Part shown: in pieces, positions 1 to 64,000 of the stretch | How positions within the stretch are numbered: position 1 is the stretch's first letter | How the letters are laid out: each line of letters begins with the position of its first letter | Assembly (NCBI RefSeq): GCF_023008165.1 | Contig: NZ_JAKQZA010000007.1 | Location: 1 to 64,000, forward strand | Direction: 5' to 3' | Length of the DNA: 64,000 bases | Origin: Kordiimonas laminariae | GTDB lineage: Bacteria; Pseudomonadota; Alphaproteobacteria; Sphingomonadales; Kordiimonadaceae | The notes under the pieces: model-generated | Database searches by the model: none | What the model was told of the DNA's origin: nothing | Seen by the model: the letters and a program-made list of their open reading frames with translations, nothing else | Made by a program: the position numbers and the translations under genes

Positions 1-173
1 TCACGCTCTTCAGGAGCCTTATCGATGTTCGCGAAATCAACAGCTTCACCGCCTGTTGCTTCAGCTAGAACTTTTGTAATCGCAGCTGTAAGCGTCGTCT
101 TACCATGGTCAACGTGACCAATAGTACCAACGTTACAGTGCGGCTTATTACGCTCAAACTTTTCTTTAGCCAT
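1..173 (-). CDS. tuf: Elongation factor Tu, N-terminal part (truncated by window edge)
   Basis: Reading leftwards from the ATG at 173, the product starts [20 protein letters not shown] and continues into [15 protein letters not shown]. This is the classic EF-Tu N-terminus with the G1 P-loop (GHVDHGKT). EF-Tu delivers aminoacyl-tRNA to the ribosome in a GTP-dependent manner. Only about 57 residues lie in the window; the rest runs off the left edge. It is the last visible gene of a tRNA-Tyr/tRNA-Gly/tuf unit, an order also found upstream of tuf in other proteobacteria. Identity is essentially certain. Confidence 0.97.
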
Positions 174-193
174 GCCCGTAATCCTTGCAAGCA

Positions 194-225
194 TTTACGC
201 CTGAACACGCGCGCGTGCGCGTAAA
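194..225 (-). repeat. Inverted repeat in the tuf leader
   Basis: TTTACGC (194-200) and GCGTAAA (219-225) are perfect 7-bp arms around an alternating CG/TG-rich loop, 21 bases upstream of the tuf start codon. In the tRNA-Gly-to-tuf transcript this would form a hairpin close to the ribosome-binding region. It could be a processing site between tRNA and mRNA or a translational control element. Function is inferred only. Confidence 0.35.
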
Positions 226-317
226 ATATATTCAGACGAACTTTCATACCCCGTGACACCCCACCCTAGGAGTAATCACATTCAATAAGCCGCCCCAGAA
301 GAGGCATTTAAAATATT

Positions 318-391
318 TGGAGCGGGTGAAGGGAATCGAACCCTCGTCGTAAGATTGGAAATCTTCTGCTCTACCATTGAGCTACACCCGC
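318..391 (-). tRNA. tRNA-Gly(UCC)
   Basis: The minus strand reads GCGGGTGTAGCTCAATGGTA at the 5' end. The anticodon loop carries TCC flanked by a GAAGA/TCTTA-type stem, the T-arm has GGTTCGATTCC, and the acceptor stem closes with CCCGC followed by an encoded CCA (318-320). All four arms can be drawn. It lies between tRNA-Tyr and tuf and is most likely co-transcribed with them. Confidence 0.96.
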
Positions 392-454
392 ACAATCATC
401 GCGATCCCCCGAACATAACAAAACCCTCCGAAGAAATGCATCTAGGGAAGGTGA

Positions 455-540
455 TGGTGGAGAGAGCAGGATTCGAACCTGCGTACTCATACGAGAACGG
501 ATTTACAATCCGTCGCCTTTAACCGCTCGGCCATCTCTCC
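455..540 (-). tRNA. tRNA-Tyr(GUA)
   Basis: The minus strand starts GGAGAGATGGCCGAGCGGTT (class II D-arm) and has the anticodon stem-loop CGGATTGTAAATCCG with GTA as anticodon. A long variable arm follows, then the T-arm GGTTCGAATCC, and CTCTCC plus an encoded CCA (455-457). The long variable arm and GTA anticodon make it tRNA-Tyr. It is the first gene of the leftward tRNA/tuf unit. Confidence 0.96.
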
Positions 541-588
541 AAAATCGAGTTCGTCACGCTGACCTTGATCAGCGTCGCGGTGAGGCGC

Positions 589-616
589 AATATGCCCATA
601 TCTTACTCGGTGTCAA
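589..616 (-). promoter_or_regulatory. Probable promoter of the tRNA-Tyr/tRNA-Gly/tuf unit
   Basis: On the minus strand a perfect -35 hexamer TTGACA (616-611) is followed, after 16 bases, by CATATT (594-589) as a -10 element. Transcription would start near 582, about 40 bases before tRNA-Tyr, which fits a stable-RNA promoter with a GC-rich discriminator (GCGCCTCAC). Assigned by sequence match only. Confidence 0.6.
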
Positions 617-725
617 CACAAACGAATTAAAAAAATGTATTTTTTTTGATGAGCTTTGTTGCAGAGTGATTTATAGCCCCTCTGAACCTTAGGTGTTGAG
701 CCAAAAAAAGACACCCAGATAACAA

Positions 726-1598
726 GTGAATATGATGAATAAAAAACGACACTCTGGACAAAAGACAAATCAAATGCCGCGCAAAAAAAATAATCAAGGC
801 GCGCGAAATCGGAATCAAGGCCCACACCGAGATAAAAGCTTTAGATCTCACGCAGATAGCAATCTGAAACCAAAAGCTTCAAACGGTTATTTTCTGTTTG
901 GTCGCAATTCCGTGGAAACTGCGCTCCAGAATAAAAACCGTGAATGTGTTCGGCTCATCGGAACGGAAAAAGCACTTTCAAATGAGCGCATTACCTCTAT
1001 CAGGCCAAATATTGAAACGGTCGTAATCAATGACACAGGCATTTTAGACGCCACTGTTGGCACAGACTCTCCACATCAAGGTATTCTACTTGAGGTACGG
1101 CCTCTGCCTGGTACTGATATCGAAAGCCTCCACCCCGTTGATGGCAAAAAAAATATCATCCTTATGCTCGATCAGGTAACTGACCCTCATAATGTTGGCG
1201 CCTGTATGCGCTCCGCAGCTGCTTTTGGCGCGCGTGCGCTAATTACACAGGACCGTAACAGTCCATCAGAAAGCGGTACACTTGCCCGTTCTGCCGCTGG
1301 CGGCTTGGAGACCCTGGATTGGCTTCGTGTAGCCAACCTTTCACAGGCCTTAGACACCCTTAAAGAAATGGGGTACTGGCACGTGGGCCTCGACGGTAAT
1401 ACTGAAACCAAAATCCGCGATGTAAAACTAGGCGACAATATAGTTATTGTTATGGGTTCCGAAGGAAAGGGTATGCGCCCCCTCACACGTAAATCATGTG
1501 ATATGATTGCAAAGATTCCTATGTCAGGCCAGATTGAAAGCCTGAATGTTTCGAATGCTGCGGCAATCGCTCTATATGAAATTGCAGACCAGAGCTAA
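726..1598 (+). CDS. rlmB: 23S rRNA (guanosine-2'-O)-methyltransferase, RlmB/TrmH (SPOUT) family
   Basis: The first ~55 residues form a basic, low-complexity tail (KKRHSGQKTNQ). A substrate-binding domain begins at GYFLFGRNSVETAL, as in RlmB. The C-terminal SPOUT domain shows the three TrmH motifs: DQVTDPHNVGACMRSAAAFG, the VMGSEGKGMRPLTRKSCD knot and IPMSGQIESLNVSNAAAIAL. The family uses SAM to methylate the ribose of G2251 in 23S rRNA. The extended frame starts at GTG 726, with ATGs at 732 and 735 in frame; none has a strong Shine-Dalgarno, so the exact start is uncertain. It lies divergent to the tRNA/tuf unit, and the cupin gene starts 14 bases beyond its stop. Confidence 0.88.
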   Translation: MNMMNKKRHSGQKTNQMPRKKNNQGARNRNQGPHRDKSFRSHADSNLKPKASNGYFLFGRNSVETALQNKNRECVRLIGTEKALSNERITSIRPNIETVVINDTGILDATVGTDSPHQGILLEVRPLPGTDIESLHPVDGKKNIILMLDQVTDPHNVGACMRSAAAFGARALITQDRNSPSESGTLARSAAGGLETLDWLRVANLSQALDTLKEMGYWHVGLDGNTETKIRDVKLGDNIVIVMGSEGKGMRPLTRKSCDMIAKIPMSGQIESLNVSNAAAIALYEIADQS

Positions 1599-1612
1599 TT
1601 AAGAAGTAGATT

Positions 1613-2047
1613 ATGGTAACCGCTAAAGACGTTATTAAGAAACTTGACCTCTCCCCTCATCCAGAAGGCGGCTACTACCGCCGTACTTATCAAAACGAAG
1701 GCGGTGCTGAAACAAGAGGTCGGGCAACATCTATCTACTATTTTCTAGAGGGTACGGATTTTGCCAAATGGCATAGTACTGACGGTGATGAAATCTGGTA
1801 TTGGCACGCAGGTGCAGCTTTAACACTTGAAATCGACCTCCACCACAAGGGAGTTCAATCATATGAACTTGGCCCTGATATCTTCCACGGACAGGCCCCT
1901 CAAATTCTCGTACCAGCGGATAACTGGCAGCGCGCACGCTCCAACGGTGACTGGACCCTTGTAAGCTGTATGGTCAGCCCAGGCTTCCTGTTTGACAGCT
2001 ATGAGCTGATCGAAGATGAAAACTGGCATCCTGATCTCAAAAAATAA
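1613..2047 (+). CDS. DUF985 cupin-fold protein
   Basis: 144 residues beginning VTAKDVIKKLDLSPHPEGGY, the hallmark N-terminus of DUF985 (RmlC-like cupin) proteins. Further family signatures are TSIYYFLEG, WHSTDGDEIWYWHAGAALTL and the C-terminal WTLVSCMVSPGFLFDSYEL. The fold is a single small beta-barrel. The biochemical role of most members is not established, and no metal ligands can be assigned with confidence. It follows rlmB by 14 bases and is probably co-transcribed with it; its stop lies 17 bases from the convergent asparagine-synthetase-like gene. Confidence 0.85.
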   Translation: MVTAKDVIKKLDLSPHPEGGYYRRTYQNEGGAETRGRATSIYYFLEGTDFAKWHSTDGDEIWYWHAGAALTLEIDLHHKGVQSYELGPDIFHGQAPQILVPADNWQRARSNGDWTLVSCMVSPGFLFDSYELIEDENWHPDLKK

Positions 2048-2063
2048 ATATGGGGGCTTGCCT

Positions 2064-4016
2064 CTAGCTTATTATTTCTTCGATACCTGCGGCGCTTTCT
2101 TCACCCGACAGCCAAACAAGCATATGAAGAAATCTTAAACCATGTGTTGGCTTATGCCCTCCCCCAAAGAAATACTCTCCATTTACGGCTTCAAGAAAAT
2201 TTTCGCGATTTAAAAGTGTCCAAAGCTCGTGGTTTACCGGTAAATCCGTTGCTAGTTCGGCCATAAATTTACGGTTTTGCCATAGATACTTTCCATGAAT
2301 ACCTAATGATTTTGGACCATCGAAGTCTGCCCACTGATTCATGCCGCACCCAGTTATAATTGAGATACGATCAACCTCTGGCATACTACTACGGTCCACT
2401 GCTGTTATTGCCTCAGCCGAACAATCAAGACGGTGGGCGAGATGTCTTCGTGGCTTCACCTGCATTGACTTGGCAGCAAATGGGATACTTAGGATACGCT
2501 GGCCTGCCATTTTCTCCATCAAATCAAAAACAAAACGGCCACTGGCTCTATCTTCCCACGAAAGCGCCTGTGCAGCTGCAATCATAACCGGGTCATATAG
2601 AAACTCAAAAGCTCCCGAAGAATAATTTAAAGCGCGAGCTAAGAAGGCGAAATGGCGACGGGTTCGATCCCTAAAGTAAGTATCCATCCCCATGCTATCG
2701 ATGGTGTCTGCATAGTCATAATGCTCTTGCATTAAACTATGCACCGCATGACGCCTGAATGTTTTGGTATAAAGCTTTTTTTGCCCTCGTAGATTATTCC
2801 CTACCTTATAGGCCCATCTTGCCGCGTAGCGTTTCTTTTCATCAAAAACGCCCCCCCAATAAGAGGCTAGAGCTTCTGTATAAACTGCATCTCTTTGAGC
2901 AAACACTTTCAAAGCAGCTTTCGGTTTACCTGTAAGAAAGCATCCCATATCAGGTCCTGTCATATGAGATCTTGACAATTCTCCCGCGCCGCCACGAACC
3001 CGTCCTACATTTTCAAGTCGCCCTTTGCCCAAAGCATAGTGATGTAAGGTTGAATGCCCTTGCTGACGAAAAGCTGAACGTCTTGCCTGTTCTTGAGCAG
3101 AAACATATGTTTCAGTATAGTTTTCCGGAAAATTTCCTTCCCTTGCACCAAACGTTTTTGCCAAACGCCGAGCAACATATTTATCGTCGTCCCCTTCATT
3201 GCCTCCAACAAAGAAGTTTAACCCTTTAACACCAGCTCCAACAGCTGCTGCAAAACATATACGAGAGTCCTGACCACCGGTCAGGTCATAGATAATCCCA
3301 TTTTCCGGAAGGGCCTTATCCAAAGCTGCAGCATATCCCGTTAGGCGTTCAGCAGATAAATCTAATAATTCTTCGTAACTGGCCCCCTCTGGAAAGGCTT
3401 GAAACTTACTTTCTGATATTTTCCAATTAGCACCCTGCCCCAAAACACCGGTACCGAAAGGCTGGACAAAAACATCCTTATAACCGGTTTTAGTGTCAGC
3501 GCCTACGGTACAAGCTGTTTCAAAGCAGCCAACATAGGGATTGCGGGATAACGTCTCGCCCACTGCTTTTGCCACGGCTTCGATGAAGTAAATACTTGAT
3601 GAAACACACAAACTTGAACCAGATTGCCAAGTAAACAAAGAATATTGTGATAACGGATCAACAACAACGGAGAAATTGGCTGCATTTTTATCCACCGACA
3701 CGCTGGCAAACACACCGCGCATCTGGCTATCACCCCCTCCTGACATACATGCTTCGTGATATCGCGATAACATTAAAGGATTTGGGGCCAAACAGGTACC
3801 GGATGAAAACACTGTTTCACCATCCATACCGTGGCCATCCCAATAGAAACAGTATCCATTATCTTCTAGAGGCTTCGCACCGCCAACCAGTAAACCAGAG
3901 CTCTGGAAAAAATTTAGGGGCCCATCCACCGGCGCTATGCGTCTAGCCTCTCGACATGCCTGTTCAATCACAGCTGCTCGAGATGCCAACTCACCTGAGA
4001 CCAAAAGAAATTCCAT
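2064..4016 (-). CDS. Asparagine-synthetase-like protein lacking the N-terminal catalytic Cys (orphan)
   Basis: 650 residues. Residues 1-210 resemble the glutamine-amidotransferase fold of AsnB, with a VVVDPLSQYSLF motif near 118-128. The chain starts MEFLLVSG, so Cys2, needed for glutaminase activity, is absent. Residues 240-256 hold the ATP-pyrophosphatase loop IYDLTGGQDSR, the SGGxDS motif of asparagine and beta-lactam synthetases. The longest open frame would begin at 4142, but that extension crosses a terminator hairpin, so ATG 4016 is preferred. Such Cys-less relatives often activate carboxylates for amide formation, as in lasso-peptide or beta-lactam synthesis. No precursor peptide or partner enzyme was seen nearby, so substrate and pathway are unknown. 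It stands alone, convergent with the cupin gene. Confidence 0.75.
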   Translation of the reverse strand: MEFLLVSGELASRAAVIEQACREARRIAPVDGPLNFFQSSGLLVGGAKPLEDNGYCFYWDGHGMDGETVFSSGTCLAPNPLMLSRYHEACMSGGGDSQMRGVFASVSVDKNAANFSVVVDPLSQYSLFTWQSGSSLCVSSSIYFIEAVAKAVGETLSRNPYVGCFETACTVGADTKTGYKDVFVQPFGTGVLGQGANWKISESKFQAFPEGASYEELLDLSAERLTGYAAALDKALPENGIIYDLTGGQDSRICFAAAVGAGVKGLNFFVGGNEGDDDKYVARRLAKTFGAREGNFPENYTETYVSAQEQARRSAFRQQGHSTLHHYALGKGRLENVGRVRGGAGELSRSHMTGPDMGCFLTGKPKAALKVFAQRDAVYTEALASYWGGVFDEKKRYAARWAYKVGNNLRGQKKLYTKTFRRHAVHSLMQEHYDYADTIDSMGMDTYFRDRTRRHFAFLARALNYSSGAFEFLYDPVMIAAAQALSWEDRASGRFVFDLMEKMAGQRILSIPFAAKSMQVKPRRHLAHRLDCSAEAITAVDRSSMPEVDRISIITGCGMNQWADFDGPKSLGIHGKYLWQNRKFMAELATDLPVNHELWTLLNRENFLEAVNGEYFFGGGHKPTHGLRFLHMLVWLSGEESAAGIEEIIS

Positions 4017-4128
4017 AAATAAACCCCAAAGCCCAAAAGGCCGCACAAATATCAAACAAGAACATCTTTCATACTGCAACCAATCAAAAATACAATTTTT
4101 AAACTTTAGAGAGCTACCCAAGCACAAA

Positions 4129-4156
4129 AAAAGAGCCATCACTTGATGGCTCTTTT
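4129..4156 (-). terminator. Rho-independent terminator of the GntR/ABC operon
   Basis: AAAGAGCCATCA and TGATGGCTCTTT pair perfectly around a two-base loop. In the minus direction a run of T follows. It lies 26 bases past the stop codon of the ABC permease. Confidence 0.9.
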
Positions 4157-4181
4157 CTTTTTTAGAGGTTTGGGTCGGTTA

Positions 4182-5120
4182 TTAAACTGCTTTCTTCCGG
4201 ATCTCGATTGCAGCGAAAACAAAAGCTGCCGCAACTACAATCCCCGCCCAAAATTCGCCACTGCCCAAGCTATATGAAAGGGCATCGAATTGAGGACCAC
4301 CAACTACAAAATCAAGCAACTCTCTTGGGCCGTCGATGCTAATCGTATTTGCATAATCACGATACGCAAACTCCGTCCAACCACCAACATGGATAGCGAT
4401 CCAGCGCAACACGCCTGTTGTTTCAAAGAAGATACCCTCTACTGCCGCCATCACCGCTGGTACAAGTGCCGCCCAAAGGAAAGGCAAGCGGTTCGCAAAG
4501 GATGACACCAACAATACCCAAGCCAACATTGGCAGTGCCCATAGCGCATATACATAGTACATACCAAGGCCAGAGAACCATGTGCCGATCATCGAACCTA
4601 GCGGCCATAATTCAAGGATAGGACCACCTTGAAACAGAACCACGAAGGTTAAGAAAAAGGCAATTGCAAGCTGGGAAACAATAACAACAGCCATAAAGAT
4701 GATTGGAACAATCACAACCGGCACAAAAAGCTTCGCCAGAACTTCTTGCCAATCCGCAACTGGCATAGACTTCCAGAACAGGATCGAACGGTCACGGCGT
4801 TCTTCATACAGGCTACTCAACAAAGAGAAGAAAACAACGAACGGGAATGCGATCCATGGAAGGGAACCCATGCTCCAGTATCCAAAGGTCATTGCGGCAC
4901 TAATCTCTGCAGGCTCTTTTTCTGCCAAACGTGTAAGTGCATCACCAAAATTCTGGATATCGTGTCTTTCCATACCATGAATTTCGATCATGTTGCCAAA
5001 ACCAAGAACGGAAAGGAACAAGAGCAGCACAGTGATACCTGCGAGCACCACTGGTGCCCATATGTATCCATTTTTGCCGTCTAAGATTTCCCTTTTAATC
5101 AGGGCCTGAAAGGTTTTCAT
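4182..5120 (-). CDS. ABC-2 type transporter permease
   Basis: 312 residues with about six hydrophobic segments: ~20-42 (WAPVVLAGITVLLLFLSVLG), ~92-105, ~135-165, ~180-210, ~215-235 and ~285-305. The soluble N-terminal start MKTFQALIKREILDGKNGYI is typical of ABC-2 permeases. It overlaps the ATPase stop by 4 bases (ATGA-type coupling), so the two subunits are translated together. In YtrA-type GntR operons this pair usually forms an exporter linked to cell-envelope or antibiotic stress; the substrate here cannot be read from sequence. Confidence 0.85.
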   Translation of the reverse strand: MKTFQALIKREILDGKNGYIWAPVVLAGITVLLLFLSVLGFGNMIEIHGMERHDIQNFGDALTRLAEKEPAEISAAMTFGYWSMGSLPWIAFPFVVFFSLLSSLYEERRDRSILFWKSMPVADWQEVLAKLFVPVVIVPIIFMAVVIVSQLAIAFFLTFVVLFQGGPILELWPLGSMIGTWFSGLGMYYVYALWALPMLAWVLLVSSFANRLPFLWAALVPAVMAAVEGIFFETTGVLRWIAIHVGGWTEFAYRDYANTISIDGPRELLDFVVGGPQFDALSYSLGSGEFWAGIVVAAAFVFAAIEIRKKAV

Positions 5121-5977
5121 TGCCCACCTCCTGTCATGGTCGCCACGAAAATGTCAGCCAGGCCTAGGCGGCGCGTTTCACCCAATTTAGCCAGCGCATC
5201 GTGATCAGCATTTTTATACACGCATGTTTTCTTACCGAACGTTGAGCTTTCGCGGATTGGGCCAAGAGCTGTCGCTTCTTCTTCTTTACCCGGCTCCACC
5301 ATTACTTCAACAAACTGCTCAGAAAGTTCTTCCATATCGCTCTGTAGAACGATACCGCCATCCTTGATGAAAATCACATCAGTGAGGATATGTTCGATTT
5401 CTTCCACTTGGTGCGTTGTAATAACTACCGTGCGGTCTTCATCGAAGTATTCTTCAAGCAGGCTTTGGTAGAATTGCTTCCGGAAAATAATATCCAGACC
5501 AAGTGTTGGTTCATCCAGTACAAGCAGCTTAGCATCAATCGCCATCACCACCGCTAGATGTACCTGTACCGTCATACCTTTTGAAAGAGCTCGCACCTTA
5601 CGGTCCATCGGCACTTTCGTACGGCTTAGGAAATCAAGCGCTTTAGAGCGATCAAATTTCGGGTGCACACGTTCTACATAATCAAGAACGTCTGAAACCT
5701 TCATCCATTTCGGTAGTGTCGCAACGTCCGCAATGAAGCAAACATCCTGCATCAATGCATCGCGTTCTTTTGCTGGGTCATGGCCCATCACACTCAGGCT
5801 ACCATCATATGTGGTAAGGCCTAGAACCGCGTTCAGCATTGTGGTTTTCCCAGCGCCATTTGCGCCAATCACACCAACAATTCTGCCAAGTGGGATATTG
5901 AAATCAACTGGTTTAAGGGCCTGGAATTTGCCGAATGACTTTGAAAGCCCTCGTGCTTCAACAACATATTCTGTCAT
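5117..5977 (-). CDS. ABC transporter ATP-binding protein
   Basis: 286 residues. Walker A is GANGAGKTT (~37-45), the Q-loop region ends DVCFIADVATLPKW, the signature is LSKGM (degenerate from LSGGQ), Walker B is LLVLDEPTLGLD and the switch histidine is in VVITTHQVEEIEH. The C-terminal ~80 residues form an accessory domain. The degenerate signature LSKGM is common in the YtrB/drug-exporter group. It lies between the GntR regulator (12-base gap) and the permease (4-base overlap) and is the motor of that exporter. Confidence 0.92.
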   Translation of the reverse strand: MTEYVVEARGLSKSFGKFQALKPVDFNIPLGRIVGVIGANGAGKTTMLNAVLGLTTYDGSLSVMGHDPAKERDALMQDVCFIADVATLPKWMKVSDVLDYVERVHPKFDRSKALDFLSRTKVPMDRKVRALSKGMTVQVHLAVVMAIDAKLLVLDEPTLGLDIIFRKQFYQSLLEEYFDEDRTVVITTHQVEEIEHILTDVIFIKDGGIVLQSDMEELSEQFVEVMVEPGKEEEATALGPIRESSTFGKKTCVYKNADHDALAKLGETRRLGLADIFVATMTGGGQ

Positions 5978-5989
5978 ATTGGCCCCCTC

Positions 5990-6349
5990 CTAGTTGGCAA
6001 GCCCGCTTTTAAGCAGGTCTTCCGGTTCAAAACCAAGCCGACGAATTGTTTCTAGAACCCGTGGCCACTCTTCTTCAATAAACTTAGCTCGTTCTGCTTC
6101 AAGCAGCTTTTCCCGAGCTCCTTCGATCACGAACATGCCCAGTCCGCGTCGTTTTTCAACAAGTCCGTCCATTACTAGCTCCTGATAGGCTTTTGATGCA
6201 GTGATAGGATTAATTTGTAAATCCACAGCGACATTTCTTACTGATGGAAGTGCCTCTCCTTCAGGGAGATTACCTTCCATAATGGCTGTCACCACTTTGT
6301 CCTTCAGTTGCCGGTAAATTGGCTGATCATCGCTCCAATCCGGCGTCAT
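5990..6349 (-). CDS. GntR-family transcriptional regulator, YtrA subfamily
   Basis: 119 residues: a winged helix (QPIYRQLKDKVVTAIMEGNLPEGEALPSVR..., ~8-75) with INPITASKAYQELVMDGLVEKRRGLGMFV, followed by only ~40 residues of helix. The very short effector part is the mark of the YtrA subfamily, which represses its own operon with an ABC exporter. Here regulator, ATPase and permease follow in that order. Its likely operators are the GGTGT/ACACC palindromes at 6801-7017. A Shine-Dalgarno (AAGGGAG) sits 5 bases before the ATG, just after the stop of the 43-residue gene. Confidence 0.9.
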   Translation of the reverse strand: MTPDWSDDQPIYRQLKDKVVTAIMEGNLPEGEALPSVRNVAVDLQINPITASKAYQELVMDGLVEKRRGLGMFVIEGAREKLLEAERAKFIEEEWPRVLETIRRLGFEPEDLLKSGLAN

Positions 6350-6363
6350 AAAAACTCCCTTTC

Positions 6364-6495
6364 TTACGCAGAAGTTGCAAGAAGATTAACGTTGCCAGCA
6401 AAGAGCGGCTGGGCCACAAGCTTTGCAGTTGCACGCGCAACACGGCGGCTACGACGAACCATACGTTTTGTTGATGAATAAGTGCGGGTTGTCAT
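6364..6495 (-). CDS. 43-residue basic/hydrophobic small protein heading the GntR/ABC operon
   Basis: The frame reads MTTRTYSSTKRMVRRSRRVA, then RATAKLVAQPLFAGNVNLLATSA and TAA. A strong Shine-Dalgarno (GCGAGGAG) stands about 9 bases before the ATG. The gene ends 14 bases before the GntR start, within the same leftward transcript. The N-terminal half is highly basic (RRSRR, nine Arg/Lys in residues 1-25); the C-terminal half is mildly hydrophobic. It is not a recognisable family. It could be a leader peptide coupling translation to gntR, a small cationic effector sensed or exported by the ABC transporter, or a small regulatory protein. The strong ribosome-binding site and operon position support real translation; function is unknown. 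Confidence 0.65.
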   Translation of the reverse strand: MTTRTYSSTKRMVRRSRRVARATAKLVAQPLFAGNVNLLATSA

Positions 6496-6800
6496 TTTTT
6501 ATTCTCCTCGCTGTTTGCCTCATTGGGCGGCGCCTGTTTTCAGGCTTATTGTTAAACTGTCGTGTTTCTTTTTTTTTAAGATCAGGGGGCCAGATTTTAT
6601 TTTTATCTCTGGCTCCCCCAATTTTTTCCTCGCTGTATGAGACCTTGTGGTCTTTCTTATTATTAGTGCTGTCGTTCCCGGGCCGATATTTTATCTGTTC
6701 CCGTTACCAGCACTTTTTCCTCGCATACCATCTGAGCCTTTAGGCTTCTCTTGGCTAACCCCCGTGGACTTATGTCTCTGTTTGGGCGTTTTATCGTGCC
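6496..6800 (-). other. Long structured 5' leader of the GntR/ABC operon
   Basis: About 300 bases separate the predicted promoter from the 43-residue gene. The leader holds three copies of GCGAGGA(A/G)AAA-like purine tracts (near 6503-6512, 6623-6633 and 6715-6724). It also holds several hairpins: GGGGGAGCCAGA/TCTGGCCCCC around 6590-6619, GTGCTG/CAGCAC at 6666-6713, GACC/GGTC near 6641-6652 and GAGCC/GGCTT near 6734-6747. A 22-codon open frame (6663-6731, ATG preceded by AAAGG, starting MVCEEKVLVT) lies in it. The first two hairpins also resemble terminators in the rightward direction. Its role is unknown. Confidence 0.5.
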
Positions 6801-6840
6801 GGTGTATTAGTTATGTATAACACCACCTCACATTTGACAA
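6801..6840 (-). promoter_or_regulatory. Promoter and overlapping YtrA-type operator of the GntR/ABC operon
   Basis: A minus-strand -35 TTGTCA (6840-6835) is followed after exactly 17 bases by TACATA (6817-6812). The -10 lies inside the palindrome GGTGT-N14-ACACC (6801-6824), so repressor bound there would block RNA polymerase. The same GGTGT/ACACC arms recur twice further right. The regulator is inferred to be the adjacent YtrA-type GntR. Confidence 0.65.
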
Positions 6841-6931
6841 GAGGCAATATCAAAAAACTTCACAAAAATAAGTTAAGGTATTGATTTTGAAGGTTTTTAT
6901 TTTTCAGGTATTTTTAGATACAGGTGTAATA

Positions 6932-6956
6932 GGTGTGTTACTAGGTGTTATACACC
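6932..6956. promoter_or_regulatory. Second GGTGT-N15-ACACC operator
   Basis: GGTGTGTTAC...GTTATACACC, a 25-bp palindrome of the same design as those at 6801 and 6993. An extra GGTGTAAT half-site begins at 6923 and another GGTGTTATACACC core lies at 6944-6956. It sits midway between the two divergent start regions. Confidence 0.55.
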
Positions 6957-6992
6957 CCCTAAAACACCCAATATTTGGACTGATTCCATAGG

Positions 6993-7017
6993 GGTGTAAT
7001 ACACCGTATATAACACC
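6993..7017. promoter_or_regulatory. Third GGTGT-N15-ACACC operator, overlapping a rightward -10
   Basis: The palindrome runs GGTGTAATACACC (6993-7005) into GTATATAACACC (ending 7017); halves agree at 10 of 12 positions. TATATAA (7007-7013) could be the -10 of a rightward promoter for the small protein/NCS1 permease pair, although no good -35 is visible. If so, the GntR regulator may control both divergent units. Confidence 0.55.
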
Positions 7018-7128
7018 TGTGGAATTGGGCGACGCTATAAACACTGTCCGACAGATTACCCACCATCATCGGTAACCTGAAGACACATCACCTGACAAAC
7101 ACCCTCCTCTGAATAAGCTGTTTAATGA

Positions 7129-7156
7129 CGAAACACGTCTCAAATCGCGTGTTTCG
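7129..7156 (+). repeat. Perfect 9-bp inverted repeat upstream of the permease unit
   Basis: CGAAACACG (7129-7137) and CGTGTTTCG (7148-7156) flank a 10-base loop, ending 19 bases before the GGAGG of the 39-residue gene. It may be an mRNA hairpin in the leader or a protein-binding site. No known riboswitch consensus was recognised around it. Confidence 0.45.
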
Positions 7157-7188
7157 AAATATTTTGAACAGTTTCGGAGGATCATTTG

Positions 7189-7308
7189 ATGAACAGTTCT
7201 AATCCAGAAAAACCAACCGGATCCGTGAAGCTCCGAGATCACCTATTACTGCTAGTGGTAGGTGTTATCCCCCTTCTTATCGCAACCATTTGGTTCAGTG
7301 CTTTATAA
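7189..7308 (+). CDS. 39-residue single-pass membrane peptide preceding the NCS1 permease
   Basis: The frame starts MNSSNPEKPTGSVKLRDH, continues as one hydrophobic helix (LLLLVVGVIPLLIATIWF, residues ~19-36) and ends SAL-TAA. A near-consensus Shine-Dalgarno (GGAGG, 7176-7180) lies 8 bases before the ATG, much better than that of many annotated genes here. The stop is 23 bases before the permease start, so the two are surely one transcript. Design (short polar N-terminus, one helix) and position resemble small accessory subunits or stabilising peptides of secondary transporters. No family was recognised and the function is inferred. Confidence 0.75.
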   Translation: MNSSNPEKPTGSVKLRDHLLLLVVGVIPLLIATIWFSAL

Positions 7309-7331
7309 TCCCGTTGCGGAAAGGTAATTCT

Positions 7332-8711
7332 ATGGAACAGTCATCAGGCATTAGTTTAAAGCCTATTCCTCAATCAGATCGGCACGCAAATTTCTGGTCC
7401 ATGTTCTGGTTATGGGCGGGGGGCAATATCCTTCTAGCCACTTTCATGGTCGGCAGTTACTTCTCTGAGAGTTTGGGGTTCTGGCCCACTATTGTGGTTT
7501 GCGTGACCGCCAATCTGACCGCTTGTGCTCTGTGCGCTGTTTCCTCGCAGCGCGGTGCTAAATACGGCATGGATGAAATACTCGTACTCCGCCCTACCTT
7601 TGGGTTTAGAGGTGCATACTACGGCGCCTTTGTTCTTATCTTCATCAACTTCGGCTGGATTGGCCTTCTGTCTTCTATGACGGGTACGGCCTCGTTAAAT
7701 GCAGTTACAGAGCTCATTGGCCCCTCTGCTAGTTTTACAGGGGATTTCACACTCTATGCCGTTGGCGGGGGGATTCTCATTCCTATGCTTCTGGTTATGA
7801 GTTCACCTAAGACAGGCTTTTATCTCTCTTCCATCACAGTCCCAATTCTCGGTGGCTTTTCCCTTTATATCCTATATGAGCTCCTGAGCAGTGGTCATAT
7901 GGAGAAAGTGCTCTCGCACAAACCAACTGGTGAATTTGGCTGGGCATTCGCAATTGAAACATGCGTGGTGTGGGCTGTTGCCTGGCAGCCATATTTGGGT
8001 GCGTGGAATAAGTTCGCAAAAACAGAAAAAGCAGCTTATTGGGGTAGTTTCTGGGGTCTTGGCCTTATCGCTATCTTATTCTCAATAACAGGCGGCGTTG
8101 CAACTCTGGCAACCGGTGAAATTGATCCAGCCATTTGGACCGTGAAACTAGAGCTTGGTTTTTTGGCAACTATCATCATCATTTTAGGCACCATCACCAC
8201 ATGCTCACTCCTGCTCTATGCGGGCGTAATGGCTTTGCTTTCACTTATACCGAAATTACCATACAAACTTGCAACAATGCTGGTCGCACTACCGTCTTTG
8301 GTATTTGTCTATGACGCACAGCTTCAAAGCCTGTTTGGTATTATCCTATTATTCGTTGGATTACTCGCCGGACCTTATTGGGCCGTAGTGATGGCAGATT
8401 ATTTCTTTCTCAGAAAAGAGAAAATTTCGACGGAAGCCTGCTATGAACCCGCTGGTATTTATTCGTATACTCACGGCGTGAACTATATAGCTGTAGCCGC
8501 ACAGTTGGTTGGTATGGTTCTGTGGATGTGGCTCGGCGGTTGGCTATCTGGCTTATCCAACTTCAGCTTCTCCTCCGGCGAAATAAGCTTCCAGTATCTG
8601 ACAGCCACTGTACCGTCCATGATTGTCTCAGCGGCCGTATATGTCGTGATGGTAAAATGGAAGCTTAAGCAAGCTTCTCCGGCTATCTCGCGCGCATATC
8701 CAGAACCCTAA
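7332..8711 (+). CDS. NCS1-family nucleobase/ureide:cation symporter-like permease
   Basis: 459 residues, about twelve hydrophobic segments, with the early NFWSMFWLWAGGNI motif of NCS1 carriers (cytosine, uracil, allantoin, hydantoin, thiamine transporters). FGFRGAYYGAFV and, in the second half, FVGLLAGPYWAVVMADYFFLRK (DYFLLRK-like) match the family. Start ATG 7332 is chosen because GAAAGG lies 7 bases upstream; a TTG-started extension to 7290 overlaps the small membrane gene. The substrate cannot be told from sequence. With amidases, a DUF1989 protein and a NodB-type hydrolase downstream, a nitrogen-rich ring compound or ureide is a reasonable guess. Confidence 0.82.
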   Translation: MEQSSGISLKPIPQSDRHANFWSMFWLWAGGNILLATFMVGSYFSESLGFWPTIVVCVTANLTACALCAVSSQRGAKYGMDEILVLRPTFGFRGAYYGAFVLIFINFGWIGLLSSMTGTASLNAVTELIGPSASFTGDFTLYAVGGGILIPMLLVMSSPKTGFYLSSITVPILGGFSLYILYELLSSGHMEKVLSHKPTGEFGWAFAIETCVVWAVAWQPYLGAWNKFAKTEKAAYWGSFWGLGLIAILFSITGGVATLATGEIDPAIWTVKLELGFLATIIIILGTITTCSLLLYAGVMALLSLIPKLPYKLATMLVALPSLVFVYDAQLQSLFGIILLFVGLLAGPYWAVVMADYFFLRKEKISTEACYEPAGIYSYTHGVNYIAVAAQLVGMVLWMWLGGWLSGLSNFSFSSGEISFQYLTATVPSMIVSAAVYVVMVKWKLKQASPAISRAYPEP

Positions 8712-8731
8712 CCTCAGAAACACCTACGAAA

Positions 8732-8766
8732 AAACACCTGATGGATCATTTCATCAGGTGTTTTTC
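8732..8766 (+). terminator. Terminator of the NCS1 permease unit
   Basis: ACACCTGATG and CATCAGGTGT form a 10-bp stem with an 8-base loop, flanked by AAAA and TTTTT, 21 bases after the permease stop. It can work in both directions. Confidence 0.92.
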
Positions 8767-8783
8767 TTTATGAACTCTATCCA

Positions 8784-8815
8784 TAAAAAAACAGCTACCC
8801 GAATAGGTAGCTGCC
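8784..8815 (-). terminator. Terminator of the leftward secreted NTF2-like gene
   Basis: In the minus direction GCAGCTACC and GGGTAGCTG pair around a 5-base loop and are followed by seven T. It lies about 30 bases past the stop at 8844. Confidence 0.9.
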
Positions 8816-8843
8816 GTTCATTTAGCTATAGCTTGATAGCTTA

Positions 8844-9305
8844 TTACTTACCTGCGGCAGGTGTTGGTGTCCAAATATCCAGATGCAAGCGCCATTCACC
8901 GCCGATCTTCTTAAACACCAAAACATAATTACTATTATAAACTTTACCGTCGTGCGCTGTTACTGCAAGGGTGCCTGTGCCGTATGCCAGATCGCCAGAT
9001 TCATGCACTTCTGTTGTAACGAGTTTTACTTCGGCTGGTTTTGAATCGATCACTGCCTGCCAATAACCATGTGCACCAGCCGGACCACGTAACAGAGGTG
9101 TATCAGGCGCCATCAGATAGCTATCATCAGTATACCCAGACGATAGAAAATCTGCGTCGCCTTCAAGAATAGCCTTAGCAATTGCCTGATTATTATCGTG
9201 CACAAAATTATAAAGTGCCTTGTTTTCTTCGGCCTGCACCGTTGCAGTTGTTGAAATTGCGAGCAGCGCTAGCCCGAAAACATAGTTCATCCCTTTTGCA
9301 ATCAT
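8844..9305 (-). CDS. Secreted SnoaL/DUF4440-like (NTF2-fold) protein
   Basis: 153 residues starting MIAKGMNYVFGLALLAISTT, a Sec signal peptide with probable cleavage after VQA. The mature part is one NTF2-like domain: NNQAIAKAILEGDADFLSSGYTDDSYLM, a central RGPAGAHGYWQAVID, and the closing strands NSNYVLVFKKIGGEWRLHLDIW. These small cone folds bind or isomerise small hydrophobic ligands, but many have no known substrate. GTG codons at 9311 and 9308 are alternatives; ATG 9305 sits 9 bases after AAGGAG. First of four such proteins between 8.8 and 15 kb, and the only exported one. Confidence 0.75.
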   Translation of the reverse strand: MIAKGMNYVFGLALLAISTTATVQAEENKALYNFVHDNNQAIAKAILEGDADFLSSGYTDDSYLMAPDTPLLRGPAGAHGYWQAVIDSKPAEVKLVTTEVHESGDLAYGTGTLAVTAHDGKVYNSNYVLVFKKIGGEWRLHLDIWTPTPAAGK

Positions 9306-9450
9306 CACCACATTCTCCTTTATATTGCAGAACTGGCTCGCCTCTTTTAACTAGACAAAAATCAGGCGAGCGTATCACTCAAATACTGCAGGATATGGCT
9401 GTGCAGGTCAGGTGATGTGTATTCACCTGTTCAATGAGGAAAGCTTGAAT

Positions 9451-9486
9451 TAGGTTACCTCCCTAACAAACGAGGAAGGTAACCTA
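9451..9486. repeat. 14-bp imperfect inverted repeat beyond azoR
   Basis: TAGGTTACCTCCCT (9451-9464) and AGGAAGGTAACCTA (9473-9486) match at 13 of 14 positions around an 8-base loop. It lies 13 bases past the azoR stop, so it is probably the 3' end hairpin, although no T-run follows in either direction. Confidence 0.5.
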
Positions 9487-9498
9487 TATACTAGAAGC

Positions 9499-10149
9499 CT
9501 AAATCGATTGCTCGCCTATAACAGCCTCAATAACACTTGGAATGTTTGCAAGTGCCGCTTTATGGGAATTTTGGAAGCGCTTGTCTTCATCACCATATTC
9601 CTGAAATTCAATACGAATTGAATGATGGTGACTAACACCCATTAAATGAGAAGCTGATTTCATGTGAACATCCAAATGATCCTGCAAACCAAGTGCTGCG
9701 AAGTTTCCTTCACCAGACGAGGTAAGAATAACCATTGATTTACCTGTTTGAATCGGCTCGATAGGCTTAGCTCCACGAGACAGGTCAAAACTAAAGGTCT
9801 TACCAATTCGCACCACTTGATCAACCCAGGCTTTAAGGGTGGAAGGCATGCCGTAGTTGTACATGGGGGCACTTATAACAATCACGTCTGCATCAAGTAC
9901 TTCCTGCGTAATTTCATCAGAAGTTAATAGCACTTTCTGCTGGGTATCAGTGCGGTCTGCTTCATCAGTAAATGCTGCTGCAATCCATTCTTCCGTTACA
10001 TGTGGCGGGGGATTTTTCGCAACATCTCTGAAGGTAAAAACATAATCAGGATATTGATCCTTCCATGATTTTACAAAAGCATCTGATAATTGGCGACTGA
10101 GGGAGCGTTCAAAACGCGCTGACGAGTCAATAACAAGAATATTGGCCAT
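9499..10149 (-). CDS. azoR: FMN-dependent NADH:quinone reductase / azoreductase
   Basis: 216 residues, flavodoxin-like fold. ANILVIDSSARFERSLSRQL binds the FMN phosphate (SSxRxxxS), DADVIVISAPMYNYGMPSTLKAWVDQVVR is the second FMN loop (PMYNFxxP), and MVILTSSGEG is the third. This matches AzoR. It reduces quinones and azo bonds with NADH and helps with thiol and quinone stress. The longest frame starts at 10233, but residues upstream of MANILVID are not conserved, so ATG 10149 is used. It leads a leftward stretch of small metabolic genes but is separated from the next gene by 118 bases. Confidence 0.9.
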   Translation of the reverse strand: MANILVIDSSARFERSLSRQLSDAFVKSWKDQYPDYVFTFRDVAKNPPPHVTEEWIAAAFTDEADRTDTQQKVLLTSDEITQEVLDADVIVISAPMYNYGMPSTLKAWVDQVVRIGKTFSFDLSRGAKPIEPIQTGKSMVILTSSGEGNFAALGLQDHLDVHMKSASHLMGVSHHHSIRIEFQEYGDEDKRFQNSHKAALANIPSVIEAVIGEQSI

Positions 10150-10267
10150 CGGATTTCTTTCTGTGTCTGAACCTAAAAAAATGCGCGGCACCCAAAACAT
10201 ATGGATGCCGCTGACAAAAGCTTTATTCCTCACTTCTCAGTGGTCTGGAGGAGGAGCAGCTAGAGAA

Positions 10268-10711
10268 TTATTTTACGATTTCGCCAGGAACGGGCGGAGA
10301 TGCGAAATGATCATTTACATTCGGGTTACAGCCCCATGGGTGATCAATCGCGAACTTCCACGAGCCATCAGCCTGCTGGCGTACAACTTCAATACCAGAA
10401 TGACCAAGTTCCACAGGCGTGCCGTCTTTAAGCTTGCCTACCACTTTCCAGCTTGAACGCATGAGCGCCAGATCACCAGCGCGGGTGATGTGCCTTACAA
10501 TAAGAGACATTTTACCCGTGATACCAAACAAGCCATTTTCAAAGCCTGCACGAATGGCATCGCGGCCTTCAAGTAAACGAGCACCTTCATGAGGCAATGC
10601 CCATGTTACACAGTCTGGCTCGTGAAGCTCGATTGCTGCATCCAGATCGCCTGCATGGAACGCTTCAACCAGTGCAAAATCTACGTCTTCGGGGTTCATT
10701 GGTTTTTTCAT
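10268..10711 (-). CDS. DUF4440/SnoaL-like NTF2-fold protein
   Basis: 147 residues, cytoplasmic. The pattern DFALVEAFHAGDLDAAIELHEPDCVTW, GRDAIRAGFENGL and ALMRSSWKVVG...GHSGIEVVRQQADGSWKFAIDHPWG is that of the DUF4440 group. AAGGAAT precedes ATG 10711. It follows the VOC gene by 22 bases and is probably in one transcript with it. A ligand-binding or isomerase role beside VOC and amidase genes is likely but the substrate is unknown. Confidence 0.78.
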   Translation of the reverse strand: MKKPMNPEDVDFALVEAFHAGDLDAAIELHEPDCVTWALPHEGARLLEGRDAIRAGFENGLFGITGKMSLIVRHITRAGDLALMRSSWKVVGKLKDGTPVELGHSGIEVVRQQADGSWKFAIDHPWGCNPNVNDHFASPPVPGEIVK

Positions 10712-10733
10712 GATTTCTATTCCTTATCTTTGA

Positions 10734-11351
10734 TTAGTCGCGGTTTTTTGGCGCGCCGCCGCTGCTATAAACTTTGTTATCCACTTCAGGTGGGGCCGAC
10801 GGATACCATTCCTCCGGTTCCGGATATTCAAAGTCCGCAGGGAAATAATAGGTTTCAAATACGGTTGACGTTTTCTCTTCTGTATCGAAGAAAGCGAAGT
10901 GGTTCTTATCCATCCACTTGCCTGATTGGATGCACTTAAAGCCTCTGCGTTCGAATTCAGCAAAGCGTTCTTCAAGCGGAATATCACCACAATCATAAGC
11001 AATATGTTGAATGCCCCCTTCTGGGTTTCTCTTCAGGTACTCATCAAAAATTGTTGGTCCTGAGAGAGGCTGCATCAGTTCCCAGATGATGTTGCCGCTT
11101 CTGGCGAAACAAACCTTGATTTCAAACTCAGCTGGTTCACCTCGATAGGTTTGCTCCGTGGTGTTTTCTGGTGAAAAGGTATAAACACGCCATGGGCCAA
11201 TACCCATTTTCACCAGGCCTTCCATCGTTTTCTTATGGTCAGGCGTTACAATCGCTATTTCAATGGCGTCACCAAGAAAGGTATTGGATAACTCTGTCTC
11301 AGAAGTTGCCGTGGGAGCTACTTGCCGGTCATCTTTGTTGATTACAGACAT
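10734..11351 (-). CDS. VOC (glyoxalase/bleomycin-resistance) superfamily protein
   Basis: 205 residues. Two beta-alpha-beta-beta-beta units can be traced: EIAIVTPDHKKTMEGLVKMGIGPWRVYTF...IKVCFARSGNIIWELMQPLSG and GGIQHIAYDCGDIPLEERFAEFERRGF...HFAFFDTEEKTSTVFETY. Candidate metal ligands are Glu in WELMQP, His in GIQHIAYD and Glu in VFETYYF; the first His is not evident. The arrangement is closest to methylmalonyl-CoA epimerase/Glyoxalase_4 relatives. GGAGGAG lies 9 bases before the ATG. Upstream is an 8-bp inverted repeat; downstream is a co-oriented NTF2-like gene. Confidence 0.8.
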   Translation of the reverse strand: MSVINKDDRQVAPTATSETELSNTFLGDAIEIAIVTPDHKKTMEGLVKMGIGPWRVYTFSPENTTEQTYRGEPAEFEIKVCFARSGNIIWELMQPLSGPTIFDEYLKRNPEGGIQHIAYDCGDIPLEERFAEFERRGFKCIQSGKWMDKNHFAFFDTEEKTSTVFETYYFPADFEYPEPEEWYPSAPPEVDNKVYSSGGAPKNRD

Positions 11352-11382
11352 CAGGATTATTCTCCTCCTTACATACTCATTC

Positions 11383-11424
11383 GGTGATCAGTTTTTCGGG
11401 AGAAAAGCCCGCCACTTGATCACC
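11383..11424. repeat. GGTGATCA/TGATCACC inverted repeat upstream of the VOC gene
   Basis: Perfect 8-bp arms (11383-11390 and 11417-11424) separated by 26 bases, about 32 bases upstream of the VOC start. In the minus direction T-rich sequence lies between the arms rather than after them, so this is not a simple terminator. It may be an operator or leader structure. Confidence 0.35.
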
Positions 11425-11524
11425 CAAAAAATATGGGGCCTGCCTTCAAATCCGCGAACGACATGTCCTAATTCGATGGCTGAGCACTATTGAGGTGCCA
11501 ATAATCTATTTTGAAATCAGCTTC

Positions 11525-12982
11525 TTATGAGTATCTGGTATTGGCAACATACTGGGGGTTAATGATGTGAAGCATGCTATGAGCTTCCCACAACAGGGCG
11601 CGATCATTTTCGCTGTTTGCAGAGAGAAGTAATCCAGCAGGCAGTTCTTTTCTGCCCATTTCCATAGGAAGCGATACCCCCGGTAAATTCAGGAAACTCC
11701 CCAGCATCGTGTTTCTGAGGCATACTTGGTTATAACGGTGAAACGCTTTAGCTGATTTCTGCACATCAACCATCGTAGGTATATCGATAGCTACTGTAGG
11801 CATCGCCAACATTCCGCCTGCCAGTTCACGGTTCATATCTTTGATCAGCTCATTCCTGTATGAAAGAAGCATTGCTCCGTGACGGTCTTTCAATTCTATA
11901 GCATCCCGAAGCCTGGATACCACAAATGGGTCCATAGACTTTGACTTCGAGCTATATGCGTAATCTCTGTATAATCTACCTGCTTCAAAGGCCACCAGGG
12001 TACCGTTATCACGAAACAGACTAGCCACACGGTCAAAGACATTAAATTCCTTTCGAACAATAGAATATCCAGCTTCATCAAGGATTGTGAGAGCGGCTTC
12101 AAACCGTTCGACAACATTTTCCGAGGCCTGATCCCAGATATAATTTTCGGGAACAAAAATTGTCTTCTTCAGCGCATGGGTTGTTCTTTTTTTTGCTTCG
12201 TATTGTGACCAAGTCAGCCCCGCAAATAACGAACTGTGTCCCCTGAATATATCGTCCAAGAGAATACAGTCCCTTACACTGCGAGTGAGGAAACCAATGG
12301 TATCTAAGCTGGGTGCCAGTGGTGTTACACCTTCAATCGGGTACCTTCCAAAAGACGGCTTAAAACCCACCAAATTCTGCATAGAAGCGGGGATACGAAC
12401 CGAACCGGATGTATCTGTTCCAATTCCTATGGGTACTACGCCCATCGAAACAGCGGAAGCAGATCCACTTGATGATCCACCAGGAATAAGCCGTCGTGCA
12501 GCTGAATATGGATTACACGGTGTACCATGATGTGCATTAAGCCCAAGTCCTGAAAAAGCCAATTCGCTCATGTTAGTTGCGCCAACAGGAATAAGACCAG
12601 CTGCTTCTGCAAATTCAACTGATACTGCAGTGACATTATCCTTCGGGTGCATTCTCGGGGACTTTTGGCCCGCGGTTAATGGCTCATTCTTATGTTTGAA
12701 ATTATCTTTCCAAGCAATAGGAATACCATCCAGCATACTGCGTACAGCACCGAGTTTTTGATTGAGGATTGAGATATCTGTGTGTAGCCCGATTTTCTCG
12801 GGCTTTGACGTGCGAATAAAAATATTCTTCTGCTCATCTTCCGCTGACCGGGTAGAACATTCTATCAACTCTTGCGTGGACAGATGGCCTTCTTTTACTA
12901 GACCCACTATTTCAACAGCATCCAGAAACCGTAGTGCATAATGAGGTGTTAAGAGATCCATCTTATCCAGCTTCCCATTCAT
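11525..12982 (-). CDS. Amidase signature family enzyme
   Basis: 485 residues. The Ser-cisSer-Lys triad is visible: Lys92 in GIPIAWKDNFK, the serine cluster in PGGSSSGSAS (168-176), and the nucleophile Ser194 in GTDTSGSVRIPAS. These enzymes hydrolyse amide bonds of small molecules; relatives include AtzF-type allophanate hydrolases and glutamyl-tRNA amidotransferase A. The absence of gatB/gatC nearby argues for catabolism. Its start overlaps the SDR stop by 4 bases (translational coupling), so an oxidoreductase and an amidase act in one pathway. A second amidase lies at 18196. Confidence 0.88.
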   Translation of the reverse strand: MNGKLDKMDLLTPHYALRFLDAVEIVGLVKEGHLSTQELIECSTRSAEDEQKNIFIRTSKPEKIGLHTDISILNQKLGAVRSMLDGIPIAWKDNFKHKNEPLTAGQKSPRMHPKDNVTAVSVEFAEAAGLIPVGATNMSELAFSGLGLNAHHGTPCNPYSAARRLIPGGSSSGSASAVSMGVVPIGIGTDTSGSVRIPASMQNLVGFKPSFGRYPIEGVTPLAPSLDTIGFLTRSVRDCILLDDIFRGHSSLFAGLTWSQYEAKKRTTHALKKTIFVPENYIWDQASENVVERFEAALTILDEAGYSIVRKEFNVFDRVASLFRDNGTLVAFEAGRLYRDYAYSSKSKSMDPFVVSRLRDAIELKDRHGAMLLSYRNELIKDMNRELAGGMLAMPTVAIDIPTMVDVQKSAKAFHRYNQVCLRNTMLGSFLNLPGVSLPMEMGRKELPAGLLLSANSENDRALLWEAHSMLHIINPQYVANTRYS

Positions 12983-13773
12983 GAAAGTCGCTCACCTCTA
13001 TCCGCGTTGATAGATTGACCAGTAATATTGCTGGCAAATGGTGACGCTAGATAGAGATATAATCCCGCGATATCAGAGGGCTCCTGAATCCCTGGCAAAC
13101 ACTGGTTTGCCGTAATTTCAGACAGAGCTTCCTCTTCGCTTACTTGCTTATCTTCAGCGATTTCTTTTAGGGATTGCATCGCAGGGCCCGTTTTCACCCA
13201 GCCAGGGCATACGCAGTTTACCCTGATACCCTCGGGCCCTAGTTCACGGGCAAGGCTGCGCATAAACCCAATATTAGCGTGCTTGGAGGCTACATAACCA
13301 CTGAATTCAGCAACACCGGTGCGGCCCCAGATAGATGCGGTGATAATGATATTACTACCCTGCTTCATATATCTCACGGCTTCCCGAGTTACATAATATG
13401 TACCCAGAATATTGGTATTTATAATGGTTCTGAAATCTTCCTCAGTTTGCGAAGATAAGTCCGTAATAGGGGTAACACGTTCCACGCCAGCATTGGCTAC
13501 AAGCACATCCAGTTGTCCTATTGATGCAAGCGCCTCTTTCACAGCTTCCGAATTCTGAATATCGCATTGATGTGCGGTAACAGGCACGGAAGAGTTTAGT
13601 GAGAGCTTTTCGGCGGCTGCAACAATGTCTGAGCTTTGCGACATAATATGCAGTATTGCACCAGCTTCAGCGAAAGCTTGGGCCACACCAAAACCAATAC
13701 CGCTACTTCCACCAGTTACCAATACGGTTTGATCTTTAAAACTCAAGAAGCTCACATCCCGTTCCTTTTTCAT
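12979..13773 (-). CDS. Short-chain dehydrogenase/reductase coupled to amidase
   Basis: 264 residues. Cofactor loop TGGSSGIGFGVA (~20-31), NAG motif VLVANAGVE, the catalytic Ser in ITASIWG, the YVASK (YxxxK) motif, and CPGWVKTGPA after the active site. This is the classical SDR layout. The basic/acidic position after strand 2 does not settle NAD versus NADP. ATG 13773 is the first start; an in-frame GTG (VSFLSF) with AAGGA upstream is an equally good choice. Coupled by a 4-base overlap to the amidase. Confidence 0.87.
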   Translation of the reverse strand: MKKERDVSFLSFKDQTVLVTGGSSGIGFGVAQAFAEAGAILHIMSQSSDIVAAAEKLSLNSSVPVTAHQCDIQNSEAVKEALASIGQLDVLVANAGVERVTPITDLSSQTEEDFRTIINTNILGTYYVTREAVRYMKQGSNIIITASIWGRTGVAEFSGYVASKHANIGFMRSLARELGPEGIRVNCVCPGWVKTGPAMQSLKEIAEDKQVSEEEALSEITANQCLPGIQEPSDIAGLYLYLASPFASNITGQSINADRGERLS

Positions 13774-14036
13774 CTGTTCAACACAGCGATAAAATTCAGT
13801 TATTTTGTGATTAGGCTATGAACAGCAGGCCAAAGCTACAACACCGCAAAATTCATCCAACAGATGATGAGTTTCCAATAACCGTTGAGGTGAACCAGCC
13901 TCACCCAATCCTTGATGAATAGTAAGGTGACACAAGAGAGCATCAGACCAATGATTGCAGGCAGAGCTTTCTCGCGCAGCGCTTTTAGCGCGGAGAAAAG
14001 TAAGCATTTAACGGTTATCTGAACAGGAGATCATCC

Positions 14037-14495
14037 ATGTCCGAACAGGAAAGAAATAAAGAAATCGTCGAGAAAATTTACTCAATCTGCTGGAACCATG
14101 GAGACATGGACATGATTGATGAAATCTTTGACGAAAACGTAAACCATGAGCAATTTCTTGAGGGCTGGCCGACAGGGCGCGAAGGGTTCAAAACTCTTGT
14201 GAGATTCTGGCGCGAAGCCTTCCCTGATATTCACGAAGATGCAATTGAGCTCATTGCCGAAGGTAATAAAGTTGCAAGCCGCTTCCGTCTACGCGGCACC
14301 CACAAAGGTGATTTCTACGGCATCCCAGGTACAGGCAAAAAAATCGATATCTTTGGCGGTGAAATGTTCACTTTTAAAGACGGTAAAGTGGTTGATTATC
14401 TTTACCACGAAGATGCGCTCGGGCTTTTCTTCCAGATTGGTGTAATGCCGCTTAATCAGGACGAAATCGCAGGCGTTGATGTTTCCGCCGATTAA
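14037..14495 (+). CDS. SnoaL-like ester cyclase family (NTF2-fold) protein
   Basis: 152 residues with the SnoaL polyketide-cyclase-like pattern: NKEIVEKIYSICWNHGDMDMIDEIFDENVNH, REGFKTLVRFWREAFPDIH, a VASRFRLRGTHKGDFYGIPGTGKKI strand pair and GEMFTFKDGKVVDYLYHED. In true SnoaL an Asp acts as acid-base; here His and Asp in YLYHEDALG are candidates. CAGGAGA lies 8 bases before ATG 14037. It stands alone on the plus strand between two leftward clusters and is followed by a hairpin at 14541. Confidence 0.82.
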   Translation: MSEQERNKEIVEKIYSICWNHGDMDMIDEIFDENVNHEQFLEGWPTGREGFKTLVRFWREAFPDIHEDAIELIAEGNKVASRFRLRGTHKGDFYGIPGTGKKIDIFGGEMFTFKDGKVVDYLYHEDALGLFFQIGVMPLNQDEIAGVDVSAD

Positions 14496-14540
14496 TATTC
14501 AAGCATTGTCCTTGGGAGCCCCTTTAAGTTCCCAACACTT

Positions 14541-14590
14541 CCCACAGATAAAGCCAGAATCCATTCAGGTGATATCTGTGGGCTCTTTAA
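14541..14590 (+). terminator. Hairpin with T-rich tail between convergent NTF2-like genes
   Basis: CCCACAGAT (14541-14549) pairs perfectly with ATCTGTGGG (14574-14582), with CTCTTTAATT after it. The 24-base loop is long, but the position between the convergent stops at 14495 and 14591 fits a shared terminator. Confidence 0.6.
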
Positions 14591-15001
14591 TTAGGCAAGC
14601 GCAGTAAAATCTTCCACAATATCCCAAGCTTGCGCCGCTATTGACCATTCACCATTTGTTTTAACAAGCAAAAATGCGCTTATATCTTTGGTCACCTCTG
14701 CTTTATTCTCTGTCATCTCACAGCCGGCAAGTGCAATTGCTATATTGCCCACCACTTTAATAAACGTACCCTTTTCTTGTTCAGAAAAGCTTTCAAGACT
14801 ACCGTCTTTTCGTAACCCCTCCATTCGTTGAATAAAATCAAAAACACTAATCGGCTTCGCTGGGCGCTTTGCAGGAATAAGGTAGGCTCCTTCCGTAAAC
14901 CCCGCCTCAAAACTTGGCCAATTTGGTTTGATATCTACTCCCCACTTCAGGGCCGCAAACTGAGCCCGAATAATGCCTTTTATCTGTTCTTCATCCGTCA
15001 T
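14591..15001 (-). CDS. SgcJ/DUF4440-like NTF2-fold protein
   Basis: 136 residues: EEQIKGIIRAQFAALKWGVDIKPNWPSFEAGFTEGAYLIPAKRPAKPISVFDFIQRME, then NIAIALAGCEMTE and the final ISAFLLVKTNGEWSIAAQAWDIV strands. It is an NTF2-like small protein without a signal peptide. No catalytic residue can be named. It lies just downstream of the structured-RNA terminator at 15033-15068, so it has its own start of transcription. Weak ribosome-binding site (GGATGATCGG region). Confidence 0.7.
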   Translation of the reverse strand: MTDEEQIKGIIRAQFAALKWGVDIKPNWPSFEAGFTEGAYLIPAKRPAKPISVFDFIQRMEGLRKDGSLESFSEQEKGTFIKVVGNIAIALAGCEMTENKAEVTKDISAFLLVKTNGEWSIAAQAWDIVEDFTALA

Positions 15002-15032
15002 CCGATCATCCTTGATTATTCATGATTTAATA

Positions 15033-15072
15033 AAAAAGCCCACCATCCAAGACTCAAGGATGGTGGGCGTCT
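15033..15072 (-). terminator. Strong intrinsic terminator with no protein gene upstream
   Basis: In the minus direction GCCCACCATCC pairs perfectly with GGATGGTGGGC around a 9-base loop and is followed by six T. The nearest leftward protein gene upstream begins at 16925 and ends at 16170, behind an intervening rightward gene. The terminator therefore most likely ends a separate short transcript (see ncRNA). Confidence 0.9.
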
Positions 15073-15205
15073 ACCTGAAGCCAACCCGGGGCTAAAGGTA
15101 GCTAACCTTCGAAAGGTTAAGTTGGGATGCGTAGGCTACTGCCAACTGATAGGAAACGCTCAGGGGGAGGGAGAGCTCCAATTTTCCGCGCCTACCACAT
15201 CCTCG
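15033..15205 (-). ncRNA. Putative stand-alone structured RNA, 6S-like candidate
   Basis: Minus strand, about 170 bases ending at the terminator. The 5' segment GGATGTGGTAGGCG (15202-15189) can pair with CGCCCACCATCC (15069-15058), closing the molecule with a bulged stem that shares its 3' arm with the terminator. Inside, CCTGA (15164-15160) pairs with TCAGG (15078-15074), and TAACCTT/AAGGTTA (15119-15103) forms the apical hairpin. A CCCCTGAGC string on the 5' side recalls the motif at the same place in proteobacterial 6S RNA. No coding frame or known riboswitch was seen. The transcript is well supported; the 6S identity is tentative. Confidence 0.5.
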
Positions 15206-15220
15206 GGAGACTAAAACTCA

Positions 15221-15237
15221 TTCCATGAAACATGGAA
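15221..15237. repeat. Perfect palindrome upstream of the putative ncRNA
   Basis: TTCCATG-AAA-CATGGAA, 7-bp arms with a 3-base spacer, about 16-20 bases upstream of the likely RNA start. In the minus direction TTGCAG stands directly before it, so it fills a -35/-10 spacer position. It may be an operator for the RNA. Confidence 0.4.
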
Positions 15238-15448
15238 CTGCAATCCCCGATACGCTGGGAAATGCTGTCGATACCTCACGCCGTATCAACACAGAAAATA
15301 TAGCTTCAGGGACGCCGCAGATAAACTGATCAAAAATGCAGCGTTACATGAAAAATGATCATTAGCGGGACCATTAAAAAGTATGAGCAAACTGGAACAG
15401 TGGTTTTGGCTGAGCAAAGCGCACAGCCCCAATAAGAAAGGCTCCAGA

Positions 15449-16180
15449 ATGTGTTATACCACTGAAGAAGAAAAGCTGCGCAGCGCGCTAGGGTCTGCTG
15501 CAGAATTAAAAGGCTTTAATGATACCCTGGTTACCTCTGCATCACCGAGTGGCCGTGTCGAGTTTAACAAAACTTACCGTATACCTGCCAGACAAGGCCG
15601 TGCGGTTATTCTCAAGAAAAACGAATATCTGGTTCTGGCAAACCCAACGGGGCGTCAAGTATGTGATCTATGGGCCTTTAATGCCGAAAATCAGGCTGAA
15701 TATATGTCCATGGAACATAGCCGAACTGCGTTAAATCGAACTATTCCCAGAGAAGGAGATAAGCTTGTTACCAACCGCCGTCGGCCTATTCTTGAAGTTG
15801 TCGCAGATTCATCAGCTGGCATTCACGATACAGTAATCGCGGCCTGTGATGTGTACCGATATGAAGAATTGGGCGTTGAAGGATATCATGATAATTGTTC
15901 CGATAACATGCGAATGGCCATGTACGCTATCGGCAGAACGCAGGCCTACGTGCCGAGCCCTTTCAATGTGTGGATGAATGTTCCAGTCGAGGAAAATGGT
16001 GCTTTTCGCTGGCTACCACCGGTTTCAAAAGAACGGGATGAGATAGTCCTTAAGGCCTGTATGCCAACTATCATTGCAATGTCAGCATGCCCACAGGATA
16101 TCACGGTGGTGAATGGTGACAGTAAAACCACTCATCCACTCGATTTTATTGTAAAACCCGCAAGCTCCCTTACGGCATAA
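15449..16180 (+). CDS. DUF1989 (urea carboxylase-associated) family protein
   Basis: 243 residues from MCYTTEEEK; an upstream ATG at 15383 would add 22 residues but lacks a Shine-Dalgarno, while AAAGG precedes 15449. Family marks are IPARQGRAVILKKNEYLVLANPTGRQVCDLWAFNA, HDTVIAACDVYRYEELGVEGYHDNCSDN and PSPFNVWMNVPV. DUF1989 proteins accompany urea carboxylase and include carboxyguanidine deiminase subunits, which act on guanidine-derived nitrogen. No urea carboxylase or partner DUF1989 gene lies in the window, so this one probably deaminates or hydrolyses another compound. The 3' end overlaps the convergent SDR gene by 11 bases. Confidence 0.83.
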   Translation: MCYTTEEEKLRSALGSAAELKGFNDTLVTSASPSGRVEFNKTYRIPARQGRAVILKKNEYLVLANPTGRQVCDLWAFNAENQAEYMSMEHSRTALNRTIPREGDKLVTNRRRPILEVVADSSAGIHDTVIAACDVYRYEELGVEGYHDNCSDNMRMAMYAIGRTQAYVPSPFNVWMNVPVEENGAFRWLPPVSKERDEIVLKACMPTIIAMSACPQDITVVNGDSKTTHPLDFIVKPASSLTA

Positions 16181-16925
16181 CGGCACCACCGTTGGGCCCT
16201 AGAGTTTGACCAGTTATGAAAGTGGCCTCCGGGCCACTTAAAAACCTGACACAGCCAGCTACTTCATCAACCGTACCCAAACGCCCCATTGGGTTGTTCA
16301 GTTCAAGTTCCAAACTTTCCTCAGACATACGCTTTGGATCTAACATACGTGTGGAGATAGGCCCTGGTGCAATGGTATTAACCAACACATAAGGTGCAAA
16401 TTCTGTAGCCCAGGACTTTGTAAGGTTCATCATAGCTGCTTTTGATGCTGCATAGAGGGCATTGTTCGGACGTCCAAGGTATCCCAGCTCTGATCCAATA
16501 TTGATCAGCCGCGGGAGATCGCTTCGGCCTTGCATACGCCTCAGCGCTTCTTTTCCGACAAAGAAAGCACCTCTTACATTGGTATCAAAAATATACTGGA
16601 AATCTTCTTCCGTACTATCAAGAAACGGCTTGCTAAGCGCAACGCCGGCATTATTCACCACAATATCAATCGCGCCCCAGACTTCATCAATATAGTTGAA
16701 CATCTGCCGAACATCGATCTCATTGGAGACATCAGCACGCACAGGCATGCACTTCCCCCCTAAAGACCGTATCTCGGTTACAACATTATTGATGTCGTCT
16801 TCAGATTCATTCCAGTTCAAGACCACTTGAGCACCTGCTATTGCTAGTGCCTTGGCGCATGCCCGGCCAATACCTCTGCAAGAACCTGTAACTAACGCGA
16901 TCTTCCCGTTCAACTCTTGTGTCAT
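16170..16925 (-). CDS. FabG-like short-chain dehydrogenase/reductase
   Basis: 251 residues: TGSCRGIGRACA (cofactor loop), ADVSNEIDV, NNAGVALSKPF, INIGSELGYLG with the catalytic Ser, YAASK motif, IAPGPISTRML and the C-terminal ITGQTLGPNGGAVMP. This is a classical SDR close to 3-oxoacyl-ACP reductases; the context argues against a fatty acid synthesis role because no acyl carrier or synthase genes are near. It is followed upstream by a LysR gene read in the same direction. The stop overlaps the convergent DUF1989 gene. Confidence 0.87.
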   Translation of the reverse strand: MTQELNGKIALVTGSCRGIGRACAKALAIAGAQVVLNWNESEDDINNVVTEIRSLGGKCMPVRADVSNEIDVRQMFNYIDEVWGAIDIVVNNAGVALSKPFLDSTEEDFQYIFDTNVRGAFFVGKEALRRMQGRSDLPRLINIGSELGYLGRPNNALYAASKAAMMNLTKSWATEFAPYVLVNTIAPGPISTRMLDPKRMSEESLELELNNPMGRLGTVDEVAGCVRFLSGPEATFITGQTLGPNGGAVMP

Positions 16926-17118
16926 CCGGATAAAGCCTCATTTCTCTGATAGCGAAAAGCCCGGCTTTATTGTGGATATACAGATGATAAAGCCGCTTCC
17001 CAGCTCGGATTTTCTCTATTTTAAGAGTAACGATTAATTGGCTTAATCTACGAGCGATAAGAGCTAATCTGATAGCTGAGGAATTTAGACCTTTAGATGA
17101 GTTAAAGTTATTTGAGGA

Positions 17119-18075
17119 CTATTCAGAAGGTTCATTGTCCTTTAACCACTCTTTTTCCATAAGAGCGCCAACGGCTGTATCCCTGAAAGTATCAGCCTCT
17201 TCCAATAGCCAGTTTTCAAAAGCTTTTACCTTCTTGCTCTCGGAATGAAGCTGATTGCAAACGAGATAATAACTTTTATCTTTCAACAGCTCAGGAACAG
17301 GCACGATCAATCGCCCTGCTTCAATGTGAGAAGCGCTAGCCAGTAGACTTGTGAGCGCAATACCACGACCGTCTAAAGCTGCCTGAACACAAATATGCTC
17401 GTCACTATAGGTTTCTGCTAAATCCAGATTAGGTTTTTCAATGCCACATTCAGCGAACCATTTTTCCCAGTCAGGATCTTCTTCACAAAACCCACTCCAT
17501 TCATAAACAATTAGCGGATGTTTGAGCAGATCTTCCGGCGTAATATCGCCACTTTCAAATAAATCAGGCGAACAAACTGGCGCTACATAGTTATCGAGTA
17601 TCCAAGAATAATATTGATCGCCGTAATCACCAGTACCGTGCCTGATTGCAATATCAATATTGTTTACAGCAAAATCGCGTACCATATCACTGGCATCAAG
17701 CTTTACCCGGAACTCCTGATTTTCAGCGCTAAAGGTATGCAAACGAGGCGATAGCCATTTACTGGCGAATGTCTTTGTCGTGGTGATATGGATAGGACCA
17801 CTGGCATCACTATCCGTAATAGCAAGTGAAGCTTCTTCAAGCTTACGAAAAGCTTCATGCACATGCGGTGCGTATACTTCACCAGCCTGAGTAAGGGATA
17901 AAGACCGGGTCAACCGGTTAAACAGCTTTAGACCAAGATCATCTTCAAGGGCTTTGATCAAATGGCTAATCGCTGTAGGCGTAACGTTTAATTCTTCAGC
18001 CGCCTTTTTGAAGCTCAAGTGCCTTGCTGCAGCATCAAATGCCTGAAGTCCTCTAAGCTGCGGAAGTCTTGCCAT
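17119..18075 (-). CDS. LysR-family regulator, GcvA-like
   Basis: 318 residues. The helix-turn-helix RGLQAFDAAARHLSFKKAAEELNVTPTAISHLIKALEDDLGLKLF is typical of the GcvA/AmpR group (TPTAISHLIKxLE). The effector domain follows from about residue 90 (PIHITTTKTFASKWLSPRL), with a GALMEKEWLKDN tail. It lies between the SDR and the second amidase, all leftward, and is the only dedicated regulator within the 7.2-23.3 kb region. It is the natural candidate for controlling that catabolic set. Target sites were not identified. Confidence 0.88.
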   Translation of the reverse strand: MARLPQLRGLQAFDAAARHLSFKKAAEELNVTPTAISHLIKALEDDLGLKLFNRLTRSLSLTQAGEVYAPHVHEAFRKLEEASLAITDSDASGPIHITTTKTFASKWLSPRLHTFSAENQEFRVKLDASDMVRDFAVNNIDIAIRHGTGDYGDQYYSWILDNYVAPVCSPDLFESGDITPEDLLKHPLIVYEWSGFCEEDPDWEKWFAECGIEKPNLDLAETYSDEHICVQAALDGRGIALTSLLASASHIEAGRLIVPVPELLKDKSYYLVCNQLHSESKKVKAFENWLLEEADTFRDTAVGALMEKEWLKDNEPSE

Positions 18076-18195
18076 ATGTTAAAGCCTCAAATTTCCCGTC
18101 TGATTAAAGTATGTTAGCCAGAATTTAATAATAAAGTCTATATGCCAGCGGTGAAGTATGATGGGGCACGTATGCCCCACTCCATTCAGCCGTTC

Positions 18196-19677
18196 TTACA
18201 ACACACGCGCTTTACACACATCATAATGTTGCTGCCACGGGGCAACTAGCTCAAAGGCACTGCTGAGCGCGATAACATCACCATCTGCCCCCATCCGGCC
18301 CGTGATATGAAGCCCAATTGGCAATCCATCTTTGCTAAGCCCCGCTGGCACATTTGCAGCAGGATGCCCTGTGAAATTATTGAAGTATGTCATACACCAA
18401 CCAATAAGAGGTTCAACCTGTTCACCCTCAAGTTCTATTGGCCCCATAGTATCGCCATTTTGCTCATTCAAAACGGGTAAACAAGCAAGAGTGGGAGAGA
18501 CAATAGCGTCATAACCTTCCAGTACGCGCTGGAATTCATCAAAGATTTCACCGCGAATACTTTGTTGGCGGTGATGCTCTACAAATGTGAGCTCTTCCGA
18601 AGCATATTTTGACCATTTAATGAATTCATCAGGCACCTGTTGCATATCACCGCTCAAGAGATCGACGCCATTTTGCTTCAAGCTATCGAGCACATGATTG
18701 TTGAGCGGAGCAAATAATTTGCACCAAAGTTCACCCAGTTCATAAGCAGAGTGCTTAATGTCAAACTTCACATCCTCAACGACAACACCCGCTTCCCGTA
18801 GTTTTTCAGCTGTACGGCGAACTGCGGCTCGTACTTCCGGAACAACCGGGAAAATTCCAAAATCTTCAGTAAACGCTACTTTCATGCCGCTAACCGGGCG
18901 GCCAACATATCCACTCAGATCTTCCTTTGGCATAACAGCTAAAGGATCACCCGGATGCGGCCCACATAAGGCATTAAGCGTATTTACGGCATCTTTAACA
19001 TTACGCGTGATTGGACCCATATGAATGAACGGTGTGGAAGCACCAAAAGCATTTGGCCTTATAAGAATAGGTGAGCGACCAAAAGAAGGCTTGAACCCAT
19101 AATTGTTACACCAGGCAGCTGGAATACGAATAGAACCACCCCCATCAGTTCCTTCCGCTATTGGTACTAAACCATCAGCTACCGCTGCAGCACTACCACC
19201 TGACGAACCGCCGCTGTTGTAGTTGGTGTTAAATGGGTTTCCCGTAGGACCAAAAAGGAAATTGTCACAAGTACCTCTATAACCAAACGTAGGGCTATTT
19301 GTTTTACCAACAATAATCGCACCAGCCGCTTCCATGCGTTCTGTATAAGCGCAGTTGTTTTCTGCAATGTTATCCTTCATCGCTGGAACACCACCAAGTG
19401 TGGACGGCCATCCTTCCTTAAAATCAAAGAGGTCTTTCATAGCTGTTGGAATACCGTGAAGTGGGCCTTTGTAATCACCGCGCATTATCTCATCTTCAGC
19501 CGCCTTAGCATTTTCGAGGGCTTCTTCAAAAGCCGTAAACACAAAAGCATTCATAGATGCATTTCGTGCTTCAATGCGGTTGATAGTACTTAACATTACT
19601 TCCACCGGAGACACTTCCCGCGCTCGGATTAAATCAGCGATTTCATAAGCCGCCATATATGCAAAATCATTGGTCAT
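18196..19677 (-). CDS. Amidase signature family enzyme
   Basis: 493 residues from MTNDFAYMAAYEIADLIRAR; TTGGAG lies 8 bases before this ATG, so the seven-residue-longer frame is not used. The triad is Lys81 (GIPTAMKDLFD), Ser158/159 in NSGGSSGGSAAA (155-165) and Ser182 in GTDGGGSIRIPAA. NxxGHPAANVPAG near the C-terminus is also typical. It resembles the first amidase (11525) in length and motif set but differs in sequence, so the two are paralogues with different substrates. It lies between the LysR gene and the TonB receptor. Confidence 0.9.
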   Translation of the reverse strand: MTNDFAYMAAYEIADLIRAREVSPVEVMLSTINRIEARNASMNAFVFTAFEEALENAKAAEDEIMRGDYKGPLHGIPTAMKDLFDFKEGWPSTLGGVPAMKDNIAENNCAYTERMEAAGAIIVGKTNSPTFGYRGTCDNFLFGPTGNPFNTNYNSGGSSGGSAAAVADGLVPIAEGTDGGGSIRIPAAWCNNYGFKPSFGRSPILIRPNAFGASTPFIHMGPITRNVKDAVNTLNALCGPHPGDPLAVMPKEDLSGYVGRPVSGMKVAFTEDFGIFPVVPEVRAAVRRTAEKLREAGVVVEDVKFDIKHSAYELGELWCKLFAPLNNHVLDSLKQNGVDLLSGDMQQVPDEFIKWSKYASEELTFVEHHRQQSIRGEIFDEFQRVLEGYDAIVSPTLACLPVLNEQNGDTMGPIELEGEQVEPLIGWCMTYFNNFTGHPAANVPAGLSKDGLPIGLHITGRMGADGDVIALSSAFELVAPWQQHYDVCKARVL

Positions 19678-19750
19678 TGATCGGTCTCCAACCCTCAAAC
19701 TAAACGGTTTTCAGAGGCCCGTAAGCCCCTGATGATTTCTATCTCAATGT

Positions 19751-22054
19751 TTAGAAGCGTACGCCTGCGGAAACACCAAACACTCTTGGTGGACCATAGA
19801 TATTCAAGAGCCAGCCAAAGCTTGGTAGGTCATTCGCATAAGTCCGGTATGTGGTATTGGTTATGTTACTGCCGTAAATGGAAACGCTGTATTTCTCGGT
19901 GACATCGGTAAGCGTGATACGGGCATTACCAATCCAGTAAGCATCTTCAAGGTTAGACGGTGCGTTCACTGTTTCCAGGAACTGGTCATCGCGCCAGCTC
20001 CAATCTGTTGAAACAATCATGTTCCAATCATCACTTACTTCGAACTCATAGCGAAGCTGACCATTGAAGGTCCACTCAGGCGCATTTACCGGCGTAAAGC
20101 CATTAAGGCTTACACCAGCCGCCGTAATATCGCTTACGATTTCAGAATCAAGCCAACCGCCTGCAACGTTCAGTTCAAGGCCAGGCGCAAGAAGGAACTG
20201 ACCATCAATCTCAATACCTTTGGTATCAATAGAGGCAGCGTTCACAGCAACTGGAAGAACCGCGAAAGGTGTATCCACATTTACGATACCATTAGAGAAA
20301 TCATAAATGAAACCAGATACATTTACTCGAGCACGGTTATCAAGGAATGTAGTTTTGAAACCAGCTTCATAAGCAGTGATTGTTTCAGGCTCAAGAGACG
20401 TGAAACCTTCCTGTGCAGAAACAAATGTCGCGTTATAACCGCCTGAACGGAAACCTGTAGAAACATTACCAAAGAACAAGAACTGATCAAAAGCTTCCAG
20501 CTCTGGTTCCCATTCGAAACCTACTTTGAAGTTTACGTTTTCGTCTGTACGCTCACCACCATCTGGCAACAGTGTATGTGTTGCAAGCGTAGCAACGATT
20601 GTTTCTGGGCCATCTTCACCATCACCAAAGTCGATAGAGCCTAAGCCCGCATCCGTACCGCCAACGATAGTTACTTCTTCTCTACTCCATCGAATGCCGC
20701 CTGTAAGGCTAAAAGAGTCAGTAAGTTGGAAGTTATTGTGCAAGAAAGCCGCAACGGCTTCATTGCTCTGCGTAAAGCTAGAGAACAAGCCTGGTACAGC
20801 ACCACCTGCAACACGTAGGTATTCTGATTGACGGAAATCATCTTTCAGATAGTAAAGGCCCGCAACATAGTTCCAAACACCAGCATTATCTGAAGCAAGG
20901 CGCAGTTCCTGACCAAATACTTCTACTTTATCATAGTAGAAATTCTCAATACCCGGTCCAGGCGTACCATCAGCATCTTCACGCTGGTCGCGTTCAAATG
21001 TTTGGTAAGTTGATATGGAAGAGAATGTACCAATTGAGAAATCATGATCAATGCGAAGTTGGCCGATGAAAGATTCGTTATTCACTTGGTGTTCCACATC
21101 ACCTTCTGATGTGAAAGGATCATCGTCACCCGGGTTCAAACCATCAATTGTACGTACACAATTAGCTGTATTACCGCGCGCAGTACCATTCAGATACTCA
21201 GGGCAGAATTCAGGTGCACCAGCAGCTACCGATTCAGGAGTTGCAACACCTACACCTTCATACGGAATAAAGTCGGAACGATCCTGACCGTAAGAAAGTG
21301 ACAAGTTCACCTCAGTGTTTTCACCAGCCCAATTAAGCTGGCCACGCACTGCCCACTTATCAGTTTTGCCTTCATCCTCATTTCGTGTGGTATTTTCATA
21401 AAAACCCTGCCCCTGATTAATAACAAAACCAGACAGGCGGAGGCTTAGGCTATCAGTAAGTGGTGTATTGTATACACCTTCAACACGGAGCGTTTCATAA
21501 GTATCAAACCCAGCATTAATGCTAGCTTCAAACTCATTATGCGGCTTATTTGTGAAAAAGTTTACCGCGCCACCTGTGGCATTCCGACCAAAGAGCGTAC
21601 CTTGCGGACCTTTAAGCGCTTCAACTCGGCCAATATCAAACAAAAGCAAGCTCGTGGTGAAGCTCTTCGAAATATAGCTTTCATCAACATGTACGGCGAT
21701 TGGTGAATCCAAATTACTGGAAAATTCATTCACACCAAGGCCGCGTACGTTAAAGTTCGTAGGGCCAAAACCGTAGTTCACCTGAACGTTGGGGATATTT
21801 GCCGCTACATCAGCGATATCATCAACATTCAGTTCTTTCATTACATCGCCAGAAAAAGCAGAAAGTGTAACACCAACACTCTGCTGAGATTCAGAGCGTT
21901 TTTGTGCGGTTACAACAACCTCTTCAAGAGCATATTTTTGCTCACGTTCTTTTCCATCATCCTGTCCCCACGCTTGTGTTGCCAGAACGGTAGTAACAGC
22001 AACAGCACTCATCAGCTGCCGGTGCAACGTGCTCGGTACGAAATGCTTGCGCAT
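19751..22054 (-). CDS. TonB-dependent outer-membrane receptor
   Basis: 767 residues. Signal peptide MRKHFVPSTLHRQLMSAVAV...TQAWGQ, TonB box LEEVVVTAQKR, plug domain through NFNVRGLGVNEF, VEALKGPQGTLFGRNATGGAVNF, then a ~22-strand barrel ending GVSAGVRF with terminal Phe. GGGAGG sits 6 bases before ATG 22054. The plug motif QGTLFGRNATGGA is that of the large alphaproteobacterial TonB receptor group that takes up organic substrates as well as siderophores. Placed next to an amidase and in the catabolic region, it probably admits the compound degraded there. Confidence 0.93.
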   Translation of the reverse strand: MRKHFVPSTLHRQLMSAVAVTTVLATQAWGQDDGKEREQKYALEEVVVTAQKRSESQQSVGVTLSAFSGDVMKELNVDDIADVAANIPNVQVNYGFGPTNFNVRGLGVNEFSSNLDSPIAVHVDESYISKSFTTSLLLFDIGRVEALKGPQGTLFGRNATGGAVNFFTNKPHNEFEASINAGFDTYETLRVEGVYNTPLTDSLSLRLSGFVINQGQGFYENTTRNEDEGKTDKWAVRGQLNWAGENTEVNLSLSYGQDRSDFIPYEGVGVATPESVAAGAPEFCPEYLNGTARGNTANCVRTIDGLNPGDDDPFTSEGDVEHQVNNESFIGQLRIDHDFSIGTFSSISTYQTFERDQREDADGTPGPGIENFYYDKVEVFGQELRLASDNAGVWNYVAGLYYLKDDFRQSEYLRVAGGAVPGLFSSFTQSNEAVAAFLHNNFQLTDSFSLTGGIRWSREEVTIVGGTDAGLGSIDFGDGEDGPETIVATLATHTLLPDGGERTDENVNFKVGFEWEPELEAFDQFLFFGNVSTGFRSGGYNATFVSAQEGFTSLEPETITAYEAGFKTTFLDNRARVNVSGFIYDFSNGIVNVDTPFAVLPVAVNAASIDTKGIEIDGQFLLAPGLELNVAGGWLDSEIVSDITAAGVSLNGFTPVNAPEWTFNGQLRYEFEVSDDWNMIVSTDWSWRDDQFLETVNAPSNLEDAYWIGNARITLTDVTEKYSVSIYGSNITNTTYRTYANDLPSFGWLLNIYGPPRVFGVSAGVRF

Positions 22055-22288
22055 TATCATCCTCCCATACATCAGAAATTAATCAGCAGGCACTCCGGGA
22101 GCAGCTGCCGCAGCCCATCATCGGGCACCCTTTTCCCCGACACTGAGTATGAAAGAAGACTCCCCTGACATCATGTGAGATAAATTCAGCCTATAGATGA
22201 ATGCACTCAAAACACAAACTAAAGCATTGATTACAAATGTTTTATAAGCATCCTAAGGTTACTCTTCGCAAAGGAGTTCACATCCAAA

Positions 22289-22322
22289 GAAAAGCCCCGA
22301 AACCAACAAAGGTTTCGGGGCA
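22289..22322 (-). terminator. Terminator of the polysaccharide-deacetylase-like gene
   Basis: GCCCCGAAACC and GGTTTCGGGGC pair perfectly around a 6-base loop; in the minus direction TTTTCTTT follows. It lies 33 bases past the stop at 22354. Confidence 0.92.
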
Positions 22323-22353
22323 AGATGTCTCTCTGAGCGCCTGAAGATCAGTG

Positions 22354-23262
22354 CTACTTTTTATGTTCTCGCGCCGCTGGAAACTGTGCCTGTGGATAAT
22401 AAGGCAACCTGTCCACCCTTATATCCTGTGCACCTGTTTCATGCTGGTTTTGAACATATGAAGCGATTTCATGAACCGGAGCAAACCATACATCACCGCG
22501 TTCAAGCACCCGTTCAAGCCATTCCTCCACCATCGACCAGCGGGATAACCGTCCAGTCAGGAATGGGTGCCAGATAGACATCCAAAAACCACCATATTTG
22601 TGCTGTGCTTCAAACTCTTCCCAGAACCCCTGAAGGCCATGTGACGCGGGCTGAACATGCATCATATAATCAATTTCAGGGTAATGTGCGAAAGGTGGCC
22701 AATCATCAACAGCCCAATGAACAGGCGCTTCCACCAAGCTACCCTTATCTGTCTGCAGAATGTATGGTGTATCATCCGCCATCATAGAGCTTTCATAAAG
22801 AAAGCCGTGTTCAATCAGCAGATCAACCACAGCCATGTTTACGTTGTAAACAGGTGCCCGATAACCTTTCGGCTTACTGCCGGTCATACGCACATGCACG
22901 TCTAGGGCTTTTTCAAACCAGTAACGCTGTTCTTCTGCTGAATGCGTAGTAGGATCTTCATGAATATAGCCGTGGTGTGCGATTTCATGCCCCCCCTCCA
23001 GGATATTTTCCACCATCTCTGGATATTGTTCCATACACCACGCAGGAATAAAGAATGTCTGTCTAATGCCAAATTTTTTATAGGTATCCAATATGCGGTG
23101 CATTGCAGCAGTTGGACCGTAAAGTCCCATAGAAAGCGGGCACAGTCGATCATGGCCGTCATTAGGTTTAGAAATATGGATCAAACTGTCCGCATCAATA
23201 TCAAACGTAATGGCAGCCGCGCATTTAGCACCTTCTGGCCAAGCTATCTTGTTCTTAATCAT
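22354..23262 (-). CDS. NodB-fold polysaccharide deacetylase family hydrolase (PuuE/HP0310-like)
   Basis: 302 residues, no signal peptide. NodB motifs: AITFDIDADS (motif 1), GHEIAHHGYIHEDP (metal-binding HxxxH), GYRAPVYNVN (motif 3) and GFLYESSMMADDTPY (motif 4). Cytoplasmic members of this subgroup include allantoinase-like PuuE as well as peptidoglycan-type deacetylases. Cleavage of a cyclic amide or C-N bond is therefore plausible here given the amidases and NCS1 carrier. GGAGG lies 6 bases before ATG 23262. It is the last gene of the leftward catabolic stretch and is closed by a strong terminator. Confidence 0.85.
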   Translation of the reverse strand: MIKNKIAWPEGAKCAAAITFDIDADSLIHISKPNDGHDRLCPLSMGLYGPTAAMHRILDTYKKFGIRQTFFIPAWCMEQYPEMVENILEGGHEIAHHGYIHEDPTTHSAEEQRYWFEKALDVHVRMTGSKPKGYRAPVYNVNMAVVDLLIEHGFLYESSMMADDTPYILQTDKGSLVEAPVHWAVDDWPPFAHYPEIDYMMHVQPASHGLQGFWEEFEAQHKYGGFWMSIWHPFLTGRLSRWSMVEEWLERVLERGDVWFAPVHEIASYVQNQHETGAQDIRVDRLPYYPQAQFPAAREHKK

Positions 23263-23489
23263 CACAGACCTCCTGTTTTATCAAAAACAGAATGACCGAA
23301 GCCTAGATAGCGAACACCCGAAAATAGCTAAAGCGATAGGTGATCTCAGCTATATCGCCAAGTTTTCCCCGCTTTTAACTCTTCGGTTCAACATTTTTTA
23401 AAAATGGCTTGAAAACGACCACCATCAGCTAAACATAAGTTAAAGCTTATAAATTATAATAAACTATACCTTCATGCGAGGCTCAGAAA

Positions 23490-24923
23490 ATGAAAACGAC
23501 CCTAATCGCTTCAAGCGCTATGCTCTTTAGCGTTTGCGCAACAGCGACCCCTGTAAACAGTACTGCTCAGACATCTTCTCAACAAACCGAAGTACAAACA
23601 AAACGACTGCCGGAAGGCGAATTAGTTTCAGCTGAGGCACTTAGAGAGGACTTGGCACAGCTAAAAGATCTGCTGGAGACTACTCATCCCGATCCAAGGT
23701 TCACCATGGATGTGGAACAGGTGAAGTTTCAAATAGAGAGACTTTCGGAAGGATTAAAGAAACCGCTGAGCCACTATGAAGCTTGGCAATATTTCGCGCA
23801 GTTAAACCCATATTTTCAAGACGGCCATATGGCTGTCTTCTTTCCCGAAGCAGGCAAATATCTTCAAAACCATATAGAAAGCGGCGGCCGTCTATTCCCC
23901 TTTAAAGTACAAATAGATACAGCAAACCATATTTATATTACTGATACCCAAGGGACAGTTGAAGGCTTCAAAGCAGGTGATGAAATAACACGAATTAACG
24001 GCCTCAAATCAGCAGAGATTATAAAAGCTATTTCAAGTAGAATGCACGGCGATTCTCCAAACCACCGCCTTGCCTTAGCTTCTGACAGGTTTTCCCAGAT
24101 GTATTGGATGCTTTATGGGGACAGCGGTTATTACAAGATTGAAACCAAAAAAAATGGACAGCCCTACACACACACGGTCATTGGTAGTGATCAAAACCCA
24201 AGAGCAGTAGATCCGGAGCTTGAAGAACTGGTTCAGCGAAAAGTACTTGATAATGATATTGGGTATCTGCGAATTGACCGTTTTTACTATAAGCCAGCCC
24301 ATGAAGAAGCCTTTTTCAATTTCATGAAAGCGACATGGCAGGAGTTCCACGATAAGGGCGTAAAAGATGTAATTATTGATGTACGCAAGAACCCTGGTGG
24401 CACTGATCACTATTGGCATCTAGGCATTGCGCCTTATGTAGCTTCTGAACCATTTTCTTTTGTTTCGAAATTCAAAGTACGGCTGACGGAAAGAAACCTT
24501 CGTCTCGGCCCGGTGAAGGGGGAGCTTGGTTCCATCGTTGAAGCGCCCTTTGACTATATGATCCCTGTTGATGGACAAGAAGAGTTAAAAATACCGGGCC
24601 AAGCATACTTGCTAATGGGGCCACTCAGTTATTCATCATCCATTTTATTTTTAACGGCGTTTCAGGATTCAAAACAAGCAGTGATAGCAGGCCCATCAAG
24701 TGGCGTTCGATCATGCACAACTGGCCGTATTCAGCCACTTATTTTATCCGGGTCCAAACTCGAAGTGACTTTACCAACAGCTATCTTTACCCGGTCATCG
24801 GGGGATGCTTTATGCCAACAGCCCATGACACCAGATCTCATTATTTCTAGTAACCCTATAAATCCAGAAGCTGAGGTAGCTGATCTAGCGGAAAAAATTA
24901 TTGCAGGACGCACAGCAAACTAA
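23490..24923 (+). CDS. S41-family peptidase-like periplasmic protein
   Basis: 477 residues. Signal peptide MKTTLIASSAMLFSVCATA, then an N-terminal helical part. A PDZ-like segment follows (VEGFKAGDEITRINGLKSAEI, ~155-175), then an S41 core from DNDIGYLRIDRFYY through VKDVIIDVRKNPGGTD. The serine is probably in GPLSYSSSILFLTAF. This is the arrangement of tail-specific/C-terminal processing protease relatives. The Lys of the Ser-Lys dyad was not placed with certainty, so it may not be an active peptidase. It stands alone, divergent from the deacetylase gene, with a terminator behind. Confidence 0.82.
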   Translation: MKTTLIASSAMLFSVCATATPVNSTAQTSSQQTEVQTKRLPEGELVSAEALREDLAQLKDLLETTHPDPRFTMDVEQVKFQIERLSEGLKKPLSHYEAWQYFAQLNPYFQDGHMAVFFPEAGKYLQNHIESGGRLFPFKVQIDTANHIYITDTQGTVEGFKAGDEITRINGLKSAEIIKAISSRMHGDSPNHRLALASDRFSQMYWMLYGDSGYYKIETKKNGQPYTHTVIGSDQNPRAVDPELEELVQRKVLDNDIGYLRIDRFYYKPAHEEAFFNFMKATWQEFHDKGVKDVIIDVRKNPGGTDHYWHLGIAPYVASEPFSFVSKFKVRLTERNLRLGPVKGELGSIVEAPFDYMIPVDGQEELKIPGQAYLLMGPLSYSSSILFLTAFQDSKQAVIAGPSSGVRSCTTGRIQPLILSGSKLEVTLPTAIFTRSSGDALCQQPMTPDLIISSNPINPEAEVADLAEKIIAGRTAN

Positions 24924-24961
24924 AAACCGGCAAACTGCTAGACAATAACCACACGTTCAAT

Positions 24962-25000
24962 AAAAAGAGCCACCGGCGATAATTACCGGTGGCTCCTTCA
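24962..25000. terminator. Bidirectional terminator between S41-like and Asp-box genes
   Basis: GAGCCACCGG (24967-24976) and CCGGTGGCTC (24986-24995) form a perfect 10-bp stem. A-rich sequence precedes it and T-rich sequence follows, so it serves both convergent genes; the minus-strand T run (TTTTTATT) is the stronger one. Confidence 0.92.
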
Positions 25001-25033
25001 TTTAATCACTTATGTGATATTCAAGCACTGGAA

Positions 25034-28000
25034 TTACTCAGCGCTTGGCAGCTTCATTGAGCCGCGCACCCAAGGGGCACCAGCATCTTCCAGAGCTTTC
25101 TCAAACGCAGGGATTGTCTGCTCAGTCATGATACCAAGGCGACGGCGCACATCTCGGAAGGCTTCAAGCGCGTAGCCCATTTGCTCATGGCTCTGTGGTG
25201 TAGGCCCGTAAGAACTACCACTGTTAAACTGTGCAAAACCAATACGGCTTGAAATAGTTTCCGGCTCAGCACCTTTACGGTCATCCGCCTTCTTACCATT
25301 CAACAGTTCAGCTAAGCTGAACAGCTCTGCACGAATAGCTTCATACTGTGTTTCAAGAGCTGCCTGATCAGCTGTACGGTCCATCGCCACGCGGTAGACT
25401 TTAAGCTGCTTCTGTAGGTCACTGATCACAGCACTTGCCGCGCGAACAGCAGCACCAGCTTTGCTAACCTTCTGCTGGAAGGCCTGCACTTCAGCAGCTG
25501 ATGCTTTCTGAAGCGTTGGTGCAACATCGGCTACCACTTCGAAAGAAACCGGCTGTGCCAGCTGGCGAATATTGCCGTTCTCCCGCACATTCAGTGTTGC
25601 TGTATATGTACCAGGAATAGCTTTTACACCGTTCGCATTCTTCGCACGTGAAGAACTCGCCGCATAAGTAATCGCTTCCTGTGCCGCATGGTGAAGGTCC
25701 CATGTTACCCGCTGCACACCTTTTTTGTTTGCAGCTGCTACATGACGGATCACTTTTCCAGAAGCATCCTTAATGGTTACAAATACCTTTGGTTTTGCTT
25801 CACGAAGCTCAGCTTCAAGCACATCCCAGGCCGGGAACAATACATCTTTGCCATCTTTAGCGAGTTTTTTATCTGCAGCAACACGCTTTTGCTTAGATGT
25901 TTTAAACGTGTCTTTCAGATAATATGTAAAGGTTGCACCGTATGGTGGGTTATCAGCAACCCACTGGTTAGCACCCTGATTATCACTATGAAGGCCATCT
26001 TCATTGAAAAGAAGCGTTTTATCTTTAGCAAATAGGAGCGCTTCCTGATCAAGTGTATCGTTATTCAAACCACGAAGAGCTGAATAATCATCAAGAATGA
26101 AGATACCACGGCCAAAGCTACCTGCTACCAGATCATTTTCTCTACGCTGAATGCGAACATCACGGAAAGAAATTGTTGGAACACCGCCTGTTAGCTCTAC
26201 CCAGTTTGAACCACCATCAACTGTGAAATAAAGGCCAAACTCAGTACCAATGAACATAAGGTCTTTATTCACATGGTCCTGTGTAATACGCCATACGAGG
26301 TTCTTCTCTGGCAGACCACCTGTGATCATTTTCCAGCTTTTACCACGGTTTGTACTTTTAATAAGGTAAGGCTTATAATCACCTTCCTTATGGTTATCGA
26401 GTGCTGCGTAAACTGTATCGGCATCGAAACGGTCAGCACGGATATCATTCACGTATGCACGCGCAGGAACGCCTTTGATTTTACCAATCTCGTAACGTGT
26501 CCAGTTCTCACCGCCGTCAGACGTAGCCTGAATAAGGCCATCATCTGTACCCACATAAAGGATATTTTCATCCACTGGGCTTTCAGCCACGTTCGCAATC
26601 GTGTTGTAGTTGGACATCGCATAAAGATCCCAACCTGCTTCAGCACCCCACTTGCGGTCCATCATCGGAATGTGCAAGCGGTTCTCATTGCGGGTCAGAT
26701 CAGGGGAAATCGCTGTCCAGCTATCACCACGATCATCAGAACGCCATAGGCGCTGTGATGCGTGATATAGGCGTTTCGGATCATGATGAGAAACGTTGAT
26801 CGGCGCATCCCAGTTGAAGCGCTCTGCCGGGTCACCCGGTTTACCTTGCGGCTGAATGTAGATTGTTTCCCGTGTTTTGCGGTCATAACGGTTCAGGTTA
26901 CCCTGCTGCCACTGCGCATAAACAATATCTGGATTGCCAGGCTCTGTTGCAGGCTGGTGACCATCACCACCCATAATCAGATACCAATCTGAATTTTTGA
27001 TACCATCTTCACGGCGTGTACGGCTTGGGCCACCTTGAGTGGAGTTATCCTGTGTACCACCATAAACATTATAGAATGGGTAATCATCATCAGCCGCAAT
27101 CTTGTAGAACTGCGTTACAGGGATACCCTCCATAAAGCGCCATGTTGCCATGTTATCGCGGCTCTCATAAAGACCGCCATCTGAACCTACCAAAATGAAA
27201 TCAGGGTCAGTTGGGTGGAAAGCAAAAGCATGATCATCAACGTGGCGGTTCTTTAGGTTCACGTTCTTCCATGTTTTACCGCCATCCATTGAGAAAGAAC
27301 TTACGTTACTTGACATATAAACCATGTCAAACGTGTCAGGATCTACGAAGATTTCCTGATAATAGTGAGGTCCTGTACCACCACCAACGATATCAGACAT
27401 TTTCTTCCAGCTTGCACCCTTGTCTGAAGAACGCCAGAAACCACCTTTACGGCCATTTGTTTCAATTGCTGCATACACAACGTTTGGATCAATTGGTGAT
27501 ACAGCGATGCTTGATTTACCAAGATCTCCCCCCGGCAAACCTGTTTTCATCTTCACCCAAGTTTCACCACCATCATCAGATGTGAATAGGCCAGATCCCG
27601 GACCTGTATCAATTAACGCTGCGACAGTACGTTGGCGCTGCCATTTAGCGGCATAAAGCTTATCTGGGTTGCTCGGATCGATTGCCAGTGTGCCTACACC
27701 AGTCCATTCGTCGCCCTCAAGAACATTGCGCCATGTTTTACCACCGTCCGTAGTTTTATAAACACCGCGCTCACCGCCTTTTGACCAAAGCGGTCCCTGA
27801 GCAGAAACCCAAACTGTATTTGAATCTGTTGGGTGAATAACAATATCGCCAATATGCTCCGAAGCTTTCAGCCCCATGTTCTTCCATGTTTTACCGCCAT
27901 CAAGCGATTTATAAACACCATCACCGAATGAGATATGGCGACCACCATTATTCTCACCTGTACCAACCCAGATAATGTTTGGGTTGCTAGGATCAATGGT

Positions 28001-28285
28001 AACATCACCAATGGAATAAACATCCTGATCGTCAAAGATCGGCTTCCATGTTGTACCTGCATTCACTGTTTTCCAAACACCACCAGATCCCATAGCAACA
28101 TACCATGTAGATGGATCGGTCTGATCAACTGCGATATCAGATACACGTCCAGACATGTAAGCCGGACCAATATTCCGAACTTTCATACCAGCAAAAGTTT
28201 TTGCAGACATCAAATCATCGTCTGCAGCCAGCAGTGGTGATGTAGCCATCATCAGTGCCAGCCCTAAGTTAATCCCAAGCTTCAT
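25034..28285 (-). CDS. Large secreted Asp-box (BNR/sortilin-like) beta-propeller protein
   Basis: 1083 residues from MKLGINLGLALMMATSPLLA (signal peptide); GGGGGAGA lies 4-5 bases before this ATG, so the 22-residue upstream extension is not used. Many Asp-boxes (SxDxGxTW) are visible: SLDGGKTWKN, TTDGGKTWRN, SDDGGETWVK, SMDGGKTWKN, SDDRGDSWTA and TSDGGENWTR. They build one or two propellers of the VPS10/sortilin type over residues ~30-720. A coiled C-terminal part (~870-1060) follows an Ig-like segment (TYTATLNVRENG). Such proteins are abundant in marine bacteria that live on proteins, and are often annotated as glycosyl hydrolases without proof. No catalytic residues could be assigned. Confidence 0.85.
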   Translation of the reverse strand: MKLGINLGLALMMATSPLLAADDDLMSAKTFAGMKVRNIGPAYMSGRVSDIAVDQTDPSTWYVAMGSGGVWKTVNAGTTWKPIFDDQDVYSIGDVTIDPSNPNIIWVGTGENNGGRHISFGDGVYKSLDGGKTWKNMGLKASEHIGDIVIHPTDSNTVWVSAQGPLWSKGGERGVYKTTDGGKTWRNVLEGDEWTGVGTLAIDPSNPDKLYAAKWQRQRTVAALIDTGPGSGLFTSDDGGETWVKMKTGLPGGDLGKSSIAVSPIDPNVVYAAIETNGRKGGFWRSSDKGASWKKMSDIVGGGTGPHYYQEIFVDPDTFDMVYMSSNVSSFSMDGGKTWKNVNLKNRHVDDHAFAFHPTDPDFILVGSDGGLYESRDNMATWRFMEGIPVTQFYKIAADDDYPFYNVYGGTQDNSTQGGPSRTRREDGIKNSDWYLIMGGDGHQPATEPGNPDIVYAQWQQGNLNRYDRKTRETIYIQPQGKPGDPAERFNWDAPINVSHHDPKRLYHASQRLWRSDDRGDSWTAISPDLTRNENRLHIPMMDRKWGAEAGWDLYAMSNYNTIANVAESPVDENILYVGTDDGLIQATSDGGENWTRYEIGKIKGVPARAYVNDIRADRFDADTVYAALDNHKEGDYKPYLIKSTNRGKSWKMITGGLPEKNLVWRITQDHVNKDLMFIGTEFGLYFTVDGGSNWVELTGGVPTISFRDVRIQRRENDLVAGSFGRGIFILDDYSALRGLNNDTLDQEALLFAKDKTLLFNEDGLHSDNQGANQWVADNPPYGATFTYYLKDTFKTSKQKRVAADKKLAKDGKDVLFPAWDVLEAELREAKPKVFVTIKDASGKVIRHVAAANKKGVQRVTWDLHHAAQEAITYAASSSRAKNANGVKAIPGTYTATLNVRENGNIRQLAQPVSFEVVADVAPTLQKASAAEVQAFQQKVSKAGAAVRAASAVISDLQKQLKVYRVAMDRTADQAALETQYEAIRAELFSLAELLNGKKADDRKGAEPETISSRIGFAQFNSGSSYGPTPQSHEQMGYALEAFRDVRRRLGIMTEQTIPAFEKALEDAGAPWVRGSMKLPSAE

Positions 28286-28477
28286 AGGTCTCCCCCTTAT
28301 GCTTTGTTGGTCTACTCGATTGAAACAGCGAGAACGCTTTACCCATTTCATAGCGAACTTCTATTCCAGAATACAGGAACGTTATAAAATAACATTTTAT
28401 ATACTCAAGTATGCGTGAAAGAAGATGGCCTCTTTTCACAGCTCCTGCACGTCACATGCTTGTGATCTTTGATGGCA

Positions 28478-30520
28478 TTATCCTCCATTAAGCCTAATAC
28501 CAAATTTTATAGTCCGTCCTGGCGCAGGTAGGCCTAACTGCGGCAAGACAACCGTATCCGTAATATTGTTCAAGGCACCATAAAATTGCAAAGAGCCAAA
28601 GCTGGTTTCCTTGAGAGGCACATAAAACTGCACATTAAATTCATTTGATCTGTTAAGTGCCACAACACTATCGTCTTCATCCTCATCAAAAGCGCGACCA
28701 GTGTGGTTCATTTCAGCGCGTATATTAGCTCCGCCTTCGAACCTATAGTTCGCGGCCAGCAATATCTGGCTATTAGGTCGCTGAAACAATACTGGACGAT
28801 TACCTTCTTCATCCCGATTTGCTTCCAAGTCTTGTAGAAGCATATTTGCTTCAAAGCTTAGTCCGTCACTCACCGCCCAAGTGAATGCCGCCTCAAGGCC
28901 AATACCGCGTGAACCTTCCAGATTAAACCGCTGACGAAGAACTGAACCATCCACTGTTACATTCCGACGTGAAAGCGTATCATCGATACGCGAAACCCAC
29001 GGTGTAACCGTTAGTGTAATTGGTAAATCAGCTGGAGCCCAATCAACGGTAATATCAGCCAATAAAGCTGTTTCTGGCCTTAGGTCAGGATTCAAAAGAA
29101 AACGCCCAAGCGCCGTGCCATATAACTCCCGCATGGTTGGAAATCTAAGGCGCTGTCCTACCGTTGCAGTAATAGTTAAATCTGGTGATGCCTGCCATTC
29201 CAATGCTCCGCTTGCCGCCCATTTCCCAATGGCAGGCTGGTCTGGTCGGCCACCCGTTAGCGGTGTTGCTGCTCTGTCATAAGCAAGTGCAAAAGATGTT
29301 TTCACATTTTCGCTTAAAGGCACATCAACTTCGCCACCAACACTGAACAAACGCTGGCGAAACCTTTCCAGTTCCCCGTTCACGCCGCCGAGTACATCGT
29401 CTTCGGTTTGCTCATGGGTGCTTTGCTGTAAGGACGCTACCAGTCGTGTAGTGATGAGCGGCTGCTCATGAGAAAGTACAACGCGCCCGCCCCATGTGTT
29501 ATCTTCATCATCCTGTCTGTCTTCAAGCTCGTTATAATTCGCATCCGTGAAAGACAGTATGGTTTGTTCGAAATCCTGCCGCCAGGTATTTACCCTCAGG
29601 CTTGTGGTATCGTTCAAATTGATGTCTGCAGCCAAGTTCATTTGTGTCATATGCCAGTTTGGATATCGCCAAAAACGCGGATTTCCAACAGCGGGGTCAA
29701 TATGAGCAGCAGCCGCAATACCTTTTTCCGAATTGATATCAAAAACAGACGCACGCACTGTTCCCCATTCTTCATCCAGTGATACGGCTGCAAAAAGGCT
29801 TGTACTTTCCAAGTCAGTGTTGGTTCTGCCTTCACCTTCTAGCGGATCAAACGGGATAACATCTGCATCAGCAACACTGATGGCATCACGCTCGAAATGG
29901 TTTGCACCAAACTGAAGCGCCCAATTGCCAATTGGAATATAGACATCACCTTCCAACGTGAAGGTATCATGGGTGCCGTATTCCGTGCGCGCGTTCAAAC
30001 GGAACTCATCACTATCAACAAGAGTAGATATATCGACAACACCTAAAACTGCGTTTGCGCCGTATTCAATAGGTGCTGCGCTTTTGATAACCCGCGCGCT
30101 TCTAATCAAACTAGCAGGAAACAGGGAAAGGTCAGCGCGACCATCCCAAGGAACACTGATTGGCGCGCCATCAATAAACACCTGCGACTGGCGCTCTTCC
30201 GAACCGCGCAACCTCAGTACTGCTTCACCCCGTGAATTAGTCCGAATACCAACGCCGAGCACCCCTCGGAAAACATCAGTAAAATCTGTTGGAACAGTCT
30301 GTTCAAAATATGCCTGATCAAGATCAAGTGCCGGCTGCAGAACTCTATCCTTGCTTCTAACGGCTGTTACGCTGATTTCCTTCAAATCATAAAACTCTGT
30401 AGCATCGGCTTGCGCATCAAGAGTAATAAAAGCAGGTAATAATACTGACAGAACAGCTAAGCTGTGAGGCCTGACAATTTTGGTGTTTTGATTAAATTTT
30501 ATAGTCTGAGGAAACGGCAT
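28478..30520 (-). CDS. TonB-dependent receptor
   Basis: 680 residues. N-terminal signal region (HSLAVLSVLLPAFITLDAQA), TonB-box-like LKEISVTAVRS, plug with VLGVGIRTNSRGEAVLRLRGSEERQSQVFIDGAPISVPWDGR, and a barrel ending APGRTIKFGIRLNGG. The plug contains the RGxxxxQxxVFIDGxP pattern of the CirA/BtuB-like group. The last residue is Gly rather than the usual aromatic, which is slightly atypical for BAM recognition. Ligand unknown. It precedes the Asp-box gene in the same direction with a 192-base gap. Confidence 0.9.
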   Translation of the reverse strand: MPFPQTIKFNQNTKIVRPHSLAVLSVLLPAFITLDAQADATEFYDLKEISVTAVRSKDRVLQPALDLDQAYFEQTVPTDFTDVFRGVLGVGIRTNSRGEAVLRLRGSEERQSQVFIDGAPISVPWDGRADLSLFPASLIRSARVIKSAAPIEYGANAVLGVVDISTLVDSDEFRLNARTEYGTHDTFTLEGDVYIPIGNWALQFGANHFERDAISVADADVIPFDPLEGEGRTNTDLESTSLFAAVSLDEEWGTVRASVFDINSEKGIAAAAHIDPAVGNPRFWRYPNWHMTQMNLAADINLNDTTSLRVNTWRQDFEQTILSFTDANYNELEDRQDDEDNTWGGRVVLSHEQPLITTRLVASLQQSTHEQTEDDVLGGVNGELERFRQRLFSVGGEVDVPLSENVKTSFALAYDRAATPLTGGRPDQPAIGKWAASGALEWQASPDLTITATVGQRLRFPTMRELYGTALGRFLLNPDLRPETALLADITVDWAPADLPITLTVTPWVSRIDDTLSRRNVTVDGSVLRQRFNLEGSRGIGLEAAFTWAVSDGLSFEANMLLQDLEANRDEEGNRPVLFQRPNSQILLAANYRFEGGANIRAEMNHTGRAFDEDEDDSVVALNRSNEFNVQFYVPLKETSFGSLQFYGALNNITDTVVLPQLGLPAPGRTIKFGIRLNGG

Positions 30521-30864
30521 ATCGGGGCAATTTAGGCAATAGTTCAGGATTTAATCGCGAAACACGCGATCACTAATAAAACACACAAAATTATCTCTTC
30601 ATGTATATCCCCCGCCCCCATGGGATGAACATTCCCTTTGCAAGCTCCAAAGCACGTCCCAAACCGTACTTTCGCTTACATTGCCCGGTAACACACAAGC
30701 CTTTGGCCCTTATGTCAAGCAATACCCATATCTCTATAACTTCAGTTAGAGGCAATCACCTTTTCGTGTTTGTATTGGCAATCGTCTGGTTTGCGGTAAC
30801 CTTCGGTCTGAAAACTCAGGGGCAAATTGCAGCCACACCACGCTGCTTATGAGGGGAGTGAAAA
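30521..30864. other. Intergenic region between divergent TonB receptor and ggt
   Basis: 344 bases without a convincing gene. An 83-codon frame at 30601 has no ribosome-binding site and no recognisable domain. No hairpin, tRNA-like or known riboswitch pattern was noticed; the last ~20 bases hold the GAGGGGAG Shine-Dalgarno of ggt. Confidence 0.5.
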
Positions 30865-32643
30865 ATGAAGTTTCTTAAAAAAGGCGCTGTCACGATAATG
30901 CTGGCAGCTTCACTGGCGGCAACCGCAGCTGACGATAAACCAGTTATCGATGATATTGGCGCTGGCGGCAGACCTGTTGGTGCGCTTTGGTCCAGAAGCC
31001 CAGTTTATGCAGAACACGGCATGGCAGCCACCGCGCACCCACTTGCAAGCCAGGTTGCGATAGATATCCTCAAATCAGGTGGGAATGCAGTAGATGCAGC
31101 CATTGCAGCAAACGCTGCTATCGGACTTATGGAGCCTACTGGCAACGGCATGGGCGGTGATTTATTCGCTATTGTATGGGATCCGAAAACCAAGAAGCTT
31201 TATGGCCTTAATGCATCAGGCAGGAGCCCAAAAGGCCGCTCTTATGATGAATTAGCGGCGAGACTGAAGGGCAAGGACACACTACCACCATTTGGGGATT
31301 TACCTGTGAGTGTACCCGGTGCTGTAGATGGTTGGTTCGAGCTTCACAAACGCTTTGGCAACAAACCCATGTCAGACGTTTTAAAGCCTGCAATTGACTA
31401 TGCGGAAAATGGTTTTCCAGTATCGCCAGTAATCGCACGTTATTTCCAGATGAACCTGGCACGCTTTGAAGAACGCATTGCGACAATAAATGAATTTGAT
31501 AATGCCCGCGCTACTTATTTCAAAAATGGTGCACCGAAAGCAGGATCACTTTTCAAAAACCCTGACCTGGCACGTACCTTTAAGATGTTAGCCAGCGAAG
31601 GCAGAGACGCTTACTACAAAGGTGAAATAGCGAAAACTATTGATGCCTATATGAAACGCATTGGCGGAGACCTGCGCTACGAGGATTTTGCAAGCCATAA
31701 AAGCGAATGGGTAGACCCTGCTTGTGTTGACTATCGAGGCCATGAACTTTGTGAACTGCCGCCAAACAGCCAAGGCTTTGCAGCCCTTCAAATGGCTAAC
31801 ATTTTGAAAAATGTAGACCTAACCCAATGGTCACGCGGCAGCGCAGAGGTGCTACATTACATTACGGAAGCGAAACGCCTTGCCTTTGAAGACCTAGGTC
31901 GCTTCTATGCTGATCCGGCCTTCAGTGATTTTGATATCAAAAGCCTGTTAACCGACGAATATGGCCGTAAGCGCTTTGCTCTTATTGACGCCACCAAGGT
32001 TAACCCTAATCCTAAACCGGGTGACCCAAGAATTGAAGGTGAAGGGGATACCACTTATCTGACTGTGGCTGATAAAAACGGCATGATGGTTTCGCTCATT
32101 CAATCTAATTATCGTGGTATGGGGTCTGGGCTGGTGCCGGACGGCCTCGGCTTTATGCTTCAGGACCGCGGTCAATTATTCTCTATGGACCCTAATCACC
32201 CGAATGTTTACGCACCGGGGAAAAGGCCCTTTAATACTATTATCCCAGCTTTTGTAATGAAAGACGGCCAGCCGTATATCAGCTTCGGCTTAATGGGCGG
32301 TGGTATGCAGCCCCAAGGCCACGTTCAGGTACTGATCAATATTGTTGATTACGGCATGAATCTGCAAGAAGCAGGTGATGCAGCAAGGCTTAATCATATC
32401 GGTGGCCGCGAGCCAACTGGCCGCATCGGTGATAACAGTGTGGATTTAATCGGAACCCTAAACCTTGAACCAGGCATCAGCGCTGCAACAGTGGCAAAAC
32501 TGAAAGCAATGGGGCACCGGGTTCAGGTTATTGATAACGGCATTATGTTTGGTGGATATCAGGCCATTATGCGTAACCCTAAAACCGGGGTTTACACAGG
32601 CGCAACTGAGATGCGCAAAGATGGCCAGGCCATAGGCTATTGA
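30865..32643 (+). CDS. ggt: Gamma-glutamyltranspeptidase precursor
   Basis: 592 residues with a signal peptide (MKFLKKGAVTIMLAASLAATAA). The large-subunit motifs are AMAATAHPLASQVAIDILKSGGNAVDAAIAAN and GNGMGGDLFAIVWDPK. The autoprocessing/nucleophile threonine lies in EGDTTYLTVADKNG, and YRGMGSGLVPDGLGFMLQDRG and RPFNTIIPAFV follow. The enzyme cleaves gamma-glutamyl bonds (glutathione) in the periplasm after splitting into two chains. GAGGGGAG precedes the ATG by 8 bases. It stands alone and is followed by a terminator. Confidence 0.92.
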   Translation: MKFLKKGAVTIMLAASLAATAADDKPVIDDIGAGGRPVGALWSRSPVYAEHGMAATAHPLASQVAIDILKSGGNAVDAAIAANAAIGLMEPTGNGMGGDLFAIVWDPKTKKLYGLNASGRSPKGRSYDELAARLKGKDTLPPFGDLPVSVPGAVDGWFELHKRFGNKPMSDVLKPAIDYAENGFPVSPVIARYFQMNLARFEERIATINEFDNARATYFKNGAPKAGSLFKNPDLARTFKMLASEGRDAYYKGEIAKTIDAYMKRIGGDLRYEDFASHKSEWVDPACVDYRGHELCELPPNSQGFAALQMANILKNVDLTQWSRGSAEVLHYITEAKRLAFEDLGRFYADPAFSDFDIKSLLTDEYGRKRFALIDATKVNPNPKPGDPRIEGEGDTTYLTVADKNGMMVSLIQSNYRGMGSGLVPDGLGFMLQDRGQLFSMDPNHPNVYAPGKRPFNTIIPAFVMKDGQPYISFGLMGGGMQPQGHVQVLINIVDYGMNLQEAGDAARLNHIGGREPTGRIGDNSVDLIGTLNLEPGISAATVAKLKAMGHRVQVIDNGIMFGGYQAIMRNPKTGVYTGATEMRKDGQAIGY

Positions 32644-32668
32644 TATCGATTAATTTTCCAATGAAACA

Positions 32669-32696
32669 GGCAGTGCTGTAGCGCTGCCTTTTGTTT
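32669..32696 (+). terminator. Terminator of ggt
   Basis: GGCAGTGC and GCGCTGCC pair (one G-T) around TGTA, followed by TTTTGTTT, 26 bases after the ggt stop. Confidence 0.88.
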
Positions 32697-32780
32697 ATCT
32701 AGGGAACCTCATTTACCGCACACTCCCCGCTTCTTACTATAGTTATAGCCATATTCTTGGAGCTTGCTCATTTAAAAAAG

Positions 32781-32796
32781 TGATTATATAACATCA
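32781..32796. promoter_or_regulatory. Candidate Zur-type operator before the ABC/FtsX/DUF3299 operon
   Basis: TGATTATATAACATCA is a palindrome at 12 of 16 positions with a TTATATAA/GTTATA core, about 43 bases before the ATPase start. It resembles the TGTTATA/TATAACA-type boxes of Zur. The surrounding sequence is very AT-rich, so chance similarity is a real possibility. Confidence 0.35.
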
Positions 32797-32838
32797 TTAA
32801 TCGTATAAATTAATATAACCAACGCTAATATATCGCTC

Positions 32839-33513
32839 ATGCCTACAGATAGTGAAACGCCGCTAATCGAAACTAAAGAACTACGTCACAGCTATAGCGA
32901 CCAGGAGATACTATACATTAAAAGTTGGTGCTTGCATGAAGGCGAAAACCAACTTCTGCTAGGCGCATCAGGATGCGGAAAAACTACATTAATCTCGCTA
33001 TTATCTGGCCTGTCCAAACCTTCTTCCGGTGATATTTGGGTAAACGGTATACTACTATCTGGTTTACAATCCGGAGAAATAGACCGCCTGAGAGCATCAA
33101 TGTTCGGTTTAATTTTTCAGGACTATCATTTAGTTTCCAGCCTAAACGTTTACGAAAACATAACCCTGCCCCAACAATTCACCAACCAGCCTACTGATAA
33201 AGGCTGGGCTGAACATCTTCTAAAGCGCTTAGGTTTAACCGATAAGAAACATACCAAGCCTTCAGCTTTAAGCCATGGTGAAGCACAGCGTGTGGCAATT
33301 GCTCGAGCCGCGATGTGCCAACCACCAGTCGTTATTGCGGATGAACCAACGTCAGCTCTTGATGATGAAAATACAGCACACGTTATGGAATTGCTAAATA
33401 ACTTGTGTGCCGAATGGGGTGCAACACTGCTGGTGGCAAGCCATGATAAGCGCATTAAACCTTTCTTTGAAAAGCGCCTCATTTTGAAAAGCCAAGAAAC
33501 GAGCCCAGCATGA
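32839..33513 (+). CDS. LolD/MacB-type ABC transporter ATPase
   Basis: 224 residues. Walker A is GASGCGKTT (~42-50), a Q-loop lies in GLIFQDYHLVSSLNVYENI, the signature is LSHGEAQRVAIARA, Walker B is VVIADEPTSALDDENT and the H-loop is ASHDKRI. This is the LolD/MacB/FtsE class that works with FtsX-like permeases. The permease start overlaps its stop by 4 bases. In relatives this pair with a DUF3299 lipoprotein-like protein is linked to metal (zinc) handling. Upstream is a possible Zur box. Confidence 0.88.
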   Translation: MPTDSETPLIETKELRHSYSDQEILYIKSWCLHEGENQLLLGASGCGKTTLISLLSGLSKPSSGDIWVNGILLSGLQSGEIDRLRASMFGLIFQDYHLVSSLNVYENITLPQQFTNQPTDKGWAEHLLKRLGLTDKKHTKPSALSHGEAQRVAIARAAMCQPPVVIADEPTSALDDENTAHVMELLNNLCAEWGATLLVASHDKRIKPFFEKRLILKSQETSPA

Positions 33514-34799
33514 TGAAGCTCATTTTCAAATTAACATTGGCAAACATGCTGCACCGTCCATTGAGCACATTTCTTACCATGGCTACGCTTGCTGCTGCGG
33601 TTGCCCTGATGTCATTACTTATTCAAATAAGAGAACATACAGCATACCGGCTTAAACAGGATATTGCTGATGTTGATTTGGTTGTTGGAGCTAAAGGCAG
33701 CCCTCTTCAGCTTGTTCTTTCAAGTTTACTTCACATAGATATCCCAACAGGCAATATCCCACTTACGGATGCCCAAACCATAATGAAACACCCCTATGTC
33801 TCTGAAACATTGCCGCTCGCACTCGGGGATAGTTTCAGAAGATTCAGGGTTGTAGGAACAACGCCTAATATTATGGAATTCTATGATGCTCGTTTAGCTT
33901 CTGGCGAAATATGGCATGAAGCTCAGCAGGTGGTCATTGGTTCATCGGTACATAAGGCGCTTAAAATGAACTTGGGCCAAAAGTTTTACAGTTCCCACGG
34001 CCTGTCTTCCTCCGGAACCAATGAAGCTCAACACCAACACGCTCCCTATGAAGTAATCGGCATCATGGAGCCAACTTACAGTATTTTAGATCGCCTGATT
34101 TTAACGTCTATAGATAGCATATGGCTTGCCCACGGTGAAGAAGCACATGACACCCTAGAAGAACACAGCGAACATGAGGATGAGGCCCATCATCATGAAA
34201 AAGATATACTATCTCAGCCCGTCCCAGATTTACAATCAATAGACCCGACAGGTCTTGAAATCACTGCTCTTCTTATTCGGTACAAATCGCCAATCGCAGC
34301 CGTTCATATGCCCCGCATGGTCAATTCAACACCCGGATTGCAAGCAGCAGCACCTGCTATTGAAATCACTAGGCTTTTTGACCTCACCACTGGCATCTCA
34401 GAAACCATTCAGGCTGTTGCTATAATACTCACGGTGATTGGCGGCGTGAGTATATTTATAACAGTCAGCCATTCTTCAGCCGCGGGATTATACGATATGG
34501 CGCTTATGAGAGCAGTTGGAGCCAGTTCCACATTTACTATCAGCCAACGCCTTCTGGAAGGGTTGCTAATCGCCATAACCAGTGCCGTTATTGGTGTTTC
34601 CTTAGCCCATCTTTTACTACTGGTTCTTCATGAAACCTACGCCCCTGCTGCAGTATTTGGACTTACGGGCATGCGATTATATTCAACCGAACTTGGTCTG
34701 ATAATAGGAGCCGTTCTGACTGGGGCTGCTGCATCACTGTGGCCAGCTCTTACTGCCTACCGCGTTGATCCATCTATATTGTTAAAAAGAGGGCGCTAG
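33510..34799 (+). CDS. FtsX/MacB-type ABC permease with a His-rich extracytoplasmic loop
   Basis: 429 residues. One N-terminal helix (~18-40, FLTMATLAAAVALMSLLI), a periplasmic domain (~45-300), then three helices (~302-325, ~350-375 and ~395-415) as in FtsX/LolC permeases. Residues 208-229 carry many His/Glu (HGEEAHDTLEEHSEHEDEAHHH), a typical metal-binding insertion. It is coupled to the ATPase by a 4-base overlap and one base from the DUF3299 gene. The His-rich loop plus operon suggest a zinc-linked transporter similar in content to the Vibrio Zrg system, minus its periplasmic binding protein. Confidence 0.85.
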   Translation: MMKLIFKLTLANMLHRPLSTFLTMATLAAAVALMSLLIQIREHTAYRLKQDIADVDLVVGAKGSPLQLVLSSLLHIDIPTGNIPLTDAQTIMKHPYVSETLPLALGDSFRRFRVVGTTPNIMEFYDARLASGEIWHEAQQVVIGSSVHKALKMNLGQKFYSSHGLSSSGTNEAQHQHAPYEVIGIMEPTYSILDRLILTSIDSIWLAHGEEAHDTLEEHSEHEDEAHHHEKDILSQPVPDLQSIDPTGLEITALLIRYKSPIAAVHMPRMVNSTPGLQAAAPAIEITRLFDLTTGISETIQAVAIILTVIGGVSIFITVSHSSAAGLYDMALMRAVGASSTFTISQRLLEGLLIAITSAVIGVSLAHLLLLVLHETYAPAAVFGLTGMRLYSTELGLIIGAVLTGAAASLWPALTAYRVDPSILLKRGR

Positions 34800-34800
34800 A

Positions 34801-35313
34801 ATGGAAAATAAGTTCACATACCTCATCCTGATTTTTCTCTGCTTTTTTATAAGCATAAATGTAACTGCTCAGGATGACCTTCTCCGCCCCTTCGCTGAAC
34901 AAAATATTCCTGAAATATGGAAACCTGCACCAAGTACCCAGGGCTCAATTGATTGGAGCATTTTGACAGATATTGATGTTAGGCAGGAAGAGATTAATAA
35001 CTTTGTTCAATATGTGCCTACGTTTACACCAGTTCTCAAATCTCTTGATAACTCATCCGTAAAACTCAATGGCTATTTATTACCTCTTGATGCAGGAGAG
35101 TTTCAAAGCCACTTTATCCTGATGGCATATCCACACGCCTGCCCTTTCCATATGCCTGGTGGCCCCGGAGGTTTCGTAGAGGTAATCACGGATATACCCG
35201 TAAAATTCACCTACGACCCAATATTAATTGAGGGGCATTTCGAGTTGCTGCAAGATTTTTCAATGGGGATGTTTTACCGAATTACTGCTGCATCTGCTGT
35301 GAATAACCAATAA
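34801..35313 (+). CDS. DUF3299 periplasmic protein
   Basis: 170 residues, signal peptide MENKFTYLILIFLCFFISINVTAQ. The core reads SVKLNGYLLPLDAGEFQSHFILMAYPHACPFHMPGGPGGFVEV. This GYxLPL...HACPFHxPGGP layout is the DUF3299 signature; Cys and His residues could bind a metal. It begins one base after the permease stop, so ATPase, permease and this protein are a three-gene operon. Role in metal handling is inferred from context. Confidence 0.82.
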   Translation: MENKFTYLILIFLCFFISINVTAQDDLLRPFAEQNIPEIWKPAPSTQGSIDWSILTDIDVRQEEINNFVQYVPTFTPVLKSLDNSSVKLNGYLLPLDAGEFQSHFILMAYPHACPFHMPGGPGGFVEVITDIPVKFTYDPILIEGHFELLQDFSMGMFYRITAASAVNNQ

Positions 35314-35395
35314 GTTACAATCCAAATAAATTATGTAGCCGTATTGTAGCATCGGGATTTTTTTATATATCTAAATCTAATCAATGGAGGACATG

Positions 35396-35869
35396 ATGCC
35401 AATTACAGAAACAGAATTAACACAAGCCCGCGAAGCATGGGGAAATGCGCTTATTGCTATTTCAAAAGCATATGAAGAAGGCGGCATTGATGCAGCCAGA
35501 GCGCTAGCGAATGACGTACTTGACGCGGCATACGGCTATAACCTTGGCCCGGTTCTATTCAAACCAACGCTTGCAAGCGGTGAGAAAACATTCCGCCCAA
35601 CAAAAGAAGGCGCCCTAGCCTACTTCGTTGGTCATGATGAAAACTTCCCACTTGATGGCGGTTTCGGCATCAAAGGCTGGCGCGAAGTAGTATCAGAAAC
35701 ATCAGCGAGCTTCATTGAAGGTGATGTTGGCATGTGGATGGGTTGGGTAACCTTCACAGACAAAGACGGCAACGTTACGAAAGTAGACAAAAGCTGGGGT
35801 TACAAGAAGGATGAAGAAGGTACACTCCGTATCGTACACCACCATTCTTCACTTCCTTACCAGCCTTAA
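35396..35869 (+). CDS. Hypothetical NTF2-like protein
   Basis: 157 residues from MPITETELTQAREAWGNALI; GGAGG sits 5 bases before this ATG, so the two ATGs before it (35384, 35393) are less likely. Helix AISKAYEEGGIDAARALANDVLDAAYGYN, then FRPTKEGALAYFVG and closing strands GDVGMWMGWVTFTDKDGNVTKVDKSWGYKKDEEGTLRIVHHHSSLPY resemble the cone fold of NTF2-like proteins. His139-141-type residues near the end might bind a ligand or metal. Stands alone; function unknown. Confidence 0.65.
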   Translation: MPITETELTQAREAWGNALIAISKAYEEGGIDAARALANDVLDAAYGYNLGPVLFKPTLASGEKTFRPTKEGALAYFVGHDENFPLDGGFGIKGWREVVSETSASFIEGDVGMWMGWVTFTDKDGNVTKVDKSWGYKKDEEGTLRIVHHHSSLPYQP

Positions 35870-35894
35870 TACCATGGGCCTGTCATTATTATAT

Positions 35895-35931
35895 CTTCGG
35901 CAAGATCATAGGATAAATGGTCTTGCCGAAG
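35895..35931 (+). repeat. 11-bp inverted repeat after the NTF2-like gene
   Basis: CTTCGGCAAGA (35895-35905) and TCTTGCCGAAG (35921-35931) pair perfectly around a 15-base loop, 25 bases past the stop at 35869. No T-run follows, so it is an mRNA 3' hairpin or a weak terminator. Confidence 0.55.
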
Positions 35932-35986
35932 GAGAATTCCTCAAGGCACTCCTTGTAAAATCATCTCAAAACCTAAATAGATAGTA

Positions 35987-37057
35987 ATGACACTAACATA
36001 CTCAAATTCTCTTATGGCGAAGCTTTCCCTGAAACTTCCTATTATTCAGGCGCCAATGGCCGGTGTCTCCACGCCAGAACTAGCTGCGGCTGTTTCAAAC
36101 GCAGGTGGGTTGGGTTCTATTGCACTGGGGGCTTCCAGTGTTGAAAAAGCTCGAAGTGATATCCAGCAGCTTAAAGCCCTCACAAATCAGTCTTTTAACG
36201 TTAATCTCTTTTGTCATGCACCCGCACGGCAAAACAAAGAGAAAGAACAGGTTTGGCTGGAAACACTCAAGCCGCTCTTTGACGAATTTGACGCAGACGC
36301 ACCAGAGGAATTGAAGGAAATATATTTAACCTTCAATGAGAACCCAGACATGCTTCACATGGTTCTGGAAGAAAAGCCTGCTGTTGTTAGCTTTCATTTT
36401 GGCCTTCCTTCCCAAACCACAATAGATGCGCTAAAGAATGCTGGCATTTATTTGCTGGCATCGGCGACAAACCTTTCAGAAGCGAAGCTTACTGAAGAAA
36501 AAGGGATAGATGCAATTGTTGCACAAGGCTGGGAAGCTGGCGGCCATCGTGGTTGCTTTAACCCGGATGCGGCAGATGAAAAGCTACCCCTTGGTGAATT
36601 GCTAAGGCTTCTAACCAAACATATCTCTATGCCCGTCATAGCCGCAGGTGGCTTGATGGATGGGAAAGATATATCCGCAGCTCTGAACAGCGGAGCTGCA
36701 GCTGCACAGCTGGGCACAGCCTTTGTTACCTGCCCTGAAACCTGCATTAACGCAGACCACCGCATTGCAGTCGAAAGCGCACAGGAAACGACAATGACAC
36801 GCGTTGTATCTGGGCGACCAGCCAGATCCATTCGAAATCGTTTCACAGAATTTGGGGAAGCAATCTCCGGCAGTGTTATCCCAGACTATCCCATCGCATA
36901 TGATGCAGGAAAAGCTATAAATACAGCTGCGAAAGCCATGCGTGAAAACGGCTTTGGGGCTCAGTGGGCCGGATCAGAAGTAGCACGTATTCGGTCTATG
37001 CCCGCAGCTGAACTTTTGAAAACTCTCGCAGAAGAAATGTTCCCCCACATCATGTAG
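35987..37057 (+). CDS. Nitronate monooxygenase (2-nitropropane dioxygenase family)
   Basis: 356 residues, TIM barrel. LPIIQAPMAGVSTPELAAAVSNAGGLGSIALG, FNVNLFCHAP, VVSFHFGLP, AIVAQGWEAGGHRG (catalytic His region), PVIAAGGLMDGKDISAALNSGAAAAQLGTAFV and TMTRVVSGRPARSIRN are all family motifs. It binds FMN and oxidises alkyl nitronates to carbonyl and nitrite, a detoxification role. ATG 35987 has no clear ribosome-binding site; ATG 36014 (MAKLSLKLPIIQAP) is an alternative. The stop is 12 bases from the convergent serine hydrolase. Confidence 0.88.
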   Translation: MTLTYSNSLMAKLSLKLPIIQAPMAGVSTPELAAAVSNAGGLGSIALGASSVEKARSDIQQLKALTNQSFNVNLFCHAPARQNKEKEQVWLETLKPLFDEFDADAPEELKEIYLTFNENPDMLHMVLEEKPAVVSFHFGLPSQTTIDALKNAGIYLLASATNLSEAKLTEEKGIDAIVAQGWEAGGHRGCFNPDAADEKLPLGELLRLLTKHISMPVIAAGGLMDGKDISAALNSGAAAAQLGTAFVTCPETCINADHRIAVESAQETTMTRVVSGRPARSIRNRFTEFGEAISGSVIPDYPIAYDAGKAINTAAKAMRENGFGAQWAGSEVARIRSMPAAELLKTLAEEMFPHIM

Positions 37058-37069
37058 GGGAGCCAATAT

Positions 37070-38611
37070 TTATTCGTTTATATAATCGTAGTAAGAACGT
37101 TTCCCGTCATTACTAAGTGTCATCCCGATTACATTCTTATGGCCATCTCTGTGGAAAATTAGCTCTGCAGTCCCCATCCGGCCATTAAGGGCTGGCACCA
37201 TAAACCGGTTACCTGCGGTTGGAACAAGCTCACTTTTCCTGTCTGAGCCTTCTCTCCCCACCATTAACTTCCCGTTTTCTGCTGAGATAATGAGCGGCAT
37301 ATCATAAAAATAATCAATCAGGTTTTCACGGTGTAACTTGGTGAATTCTTCAGATGGTTTGAACGTTCCAGTATAGCTTGCCATCATGGCCTCAGGCAAT
37401 TTGATCTCTGGGATCAATACAGGTTCGTTAATCACCCAATCATAGGTATCGGCAGCCGCATTTCTAATCTCTACATACAGGTTATTGCCACCGGAACCGT
37501 TGGTGAGCACCACAAGCCCATCACCAGTTGCCAGATTACCTTCAATCCAGGCCCGATAACTATCATTCGCGCCACCATGATGGAAAACCCGTTTCAAACC
37601 AGAGCCCTGCAGCCGCGGGCCCATTCCGTGAACAGAAGTTGCTACCTTTGTCATCATGTCCACTGCTGTTGCCTGCTTCAGGAAACCTTCATTGGTTCGG
37701 TAGCTCTCGATGAGTGCAGCAACTAAGGTTCCGAGCTCATTCGCGCTTGTCCAAAAACCTGATGCAGCCATTTCTGGCATAGCTTCATATCCTCTTGGCA
37801 GCGCGACCGCTTCGCCGTTCCGGTTATGCGCTTTCGCAACATTGGGCACAGTTTCGGGCAGAGGGTTTTCAAAACTACTTCTGTTCATACTTAGTGGGGT
37901 CAAAAGTGTGCCCTTTGCAGTATCTTCAAATGATTTACCTGAAACATCTGACACGAGTAGTTGAGCAAGAGTGTAACCACCGCCAGAATAACGGTAACGG
38001 CTACCCGGTTTATAAACCTGCCTTAAAGCATCCGTCCGTGCAGGCGCGGTGCCGTTCAGGGTATCATAAACCGTTGGCAATTCCTCTCCAGGCAGAAAAT
38101 CTGGGAAACCGTGAACGTTAAAGCCAGCCGTGTGAGAAAGGATCATACGCAGGTTAATTTTACCATCATCCCACTTCCGATCATCAGGTAGTTTCCATGT
38201 TTTCAGGAAATCATTGATATCTCTATCAACATTCAGTTTTCCTTCATCCTGCATTCGGTGAATAAGCGCGGCTGTCACCACCTTACTAACAGAACCAACA
38301 GAGAAAAGTGTATCACCATCCACAGGCGTAGCATTTCCGGCTTGCAGCACACCAAAACCTTTTGCCTCATGGAGCCTGCCATCTTTAATGATAGCAATCG
38401 CAACACCTGGCACACCGTAATGCTTCATACGTTCAGCCAGGTTAAAGCGAGGCATTTCTGAGCCAACCGCATAACGAGGCCGCAGGTTTTGCTCCAGTTT
38501 ATCAAGGTTTGAAACCGCTAATACCTGGCCTGATGAAAGCATGCTGGTTGCGAGCACAGCACCAACGATGGTTTTCCCGGCTTTTTGCAACCGTTTTGAA
38601 AACATAGACAT
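37070..38611 (-). CDS. Secreted beta-lactamase-fold (class C/PBP4*) serine hydrolase
   Basis: 513 residues with a signal peptide (KTIVGAVLATSMLSSGQVLA). SxxK motif in DTLFSVGSVSKVVTAAL, YxG-like YRYSGGGYTLAQLL, and the HxG-like box HHGGAND. A C-terminal lipocalin-like extension of ~100 residues follows. These are esterases, D-amino-acid peptidases or relatives of AmpC rather than proven beta-lactamases. It lies downstream of the BlaI/M56 pair in the same direction (127-base gap) and may belong to that regulon. Confidence 0.87.
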   Translation of the reverse strand: MSMFSKRLQKAGKTIVGAVLATSMLSSGQVLAVSNLDKLEQNLRPRYAVGSEMPRFNLAERMKHYGVPGVAIAIIKDGRLHEAKGFGVLQAGNATPVDGDTLFSVGSVSKVVTAALIHRMQDEGKLNVDRDINDFLKTWKLPDDRKWDDGKINLRMILSHTAGFNVHGFPDFLPGEELPTVYDTLNGTAPARTDALRQVYKPGSRYRYSGGGYTLAQLLVSDVSGKSFEDTAKGTLLTPLSMNRSSFENPLPETVPNVAKAHNRNGEAVALPRGYEAMPEMAASGFWTSANELGTLVAALIESYRTNEGFLKQATAVDMMTKVATSVHGMGPRLQGSGLKRVFHHGGANDSYRAWIEGNLATGDGLVVLTNGSGGNNLYVEIRNAAADTYDWVINEPVLIPEIKLPEAMMASYTGTFKPSEEFTKLHRENLIDYFYDMPLIISAENGKLMVGREGSDRKSELVPTAGNRFMVPALNGRMGTAELIFHRDGHKNVIGMTLSNDGKRSYYDYINE

Positions 38612-38738
38612 AAGAATTCCTTACTGTCGTGACATAGGTTTTCCGTTCTCTGCCGCATAGTCTACAGCAGAGTTCGGGCTTTATTGAGGGCCACCTTAGT
38701 TTAGAATTAAAGCAGCCAGATGTTTGGAAGTGTTTGGA

Positions 38739-40268
38739 TTAATCTTCTTTACCGACAACAGGCGTTGCACCCTGCCGTTTTAGATAATTAACAATTTTGC
38801 TGGATGCTTTCAGCTCAGCCTGCCCAAGAGGTGAACGGTACTCTGCCCGGCCATATATCTCGTTGCCAGTTTTCACACGAAGGTTCACATCTGCACCGTT
38901 CTCAACGAGGAACTTCGTCATCGCATAATCATTGTTTTGAACAGCTTGAATAAGTGGTGTTTCATCACCAAGAACAAAACCATTCACATCAGCACCGTGC
39001 TTAACCAACAGGCCAGCTATATCTAGATTCCGAGAACCAGCTGCGGCAATCAGCGGATTTCCGTCACCCGGTGCGGGCTTATTTACATCAGCGCCAGCTT
39101 CAATCAACATATTAACCATGCCTAAATCACCATTATCAGCAGCGATTAAAAGTGGTGTACCATCACCCGGCATGAAATAATTTACGTTAGCGCCCGATTT
39201 TACAAGTACGCGTGCTGCCTGACGTTGCCCTTCAAGAAGCGTAGTCACCAATGCCGAACCCAGCTCAGCTTCTTCACTATCCGTAACTTCAGCAACTCTT
39301 GCTGAAGGGCTTTCAATATAAACCGTATTTGAAGCCAGTGTTGCCCATGCGCTGCTACCAATCGTGAGAGCAGATACCGCTAGAGCAGTTAATCCAAGTG
39401 TGCGTCGTGTCATGGTTGGTTCTCCGTTTTTTAATTTGCCAACTCGTTGTGTAAGTGGGTGCATACCAGATGGTTTCCACGCACAGCTGAAAGGCGCTGT
39501 ATGCTGGAACATCAGTTGGGACTTCAACAGCGTTTCTGCATATAGCTTTCGCTGAGTATGGTGCGTGCGCATCACCCGTTCGTCGCACGCAAATTCTTGA
39601 TCCATTCTGAAATAATTAAAGGCTACATAAACAAGTGGATTAAACCAGTTCACGGCTTTGATAGCAGCGGCCACCAAATTAGCCCGCAGATCACCCGCCT
39701 GAATATGAGATTGTTCATGCGCCAAAATAAGCTTCTGTTCTTCTTCTGAGAAAACAGAATGAAAATTCTCTGGCACAATAATGCGAGGCTTTAAAATACC
39801 AACCACCGCCGGCCCAACATCATTTCTGGATGCCTTGAACACATTGCCATGTATTTTCTTAAGCCCGCTCTGCTTCATAATCTGTCGCTGCTGAACGGTC
39901 ATACGGATTACCTTCAGTCCAACACCAACAATCCAGAAAACAGACATCCCACCAAGTATGCTGAGGGAATAGAAGAAGGGCTTATTACCTTCCGGTACAA
40001 ATGCACTTTCCGCCATCTCACGAGGTTGAACAGCTACCGTGCTATCTTTTATGGTTGCTACTTCAATCTCTGGCAGAACATTTACTTTATAAACAACATC
40101 AGCGGGCAACATACTGGCGATCATGGCAATCGGAACAATCGCCCAAAACGCATATGCAATACGTGCTCCAAAAAAATCCTGAAGATGTTTTCTGCATAAA
40201 AGCACCAAAATAATTGCAAACGTGGCAGCCACAGCCATGGAAGCTACAGACATCAGAAAATCAATCAT
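38739..40268 (-). CDS. BlaR1/MecR1-like M56 membrane metallopeptidase fused to ankyrin repeats
   Basis: 509 residues. Three N-terminal membrane helices (~5-25, ~36-53, ~98-118), then the zinc protease loop with HEQSH (184-188) and the downstream glutamate in QEFACDER (~224-231). A fourth helix follows at ~289-310. In BlaR1 this is followed by a penicillin-binding sensor; here residues ~335-500 are instead four to five ankyrin repeats (DGTPLLIAADNGDLGMVNMLIEAGADVN and similar). They would face the periplasm. The gene overlaps blaI by 8 bases. The protease probably inactivates the BlaI-like repressor on a signal sensed through the repeats; the signal is unknown. Confidence 0.85.
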   Translation of the reverse strand: MIDFLMSVASMAVAATFAIILVLLCRKHLQDFFGARIAYAFWAIVPIAMIASMLPADVVYKVNVLPEIEVATIKDSTVAVQPREMAESAFVPEGNKPFFYSLSILGGMSVFWIVGVGLKVIRMTVQQRQIMKQSGLKKIHGNVFKASRNDVGPAVVGILKPRIIVPENFHSVFSEEEQKLILAHEQSHIQAGDLRANLVAAAIKAVNWFNPLVYVAFNYFRMDQEFACDERVMRTHHTQRKLYAETLLKSQLMFQHTAPFSCAWKPSGMHPLTQRVGKLKNGEPTMTRRTLGLTALAVSALTIGSSAWATLASNTVYIESPSARVAEVTDSEEAELGSALVTTLLEGQRQAARVLVKSGANVNYFMPGDGTPLLIAADNGDLGMVNMLIEAGADVNKPAPGDGNPLIAAAGSRNLDIAGLLVKHGADVNGFVLGDETPLIQAVQNNDYAMTKFLVENGADVNLRVKTGNEIYGRAEYRSPLGQAELKASSKIVNYLKRQGATPVVGKED

Positions 40269-40641
40269 CGCCTAATTCCCCAATCAGCTTCTTAAGTTCA
40301 GCAATATCCTTCTGGTCCAGCTTTTCATGTTTGGAAAAGTGGGATACCAATGAAGACACACTACCTCCGAACAAGCGGTTCAGCACGCTTTCACCTTCGG
40401 TACTGAGATACTCATCACGCGCAAGCACTGGGCTGTAGAGGTATTTCTTACCCTGTTTCTCCGCTGAAATAGCCCCTTTGGAAAGCAGGCGATTAAGAAG
40501 AGTCTTCACCGTGCCCGTGCGCCAGTTCTGCTCTTCACCAACGCTACCGGTAATATCTTCTGCGCTTAAAGGATAGGTGCGCCACAGCGCCTCCATAACC
40601 TTGCTTTCAGCTTCACTGATATGTGTATTTGAATCTGTCAT
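40261..40641 (-). CDS. BlaI/MecI-family transcriptional repressor
   Basis: 126 residues: winged helix ISEAESKVMEALWRTYPLSAEDITGSVGEEQNWRTGTVKTLLNRLLSKGAISAEKQGKKYLYSPVL, then a dimerisation tail (SVLNRLFGGSVSSLVSHFSK). These are the BlaI landmarks (WxxxTVKTLLxRLxxKG). Such repressors are cut by a partner M56 protease. It is the first gene of a two-gene operon with that protease, and two TACA/TGTA palindromes stand just upstream, so self-repression is likely. Confidence 0.93.
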   Translation of the reverse strand: MTDSNTHISEAESKVMEALWRTYPLSAEDITGSVGEEQNWRTGTVKTLLNRLLSKGAISAEKQGKKYLYSPVLARDEYLSTEGESVLNRLFGGSVSSLVSHFSKHEKLDQKDIAELKKLIGELGDD

Positions 40642-40650
40642 AGGCTTATT

Positions 40651-40666
40651 GATTACACATGTAATC
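40651..40666. promoter_or_regulatory. BlaI-type operator 1
   Basis: GATTACA-CA-TGTAATC: perfect 7-bp arms with a 2-base centre, carrying the TACAnnTGTA core of BlaI/MecI boxes. It begins 10 bases upstream of the blaI start codon. Confidence 0.75.
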
Positions 40667-40685
40667 GGTAATGTAAAGCCTTTTT

Positions 40686-40701
40686 GTTTACGCCTGTAAA
40701 C
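40686..40701. promoter_or_regulatory. BlaI-type operator 2
   Basis: GTTTACGCCTGTAAAC, arms GTTTAC/GTAAAC around four bases with one deviation from TACAnnTGTA. Its centre lies 35 bases (about 3.3 helical turns) from operator 1, between blaI and the divergent serine hydrolase, so both genes could be repressed together. Confidence 0.65.
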
Positions 40702-40823
40702 ACAAATAAATAACGGTATATATCATCACAACAATTAATTGTGATTAGTAAATTATGAGACGTACTAACACATCAATAAAACAAACAAATATAACGACAG
40801 CACTTCACGGGGATTCAAAGGAA

Positions 40824-42293
40824 ATGAAACATATATTTGCGTTAATCACCTGCATTTTTGCCGCCTCACATTCACAAGCCTCCGATCCAGAATATAACCC
40901 TTCTGATAAAGCGCTCGCCGCGCGAATAGACAATTATATGATATCAGGGGTAGAGAAAGGGTATGCGGGAACTCTTTTGGTCGCAAAAGATGGTAAGATT
41001 ATCCTGAACAAAGGATACGGCTTTGCCAATAAGGAAAATGGTGTAGATAATACTCCCGACACAGTCTTTGATATTGGCTCAAACACCAAGCAGTTTACCG
41101 CTGCAGCTATTATGAAATTGGTGGACCAAAAGAAATTATCCACTACCCATCGCTTAGATAAGTTTTTTCCTAATACCCCTGATGATAAAAAAGACATAAC
41201 TGTCCATCATCTATTAACCCACACCTCTGGCCTTGATTTTGGTTTTGGTGGTGACTTTGACGGCACTACTAAAAACGAGTTCTTGAAAAAAGCATTAGCC
41301 AGCAAGTTAATATTAGAACTTGGGGATTATAAATATTCCAACGCGGGCTATAGCTTGCTAGCTGCCATCATTGAGGAGGTTTCCGGAACTTCCTACGAAA
41401 CCTACCTAAACGAAAACATTTTCAAGCCTGCGGGACTAGAGCAAACAGGCTATCTCTTGCCAGAACGGAAAGGACAATCTTTAGCGCAACAATACTGGCA
41501 CGGTATCATCCCTAGAGGAACAACATTAGAGCGGTACCTTAAAGATGATAGCGTATCATGGAATCTAGTAGGCAATGGTGGTCTGGCAACCACGTCCAAC
41601 GAGCTCTACATGTGGTTGGAGGCCCTGAAGACAGATAAGATACTGTCGGAATCTACCCGAGATCAGCTCTTCACCAGGCACGTGCCAATTCCTAATCGAT
41701 CTAACGGCTACAACGGGTATGGCTGGGGCGTTCGGTCTGGTTACGACGGAAAAGATTTAATCACTCACAACGGAGGAAACGGCATATTTTTCTCTGGACT
41801 TGCCTGGTATCCAGAAGGTGACGTAACCATTATATATGCGAGCAACACCTCCACAGCAGAATGGCCAACCTACCAGATACACCGCATGATTTTTGAACCA
41901 GATTATGTGCCAAAAGCCTTTACAGTTTCTCCACATCGAGTGGTCTATGAATTTATGCAATCCAAGCCTGCAGCTGATGCAGCGAAATTGCCAGAATATT
42001 TTGAGAAGCAAACTGGCAAACCGATAATGCAACCATCTTTATTAAACCGGGTGGGCATCGCGTTTGAAGAACAAGGCCAATACGAAACTTCGATCGCTTT
42101 GTTCAAACTTAATATCGAATTGTTCCCCGGAAAAGGCAATCTGTGGGAAAGTTTGGGCGAAGGGTATCGGACTAAAGGCGATAAAGCTCAAGCTATCGCC
42201 AGTTATCAGCGGTCGCTAGATATTGCACCAGATGAAGGCTGTACCTGGTGTGCAAATGCAAAAGCACAAATTGCTGCACTACAAAAACAATAA
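40824..42293 (+). CDS. Secreted beta-lactamase-fold serine hydrolase with C-terminal TPR
   Basis: 489 residues from MKHIFALITCIFAASHSQAS (signal peptide); a frame opening at 40755 lacks a ribosome-binding site and would bury the signal. SxxK in FDIGSNTKQFTAAAIM, YSNAGYSLLAAIIEE as the Tyr motif, and HNGGNGIFF as the third box define the fold. The last ~80 residues (RVGIAFEEQGQYETSIALFKLNIELFPGKGNLWESLGEGYRTKGDKAQAIASYQRSL) are two tetratricopeptide repeats. Divergent from blaI across two BlaI boxes, so it is the most likely induced target of the system. Confidence 0.88.
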   Translation: MKHIFALITCIFAASHSQASDPEYNPSDKALAARIDNYMISGVEKGYAGTLLVAKDGKIILNKGYGFANKENGVDNTPDTVFDIGSNTKQFTAAAIMKLVDQKKLSTTHRLDKFFPNTPDDKKDITVHHLLTHTSGLDFGFGGDFDGTTKNEFLKKALASKLILELGDYKYSNAGYSLLAAIIEEVSGTSYETYLNENIFKPAGLEQTGYLLPERKGQSLAQQYWHGIIPRGTTLERYLKDDSVSWNLVGNGGLATTSNELYMWLEALKTDKILSESTRDQLFTRHVPIPNRSNGYNGYGWGVRSGYDGKDLITHNGGNGIFFSGLAWYPEGDVTIIYASNTSTAEWPTYQIHRMIFEPDYVPKAFTVSPHRVVYEFMQSKPAADAAKLPEYFEKQTGKPIMQPSLLNRVGIAFEEQGQYETSIALFKLNIELFPGKGNLWESLGEGYRTKGDKAQAIASYQRSLDIAPDEGCTWCANAKAQIAALQKQ

Positions 42294-42299
42294 CCCGCT

Positions 42300-42336
42300 A
42301 AAAGCTGCTCACCTTCAAAAGACGAGCAGCTTTATA
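42300..42336 (+). terminator. Terminator after the TPR serine hydrolase
   Basis: AAAGCTGCTC and GAGCAGCTTT pair perfectly around a 13-base loop, followed by TATATATAATT. It lies between convergent genes and can act on both strands. Confidence 0.85.
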
Positions 42337-42359
42337 TATAATTGCTCGAGACCAGTTAT

Positions 42360-44390
42360 TTAAAATGTCGCCTGCAAGGTCACGCGAAGCTGCCTTGGTT
42401 CAAGCGGATGTGTGTGAAGATCTTCAACACCGGCTGCTTCACCTGGGAGACGACTTTCAAAGAAATAGCTAATATCCGGGTCTTTACTATCAAACAGGTT
42501 CAGGACCTCAACACCCAATTTGAAATTGCTGAAGCTATAATAACCACCCCAGTTTACTGTTGTTGTACTCTCTGATTTAACAGAACCGTCTTCAATAAGT
42601 GGCGCACCACCAAAATGACGAAGAATAAAGCTGGTGGAGATATTATCAGCAGGATCAATATCTACACCCGCACTAAACACACTTGGTACAGCATTCGGAA
42701 TACGGTCCTCAGCTACACCGCCACGGAAGCGAGCACGAGTGTAGGCATAGGATGCATGCATATTCAGCCAGTCTGCTGCCTGCCAGAACACGCTGGCTTC
42801 TACACCAAATCGGCGTGTGCCATCATTCACTTCTGTTGTGCCAGCATCGCCCACGAACACAAGTTCAGAATCAAGGTTTAGCCAAAAACCAACTAAAGCT
42901 GCTTTAAATCTTTCTGTTTCATAGCGTGCGCCAATTTCAGCACCACGTGATTTCACATAAAGCGGTACAGCATCAACTGCGTCGCCAGTAACAGGGTCCA
43001 CATTAATTGTACCGCCACGGGCGTCATTAGAATGGAAACCTTCGCCGTAGTTAGCATACAATTCAATCTCTGGAGCAACACGCCACGCCAGAGAAGCTGA
43101 AGGCGATACGATTGTATCAGTTTCCGTACCACTGTTTTCGTTAATCGTTGCATTTACATCTACAGCGATATGATCCAGCCTTGCGCCTGTTTCAAACCTT
43201 ACATTCTCCGCAAGCTCGAACTGAGCCTTAGCGAAACCTGCATAACTGGTTGAAGAAACTTCATCATCACGAATAAGCGTGTGGCGAACCCTACCTTCAG
43301 TACCGTAAAGCCCAACAGCACCAATATCATCATGCCTGATATCTGCACCTACCGTAAACTTAACTGGTACAGGCGCATCCAAATGCCAGTGGCGCTGAAT
43401 ATTACCGCCAAAGATGGAGCGGTCATCAAACTGCTCAAATTCATCACCACGCACTGAGTCATTCAGAAAATATGTGAAGTTAGAAAAAAGGTTGAAGCTA
43501 TAGTTGACATAATAGGCAGAAAAACTTGTATCTTCTGTTGCAACATTCGCTGTAATGGCAAAGCGCTCGGTATTACCGCCCAAGTCTTCATCAAGCGTAC
43601 CCAAACGGCCAATTAAACCACTTTCTACCGCGCGGTTAGCGACCTGATCTGTAGCGTTCCAGCTAGCATCATAATAGTTGAAACCAACATTCCAACGAAG
43701 ATCGTCAGAAGTGCCGGAAAGTTTTGCAAATGCATTCAACTTTTCAAGATCTTCTTCACGTTCGAATGGGCTATCATACAGGTTACCTTCAATTGCTGTA
43801 AGCAAGTGAACATCTTCGGCAATATCAAAACTTGCCGCAACCAGGCCGCGCGCAAAACCATTTTCACCAAACGTTACGCTTGCGATATTTTTATCAAGTC
43901 GATTGTAGGTGGAAATGGAAGAGCTACCCGCAGAACCAAAATCACCAACGTCAGTATGGTATGGCCCTTTTTTAAACTCCACGCGTTCAACAAGTTCAGG
44001 GATAATGAAATTCAGATCTGTGTACCCTTGGCCGTGACCGTGTGTACGCATATTGATTGGTGCACCATCAACGAATGTCGCGAAATCAGTGCCGTGATCA
44101 AGATTGAACCCACGAAGGAAAAACTGGTTTGCTTTACCAGTACCAGAGTGCTGGGTAGCCACAAGCCCAGGGATAACTTCAAGAATTTCCCCAACACGGG
44201 AAATTGGGCGATTTTTCAGATCATCGTAACCAACAAGCCCGCTTGAACCCGCTGTTACCTTACCAATGTTTTCGACATTACGCCCTTTAATCTCGATCAC
44301 TTCGATATCATCATCGACAGTATTGAAATTAACTTCGGCCATGGAAACCGTCGCCATCATAAACGACGGCGCAACTAAAAACTCAAACAT
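42360..44390 (-). CDS. TonB-dependent receptor
   Basis: 676 residues from MFEFLVAPSFMMATVSMAEV; GGGGG sits 6 bases before ATG 44390, favouring it over the longer frame. TonB-box region IEVIEIKGRNVENIG, plug with NRPISRVGEILEVIPGLVATQHSGTGKANQFFLRGFNLDHGTDFATFVDGAPINMRTHGHGQGYTDLNFIIPELVERVEFKKGPYHTDVGDFGSAG. The barrel ends RQLRVTLQATF with terminal Phe. The HGHGQG loop is typical of one receptor subgroup whose ligand is not known to me. The MBL hydrolase gene is 122 bases upstream, in the same direction. Confidence 0.92.
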   Translation of the reverse strand: MFEFLVAPSFMMATVSMAEVNFNTVDDDIEVIEIKGRNVENIGKVTAGSSGLVGYDDLKNRPISRVGEILEVIPGLVATQHSGTGKANQFFLRGFNLDHGTDFATFVDGAPINMRTHGHGQGYTDLNFIIPELVERVEFKKGPYHTDVGDFGSAGSSSISTYNRLDKNIASVTFGENGFARGLVAASFDIAEDVHLLTAIEGNLYDSPFEREEDLEKLNAFAKLSGTSDDLRWNVGFNYYDASWNATDQVANRAVESGLIGRLGTLDEDLGGNTERFAITANVATEDTSFSAYYVNYSFNLFSNFTYFLNDSVRGDEFEQFDDRSIFGGNIQRHWHLDAPVPVKFTVGADIRHDDIGAVGLYGTEGRVRHTLIRDDEVSSTSYAGFAKAQFELAENVRFETGARLDHIAVDVNATINENSGTETDTIVSPSASLAWRVAPEIELYANYGEGFHSNDARGGTINVDPVTGDAVDAVPLYVKSRGAEIGARYETERFKAALVGFWLNLDSELVFVGDAGTTEVNDGTRRFGVEASVFWQAADWLNMHASYAYTRARFRGGVAEDRIPNAVPSVFSAGVDIDPADNISTSFILRHFGGAPLIEDGSVKSESTTTVNWGGYYSFSNFKLGVEVLNLFDSKDPDISYFFESRLPGEAAGVEDLHTHPLEPRQLRVTLQATF

Positions 44391-44512
44391 ACTACCCCCA
44401 CTGAATTGCCCGAGCGGCATACCACCCGAGCTTTATTGCTGTGCAAAAATTTTGTGAGGAAACTACAAGCTTTTTCCGAACTTTCAAGATACGGCGTAGC
44501 AATTTTTCTAAG

Positions 44513-45628
44513 TTATTTAAGCTTTTGCCACCAACGATCCTGACTATAGCTATCCAGATAATCTAAAGTAATAACATGACCAAACTTTGGTATTATCAAT
44601 TCTATATTTTTCTGATCTGCCTCCACGAGCACACAGTCAAACGGTTCATACCATGTATGCATTGCCAGATTGAAAGTTCCGTTATGAACTGGCACCATAA
44701 AACGCCCATTTAAATCAACATGTGCCTGCACAGCTTGCTCTGGTGTCATATGGATATCAGGCCATAATTCATTATAGGCACCAACCTCCATAAAGGTGAT
44801 ATCAAACGGGCCAAGCTTTTCACCAATTCTTGCAAATTCCTTCGCATAACCGCCATCACCGCTATAGAAAATTTTATCACCACCGAAATCAAGCACCCAA
44901 GCAGTCCAGAGCGTGATATTACTATCCCCTACCCCTCGGCCTGAGAAATGCTGAGCTGGTACAGATGTAAGCTTGAGGCCTGCATGCTCTATACTCTCCC
45001 ACCACACCAACTCTTCGATACGGTTTTCATCAACACCCCAGGAAATGAGATCACCACTAATACCGAGCGGTACAAAATAGCGGTTTGTTTTCGCCTTTAA
45101 GGTTTGGATGGCCCCTTTATCTAAGTGATCATAGTGGTTATGGCTGATGATAATACCTTCGATTTCAGGCAATGCATCCATACTGATCGGCGCTTCATGA
45201 AAACGCTTGGGACCAAGAAAACTGAAGGGCGATGCACGTTCTGAAAACACCGGGTCAACAAGCCAGTATTTACCTGCGCCTTTTATCAGCAGGCTTGAAT
45301 GACCAAGCTTGATAATATGGGTTTTATTATCTGGCAGCGCATCCAACTGCGCTCGTGTTACTTTCTGAACTGGGATTGTAACAGTAGGCTCGTGGTCTGT
45401 TGTATCAAGTCCACGGTAGGCTGAGATAATCTTCCAGATATCGCCAGCGGCTTTTTTATTTTCATCAATATTGACGAACTTCTCACCATTGAATGCAGTA
45501 GATCGGGCAAGTTTATCTTCACCAATATTTTTTGCATTTATAGAATAAATCACGGCGGCTGCGATAACGATCAACAACACCAGAACAATCAAAATACCCT
45601 TTAACACTTTCAACACTGCCTTCTCCAT
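44513..45628 (-). CDS. Membrane-anchored metallo-beta-lactamase-fold hydrolase (UlaG/NAPE-PLD-like)
   Basis: 371 residues. One N-terminal helix (VLKGILIVLVLLIVIAAAVIYSI, ~8-30) anchors it. The MBL motif is SHNHYDHLD (HxHxDH), with further ligands in PAQHFSGRG, FYSGDGGY and PVHNGTF. LGHSSLLIKGAGKYWLVDPVFSERASPF is the beta-sheet start seen in NAPE-phospholipase D/UlaG relatives. Hydrolysis of a lipid phosphodiester or lactone in the periplasm is possible. It follows the RND gene by 73 bases that contain a strong hairpin. Confidence 0.85.
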   Translation of the reverse strand: MEKAVLKVLKGILIVLVLLIVIAAAVIYSINAKNIGEDKLARSTAFNGEKFVNIDENKKAAGDIWKIISAYRGLDTTDHEPTVTIPVQKVTRAQLDALPDNKTHIIKLGHSSLLIKGAGKYWLVDPVFSERASPFSFLGPKRFHEAPISMDALPEIEGIIISHNHYDHLDKGAIQTLKAKTNRYFVPLGISGDLISWGVDENRIEELVWWESIEHAGLKLTSVPAQHFSGRGVGDSNITLWTAWVLDFGGDKIFYSGDGGYAKEFARIGEKLGPFDITFMEVGAYNELWPDIHMTPEQAVQAHVDLNGRFMVPVHNGTFNLAMHTWYEPFDCVLVEADQKNIELIIPKFGHVITLDYLDSYSQDRWWQKLK

Positions 45629-45652
45629 CCCCCAATCTGGTTATTATAATTA

Positions 45653-45680
45653 GGCGCAGGCAGCCGAAGCCGCCCGCGCC
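45653..45680 (-). terminator. Strong 12-bp hairpin with UUCG tetraloop after the RND gene
   Basis: In the minus direction GGCGCGGGCGGC pairs with GCTGCCTGCGCC around TTCG, with every position paired (two G-T). It is followed by CTAATTATAA rather than a T-run. It may partly terminate the efflux operon or protect its 3' end while letting some transcription reach the MBL gene. Confidence 0.6.
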
Positions 45681-45701
45681 TTAAAAGTTATTGGTTGAGG
45701 T

Positions 45702-48700
45702 TTATTCAGCAGCTGCCGCAGCAACTGCTTTCTTCTTGCCTCTCCGGCTATGATGGCCAAACACCTTCAGATGCATCATAGAAAGCGCTGGAATTGTGAA
45801 AATCAACACTGATGTACCAATGATAATACCAAAGCCAAGAGATACCGCCGTTGGCACAAGGAACTGCGCCTGTACGCTTGTCTCAAGGATAATTGGTGTC
45901 ACACCAAGGAAGGTTGTTAATGTCGTAAGAAGGATCGCACGGAAACGTTCCAGCACACTTTCAACTACCGCTGTGTGGTACTCTTCACCTTCCGCAATAC
46001 GGTCATTGATGAAGCTAACTACCATCAAAGAGTTGTTGATAATCACACCACTAAGGCCGATCACACCAAACATGCTAAGAAGCGTCATATCCATACCAAG
46101 CAAGCCGTGACCAATAAGCGCGCCCATAAAGCCAAACGGGATCGCCATCATCACAATAACCGGCTGAGAGTATGACTTAAAACTCAGCGCAAGAAGCGTA
46201 TAGATCACCATCATCGCCATCATAAAGTTACGGGCAATAGCTGGAACCGTTTTAGCCTGTTCTTCCTGGTTACCAGAAAGCGTAATATGAAGGCCATCAA
46301 AGTTCTCAGCTTCACGTGGCAGGACCTCATTGAGGATATAGTTAGTCGCTTCACCTGCAGTAATCAGCGCAGTATCAACATACCCCGAAACCGTATAAAC
46401 ACGGCGCGAATTAATGCGGTTGATAGCCGCTGGTGCTGGTTCAATATTGATATCAGCAAGACTTGTTACTGGAATGAAGCCATCACCCACACGGATACGC
46501 AGGTTTTTCATTGCTTCAACAGAAAGGCGCTCCTGCTTCGGCAAGCGCACACGCACCTGAATTTCCTCACGATCACGCTGAACACGTGTTACTTCAGCAC
46601 CAAAGAAAGTTGCACGGATTTCACGAGCCAGATCTTCCTGTGAAATGCCATACGAACGCGCGAGAGGCTTCAATGAAATCTGCACTTCATCAGTTGTGCG
46701 GAAACGATCATCCCGCACATCATATACACCTGGCAACGATTTTAGCTCACGTACAATTTCAGCCACCGCTGATCTGGTATCGCTATCAAGGCGCGTACTA
46801 ACTTCAAGCTGAATTGGCGCACCAGGTGAGACCAGATCAGCCGTGAAAGTAAGTTTCTGCGCACCCGGGATTTCACCTACTTTTTCGCGCCATAGCTTCT
46901 CAAAATCGCTTGTTGAGAAATTACGAGAAGATGCATCTTTTAAGAGTAGTTCGATATAAGCCTTATTCGATGCAGCACCGCCATCTGTCGAAGGTGCCGC
47001 TGTAGCTGGTGCTACTGTACGGCCAAGCGATGTGAACACACCGCGGAGCGGATCATCATCCAGCTCAAAATCCTTCGCAGCTTCTTCAGCTGCTTTCGCA
47101 ATGTAATCCGCATAGCGAAGAGTTTGTTCTTTGGACGTTGCTTCAGATAGTTCAAGTTCTGCAGTGATATAATCGCCTTCCACCGCAGGGAAGAAAACCA
47201 CCTTCACAACACCACCTGTCAAAAGCGACATAGAACCCATAAAGATACCAAATGCCACAAGTACTGTTGCAAGTGGGTGGGCAGCAGTAGTTGTTACCGC
47301 ACGGCGAATTGGGCCCTCTGTAAACCTACGCAGACGAGACGCAAACCAGTTACGGAACGGATCAGCAATCTTGCGCGGTGAGAAACGACGCGGGCCTTCA
47401 ACACGCAGATGTGACAAGTGCTTGGGTAGGATGAAGAAACTATCAAACAGCGAAAGCACGAGCACACAAATCACAACAGCGGCAATTGGGCCAAGGAACT
47501 GCCCAAACGTACCCGGCAGGAACAGGAGCGGCACAAAAGCTACAATGGTTGTGGTCACAGAGAACAGAACGGGCGTCGATACACGGAGCACACCAATTTT
47601 CGCTGCTTCCTTGGGCGTTACACCTTGGTTGCGCCAAGTACCATGAATATTTTCACCCACCACAATCGCATCATCCACCACGATACCAATCGCGAGAATA
47701 AAGCCAAAAAGCGTAAGCATGTTGATGGTTACACCAAAGATGCTCATCAGTGTAAACGAACCAACGAAAGCCACGGTCACACCAAAAGCCACCCATCCCG
47801 CGATACGGATATCAAGAAATGCCATAAGAAGAAGGAACACAAGGATCAAACCAAGGATCGCGTTCTCAGAAAGCAGGCTCATACGCTGCTCAAGAATAGA
47901 CGCTTCATCGCGCCAGAAGGCAGTTTCTATACCTTCAGGAAGAACGCCCTGAATATCTTCAGCGAAATACCCACGCACAGCATTTGCCAGATCGAGAATC
48001 TGTTCATCACCCGTACGGAATACCGTTACAAACGTTGCAGGCTTACCTTTATAAATTGCCTGAATAGGGGCTTCGGAAATACCGTCGTTAATATCAGCTA
48101 CATCTTCAAGAAGGATCGGTGTACCTGTTTCACCAGAACCCAACACAACATTCCTGAACTGGTCGCCTGTCCGGCGTTCACCTGTTGAACGAACAAGAAG
48201 TTTCTGCCTGTTGTTTTCAATTTCACCACCCGATAGATCAAGGCTTTGCTCGCCAATACGATCAGAGATATTACCAAGGGATAAACCAAGAGATTGCAGT
48301 GTGTTTTCACTGATTGAGATATCGATCAAATATGGAGGTGCACCATTCACAGCTGCACGGGAGATTTCATCTAAATCAGTAAGGTCAGAGCGCACTCGTT
48401 CCGCAACACGCTTCAATTCCTCGACACTCTTATCACCATAGATAATCAACAGTGCAATAAGCTCGTCTTGCTCTGTATGAACCACTTGCGGGCGTTCAGA
48501 ACGTTGTGGGAATACAGTAATCCGGTTAATCTCTGTCTGGATATCATCCAGCATATCCGGAATGCTTTCACCGTCTTCAATATCTACCAGCACGCTAGCA
48601 ACACCTGTTGCTGCTAGGGCCGTGATTTTACGAACACCTTCCATACCCTCAAGGCGCTCTTCAATTGGCTTAACAATTGAAGTTTCCACCTCAGTCGGAG

Positions 48701-48866
48701 TTGCACCTGGATAAGGAACAGTGATTGTTACCCCCTGAATGATAATTTCAGGGAACAAGCGAGCATTCAGCGTCTGCAATGAAAGCAAACCCGCCATAAT
48801 CAATACAAAAGCAAAAAGTGTGGCAGCTACCCGGTTTTCGAGAGCGCCTTTGATTAAACCCTTCAT
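45702..48866 (-). CDS. RND-family efflux pump inner-membrane transporter
   Basis: 1054 residues, in the AcrB/MexF-like HAE1 size class. Two sets of helices: first at ~10-28 and ~335-480, second at ~525-550 and ~860-1030. Motifs GATPTEVETSIVKPIEERLEGMEGVRKITA, DDAIVVGENIH (with the proton-relay DD) and FGVIGLSGVIINNSLMVVSFI are the RND hallmarks. The protein ends in a Lys/Ala-rich tail. It lies 12 bases downstream of the membrane-fusion gene, with GGGAGCAAGGA before the ATG. No outer-membrane TolC gene is in the window, so it must borrow one. Confidence 0.94.
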   Translation of the reverse strand: MKGLIKGALENRVAATLFAFVLIMAGLLSLQTLNARLFPEIIIQGVTITVPYPGATPTEVETSIVKPIEERLEGMEGVRKITALAATGVASVLVDIEDGESIPDMLDDIQTEINRITVFPQRSERPQVVHTEQDELIALLIIYGDKSVEELKRVAERVRSDLTDLDEISRAAVNGAPPYLIDISISENTLQSLGLSLGNISDRIGEQSLDLSGGEIENNRQKLLVRSTGERRTGDQFRNVVLGSGETGTPILLEDVADINDGISEAPIQAIYKGKPATFVTVFRTGDEQILDLANAVRGYFAEDIQGVLPEGIETAFWRDEASILEQRMSLLSENAILGLILVFLLLMAFLDIRIAGWVAFGVTVAFVGSFTLMSIFGVTINMLTLFGFILAIGIVVDDAIVVGENIHGTWRNQGVTPKEAAKIGVLRVSTPVLFSVTTTIVAFVPLLFLPGTFGQFLGPIAAVVICVLVLSLFDSFFILPKHLSHLRVEGPRRFSPRKIADPFRNWFASRLRRFTEGPIRRAVTTTAAHPLATVLVAFGIFMGSMSLLTGGVVKVVFFPAVEGDYITAELELSEATSKEQTLRYADYIAKAAEEAAKDFELDDDPLRGVFTSLGRTVAPATAAPSTDGGAASNKAYIELLLKDASSRNFSTSDFEKLWREKVGEIPGAQKLTFTADLVSPGAPIQLEVSTRLDSDTRSAVAEIVRELKSLPGVYDVRDDRFRTTDEVQISLKPLARSYGISQEDLAREIRATFFGAEVTRVQRDREEIQVRVRLPKQERLSVEAMKNLRIRVGDGFIPVTSLADINIEPAPAAINRINSRRVYTVSGYVDTALITAGEATNYILNEVLPREAENFDGLHITLSGNQEEQAKTVPAIARNFMMAMMVIYTLLALSFKSYSQPVIVMMAIPFGFMGALIGHGLLGMDMTLLSMFGVIGLSGVIINNSLMVVSFINDRIAEGEEYHTAVVESVLERFRAILLTTLTTFLGVTPIILETSVQAQFLVPTAVSLGFGIIIGTSVLIFTIPALSMMHLKVFGHHSRRGKKKAVAAAAAE

Positions 48867-48878
48867 GGTCCTTGCTCC

Positions 48879-50072
48879 CTACTGCAATTGCGCAACAGCA
48901 GTTGAAGCAGCACGCACCTTAAGGCCTTCATGCTCTTCAGAAAGGATAGAAAGCACTAGCTGCTCGCCTTCCAGGCCGTCTGTAGACGCTACAAGCGCAT
49001 TTTCGCCTTCATGGTCAATCACCGTAATCAAACGTTTTGAAAGCTTGCTATCTTTCACCACCCATACATAGCTGTCTTTGCGCACAGCACCAACTGGCAC
49101 ACGCCATACCTGCTGATCAGCCTCAACAGCAATTTCAAGGGTCATGAAATCGTTCGCAAACACGCGGCCTGCGTTTTCAGCGCTAAAGGCTTCAGGAAAT
49201 ACAGCAACTACAAGAGCCGTACGTGACGCTGCATCAATGGATGGTGAAAACTGATCCACATAACCAGTTAATGTACCGGAACCTACCGAGCCTTCATTAG
49301 GCTTGGCAACGGCAACGAGTTTACTTTCAGCGAGGATTGAAAGCGCTCTCGTTACCGCTGCGGCCTTTCGGGGGGAAAGCCCTGCTACCAGTTCGCCGGC
49401 GCGTGTATCAAGAATACGAGCTAGCTCCTGCCCTGGTGAAACATAGGAATCCAGTGAAATATTTTCTGATGTTACAAGCGCAGGAAATGGCGCTTTAACG
49501 GTGGTCCGCTCCAGATTTTCCTGAGCACGAATAAGACTTGCTTTCGCCTGCGCAACACCAGCTTCTGCCGCAGCGAGATTAGCAACAGCCTGATCCCGTG
49601 ATGCTTCCGAAACAGCACCCGTTTTAACAAGATCAAGACGGCGCTCATTATCAAGGCGAGCCTGAACAAGGGAAGCTTCAGCGCTTGCAACACCTGCTTT
49701 AGAACGAGCTACCTCAGCTTCATAATCTGCTTTGTTGATCTGGAAGAATGTTTCGCCTTCAGCAAAACGGCCTCCAAGAACAAATTTAGGGTTCACATAA
49801 GTGATCTTACCGGCAACTTCACCAACAATAAGAAGGTTTTGGCGCGACTGAAGCCGACCTGGTGCTTCCACCACATATTTTCCATCTACCGCACTTGCCG
49901 TCATGGTTTCAACAAGCTGCCCTTTATCAACCGGGCGGTTTTGAGCCGCGGCATCTGCAACATTATTGCTGGCGCCTGCCGCCATCATAACAAAAACACC
50001 GCCCGCCAGTGCAACGAGACCGTAAACAAAAGAAAAACGGGAGGAGATAGATTTCTTTTCCACTTGTGGCAT
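48879..50072 (-). CDS. RND membrane-fusion protein (HlyD/AcrA-like)
   Basis: 397 residues from MPQVEKKSISSRF; GAGGG lies 4 bases before ATG 50072, while the frame's TTG at 50090 overlaps that site. Membrane helix/signal (FVYGLVALAGGVFVMMAAGA, ~14-33), lipoyl half VEAPGRLQSRQNLLIVGEVAGKITYVNPKF, an alpha-hairpin (~112-175, AEVARSKAGVASAEASLVQARLDNERR...) and the second half FPALVTSENISLDSYVSPGQELARI, then beta-barrel. It bridges pump and TolC. Confidence 0.92.
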   Translation of the reverse strand: MPQVEKKSISSRFSFVYGLVALAGGVFVMMAAGASNNVADAAAQNRPVDKGQLVETMTASAVDGKYVVEAPGRLQSRQNLLIVGEVAGKITYVNPKFVLGGRFAEGETFFQINKADYEAEVARSKAGVASAEASLVQARLDNERRLDLVKTGAVSEASRDQAVANLAAAEAGVAQAKASLIRAQENLERTTVKAPFPALVTSENISLDSYVSPGQELARILDTRAGELVAGLSPRKAAAVTRALSILAESKLVAVAKPNEGSVGSGTLTGYVDQFSPSIDAASRTALVVAVFPEAFSAENAGRVFANDFMTLEIAVEADQQVWRVPVGAVRKDSYVWVVKDSKLSKRLITVIDHEGENALVASTDGLEGEQLVLSILSEEHEGLKVRAASTAVAQLQ

Positions 50073-50199
50073 AGCGCCCTCTCTACTCAATATTCAAACA
50101 TTCATAACCTGCTCAAGAGCACTCATAATGAGCACTCTGAACAACATTCCGTTGGCTTTCGCCATATGTACGGTGAGCTTGTTACCCTCTTTATCGGGG

Positions 50200-50823
50200 C
50201 TATATCTCACTCGCTTCGTCGCAACTCGGGTTCATTACCTGGGTATAAACATCAAGGCTTTCGTTAACCTCACACGGCTCCCCCCGTGGCAAAAGCGTGT
50301 TTATTACCTGTGCAACACCTTCCATGTAGGAGCGCAAATCTTCACCCCAATGGAATAACCCTTTAGATGCCATCTCAATGGTGAAGAGAATATTGAAGGC
50401 TTCATCTTTGCTTGAGCAAAGCCCTTCTCTCAGCAGCATTTCAATGCCTGCTTCCGTATATTCTTCCTCCATTGCTCTGGCGTGGTCTTTCATTTCAGCA
50501 TTGGCAAAAGCAATCACCTCGAAACTATGCGGTGAAGACCGCATACGTTCGATATGTTGCCCGCCCCAGCAAAAACAGCTTTGAAGCAGTCTTTCTTTTG
50601 GCGAAAGCCCTTTGATACTAAGAGATGCTATCGCAGCCTCTTTCGAGCTTCTCATGCCAAACTCAATGACAGACCGAAACAGGTCTTTCTTATTGCGGTA
50701 GCGTTTGTAAATCGCCTGCCGGGACATACCAACAGCCGCTGCTACATCATCCATTGAAGCTTTTTTAAAACCGTAACGGATGAACACATCCATCGCATTT
50801 ATAAGTAAAAGATCTTGTTCCAT
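50200..50823 (-). CDS. TetR-family regulator of the efflux operon
   Basis: 207 residues: helix-turn-helix MDVFIRYGFKKASMDDVAAAVGMSRQAIYKRYRNKKDLFRSVI (10-52), then a helical ligand domain. It stands 127 bases upstream of the fusion-protein gene in the same direction. No Shine-Dalgarno is seen before ATG 50823 because a 38-bp palindrome ends only 3 bases upstream. That suggests either a short leader or a downstream start. Its likely target is that palindrome. Confidence 0.9.
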   Translation of the reverse strand: MEQDLLLINAMDVFIRYGFKKASMDDVAAAVGMSRQAIYKRYRNKKDLFRSVIEFGMRSSKEAAIASLSIKGLSPKERLLQSCFCWGGQHIERMRSSPHSFEVIAFANAEMKDHARAMEEEYTEAGIEMLLREGLCSSKDEAFNILFTIEMASKGLFHWGEDLRSYMEGVAQVINTLLPRGEPCEVNESLDVYTQVMNPSCDEASEI

Positions 50824-50826
50824 GAG

Positions 50827-50864
50827 ACGTAGTTGACAAAAACTCGTAAGTTTGTCAACTACGT
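50827..50864. promoter_or_regulatory. 38-bp near-perfect palindrome, probable TetR operator
   Basis: ACGTAGTTGACAAA (50827-50840) and TTTGTCAACTACGT (50851-50864) are 14-bp perfect inverted arms around AACTCGTAAG, whose own AACT/AG(T)T ends extend the symmetry. It lies directly upstream of the TetR gene. A related TTGACAATTTTGT half follows at 50870. This length and symmetry fit two TetR dimers bound to one site. Confidence 0.8.
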
Positions 50865-51156
50865 AAACATTGACAATTTTGTAAATAAGCGGCGAGCACT
50901 AGGTAAAGCTATATAATTAATAGAAAAAACTACATCACGCTGCACAGTATTTAAGAACCATTCTTAATATAAGGCAAATCTGTACAATCTGATTGTCTCG
51001 AAAAATGACGACTCAGATCACCCCCTCTAGCTTTATTAGCTAGTTTTTGAGCTGGTAATTTTTTGTTAACACTTAAATCTTACAAAATTTGTCATAATTA
51101 GTGATCCACCACTGTACAAATACGTAAAAGGCGTTGGGGGCCCGTGGGAGAGAGTT
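50865..51156 (+). other. AT-rich control region upstream of the BLUF gene
   Basis: No gene fits. It contains a perfect 7-bp inverted repeat TTAAGAA-CCA-TTCTTAA (50951-50967) and a small hairpin CTAGCT/AGCTAG followed by TTTTT (51027-51048) that could be a weak terminator or attenuator. The end carries GGGAGAGAG, the ribosome-binding site of the BLUF gene. Confidence 0.45.
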
Positions 51157-51606
51157 ATGCCAAATTCCTTGATACAGCTTACTTACGCAAGCAAAGTGAA
51201 CCGCTCAACCGAGCTGGATATGGAGCAATTGCTCCAGTCCGCTAGAAAACGTAATAAAGCCGAAAATGTTACTGGTGCCCTATGGCTCCACGGTAAGTAT
51301 TTCGTGCAAATTCTTGAAGGGCAGCGCAGGAAAGTAAGTAACATCTTCTGCAATCATATCTGCGCCGACCACCGACATGGCGCCATTGATCTTATCAGTG
51401 TCAACCGTATTGACACGCGTACATTCCATGATTGGTCTATGGCTTTCCTTGGGGATAGCATGAGCAACCAACAGCTAATCCTGAAATACAGTAGTCAGGA
51501 TAAATTTGATCCCTCTATTATGGACCAAAAGAATATCCTGCCGCTTATGTATAAGATGGCTGAAAAACAGCAACTTACTGCAACTGGCTTTTCCGGTACT
51601 CACTAG
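51157..51606 (+). CDS. BLUF-domain blue-light photoreceptor
   Basis: 149 residues, the first ~100 forming the flavin-binding BLUF domain: SLIQLTYASKV (Tyr that hydrogen-bonds the flavin network), LLQSARKRNKAENVTGALWLHGKYFVQILEG (Asn and the key Gln in VQILEG), a HRHGAID segment and FHDWSMAFLG (WSM motif with Trp/Met that switch on light). All FAD-contact residues appear present. No output domain is attached, so it is a short BLUF protein that signals by protein contact. The 3' end overlaps the convergent AraC-type regulator gene by 32 bases. Confidence 0.9.
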   Translation: MPNSLIQLTYASKVNRSTELDMEQLLQSARKRNKAENVTGALWLHGKYFVQILEGQRRKVSNIFCNHICADHRHGAIDLISVNRIDTRTFHDWSMAFLGDSMSNQQLILKYSSQDKFDPSIMDQKNILPLMYKMAEKQQLTATGFSGTH

Positions 51607-52567
51607 GGGTTTCTCCCACAATACGCAGGAATATACGGTTAAAGGAACCGAGGTCCGTATAACCCACTTTGTGGGAAACATCGATAATTCGATCACGCCC
51701 ATTCTTTAACAGTAGCTTTGCCGCCCCAACCCGTACACGCTGGAGATACTCATTTGGTGTATCTCCCGTAGCGCCTTTAAAGCGCCGGCTGAAATTACGC
51801 GTACTCATTCCCGCCATATCCGCAGCACCTGCAATAGAGATATCCTGTGCATAATGGCGCTCAATCCATTTTTGCGCTGCTAGAATTTTTGTATCCTGAT
51901 GGAATTTTTGCCCATCAAAATCAATGGTATTCACCATGTAACTACGGTTAAAACCGATAAGGAACCTGCGCTCTACTTCACGCGCAACGCTGGGGCCAAA
52001 TAAAGTTTCGAGAATAAGAACAATCATATCACAGCTGGAAGCTATACCGTCTGCGCAGTAAATATTACCAGCACTCGTGATCGCACGCTCAAGCTTTAGG
52101 TCTACTACCGGATATTTCGCCTTAAATTCATCCGCATAGGGGGCATAAATGGTTGCTGCTTCGCCATTCAACAGCCCCGCTTCTGCAAGAAATAGTGGGC
52201 TGTTACTGATAGCGGCGATCATACATTTATTCTTCGCAAGCTTCTGTAGCCACGGGACTAAATCTTGTTCCGCTTCAAGCGCTTTATCCCCACTCCCCCA
52301 AAAAGCAGAAAGAAACACCACATCAGCGTCTTCCACATCCGCAATAGAAGCATCAGGAACAATGGTAACGCCAGAGGAAGATGCAGACGCTTCCCCAGTT
52401 GCACTTACAAGCTGAACGCTATGCTGCGGCTTATTGATGTGCATGGCGAGACCTGCGCTCATTTTTCCAGCGATCTGAATAGCAGCCCAGCAAAGCTCCT
52501 GAATCATATAAGCGCTGAACCCAAGGCTTTCTTTCGGGCAATACACCAGAATCTTCTTACCGCTCAT
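51575..52567 (-). CDS. GlxA-type transcriptional regulator (DJ-1/PfpI domain plus AraC HTH)
   Basis: 330 residues from MSGKKILVYCPKESLG; AAAGGAA lies upstream, and the longer frame adds 17 unconserved residues. Residues ~1-190 form a DJ-1/PfpI-like domain (VVFLSAFWGSGD, CMIAAISNSPLFLAEAGLL, ITSAGNIYCADGIASSCDMIVL). Residues ~225-330 carry the two AraC helix-turn-helix motifs (DISIAGAADMAGMSTRNFSRRFKGATGDTPNEYLQRVRV and IIDVSHKVGYTDLGSFNRIFLRIVGETPSEYR). The usual nucleophilic Cys of DJ-1 hydrolases is replaced by Ser in ISNSPL, as in other regulators. Likely activates nearby genes, possibly the divergent acyl-CoA dehydrogenase. Confidence 0.9.
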   Translation of the reverse strand: MSGKKILVYCPKESLGFSAYMIQELCWAAIQIAGKMSAGLAMHINKPQHSVQLVSATGEASASSSGVTIVPDASIADVEDADVVFLSAFWGSGDKALEAEQDLVPWLQKLAKNKCMIAAISNSPLFLAEAGLLNGEAATIYAPYADEFKAKYPVVDLKLERAITSAGNIYCADGIASSCDMIVLILETLFGPSVAREVERRFLIGFNRSYMVNTIDFDGQKFHQDTKILAAQKWIERHYAQDISIAGAADMAGMSTRNFSRRFKGATGDTPNEYLQRVRVGAAKLLLKNGRDRIIDVSHKVGYTDLGSFNRIFLRIVGETPSEYRKSQLQ

Positions 52568-52686
52568 ATGATCATATTCCTTTGACCTGTACACCAAACA
52601 TTTTGTCCTAAATACCATAGTATTTCAGCCAAATTCAAGAAGATAATGATGAAAATCGCTCATTTCTGCGGGTTGGAGGACGAAAG

Positions 52687-54471
52687 ATGAACATGAACCA
52701 GAATTTAGCCAAAGATGCGGCAGCCGCACTGGATGAAAAACGTATGGGGGCTGCAGAAACGCGTCCTGAACAGAACAAAGGTCGAGAAGGCATGCGCCAG
52801 TGGATGGCAAAAATGCAAGAAAATGCTTACCTGACTGACCCAGATATTGTTCACACATTCCGGTATTGGCTTGGCGATGAATATGAGGAACTGCACCCGG
52901 AATTAGTTTCTTTCGGCGCGCGAGTTCCAGCTGAACTTGAACCGGCCGTGATGGAAAATGACCTCCGCTTCAACAACCCGCGTGTTGAACATTTTAACGG
53001 TATTGGTGACCGGGATGACCGCATCATCCACCACCCCAAATATAACGAAGCTGGGAATATCATCTACGGCTCTGGCATGATCAAGCGGCTCGGCACGATG
53101 GGTGGCCTGAAAGAAGGAATGGCTTTTTTCCTTCTGTCTTCATATTCCGGTGAAGCTGGCCATAACTGCCCAATTGCCTGCACGTTTGAGACTGTTCGCC
53201 TGCTCCGTTATGTAGATGATTTTCCTGAGCGTCAGCACTGGATTGATATGCTTGAAGTGCCAAACTACGACGATAACTTCACGTCATCCCAGTTCCTTAC
53301 AGAAGTTCAGGGCGGATCAGACGTTGGTAAAAACGCGACCAAGGCCTGGAAGGACAGCGACGGCAACTGGCGTATTCGCGGCGAAAAATGGTTCTGCTCT
53401 AACGCTAATGCTGAATTAATGGTTATCACTGCTCGCCACAGCGAAGAATTTAAAGGCACCAAAGGGCTGTCAGTCTTCATCGTACCAGCACGTAAACCTG
53501 ATGGCAGCAAGAATGACTTCACCTTCCGCCGCCTGAAGGAAAAAATGGGTACAAAAGCCCTTGCCTCTTCCGAGATTGATTTTCACGATGCCTATGCAGT
53601 GCCTGCGGGCAGCGTAGAGCGCGGCTTTAACCGCATGATGGAACAGGTGGTTCATTTCTCCCGCATTTCACTAGCAATCTCCGTTCTCGGCATGAACGAG
53701 CGTGCGTATCAAACTGCTAGAAACTATGCAGATACCCGGGAAGCCTTTGGAAATACCATCATTGATTATCCGCTAGTACAGGAAAACCTTGCGGGCATAA
53801 AAACTGACGTAACCGTTGGTCTTGCTGGTATGTACGCACTGCTTGCTGGACAGGACGATGCGGACACAGGTAAAGAGATGCCCGACTATATGCATGCCTT
53901 CCTCCGCCTGATGACCAACATCAGCAAAAGCATTATCTCAAAACGCGTGGTTGATAATGTCCACCATTCAATTGACACTTTGGGCGGTAACGGCGCTATT
54001 GAAACACAATCAAGCCTGCCGCGTCTACTCAGGGACAGTGTGATTTACGAGAACTGGGAAGGCACCCATAATACGCTTATCGTGCAGGTGCAGCGGGATA
54101 TCGCTCGCTATGCTCATGATAAAGCTTACTTTAAAGCAATGGAAGATTATCTAGCTATGCTTCCCGCTTCTGTCACATCTGAAAAAGCAAAGGCAGAAAG
54201 CTATCTCACCATTCTCAGGAAAGATATGGAAGCATGCAAATCATCCAGCACGGCATTGCAGTCCATGAAGTTAAAGAAGCTAATCGAACAGATGGCAGAT
54301 ATCTTTTATTATGTCATTACACTGCTGGAGGCCGCTGACCAGAAAGAAAACGGTTTAGGTGAAAGCAAATTCGCTGCTGCGGAATACCACCGCCTTAACC
54401 GTTTAGAGACATCAGATATTGAATGGAACGAAGAAACGCTGGCGCTGATTAAAGCCGTCGTGTCAGCATAA
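52687..54471 (+). CDS. Acyl-CoA dehydrogenase (FadE-like, extended C-terminus)
   Basis: 594 residues. N-terminal helical domain, then FLLSSYSGEAGHNCPIACTFETVRLL and the FAD/substrate middle domain (FLTEVQGGSDVGKNATKAWKDSDGNWRIRGEKWFCSNANA). The C-terminal helices follow, with RISLAISVLGMNERAYQTARNYADTREAFGNTIIDYPLVQENLAGI and DTLGGNGAIETQSSLPRLLRDSVIYENWEGTHNTLIVQV (Glu of YENWEGT as catalytic base type). A ~130-residue extra C-terminal helical part matches the ACAD11/AidB-like group. GGAGG lies 9 bases before the ATG. Divergent from the GlxA-like regulator. Oxidises a fatty or branched acyl-CoA. Confidence 0.9.
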   Translation: MNMNQNLAKDAAAALDEKRMGAAETRPEQNKGREGMRQWMAKMQENAYLTDPDIVHTFRYWLGDEYEELHPELVSFGARVPAELEPAVMENDLRFNNPRVEHFNGIGDRDDRIIHHPKYNEAGNIIYGSGMIKRLGTMGGLKEGMAFFLLSSYSGEAGHNCPIACTFETVRLLRYVDDFPERQHWIDMLEVPNYDDNFTSSQFLTEVQGGSDVGKNATKAWKDSDGNWRIRGEKWFCSNANAELMVITARHSEEFKGTKGLSVFIVPARKPDGSKNDFTFRRLKEKMGTKALASSEIDFHDAYAVPAGSVERGFNRMMEQVVHFSRISLAISVLGMNERAYQTARNYADTREAFGNTIIDYPLVQENLAGIKTDVTVGLAGMYALLAGQDDADTGKEMPDYMHAFLRLMTNISKSIISKRVVDNVHHSIDTLGGNGAIETQSSLPRLLRDSVIYENWEGTHNTLIVQVQRDIARYAHDKAYFKAMEDYLAMLPASVTSEKAKAESYLTILRKDMEACKSSSTALQSMKLKKLIEQMADIFYYVITLLEAADQKENGLGESKFAAAEYHRLNRLETSDIEWNEETLALIKAVVSA

Positions 54472-54495
54472 AAAAAGGGGCTTAAGCCCCTTCTC
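54470..54495. terminator. Bidirectional terminator between acyl-CoA dehydrogenase and PhoX-like genes
   Basis: AAGGGGC-TTAA-GCCCCTT, preceded by a run of A and followed by CTCC; in the minus direction seven T follow. It starts within the stop codon of the dehydrogenase gene. Confidence 0.88.
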
Positions 54496-54497
54496 CA

Positions 54498-55871
54498 TTA
54501 AGCGTTTTTAAAATCCACCCACGGCCCCGTAATTGCCAGTGTTTTTGCAGGGCTATAAACATTCACGAATAGTGTAGAACCATCAGGTGAGAAACAAGCG
54601 CCCGCAAGTTCTGTCTGAGACTGTAATTTCGCGAAATCATATAACTTACCTTCAGGGGTAACACCGCGCAGATGGTTATCCACAACAAGACTATATTGGT
54701 CTTCACACACAATCAGGTGCCCGTTTGGTGCTACAGTAAGGTTATCGCCAAAGTTAAATTCTTCAGATGTTCTGGATTCAAGGAACAACTGCAACTGCCC
54801 CGGATTATCAGCCTCACCGCTCTCGCCTTCATGTTCAGAAGGTTTATAGCGCATAATCTGTCCATAACCTTCAGCACCGCCGGAGGTGCAGCAGAAGTAA
54901 AGCTCACCATCACCCCAGTGAATACCTTCACCACGAGCGAAGGTTGCCGCGCCTTTTTCCTGCCCGCGATAACGAAGATCATCTTCCGGGCTTTCAGGAT
55001 TATCCAGGTCAACCCACTCTGAAGCTTCCCAAACACCTACTGTCAGATTTTTATCATTCCAGTTATGGGTTTCCATACCCTTGGCTTTCTTGAGAACTAG
55101 CGCCTGCAGTTTTCCACCCTCTGCAAGCTTACCTTTTACCTTTGGAATAAAACGGTAAAAGAGGCTGTTGTCACGATCTTCAGTCAGGTAAACAATGCCG
55201 GTGCGAGGGTCCACCGCCGCAGCTTCATGATTGAAACGCCCCATTTCCTTAAGAGGCACAGGGTTAACTACGCCGCCTGCATCCGCCGGCACTTCAAAAA
55301 CATAGCCATGATCGCGATGAGCGCCATCACCCGCATTCGTTACATCTTCTTCACAGGTCAGCCAGCTCCCCCACGGTGTTACACCACCAGAACAGTTCCT
55401 GATCGTACCTGCAAGGCTTACATATTCTCTCACACGTTCACCGCTCATCACATCATACACAATGGTGGTAGTGCCGCCTGCCATGATCTCACCATCATCA
55501 TTGGTGTCATAAACTTCAACACCTTCCGGTATTGTTTCACCAAAAGCCCCCTCACCCGTGTGACCAATCTTTAATTCATGGTTTCGCACAAGTGCTACTT
55601 CTGAGCCACTGAGCGCAAAGCAACCCATACCATCAGCACGGTCAGGTACCGTCCAGCCATCACTCATCTTATCGCCAAGTTTGGAGATAACCTTGTAGCT
55701 AAAGCCTTGTGGCAGATCGAGAAGGCCATCAGGATCTTTAATAAGCGGGCCATAAGCTTGTAGTTTCTCTCTCGCAACAGATGGGCTACAGCCCGCCATA
55801 CTTGCCGCAAGCCCAGCAAATGCAATTGATCCAATAGCTTTATTAAATTGTCTTCTATCCAGCTTCATCAT
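54498..55871 (-). CDS. PhoX-like (DUF839) Tat-exported phosphatase family protein
   Basis: 457 residues. The N-terminus MMKLDRRQFNKAIGSIAFAG carries a twin-arginine motif (DRRQFNK) and a hydrophobic core ending AASMAGCSP, a possible lipobox. Core motifs: GMGCFALSGSEVALVRNHELK, GGTTTIVYD, GTIRNCSGGVTPWGSWLTCEED, GRFNHEAAAVDPRTGIVYLTEDR, GEGIHWGDGELYFCCTSGG and FNFGDNLTVAPNGHLIVCEDQ. This pattern belongs to PhoX/DUF839, calcium-iron alkaline phosphatases. Shorter than classical PhoX (~600-700), so it is a family member of the smaller type whose activity is inferred. Confidence 0.88.
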   Translation of the reverse strand: MMKLDRRQFNKAIGSIAFAGLAASMAGCSPSVAREKLQAYGPLIKDPDGLLDLPQGFSYKVISKLGDKMSDGWTVPDRADGMGCFALSGSEVALVRNHELKIGHTGEGAFGETIPEGVEVYDTNDDGEIMAGGTTTIVYDVMSGERVREYVSLAGTIRNCSGGVTPWGSWLTCEEDVTNAGDGAHRDHGYVFEVPADAGGVVNPVPLKEMGRFNHEAAAVDPRTGIVYLTEDRDNSLFYRFIPKVKGKLAEGGKLQALVLKKAKGMETHNWNDKNLTVGVWEASEWVDLDNPESPEDDLRYRGQEKGAATFARGEGIHWGDGELYFCCTSGGAEGYGQIMRYKPSEHEGESGEADNPGQLQLFLESRTSEEFNFGDNLTVAPNGHLIVCEDQYSLVVDNHLRGVTPEGKLYDFAKLQSQTELAGACFSPDGSTLFVNVYSPAKTLAITGPWVDFKNA

Positions 55872-55920
55872 GGCCTCTCAGGTAATTTCGTTACTACATA
55901 ACAAACTTAATATGACGTTT

Positions 55921-57204
55921 CTATGTATGAATACGCTTACTGAAATATAAATTTGATAAAACCACCAAAATTAGACCAACAGCGGCAGTTATATAGGCAA
56001 ACCCTTCCAGGAATTCGATCCAATTCAAATCAGGCGCTGCAAGGCTTTTATAGAGCATTAACCCAACACTTCCCACATAGCCCGAAGCATCAGCCAGATA
56101 GATAAGAAAACCCGCATTCCCTGGCTTTTTCACTGCTGCCATCATACGGTCAAAAAGGATACAGTTGAATGGTACATAGGCGAGGTATAATCCCAAGCTC
56201 AAAAGCACCATCCATAGCGCGCCCCCAATTATGCCTGCCTGAAAAGCATAGGTAGCGAGAGCCAAAATACCAGCGCCTACGGCAATAATCATATGATAGA
56301 GCTTTAATGCAAACTTGCTGCTTTTAATCCACATAGTCGCACCAAGCACCACAAGAACTATAAGTGTGGCTGGTGCTTCAGAAAGGGTAAACATGCTCGG
56401 CGCATCACCAAAACCAAGCGCTATCCAGATCTCAGCAGCAAAATTATCCCGGAAATCCCGGAAAGCTGTGAAAACCACATAGGCAAGCACGAGAGCTAAC
56501 AGTCCTACCATATAATCTTTCAAAAATGATAATCGCTCTGCCTTATGCATTGGAGTTCGCGCTGATCGCTCCATCTCATCTTCTTCAGTTGGCTGCGGCA
56601 GTTTGGAAAGAAAGAAAACAGCAATGAATAATGGCACAAAGAACAAAGCTCCCGTTAAGGCTGGCATCCAGTATTCAGATACATTCCAATCAAGGATCAA
56701 GTATTTCCCAACTGATTTCACTACGCCAGACGACACGATAAAGCTGGTCGCCAGCCCTGCTCCCAAAATTTCACTGGTGCGTCGTCCTTCAAGGTAGGAA
56801 AATACCAGCCCCCATATCATGCCAAGCATCAAACCATTGAAAAACAAAGGAATAAGGTTCAGTGGCGTTGGCAATAATGCGAAAAGGACAAGCGCGATTT
56901 CTGCTATCCCAATCAATAACAAAATTGCAAGTGCGCGCCTTGCAGCAGTCATCTCAGAAACAACCTTAATCCCGATCCACTTGGAAGCGGCATACCCAAC
57001 AAGCTGAGAGATCACCAAAGCGGTTTTAAAATCAATACCCCCTTCCCAACCGACAACATTCTCAAAGGTGCCGACGGTAAGAGGCTTCCTGAAAGCATAC
57101 ATACAAAAATAAGTAATAAATGCCGCGCTGGTAGCATATAGGACAAATAAAGGTGCAGGGGCTTTTTCAAGCCATCTGGTAATTTTTCCTGACGATCCGT
57201 TCAT
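55921..57204 (-). CDS. DUF5690 membrane transporter-like protein (MFS-type)
   Basis: 427 residues from MNGSSGKITRWLEKAPAP, about twelve hydrophobic segments. YATSAAFITYFCMYAFRKPLTVGTFENV near the N-terminus and FKTALVISQLVGYAASKWIGIKVVSE follow the pattern of glycerol-phosphate-type MFS carriers; MWGLVFSYLEGRRTSEILGAGLATSFI and the final helices match DUF5690. AGGG precedes ATG 57204, while the longer frame from 57237 has no ribosome-binding site. Divergent from OxyR with a 112-base gap, so it could be an OxyR target. Substrate unknown. Confidence 0.82.
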   Translation of the reverse strand: MNGSSGKITRWLEKAPAPLFVLYATSAAFITYFCMYAFRKPLTVGTFENVVGWEGGIDFKTALVISQLVGYAASKWIGIKVVSEMTAARRALAILLLIGIAEIALVLFALLPTPLNLIPLFFNGLMLGMIWGLVFSYLEGRRTSEILGAGLATSFIVSSGVVKSVGKYLILDWNVSEYWMPALTGALFFVPLFIAVFFLSKLPQPTEEDEMERSARTPMHKAERLSFLKDYMVGLLALVLAYVVFTAFRDFRDNFAAEIWIALGFGDAPSMFTLSEAPATLIVLVVLGATMWIKSSKFALKLYHMIIAVGAGILALATYAFQAGIIGGALWMVLLSLGLYLAYVPFNCILFDRMMAAVKKPGNAGFLIYLADASGYVGSVGLMLYKSLAAPDLNWIEFLEGFAYITAAVGLILVVLSNLYFSKRIHT

Positions 57205-57273
57205 AAAACCCTGCTTCCCCGACCCTAAACTAAACACATATTACAGTATTGTTATTTTTGTTTCGGTTCCAGC

Positions 57274-57289
57274 ATAGTTAATATTCTAT
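57274..57289. promoter_or_regulatory. Candidate LysR/OxyR-type site between oxyR and DUF5690 gene
   Basis: ATAG-TTAATATT-CTAT is an inverted repeat matching the ATAG-n7-CTAT halves of OxyR sites except for an 8-base centre; it also fits T-N11-A. It stands 28 bases before the oxyR start, as expected for an autoregulated, divergently acting LysR protein. Confidence 0.45.
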
Positions 57290-57316
57290 TAATTTTTTAA
57301 ATTGAAGGATTATACG

Positions 57317-58237
57317 ATGCAGGTAAACCAGCGCGATCTTGAATATATTTCCGCTGTTGTACAACACCAAAGTTTCAGCCGAGCTGCACAAGCCTGTAAT
57401 GTTACACAGCCCGCGCTTTCAAATCAGATAAAGCGGATAGAAACCCGCATCGGCCTCACTCTGTTCGACCGCAAGAAAACTGGTATTAGTTTAACCGATG
57501 CAGGTGGCAAGTTTATGGATGCCGCAGCCTCCGTGCTTGTTGGCATGCAGGAAATGTCTGATCTGGTGAAGCTATACAGTGATCCTCTTGCCGTGCCGAT
57601 CAGGATAGGCATCTTCCCAACGGTGGCCCCTTATATGCTGCCGACCATTTGCGATGCCCTTCGCAGGGAATTTGAAGGCGTTCAACTGGTTTTCAGTGAA
57701 CAAGGGCCCGCAGTTCTTCTAGATAACCTGATAGACCGTAAAGTAGACATCGCGATGATGGCCATGCCGCAACGGCGCGATGGTGTCGAAACCGTTGATT
57801 TGTACGATGAAGAACTTTACCTCACGGTTCACAAAGATCACCCTCTTGCAGGGCAAGAAAGTGTGGAAGAAAGCGAATTACCATACAGAGATATTATCCT
57901 GCTCGCGGGTGGGCACTGCCTAAAAGATAGTGCACTGGCACTTTGCAAGGACAAATCAGTAGGCTCCAACCTTCCGTCAGACCTTTCCGCCACCAGCCTT
58001 GAAACATTAGTTCAGTATGTATCAAAAGGTATGGGCTGCACACTTCTTCCTGCAATGGGCGTTGAAGAGTGTAAAAAACGGGATCTGAACTGCGCTTATA
58101 TCCGCATAAATTCGGAAAGATTTATCCGAACTATTGGTTTTGCATACCGCAGCAGCTGCCCGCGCTTGAACCTAGTTCCCGGCATTATTGAAGCGCTAGG
58201 TAAATACATGCCTCCACAGGTTATTTCCCTAGTATAG
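57317..58237 (+). CDS. oxyR: Hydrogen-peroxide-sensing LysR regulator OxyR
   Basis: 306 residues from MQVNQRDLEYISAVVQHQSF; GAAGG lies 8 bases before ATG 57317. The helix-turn-helix SFSRAAQACNVTQPALSNQIKRIETRIGLTLFDR is LysR class. The effector domain has GGHCLKDSALALC, the OxyR redox pair Cys201 and Cys210 with the usual nine-residue spacing (Cys199/Cys208 in E. coli). Peroxide forms a disulfide between them and switches the protein to activator form. Divergent to a DUF5690 transporter rather than to katG or ahpC, which is unusual. Confidence 0.9.
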   Translation: MQVNQRDLEYISAVVQHQSFSRAAQACNVTQPALSNQIKRIETRIGLTLFDRKKTGISLTDAGGKFMDAAASVLVGMQEMSDLVKLYSDPLAVPIRIGIFPTVAPYMLPTICDALRREFEGVQLVFSEQGPAVLLDNLIDRKVDIAMMAMPQRRDGVETVDLYDEELYLTVHKDHPLAGQESVEESELPYRDIILLAGGHCLKDSALALCKDKSVGSNLPSDLSATSLETLVQYVSKGMGCTLLPAMGVEECKKRDLNCAYIRINSERFIRTIGFAYRSSCPRLNLVPGIIEALGKYMPPQVISLV

Positions 58238-58548
58238 GTGAAAACTGTTAAGTAATATGAACGCCAGATTAACAATACAGTTATGAATAGGTAAGAAATT
58301 TTCTAAATTACGTAAAATTTTAAACAACTCAGTTCACAGCCAATCACGAAACTATACTAGAGCATACACATGGATGTGATATACATCAATCTAAAGCACT
58401 GAAATTAAACAGCTATTTTACAAAGTAATATTTTCTATAACTAAATAGAATTAGATATTTTTTCCTCCCACCATGACCTTTGCCTCGTTCAGGAAATGCC
58501 CCCAATGCATTTTCTTACGAAGGTATAGGTTCCTCGGAAGGAAGAAAA
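58238..58548. other. AT-rich intergenic region before the autotransporter
   Basis: 311 bases with no supportable gene; the open frame that begins at 58480 continues into the autotransporter but lacks a start signal. No terminator hairpin for oxyR or clear promoter was recognised by eye. GGAAGGAAGAAA at the end is the autotransporter ribosome-binding site. Confidence 0.5.
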
Positions 58549-61500
58549 ATGAGTTATTCATTAAGTCATAATAAAAGTAGAAAGCTGATGCTGGCGGCCT
58601 CTGTCTCCACTATCGCTTTTCTTTCCACAGCTGCAGCTGCGCAAACAGAAGTGCCGAACGGCAACACCGCCACTGTTAACAGCACAGCAGACAATGAAAT
58701 TATAGTTGTAACGTCGGGTAACAGCAGCACAGTCGCTGGTAACCCTGTGGTCAACATTATCAACAGCGGTGTAATTTTTAATAACAACGGAACAATCTCT
58801 ACAACTGGTGTAACACAGACTGTAAATGTCGGTACCGGTGGCCTGAATGCTACTATTAACAACGCGGCTGGTGCCATTATTCAAGGCGAATCCCGTGCGG
58901 TTAACCTAACAGTTGATGGCACCACGCTAAACAATTCAGGTAGTATTCTGGGTACAGGTGATCAGCGTAACGGTACAATTTATGCCAACCGCACAGCTGA
59001 CAACTATACTATCAACAACAATGCTGGTGGCCTGATTGATGCAGGCTCAGGCAATAATGGCGCGGGTGTTGCTCTGGAACTAGACGGTTCCGTTAACGCA
59101 ACAATCAATAATGCTGGTACTATCCAAGGTCGCGGGCAAGATGCTGCCCCGGCTAACACAGCTGGTGATGGTCTTCGTTTCCAGGGTCCTGGCCTTGCTC
59201 CAATTTATCTATTCACAGGTACAATCAACAACTCAGGTACAATTAGTTCTGAAGGCGCTTCTGGCCCAGTTGCTGGCGTACGCTTCAATAACGCTATTGC
59301 CTTCCAAGGCACTTTCGAGAACAGCGGCACTATTTCCGGTGTGAACAACGGTGTTTATTTTGGTGATAGCGAACACACAGGCGGTACACTAACAAACACG
59401 GGTACAATTTCGTCTGGTAGCCGTGCGCTAAACATTGATGGTTCTGATCTAACGATCAACAACTCAGGCAATATCATAGGCACAGGTAACCAGCGTAATG
59501 GTACTGTATATGCTGATGGCACAGCACAAAACTTCACACTGAACAACCAAACAGGTGGCACAATAGACGCTGGCGAAGGCAACGAGGGTGCAGGCTTCTC
59601 AGTTGAACTATCCGCTGAGGGTAATGACTTCACCATTACAAACGCAGGTACAATCCAAGGTCGCGGTCAGGCAAGCGCGGGCGCAGCAACTGCAGGTGAT
59701 GGCCTTCGTTTTGAACGTACACGTGTTGACGGTGCGCTAGACGGTTCAACAACAGGCTTGTTCACTGGTACAATCACCAACTCTGGCACGATTGATAGCG
59801 AAGCAACTGCCGGCACAACAGCTGGTATCCGCTTCGTGAATGGCGTGAGCTTCCAAGGTACGCTTACCAATGAAGCAGACGGTGTTATCTCTGGCGTGAA
59901 CAATGGCCTTTACTTTGGTAACCCAGTTCCTGCTGGTGGTGCAGATCACACAGGTGGCGTTGTAAACAATGCTGGTACAATCTCATCCGATAGCCGTGCC
60001 CTGAACATCGATGGTTCTGGCCTCGTAGTTAATAACTCTGGCGATATCGTAGGTACAGGCAACCAACGTAACGGTACTGTATACAGTGACATTACTGCCC
60101 AGAATTTCGCCCTAAACAACAGCGGTACAATCGATGCTGGCGAAGGCAATGAAGGTGCAGGCTTCTCTGCACAGTTATCTGCTGATGGCAGCAACTTTGT
60201 GATCGATAACTCAGGCACTATTCAAGGCCGCGGTCAGGCGAGCGCAGGCGCAGCAACTGCAGGTGATGGTATCAGGCTCGAACGCACCCGTGTTGACGGT
60301 GCATTCGACGGCTCCACAACGGGTACATTCACTGGTGTTATCTCGAACTCAGGCACAATCAACAGTGAAGCAACTGCTGGCACAACAGGCGGCTTCAGAG
60401 CGGTGAATGGTGTTAACTTCCAAGGCGCGCTTGTAAACGAAGAAGGCGGCACAATCTCTGGCGTTAATAACGGTGTATATTTCGGCACAGGTAACCACGA
60501 TGGTGGTTTGGTTGACGGCGTAGATTTCGGTGGTGGCCTTACCAACCGAGGCACGATCTCATCTGACAGCCGCGCTCTGAACATTGACGGCACAAATCTT
60601 TCAGTCGTTAACTCAGGCAACATCCTTGGTACTGGCAACCAGCGTAACGGTACTGTGTATGCTGACATCACTGCTCAGGATTTCAACCTGAACAACAGCG
60701 GCACAATTGATGCTGGCGCAGGCAATGAAGGTGCAGGTTTCTCTGCGCAACTTTCTGCAGATGGGAACGATTTCACCATCACAAACTCAGGCACAATCCA
60801 AGGCCGCGGTCAGGCAAGCGCAGGAGTAGCAACAGCTGGTGACGGCATCCGTTTTGAACGCACACGTATTGACGGTGCGCTGGACGGTTCAACAACAGGC
60901 CTATTCACTGGTACAATCACCAACTCTGGCCTGATCAACAGCGAAGCTACCGAAGGCACAACAGCTGGTATCCGTTTCGTGAACGGTGTGAGCTTCCAAG
61001 GTACACTTACCAACGAAGCTGGCGGCACAATCTCTGGTGTGAACAATGGCCTATACTTTGGTAATCCAGTTCCAGCTGGTGGTGCTGATCACACAGGCGG
61101 TGTTGTAAACAACGCTGGTACGATCTCATCAGATAGCCGCGCGCTTAACATCGACGGTACAGGCCTTGTTGTTAATAACTCTGGTTCCATTCTCGGTACT
61201 GGTGACCAGCGTAATGGTACTGTTTACTTTGACGGCACTGCAAACAACATCACCCTGAATAACACTGGTACTATTGACGCAGGCGCTGGCAACAACGGTT
61301 CTGGTGTATCCATTCAGGCACTAGCTGGCACTCGCACGCACACAATCACTAACTCCGGCACAATTCAGGGCCGTGGTGATGCTCTGGCATCTGGTGCTTC
61401 TGCTGGTATCCGTGCCTTCTACCCACCAAACATGATGCGCCCTGAGGTGGACCTAACAATTGATAACTCAGGCACAGTTGCTTCTGAAACCTCAGCAGGT

Positions 61501-63123
61501 ATCTTGCTTGAAAATATCACGTTCACGGGTTCTATTACCAACTCAGGTACCATCAGCGGTGCAACAGCAGCGATTGATACACGTACATCTCTAGGTAATG
61601 TAATCATCAACCAAACTGGTGGTGCACTGAACGGTGACGTTTTAACAGGTAGCGGTAACGATGTTCTGAACATCACGGGCGGCGCGATCAACGGTAACAT
61701 TGATCTGGGCACTGGTGATAATCAGGTAAACATCAATGCAGAGAACCTTGTTGTTGATGCGGCACGCACTATCAACAGCGATGTTGCAGTAAATGGTGGC
61801 CTGAATTTCACACAGGACGGTACGCTGGCGGTAACTGGTGATGTGGCTCTTGGAGCTAACAGCACAATTGCGCAAGATATCGCTGATGTAACCCAAGTGA
61901 ACTTTGGCACAACACAGACACTGCTTACAGCAACAGGTGATCTAACAGGTTCGGTAAACTTCACCGGGGATAACAGTTTCCTTGTTGATTTTGCCTTGGC
62001 AACGACAGGTAACAGCATCACGCTTACACCAACAGTTGCTAACCTAAGCAACGTATCTTCAGATGCAAACATCAACGGCTTCGCTTCTGCTTTCACTGGT
62101 GCGCTTACATCAGGCTCAGGCGATGCCGCTTTTGGTACAGTCGCAAACGCTGTAAACGGCTTTACAAGCAACGATCAGTTTACTGGTGCAGCTGAAAGCC
62201 TTCTACCAACACTGAATACTGGTATCGTTCGTGAGGTGTATGAAACCCAAAACCAGGTTCTATCTCTGATCGAAGATCGTTTCTCCGGTTTCGGTGAAAG
62301 CGCAGGCTTTGGTCTGTGGGGTCAGGCATTTGGCCGTACAGCTGATCAAGACGGCGAAAACAATCTTTCCCAAACTGGCTATGATGCTGATGCATATGGT
62401 TTTGTGATTGGTCTTGATACACCGATTAGTGATGATGTTCGAGCTGGTGTAGCTTTCTCATACTCAGATATTGATATCGATGAGGTAGGCGGCGCTGGTG
62501 AAGTAACTGGCATCGACAGCTACAGCATCAACGCTTACGCTGGTTTTGATGACGGCACATCCTTCCTGAACAGCTCACTTTCTTATGTGTTTGGTAATGC
62601 GGACAGCGCACGCCTCAGCACACTTGATGAAACTATCCGTGGTGAGTTTGATGTGAACGAATTCTCCGCAAAGGTTGTTGGTGGTATCAAAACTGATTTC
62701 TCAGGCATTGAGGTAACACCATTTGCAAGCCTTCAGTACGCATCTGTTGATCAAGATGATTATCAGGAAACTGGCGGCCTTGGCCTTAATATTGAAGCAG
62801 ATAGTGTAAGCTACTTCGAAGGTGGTGTGGGCGTGAAATTCGCTGCTCCGACTGACTTCGGCAGCTACAAGCTCCTGCCTCAACTTTCTGTTGGATATTA
62901 CTACGACTTTGCTGGTGATGAGCGCACATTGGGTGCTTCTTTCGCTGGCTCCAACAACTTCAACCTGATTGGTGCTGACCCTAGCCAATCAAGTTTTGAA
63001 GTGGATGCTTCTGTTGCGCTGCTCGCCGAGCGCGGCACTACAATTTCCCTCGGCTACGATGGGGAGTTCCGGTCTGGCTTTGATAGTCACGCAGCCACAA
63101 TCCGGGCACGCTTCCGTTTCTAA
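58549..63123 (+). CDS. Autotransporter (type Va) with repetitive beta-helix passenger
   Basis: 1524 residues from MSYSLSHNKSRKLMLAASVS (signal peptide, cleavage after AAAAA-Q region); GGAAGGAA lies before ATG 58549. The passenger (~40-1200) consists of short NSGTI/NNSGxI strands of a beta-helix, arranged in ~190-residue super-repeats with SRALNIDG, GTGNQRNGTVY, TIQGRGQASAG and FQGTLTNE landmarks. A linker and the 12-strand translocator (~1245-1524) follow: FGLWGQAFGR, VIGLDTPISDDVRAGVAFSYS and a final ATIRARFRF with terminal Phe. It is a surface adhesin-like protein. A terminator follows at 63160. Confidence 0.93.
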   Translation: MSYSLSHNKSRKLMLAASVSTIAFLSTAAAAQTEVPNGNTATVNSTADNEIIVVTSGNSSTVAGNPVVNIINSGVIFNNNGTISTTGVTQTVNVGTGGLNATINNAAGAIIQGESRAVNLTVDGTTLNNSGSILGTGDQRNGTIYANRTADNYTINNNAGGLIDAGSGNNGAGVALELDGSVNATINNAGTIQGRGQDAAPANTAGDGLRFQGPGLAPIYLFTGTINNSGTISSEGASGPVAGVRFNNAIAFQGTFENSGTISGVNNGVYFGDSEHTGGTLTNTGTISSGSRALNIDGSDLTINNSGNIIGTGNQRNGTVYADGTAQNFTLNNQTGGTIDAGEGNEGAGFSVELSAEGNDFTITNAGTIQGRGQASAGAATAGDGLRFERTRVDGALDGSTTGLFTGTITNSGTIDSEATAGTTAGIRFVNGVSFQGTLTNEADGVISGVNNGLYFGNPVPAGGADHTGGVVNNAGTISSDSRALNIDGSGLVVNNSGDIVGTGNQRNGTVYSDITAQNFALNNSGTIDAGEGNEGAGFSAQLSADGSNFVIDNSGTIQGRGQASAGAATAGDGIRLERTRVDGAFDGSTTGTFTGVISNSGTINSEATAGTTGGFRAVNGVNFQGALVNEEGGTISGVNNGVYFGTGNHDGGLVDGVDFGGGLTNRGTISSDSRALNIDGTNLSVVNSGNILGTGNQRNGTVYADITAQDFNLNNSGTIDAGAGNEGAGFSAQLSADGNDFTITNSGTIQGRGQASAGVATAGDGIRFERTRIDGALDGSTTGLFTGTITNSGLINSEATEGTTAGIRFVNGVSFQGTLTNEAGGTISGVNNGLYFGNPVPAGGADHTGGVVNNAGTISSDSRALNIDGTGLVVNNSGSILGTGDQRNGTVYFDGTANNITLNNTGTIDAGAGNNGSGVSIQALAGTRTHTITNSGTIQGRGDALASGASAGIRAFYPPNMMRPEVDLTIDNSGTVASETSAGILLENITFTGSITNSGTISGATAAIDTRTSLGNVIINQTGGALNGDVLTGSGNDVLNITGGAINGNIDLGTGDNQVNINAENLVVDAARTINSDVAVNGGLNFTQDGTLAVTGDVALGANSTIAQDIADVTQVNFGTTQTLLTATGDLTGSVNFTGDNSFLVDFALATTGNSITLTPTVANLSNVSSDANINGFASAFTGALTSGSGDAAFGTVANAVNGFTSNDQFTGAAESLLPTLNTGIVREVYETQNQVLSLIEDRFSGFGESAGFGLWGQAFGRTADQDGENNLSQTGYDADAYGFVIGLDTPISDDVRAGVAFSYSDIDIDEVGGAGEVTGIDSYSINAYAGFDDGTSFLNSSLSYVFGNADSARLSTLDETIRGEFDVNEFSAKVVGGIKTDFSGIEVTPFASLQYASVDQDDYQETGGLGLNIEADSVSYFEGGVGVKFAAPTDFGSYKLLPQLSVGYYYDFAGDERTLGASFAGSNNFNLIGADPSQSSFEVDASVALLAERGTTISLGYDGEFRSGFDSHAATIRARFRF
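58893..61590 (+). repeat. ~570-bp tandem repeats inside the autotransporter gene
   Basis: Equivalent points (codons for SRA(L/V)N) recur at about 58893, 59421, 59994, 60571 and 61138, giving steps of 528, 573, 577 and 567 bases. The first unit is the most diverged and the last is incomplete. Units 2-4 (59421-61137) share long stretches, including the region coding for FERTR(V/I)DGALDGSTTGLFTG. Such repeats can vary in number by recombination, changing passenger length. Confidence 0.85.
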
Positions 63124-63153
63124 AACGCAGCGCTACTTGTTCTACAGAAGCTA

Positions 63154-63190
63154 AAAAAAGGGCTACAGATTCGTCTGTAGCCCTGCTTTA
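63154..63190. terminator. Bidirectional terminator between the autotransporter and speE
   Basis: GGGCTACAGA and TCTGTAGCCC pair perfectly around TTCG (63160-63183). Seven A precede the stem, giving T7 in the minus direction, and GCTTTATTTT follows. Confidence 0.92.
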
Positions 63191-63209
63191 TTTTATATGG
63201 CGCAAAAAT

Positions 63210-64000
63210 CTACTTACCGTTTTTGATAAGCCCATCAAGGCCTTTCACGGCAAAGCTCGGGATAGCAAATGCACCTGTATGAAGTGGGACATTATAATAA
63301 TCAAATTCAAGGCCAGAAGCTGCCACACGGCTCGCATCAAAATCTTTGATCGGATCATATTTCTTCGATGCAAACGTAAAGCTCCACATCCCGCCCGGGT
63401 ATGTGAGGTTTGAGAAGTTATAAAGCCATACATTTTCAAACACACCGTTCAGCACTTTGAGGAGTGACTGCTGCACATCAAGGGCATACCAGCTGTTTTC
63501 ACCTTGCGAAACAACGATACCATCATCAGAAAGGCAGTTCATAACATCGGTATAAAACTCAGCACCAAAAAGCGGCGCAGCTGGACCAATCGGGTCTGTT
63601 GAATCGACAAGGATCACATCAAACTTTTCTGATGCTTCCTTCACATATTTCACACCGTCCCCGATGATAAGTTCTATGCGTGGGTCATCAAGCGCAGAAG
63701 ATGTTTGCGGGATATGCTCTTTGCAGGCATTAACCACCATCGCATCAATTTCTACCATCACGCATTTTTCAACGCCTTTATGGCGGATCACTTCACGGGC
63801 AGTACCACCATCACCACCACCGATTACCAAAACCTTCTTCGGGTTTGGGTGCGTGAAAAGCGGCACGTGCGCAATCATATCATGGTAGGCGATTTCATCT
63901 TTTTCCGTCACCATAATCAGGCCGTCGTTCAAGAGCATTTTACCGTGCCCCTTGGTTTCCACCACATCCACGCTCTGGAACTCACTTTTGCCTGAGAACA
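63210..64000 (-). CDS. speE: Spermidine synthase (polyamine aminopropyltransferase), 5' end outside window
   Basis: The open frame continues past the right edge: codons before GTG 63971 read FSGKSEFQSV, matching the strand before FETxxFG in SpeE, so no internal start is needed. Motifs: EKDEIAYHDMIAHVPLFTHPNPKKVLVIGGGDGGTAREV (decarboxylated-SAM site), DPRIELIIGDGVKYV, DVILVDSTDPIGPAAPLF (the D(S/T)TDP catalytic Asp loop) and GIVVSQGENSWY. It transfers aminopropyl from decarboxylated SAM to putrescine. About 263 residues are visible of the usual ~285. Confidence 0.95.
   Translation of the reverse strand, partial: FSGKSEFQSVDVVETKGHGKMLLNDGLIMVTEKDEIAYHDMIAHVPLFTHPNPKKVLVIGGGDGGTAREVIRHKGVEKCVMVEIDAMVVNACKEHIPQTSSALDDPRIELIIGDGVKYVKEASEKFDVILVDSTDPIGPAAPLFGAEFYTDVMNCLSDDGIVVSQGENSWYALDVQQSLLKVLNGVFENVWLYNFSNLTYPGGMWSFTFASKKYDPIKDFDASRVAASGLEFDYYNVPLHTGAFAIPSFAVKGLDGLIKNGK

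Follow-up and report, generated by a model that had tools for sequence, protein, structure and literature searches.

The stretch considered here lies on the minus strand at 15033-15237 of a window of 64,000 nucleotides from Kordiimonas laminariae (NZ_JAKQZA010000007.1, positions 1 to 64,000), in the intergenic space between two divergent genes. On one side, the gene for a DUF1989 protein (15383-16180) is read away from it; on the other, a minus-strand ORF of 136 codons (14591-15001), overlooked in the first-pass annotation of this DNA, starts at an ATG at 15001 with a Shine-Dalgarno-like AAGGA (15009-15013, minus strand) 7 nt upstream. The surrounding DNA (10268-19698) holds a catabolic-looking cluster with two amidases, two short-chain dehydrogenases, two SnoaL-type proteins, a glyoxalase-type protein, a LysR regulator and the DUF1989 protein, the last of which scores, below cut-off, to trimethylamine N-oxide demethylase and urea amidolyase-associated models. 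Downstream of the 136-codon ORF, an inverted repeat with 20-nt arms that are 80% complementary (14541-14582) is situated between this ORF and the converging gene 14037-14495, and is possibly a two-way terminator.

The most prominent feature of the stretch is an intrinsic terminator on the minus strand (15032-15068), which is real and strong. As had been proposed from a first reading, its stem (GCCCACCATCC/GGATGGTGGGC) consists of 11 perfect base pairs, with arms at 15058-15068 and 15038-15048 and a 9-nt loop, and is followed directly by T6 at 15032-15037; no hairpin comparable to 15038-15068 appeared on either strand in any of 40 dinucleotide shuffles of the window. Folded alone (15033-15068), the terminator has a z-score of -6.35, and none of 300 shuffles was as stable. 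Five places in the window (near 4129, 8732, 15068, 22321 and 63159) qualify as terminator-grade hairpins if the definition requires 11 or more perfect pairs, a loop of 3-10 and 5 or more T in 8; three of them score on both strands. The one at 22321 is a leftward, minus-strand perfect hairpin (at least 11 pairs, then T) located between the gene 22354-23265 and a TonB-type receptor gene (19751-22072), of which the start and some of the DNA upstream of it (21774-22162) have an identical sequence in the sister genome G013. Regarding the terminator at 15032-15068, the earlier statement that no leftward protein gene of note feeds into it agrees with the divergent orientation of the DUF1989 gene.

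The T-run of this terminator ends 30 nt before the ATG of the 136-codon ORF, and several observations suggest that the ORF is a real gene. G013 belongs to the same genus and is collinear with the window, at approximately 95% identity over 32,879 aligned positions; its copy of the 136-aa protein is 97% identical, with codon differences that are mostly synonymous (11, vs. 4 non-synonymous), and relatives of the protein occur in other genera at 45% and 40% identity. The ORF thus looks like a genuine gene, encoding a protein that is weakly NTF2/SnoaL-like: the protein of the window matched no Pfam family at E 0.001; under laxer limits three of four aligned members scored to a lumazine-binding family, below its cut-off, and one to DUF4440 at 1e-4; a profile search of solved structures returned a single match (E 0.044) whose name is not NTF2-like. 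The gene occupies one locus in the genome contigs searched, and the protein is present in 4 of 40 relatives (its own genome included) and in six of 398 genomes of the phylum (counting its own and G013). The first-pass annotation had described the stretch as a stand-alone structured RNA; with a gene on the same strand beginning 30 nt past the T-run, this description is doubtful, and a 5′ leader of that gene is the simpler reading. Besides, there is complementarity between the Shine-Dalgarno region and the first arm plus loop of the terminator, at -14.1 kcal/mol, a strength matched by 6 of 500 shuffles.

The predicted full-length minus-strand RNA is a row of separate hairpins: a palindrome at its 5′ end, a large imperfect hairpin (15125-15202) closed by the strands 15190-15202 and 15125-15136, two small hairpins, and the terminator. 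Pair probabilities are at least 0.99 in the terminator and 0.99-1.0 for the pairs that close the large hairpin. One of the small hairpins, UUAACCUU-UCG-AAGGUUAG at 15102-15120, corresponds to the TAACCTT/AAGGTTA hairpin noticed from the letters alone; the other (15071-15101) is formed by CUACCU...AGGUAG. The closed molecule formerly envisaged, in which the two ends pair and the 3′ strand doubles as a terminator arm, is not predicted for the full-length RNA: a probability of 0.0 applies both to pairs between the 5′ strand and the terminator arm and to the proposed inner CCTGA/TCAGG pair, and the closed fold is 15.9 kcal/mol worse than the separate hairpins (-62.5 vs. -78.4 kcal/mol). Of the lengths tested, 183, 186 and 189 nt alone favored the closed fold, the second terminator arm being still incomplete at that point. 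At 186 nt, the fold in which 15190-15202 pairs with the first terminator arm has -58.7 kcal/mol, vs. -54.8 kcal/mol with the large hairpin, an antiterminator-like layout, yet the complementarity between the upstream strand and the arm is at chance level (62 of 500 shuffles were as strong). Over its 205 nt, the minus strand is more stable than shuffled sequences (z -3.68, 0/200), and most of this stability comes from the terminator, the remainder being mildly above shuffles: without it, 15069-15206 has a z-score of -1.53, and 24 of 300 shuffles were at least as stable. In fold stability, the plus strand equals or exceeds the minus strand; window-wide, after correction for G+C, the stability of the minus strand is reached by 5 of 1276 strand-windows and that of the plus strand by 3 of 1276.

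The apical loop of the large hairpin is C-rich (UCCCUCCCCCU, 15162-15172) and mostly unpaired, with unpaired probabilities of 0.72-1.0. No other pyrimidine run of this kind exists on the minus strand of the window, vs. five listed start positions on the plus strand. This loop, along with the strong terminator and its T6, brings in a trans-acting sRNA that would have a promoter and a Rho-independent terminator of its own and would bind, through the exposed loop, to other mRNAs at their purine-rich ribosome-binding sites; expression of the 136-aa gene would in that case depend on another start or on leak, and a mixed form can be conceived in which the terminated fragment of a leader also acts in trans. 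C-rich loops are a hallmark of the CcsR/cuckoo-type sRNAs of Alphaproteobacteria. Those sRNAs (PMC10253847) share with our stretch the exposed C-rich loop and the Rho-independent terminator; here there is a single such loop and no family match, and the linked DUF1127 gene of that type was absent among the ten neighboring proteins scanned. Functional sRNAs derived from 5′ UTRs are described for E. coli (PMC7815308). On the other hand, no sRNA family of Rfam reaches its cut-off at the stretch, the same-strand gene starts 30 nt past the terminator, and the duplex energies calculated with the start regions of 48 ORFs of the window lack a control and are thus uninformative on targets. We hold the sRNA to be a possible explanation, on the unlikely side; it and a leader of the 136-aa gene do not exclude each other.

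A likeness to 6S RNA had also been suggested, on account of the string CCCCTGAGC and the end-to-end pairing. 6S RNA binds the RNA polymerase holoenzyme, and its hallmark is a long end-to-end hairpin with a central bubble. The covariance model of this family (RF00013) had no match in the window, nor any at E up to 10 on 14950-15450, and the sole 6S over cut-off in the genome is found on another contig (G000:C11:560536-560696), flanked by what we take to be, by comparison with the E. coli order, zapA before it and 5-formyltetrahydrofolate cyclo-ligase after it. The remark that our locus is not the usual zapA neighborhood holds; the 6S RNA of this organism appears to occupy that setting elsewhere. 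The size range and the string named above speak for 6S RNA, the size range being the feature that the stretch shares with it; family score, fold (end-to-end pairing probability 0.0) and gene neighborhood all differ, and, as far as sequence and fold can tell, we reject 6S RNA, or a second copy of it, as having practically no chance of being right. Other known families fare similarly: the Rfam matches over cut-off in the window are two tRNAs only, and no family or riboswitch class of Rfam 15 reaches cut-off at the stretch. A permissive search returned six scores (anti-hemB, InvR, snR73, RybB, STnc310 and snoU54), all under their gathering scores and discarded. The best of them, to the anti-hemB sRNA of Burkholderia (RF02837), amounts to 18.7 bits (E 0.061), far below the gathering score of 49.5, and its best-aligned part lies in the terminator.

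At the 5′ end of the stretch, the sequence TTCCATG TTT CATGGAA (TTCCATGTTTCATGGAA, 15221-15237) is an exact palindrome that might serve as a 5′ hairpin if transcribed, or as an operator. The promoter/terminator scan also lists 15220-15238 as a weak terminator-like site. The first-pass annotation had taken the palindrome for a control site; its exactness stands, and the control role has nothing beyond that exactness to support it, the palindrome being not enriched in the window (3 found vs. 4.14 expected). Genome-wide, there is one exact site, with 14 more at two mismatches vs. 7 for a backwards control. A 13-codon ORF, seen by eye, starts within the palindrome and stops within the large hairpin. 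As for promoters, the scan found none on the minus strand, either between the T-run and the ATG or above the leader. By eye, a possible minus-strand TATATT can be read at 15297-15302, and so can a weak promoter (TTGAGT/TATTAA, 19-nt spacer) that overlaps with the terminator and might drive the 136-aa gene alone.

Comparison with G013 revealed no difference in the 284 positions of 15002-15285, vs. 169 of 2989 in fourteen other intergenic stretches and 6 of 97 in the adjoining 15286-15382; the corresponding Fisher P of 3e-7 treats sites as independent, uses a boundary set post hoc and leaves out the tRNA stretch 1-725 (4/725). The identical run as a whole covers 14957-15285 and thus extends into the 136-aa gene. 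Taken over the whole intergenic space (15002-15382), there are 6 differences in 381 positions, and the stretch 11352-11524 is equally low (3/173); moreover, the compared DNA contains five difference-free runs of at least 284 nt, namely this one, two over the tRNAs and two mainly over coding DNA. Because of these other cases, the identity of the putative leader in G013 is suggestive, not unique. The two tRNA genes on the minus strand in 321-540 lie in DNA that is nearly difference-free against G013 (106-402 and 404-922 are identical). A miss in Rfam together with a lack of conservation in close relatives had been named in advance as what would speak against the RNA; the Rfam miss occurred, and the sister genome keeps the sequence.

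Beyond G013, the element was not found in any of several overlapping genome sets. At the DNA level, the element was found in its own genome and G013 only among 98 relatives; among 385 genomes of the class its own match was accompanied by two short ones, which were rejected, one lacking the hairpin and the other lying within a stretch that presumably encodes a TatD-like protein. Among 29 genomes of the family, searched at E up to 1, 14 had a match, full in its own genome and G013 and limited to short pieces in the others, the best of which, a 24-nt piece in G017, was judged chance on reading. Plasmids and phages gave no match to the element. A covariance model (R1) was also used, which is weak in that it contains two identical rows (one distinct sequence; effective number 0.69). 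R1 detected only the two known copies over 59 relatives, and over 396 genomes of the order full matches were again confined to these two genomes of identical sequence, with partial matches in G071 (E 0.0144) and G610 (E 0.068) that are taken as chance; in both known copies, the opposite strand of the terminator hairpin scores as well (22.1 bits).

The leader is also absent, by sequence and by R1, upstream of six homologues of the 136-aa gene (L006, L013, L046, L047, L048 and L049); L007, and the loci L016-L018 of the DUF1989 protein, were covered by the R1 search only. L013 has a terminator-like hairpin 163 nt upstream of the gene, L048 a weak one at 234 nt, and L046 and L047 GC-rich hairpins with short T-runs (the upstream DNA of L046, L047 and L049 having been read by eye), all of which are taken as ends of preceding genes. 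With its filters off, R1 gave 34 low scores at the six loci; the best (11.3 bits, E 0.0091, at L046) is located downstream of the gene and taken as chance. The DUF1989 protein is present, like its neighbor, in 4 of 40 relatives (own included), and among the 18 congeners searched each of the two genes, 136-aa and DUF1989, occurs in G013 only, so that the element appears to go with an accessory locus.

This restriction to two genomes, the mild stability of the fold outside the terminator (z -1.53, 24/300), the equally good fold of the plus strand and the scan result on minus-strand promoters would all suit a strong terminator of the ordinary kind between divergent genes, which would only shield the 136-aa gene from stray transcription and would be preceded by bases devoid of an RNA function. 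The absence of differences to G013 across the whole 284 nt, beyond the terminator itself, speaks against such a shield, which we regard as rather improbable.

It is likely that the minus strand holds an RNA element with a strong terminator. That this element is the 5′ leader of the 136-aa gene (14591-15001), its intrinsic terminator serving as a point of premature termination, is a reading to which we assign roughly even chances of being right or wrong. The terminator is on the strand of the gene and 30 nt before its ATG, with AAGGA at a good spacing; a promoter placed between T-run and ATG would have little room if the mRNA is to retain the Shine-Dalgarno, and none is listed there by the scan; with the upstream gene divergent, nothing else evident needs a terminator. 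The complementarity of first arm and loop to the Shine-Dalgarno region, the advantage of the 15190-15202/first-arm pairing at 186 nt and the step in conservation at 15285 point in the same direction. Broadly, transcription would start from a promoter probably situated somewhere above 15237, and RNA polymerase would make a hairpin-rich leader of roughly 200-260 nt; many transcripts may end at 15032-15037, giving a short stable RNA, and read-through past the terminator would yield the mRNA of the 136-aa gene. A switch might be provided by strand 15190-15202, competing for the first terminator arm before the second arm is made, or alternatively by a ribosome on a short upstream ORF or by a protein factor. 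Against the leader stand the chance-level complementarity of the antiterminator-like pairing, which prevails only briefly as the RNA grows, the absence of the leader upstream of the six homologues, and the promoter situation, with none listed above the leader on the minus strand and the weak TTGAGT/TATTAA able to serve the gene alone; also, both known copies are identical, so that covariation cannot speak for the fold.

Premature termination in 5′ UTRs is known in E. coli (PMC7815308), and an attenuator dependent on an upstream ORF in the alphaproteobacterium Sinorhizobium meliloti (PMC12218461). The S. meliloti DUF1127 leader and the E. coli cases resemble our element in that a structured leader has a termination point ahead of a gene on its own strand (PMC7815308; PMC12218461). 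Our element precedes a gene of another family and is known at the sequence level, where an upstream ORF, ligand or factor would be a conjecture. In terms of the attributes of an attenuator, the terminator and the order with the same-strand gene are present at the element, and the scan lists no promoter. A more elaborate and so far undescribed arrangement, to which we give a very small chance, would be a ligand- or factor-sensing leader of the two sister species, in which competition among a strand of the large hairpin, the first arm of the terminator and the ribosome-binding site of the 136-aa gene would place termination and translation under the control of one RNA, and the terminated fragment with its C-rich loop would act in trans.

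The element appears to be lineage-restricted, with a function that we infer from the arrangement of the locus, and as a single case it opens no new class. If real, it would join the lineage-specific leader RNAs or sRNAs known outside model organisms, and its partner would be a small gene in an accessory catabolic cluster (amidases, short-chain dehydrogenases, DUF1989). A strong terminator between divergent genes, placed just before one of them, is a useful flag for a regulatory leader.
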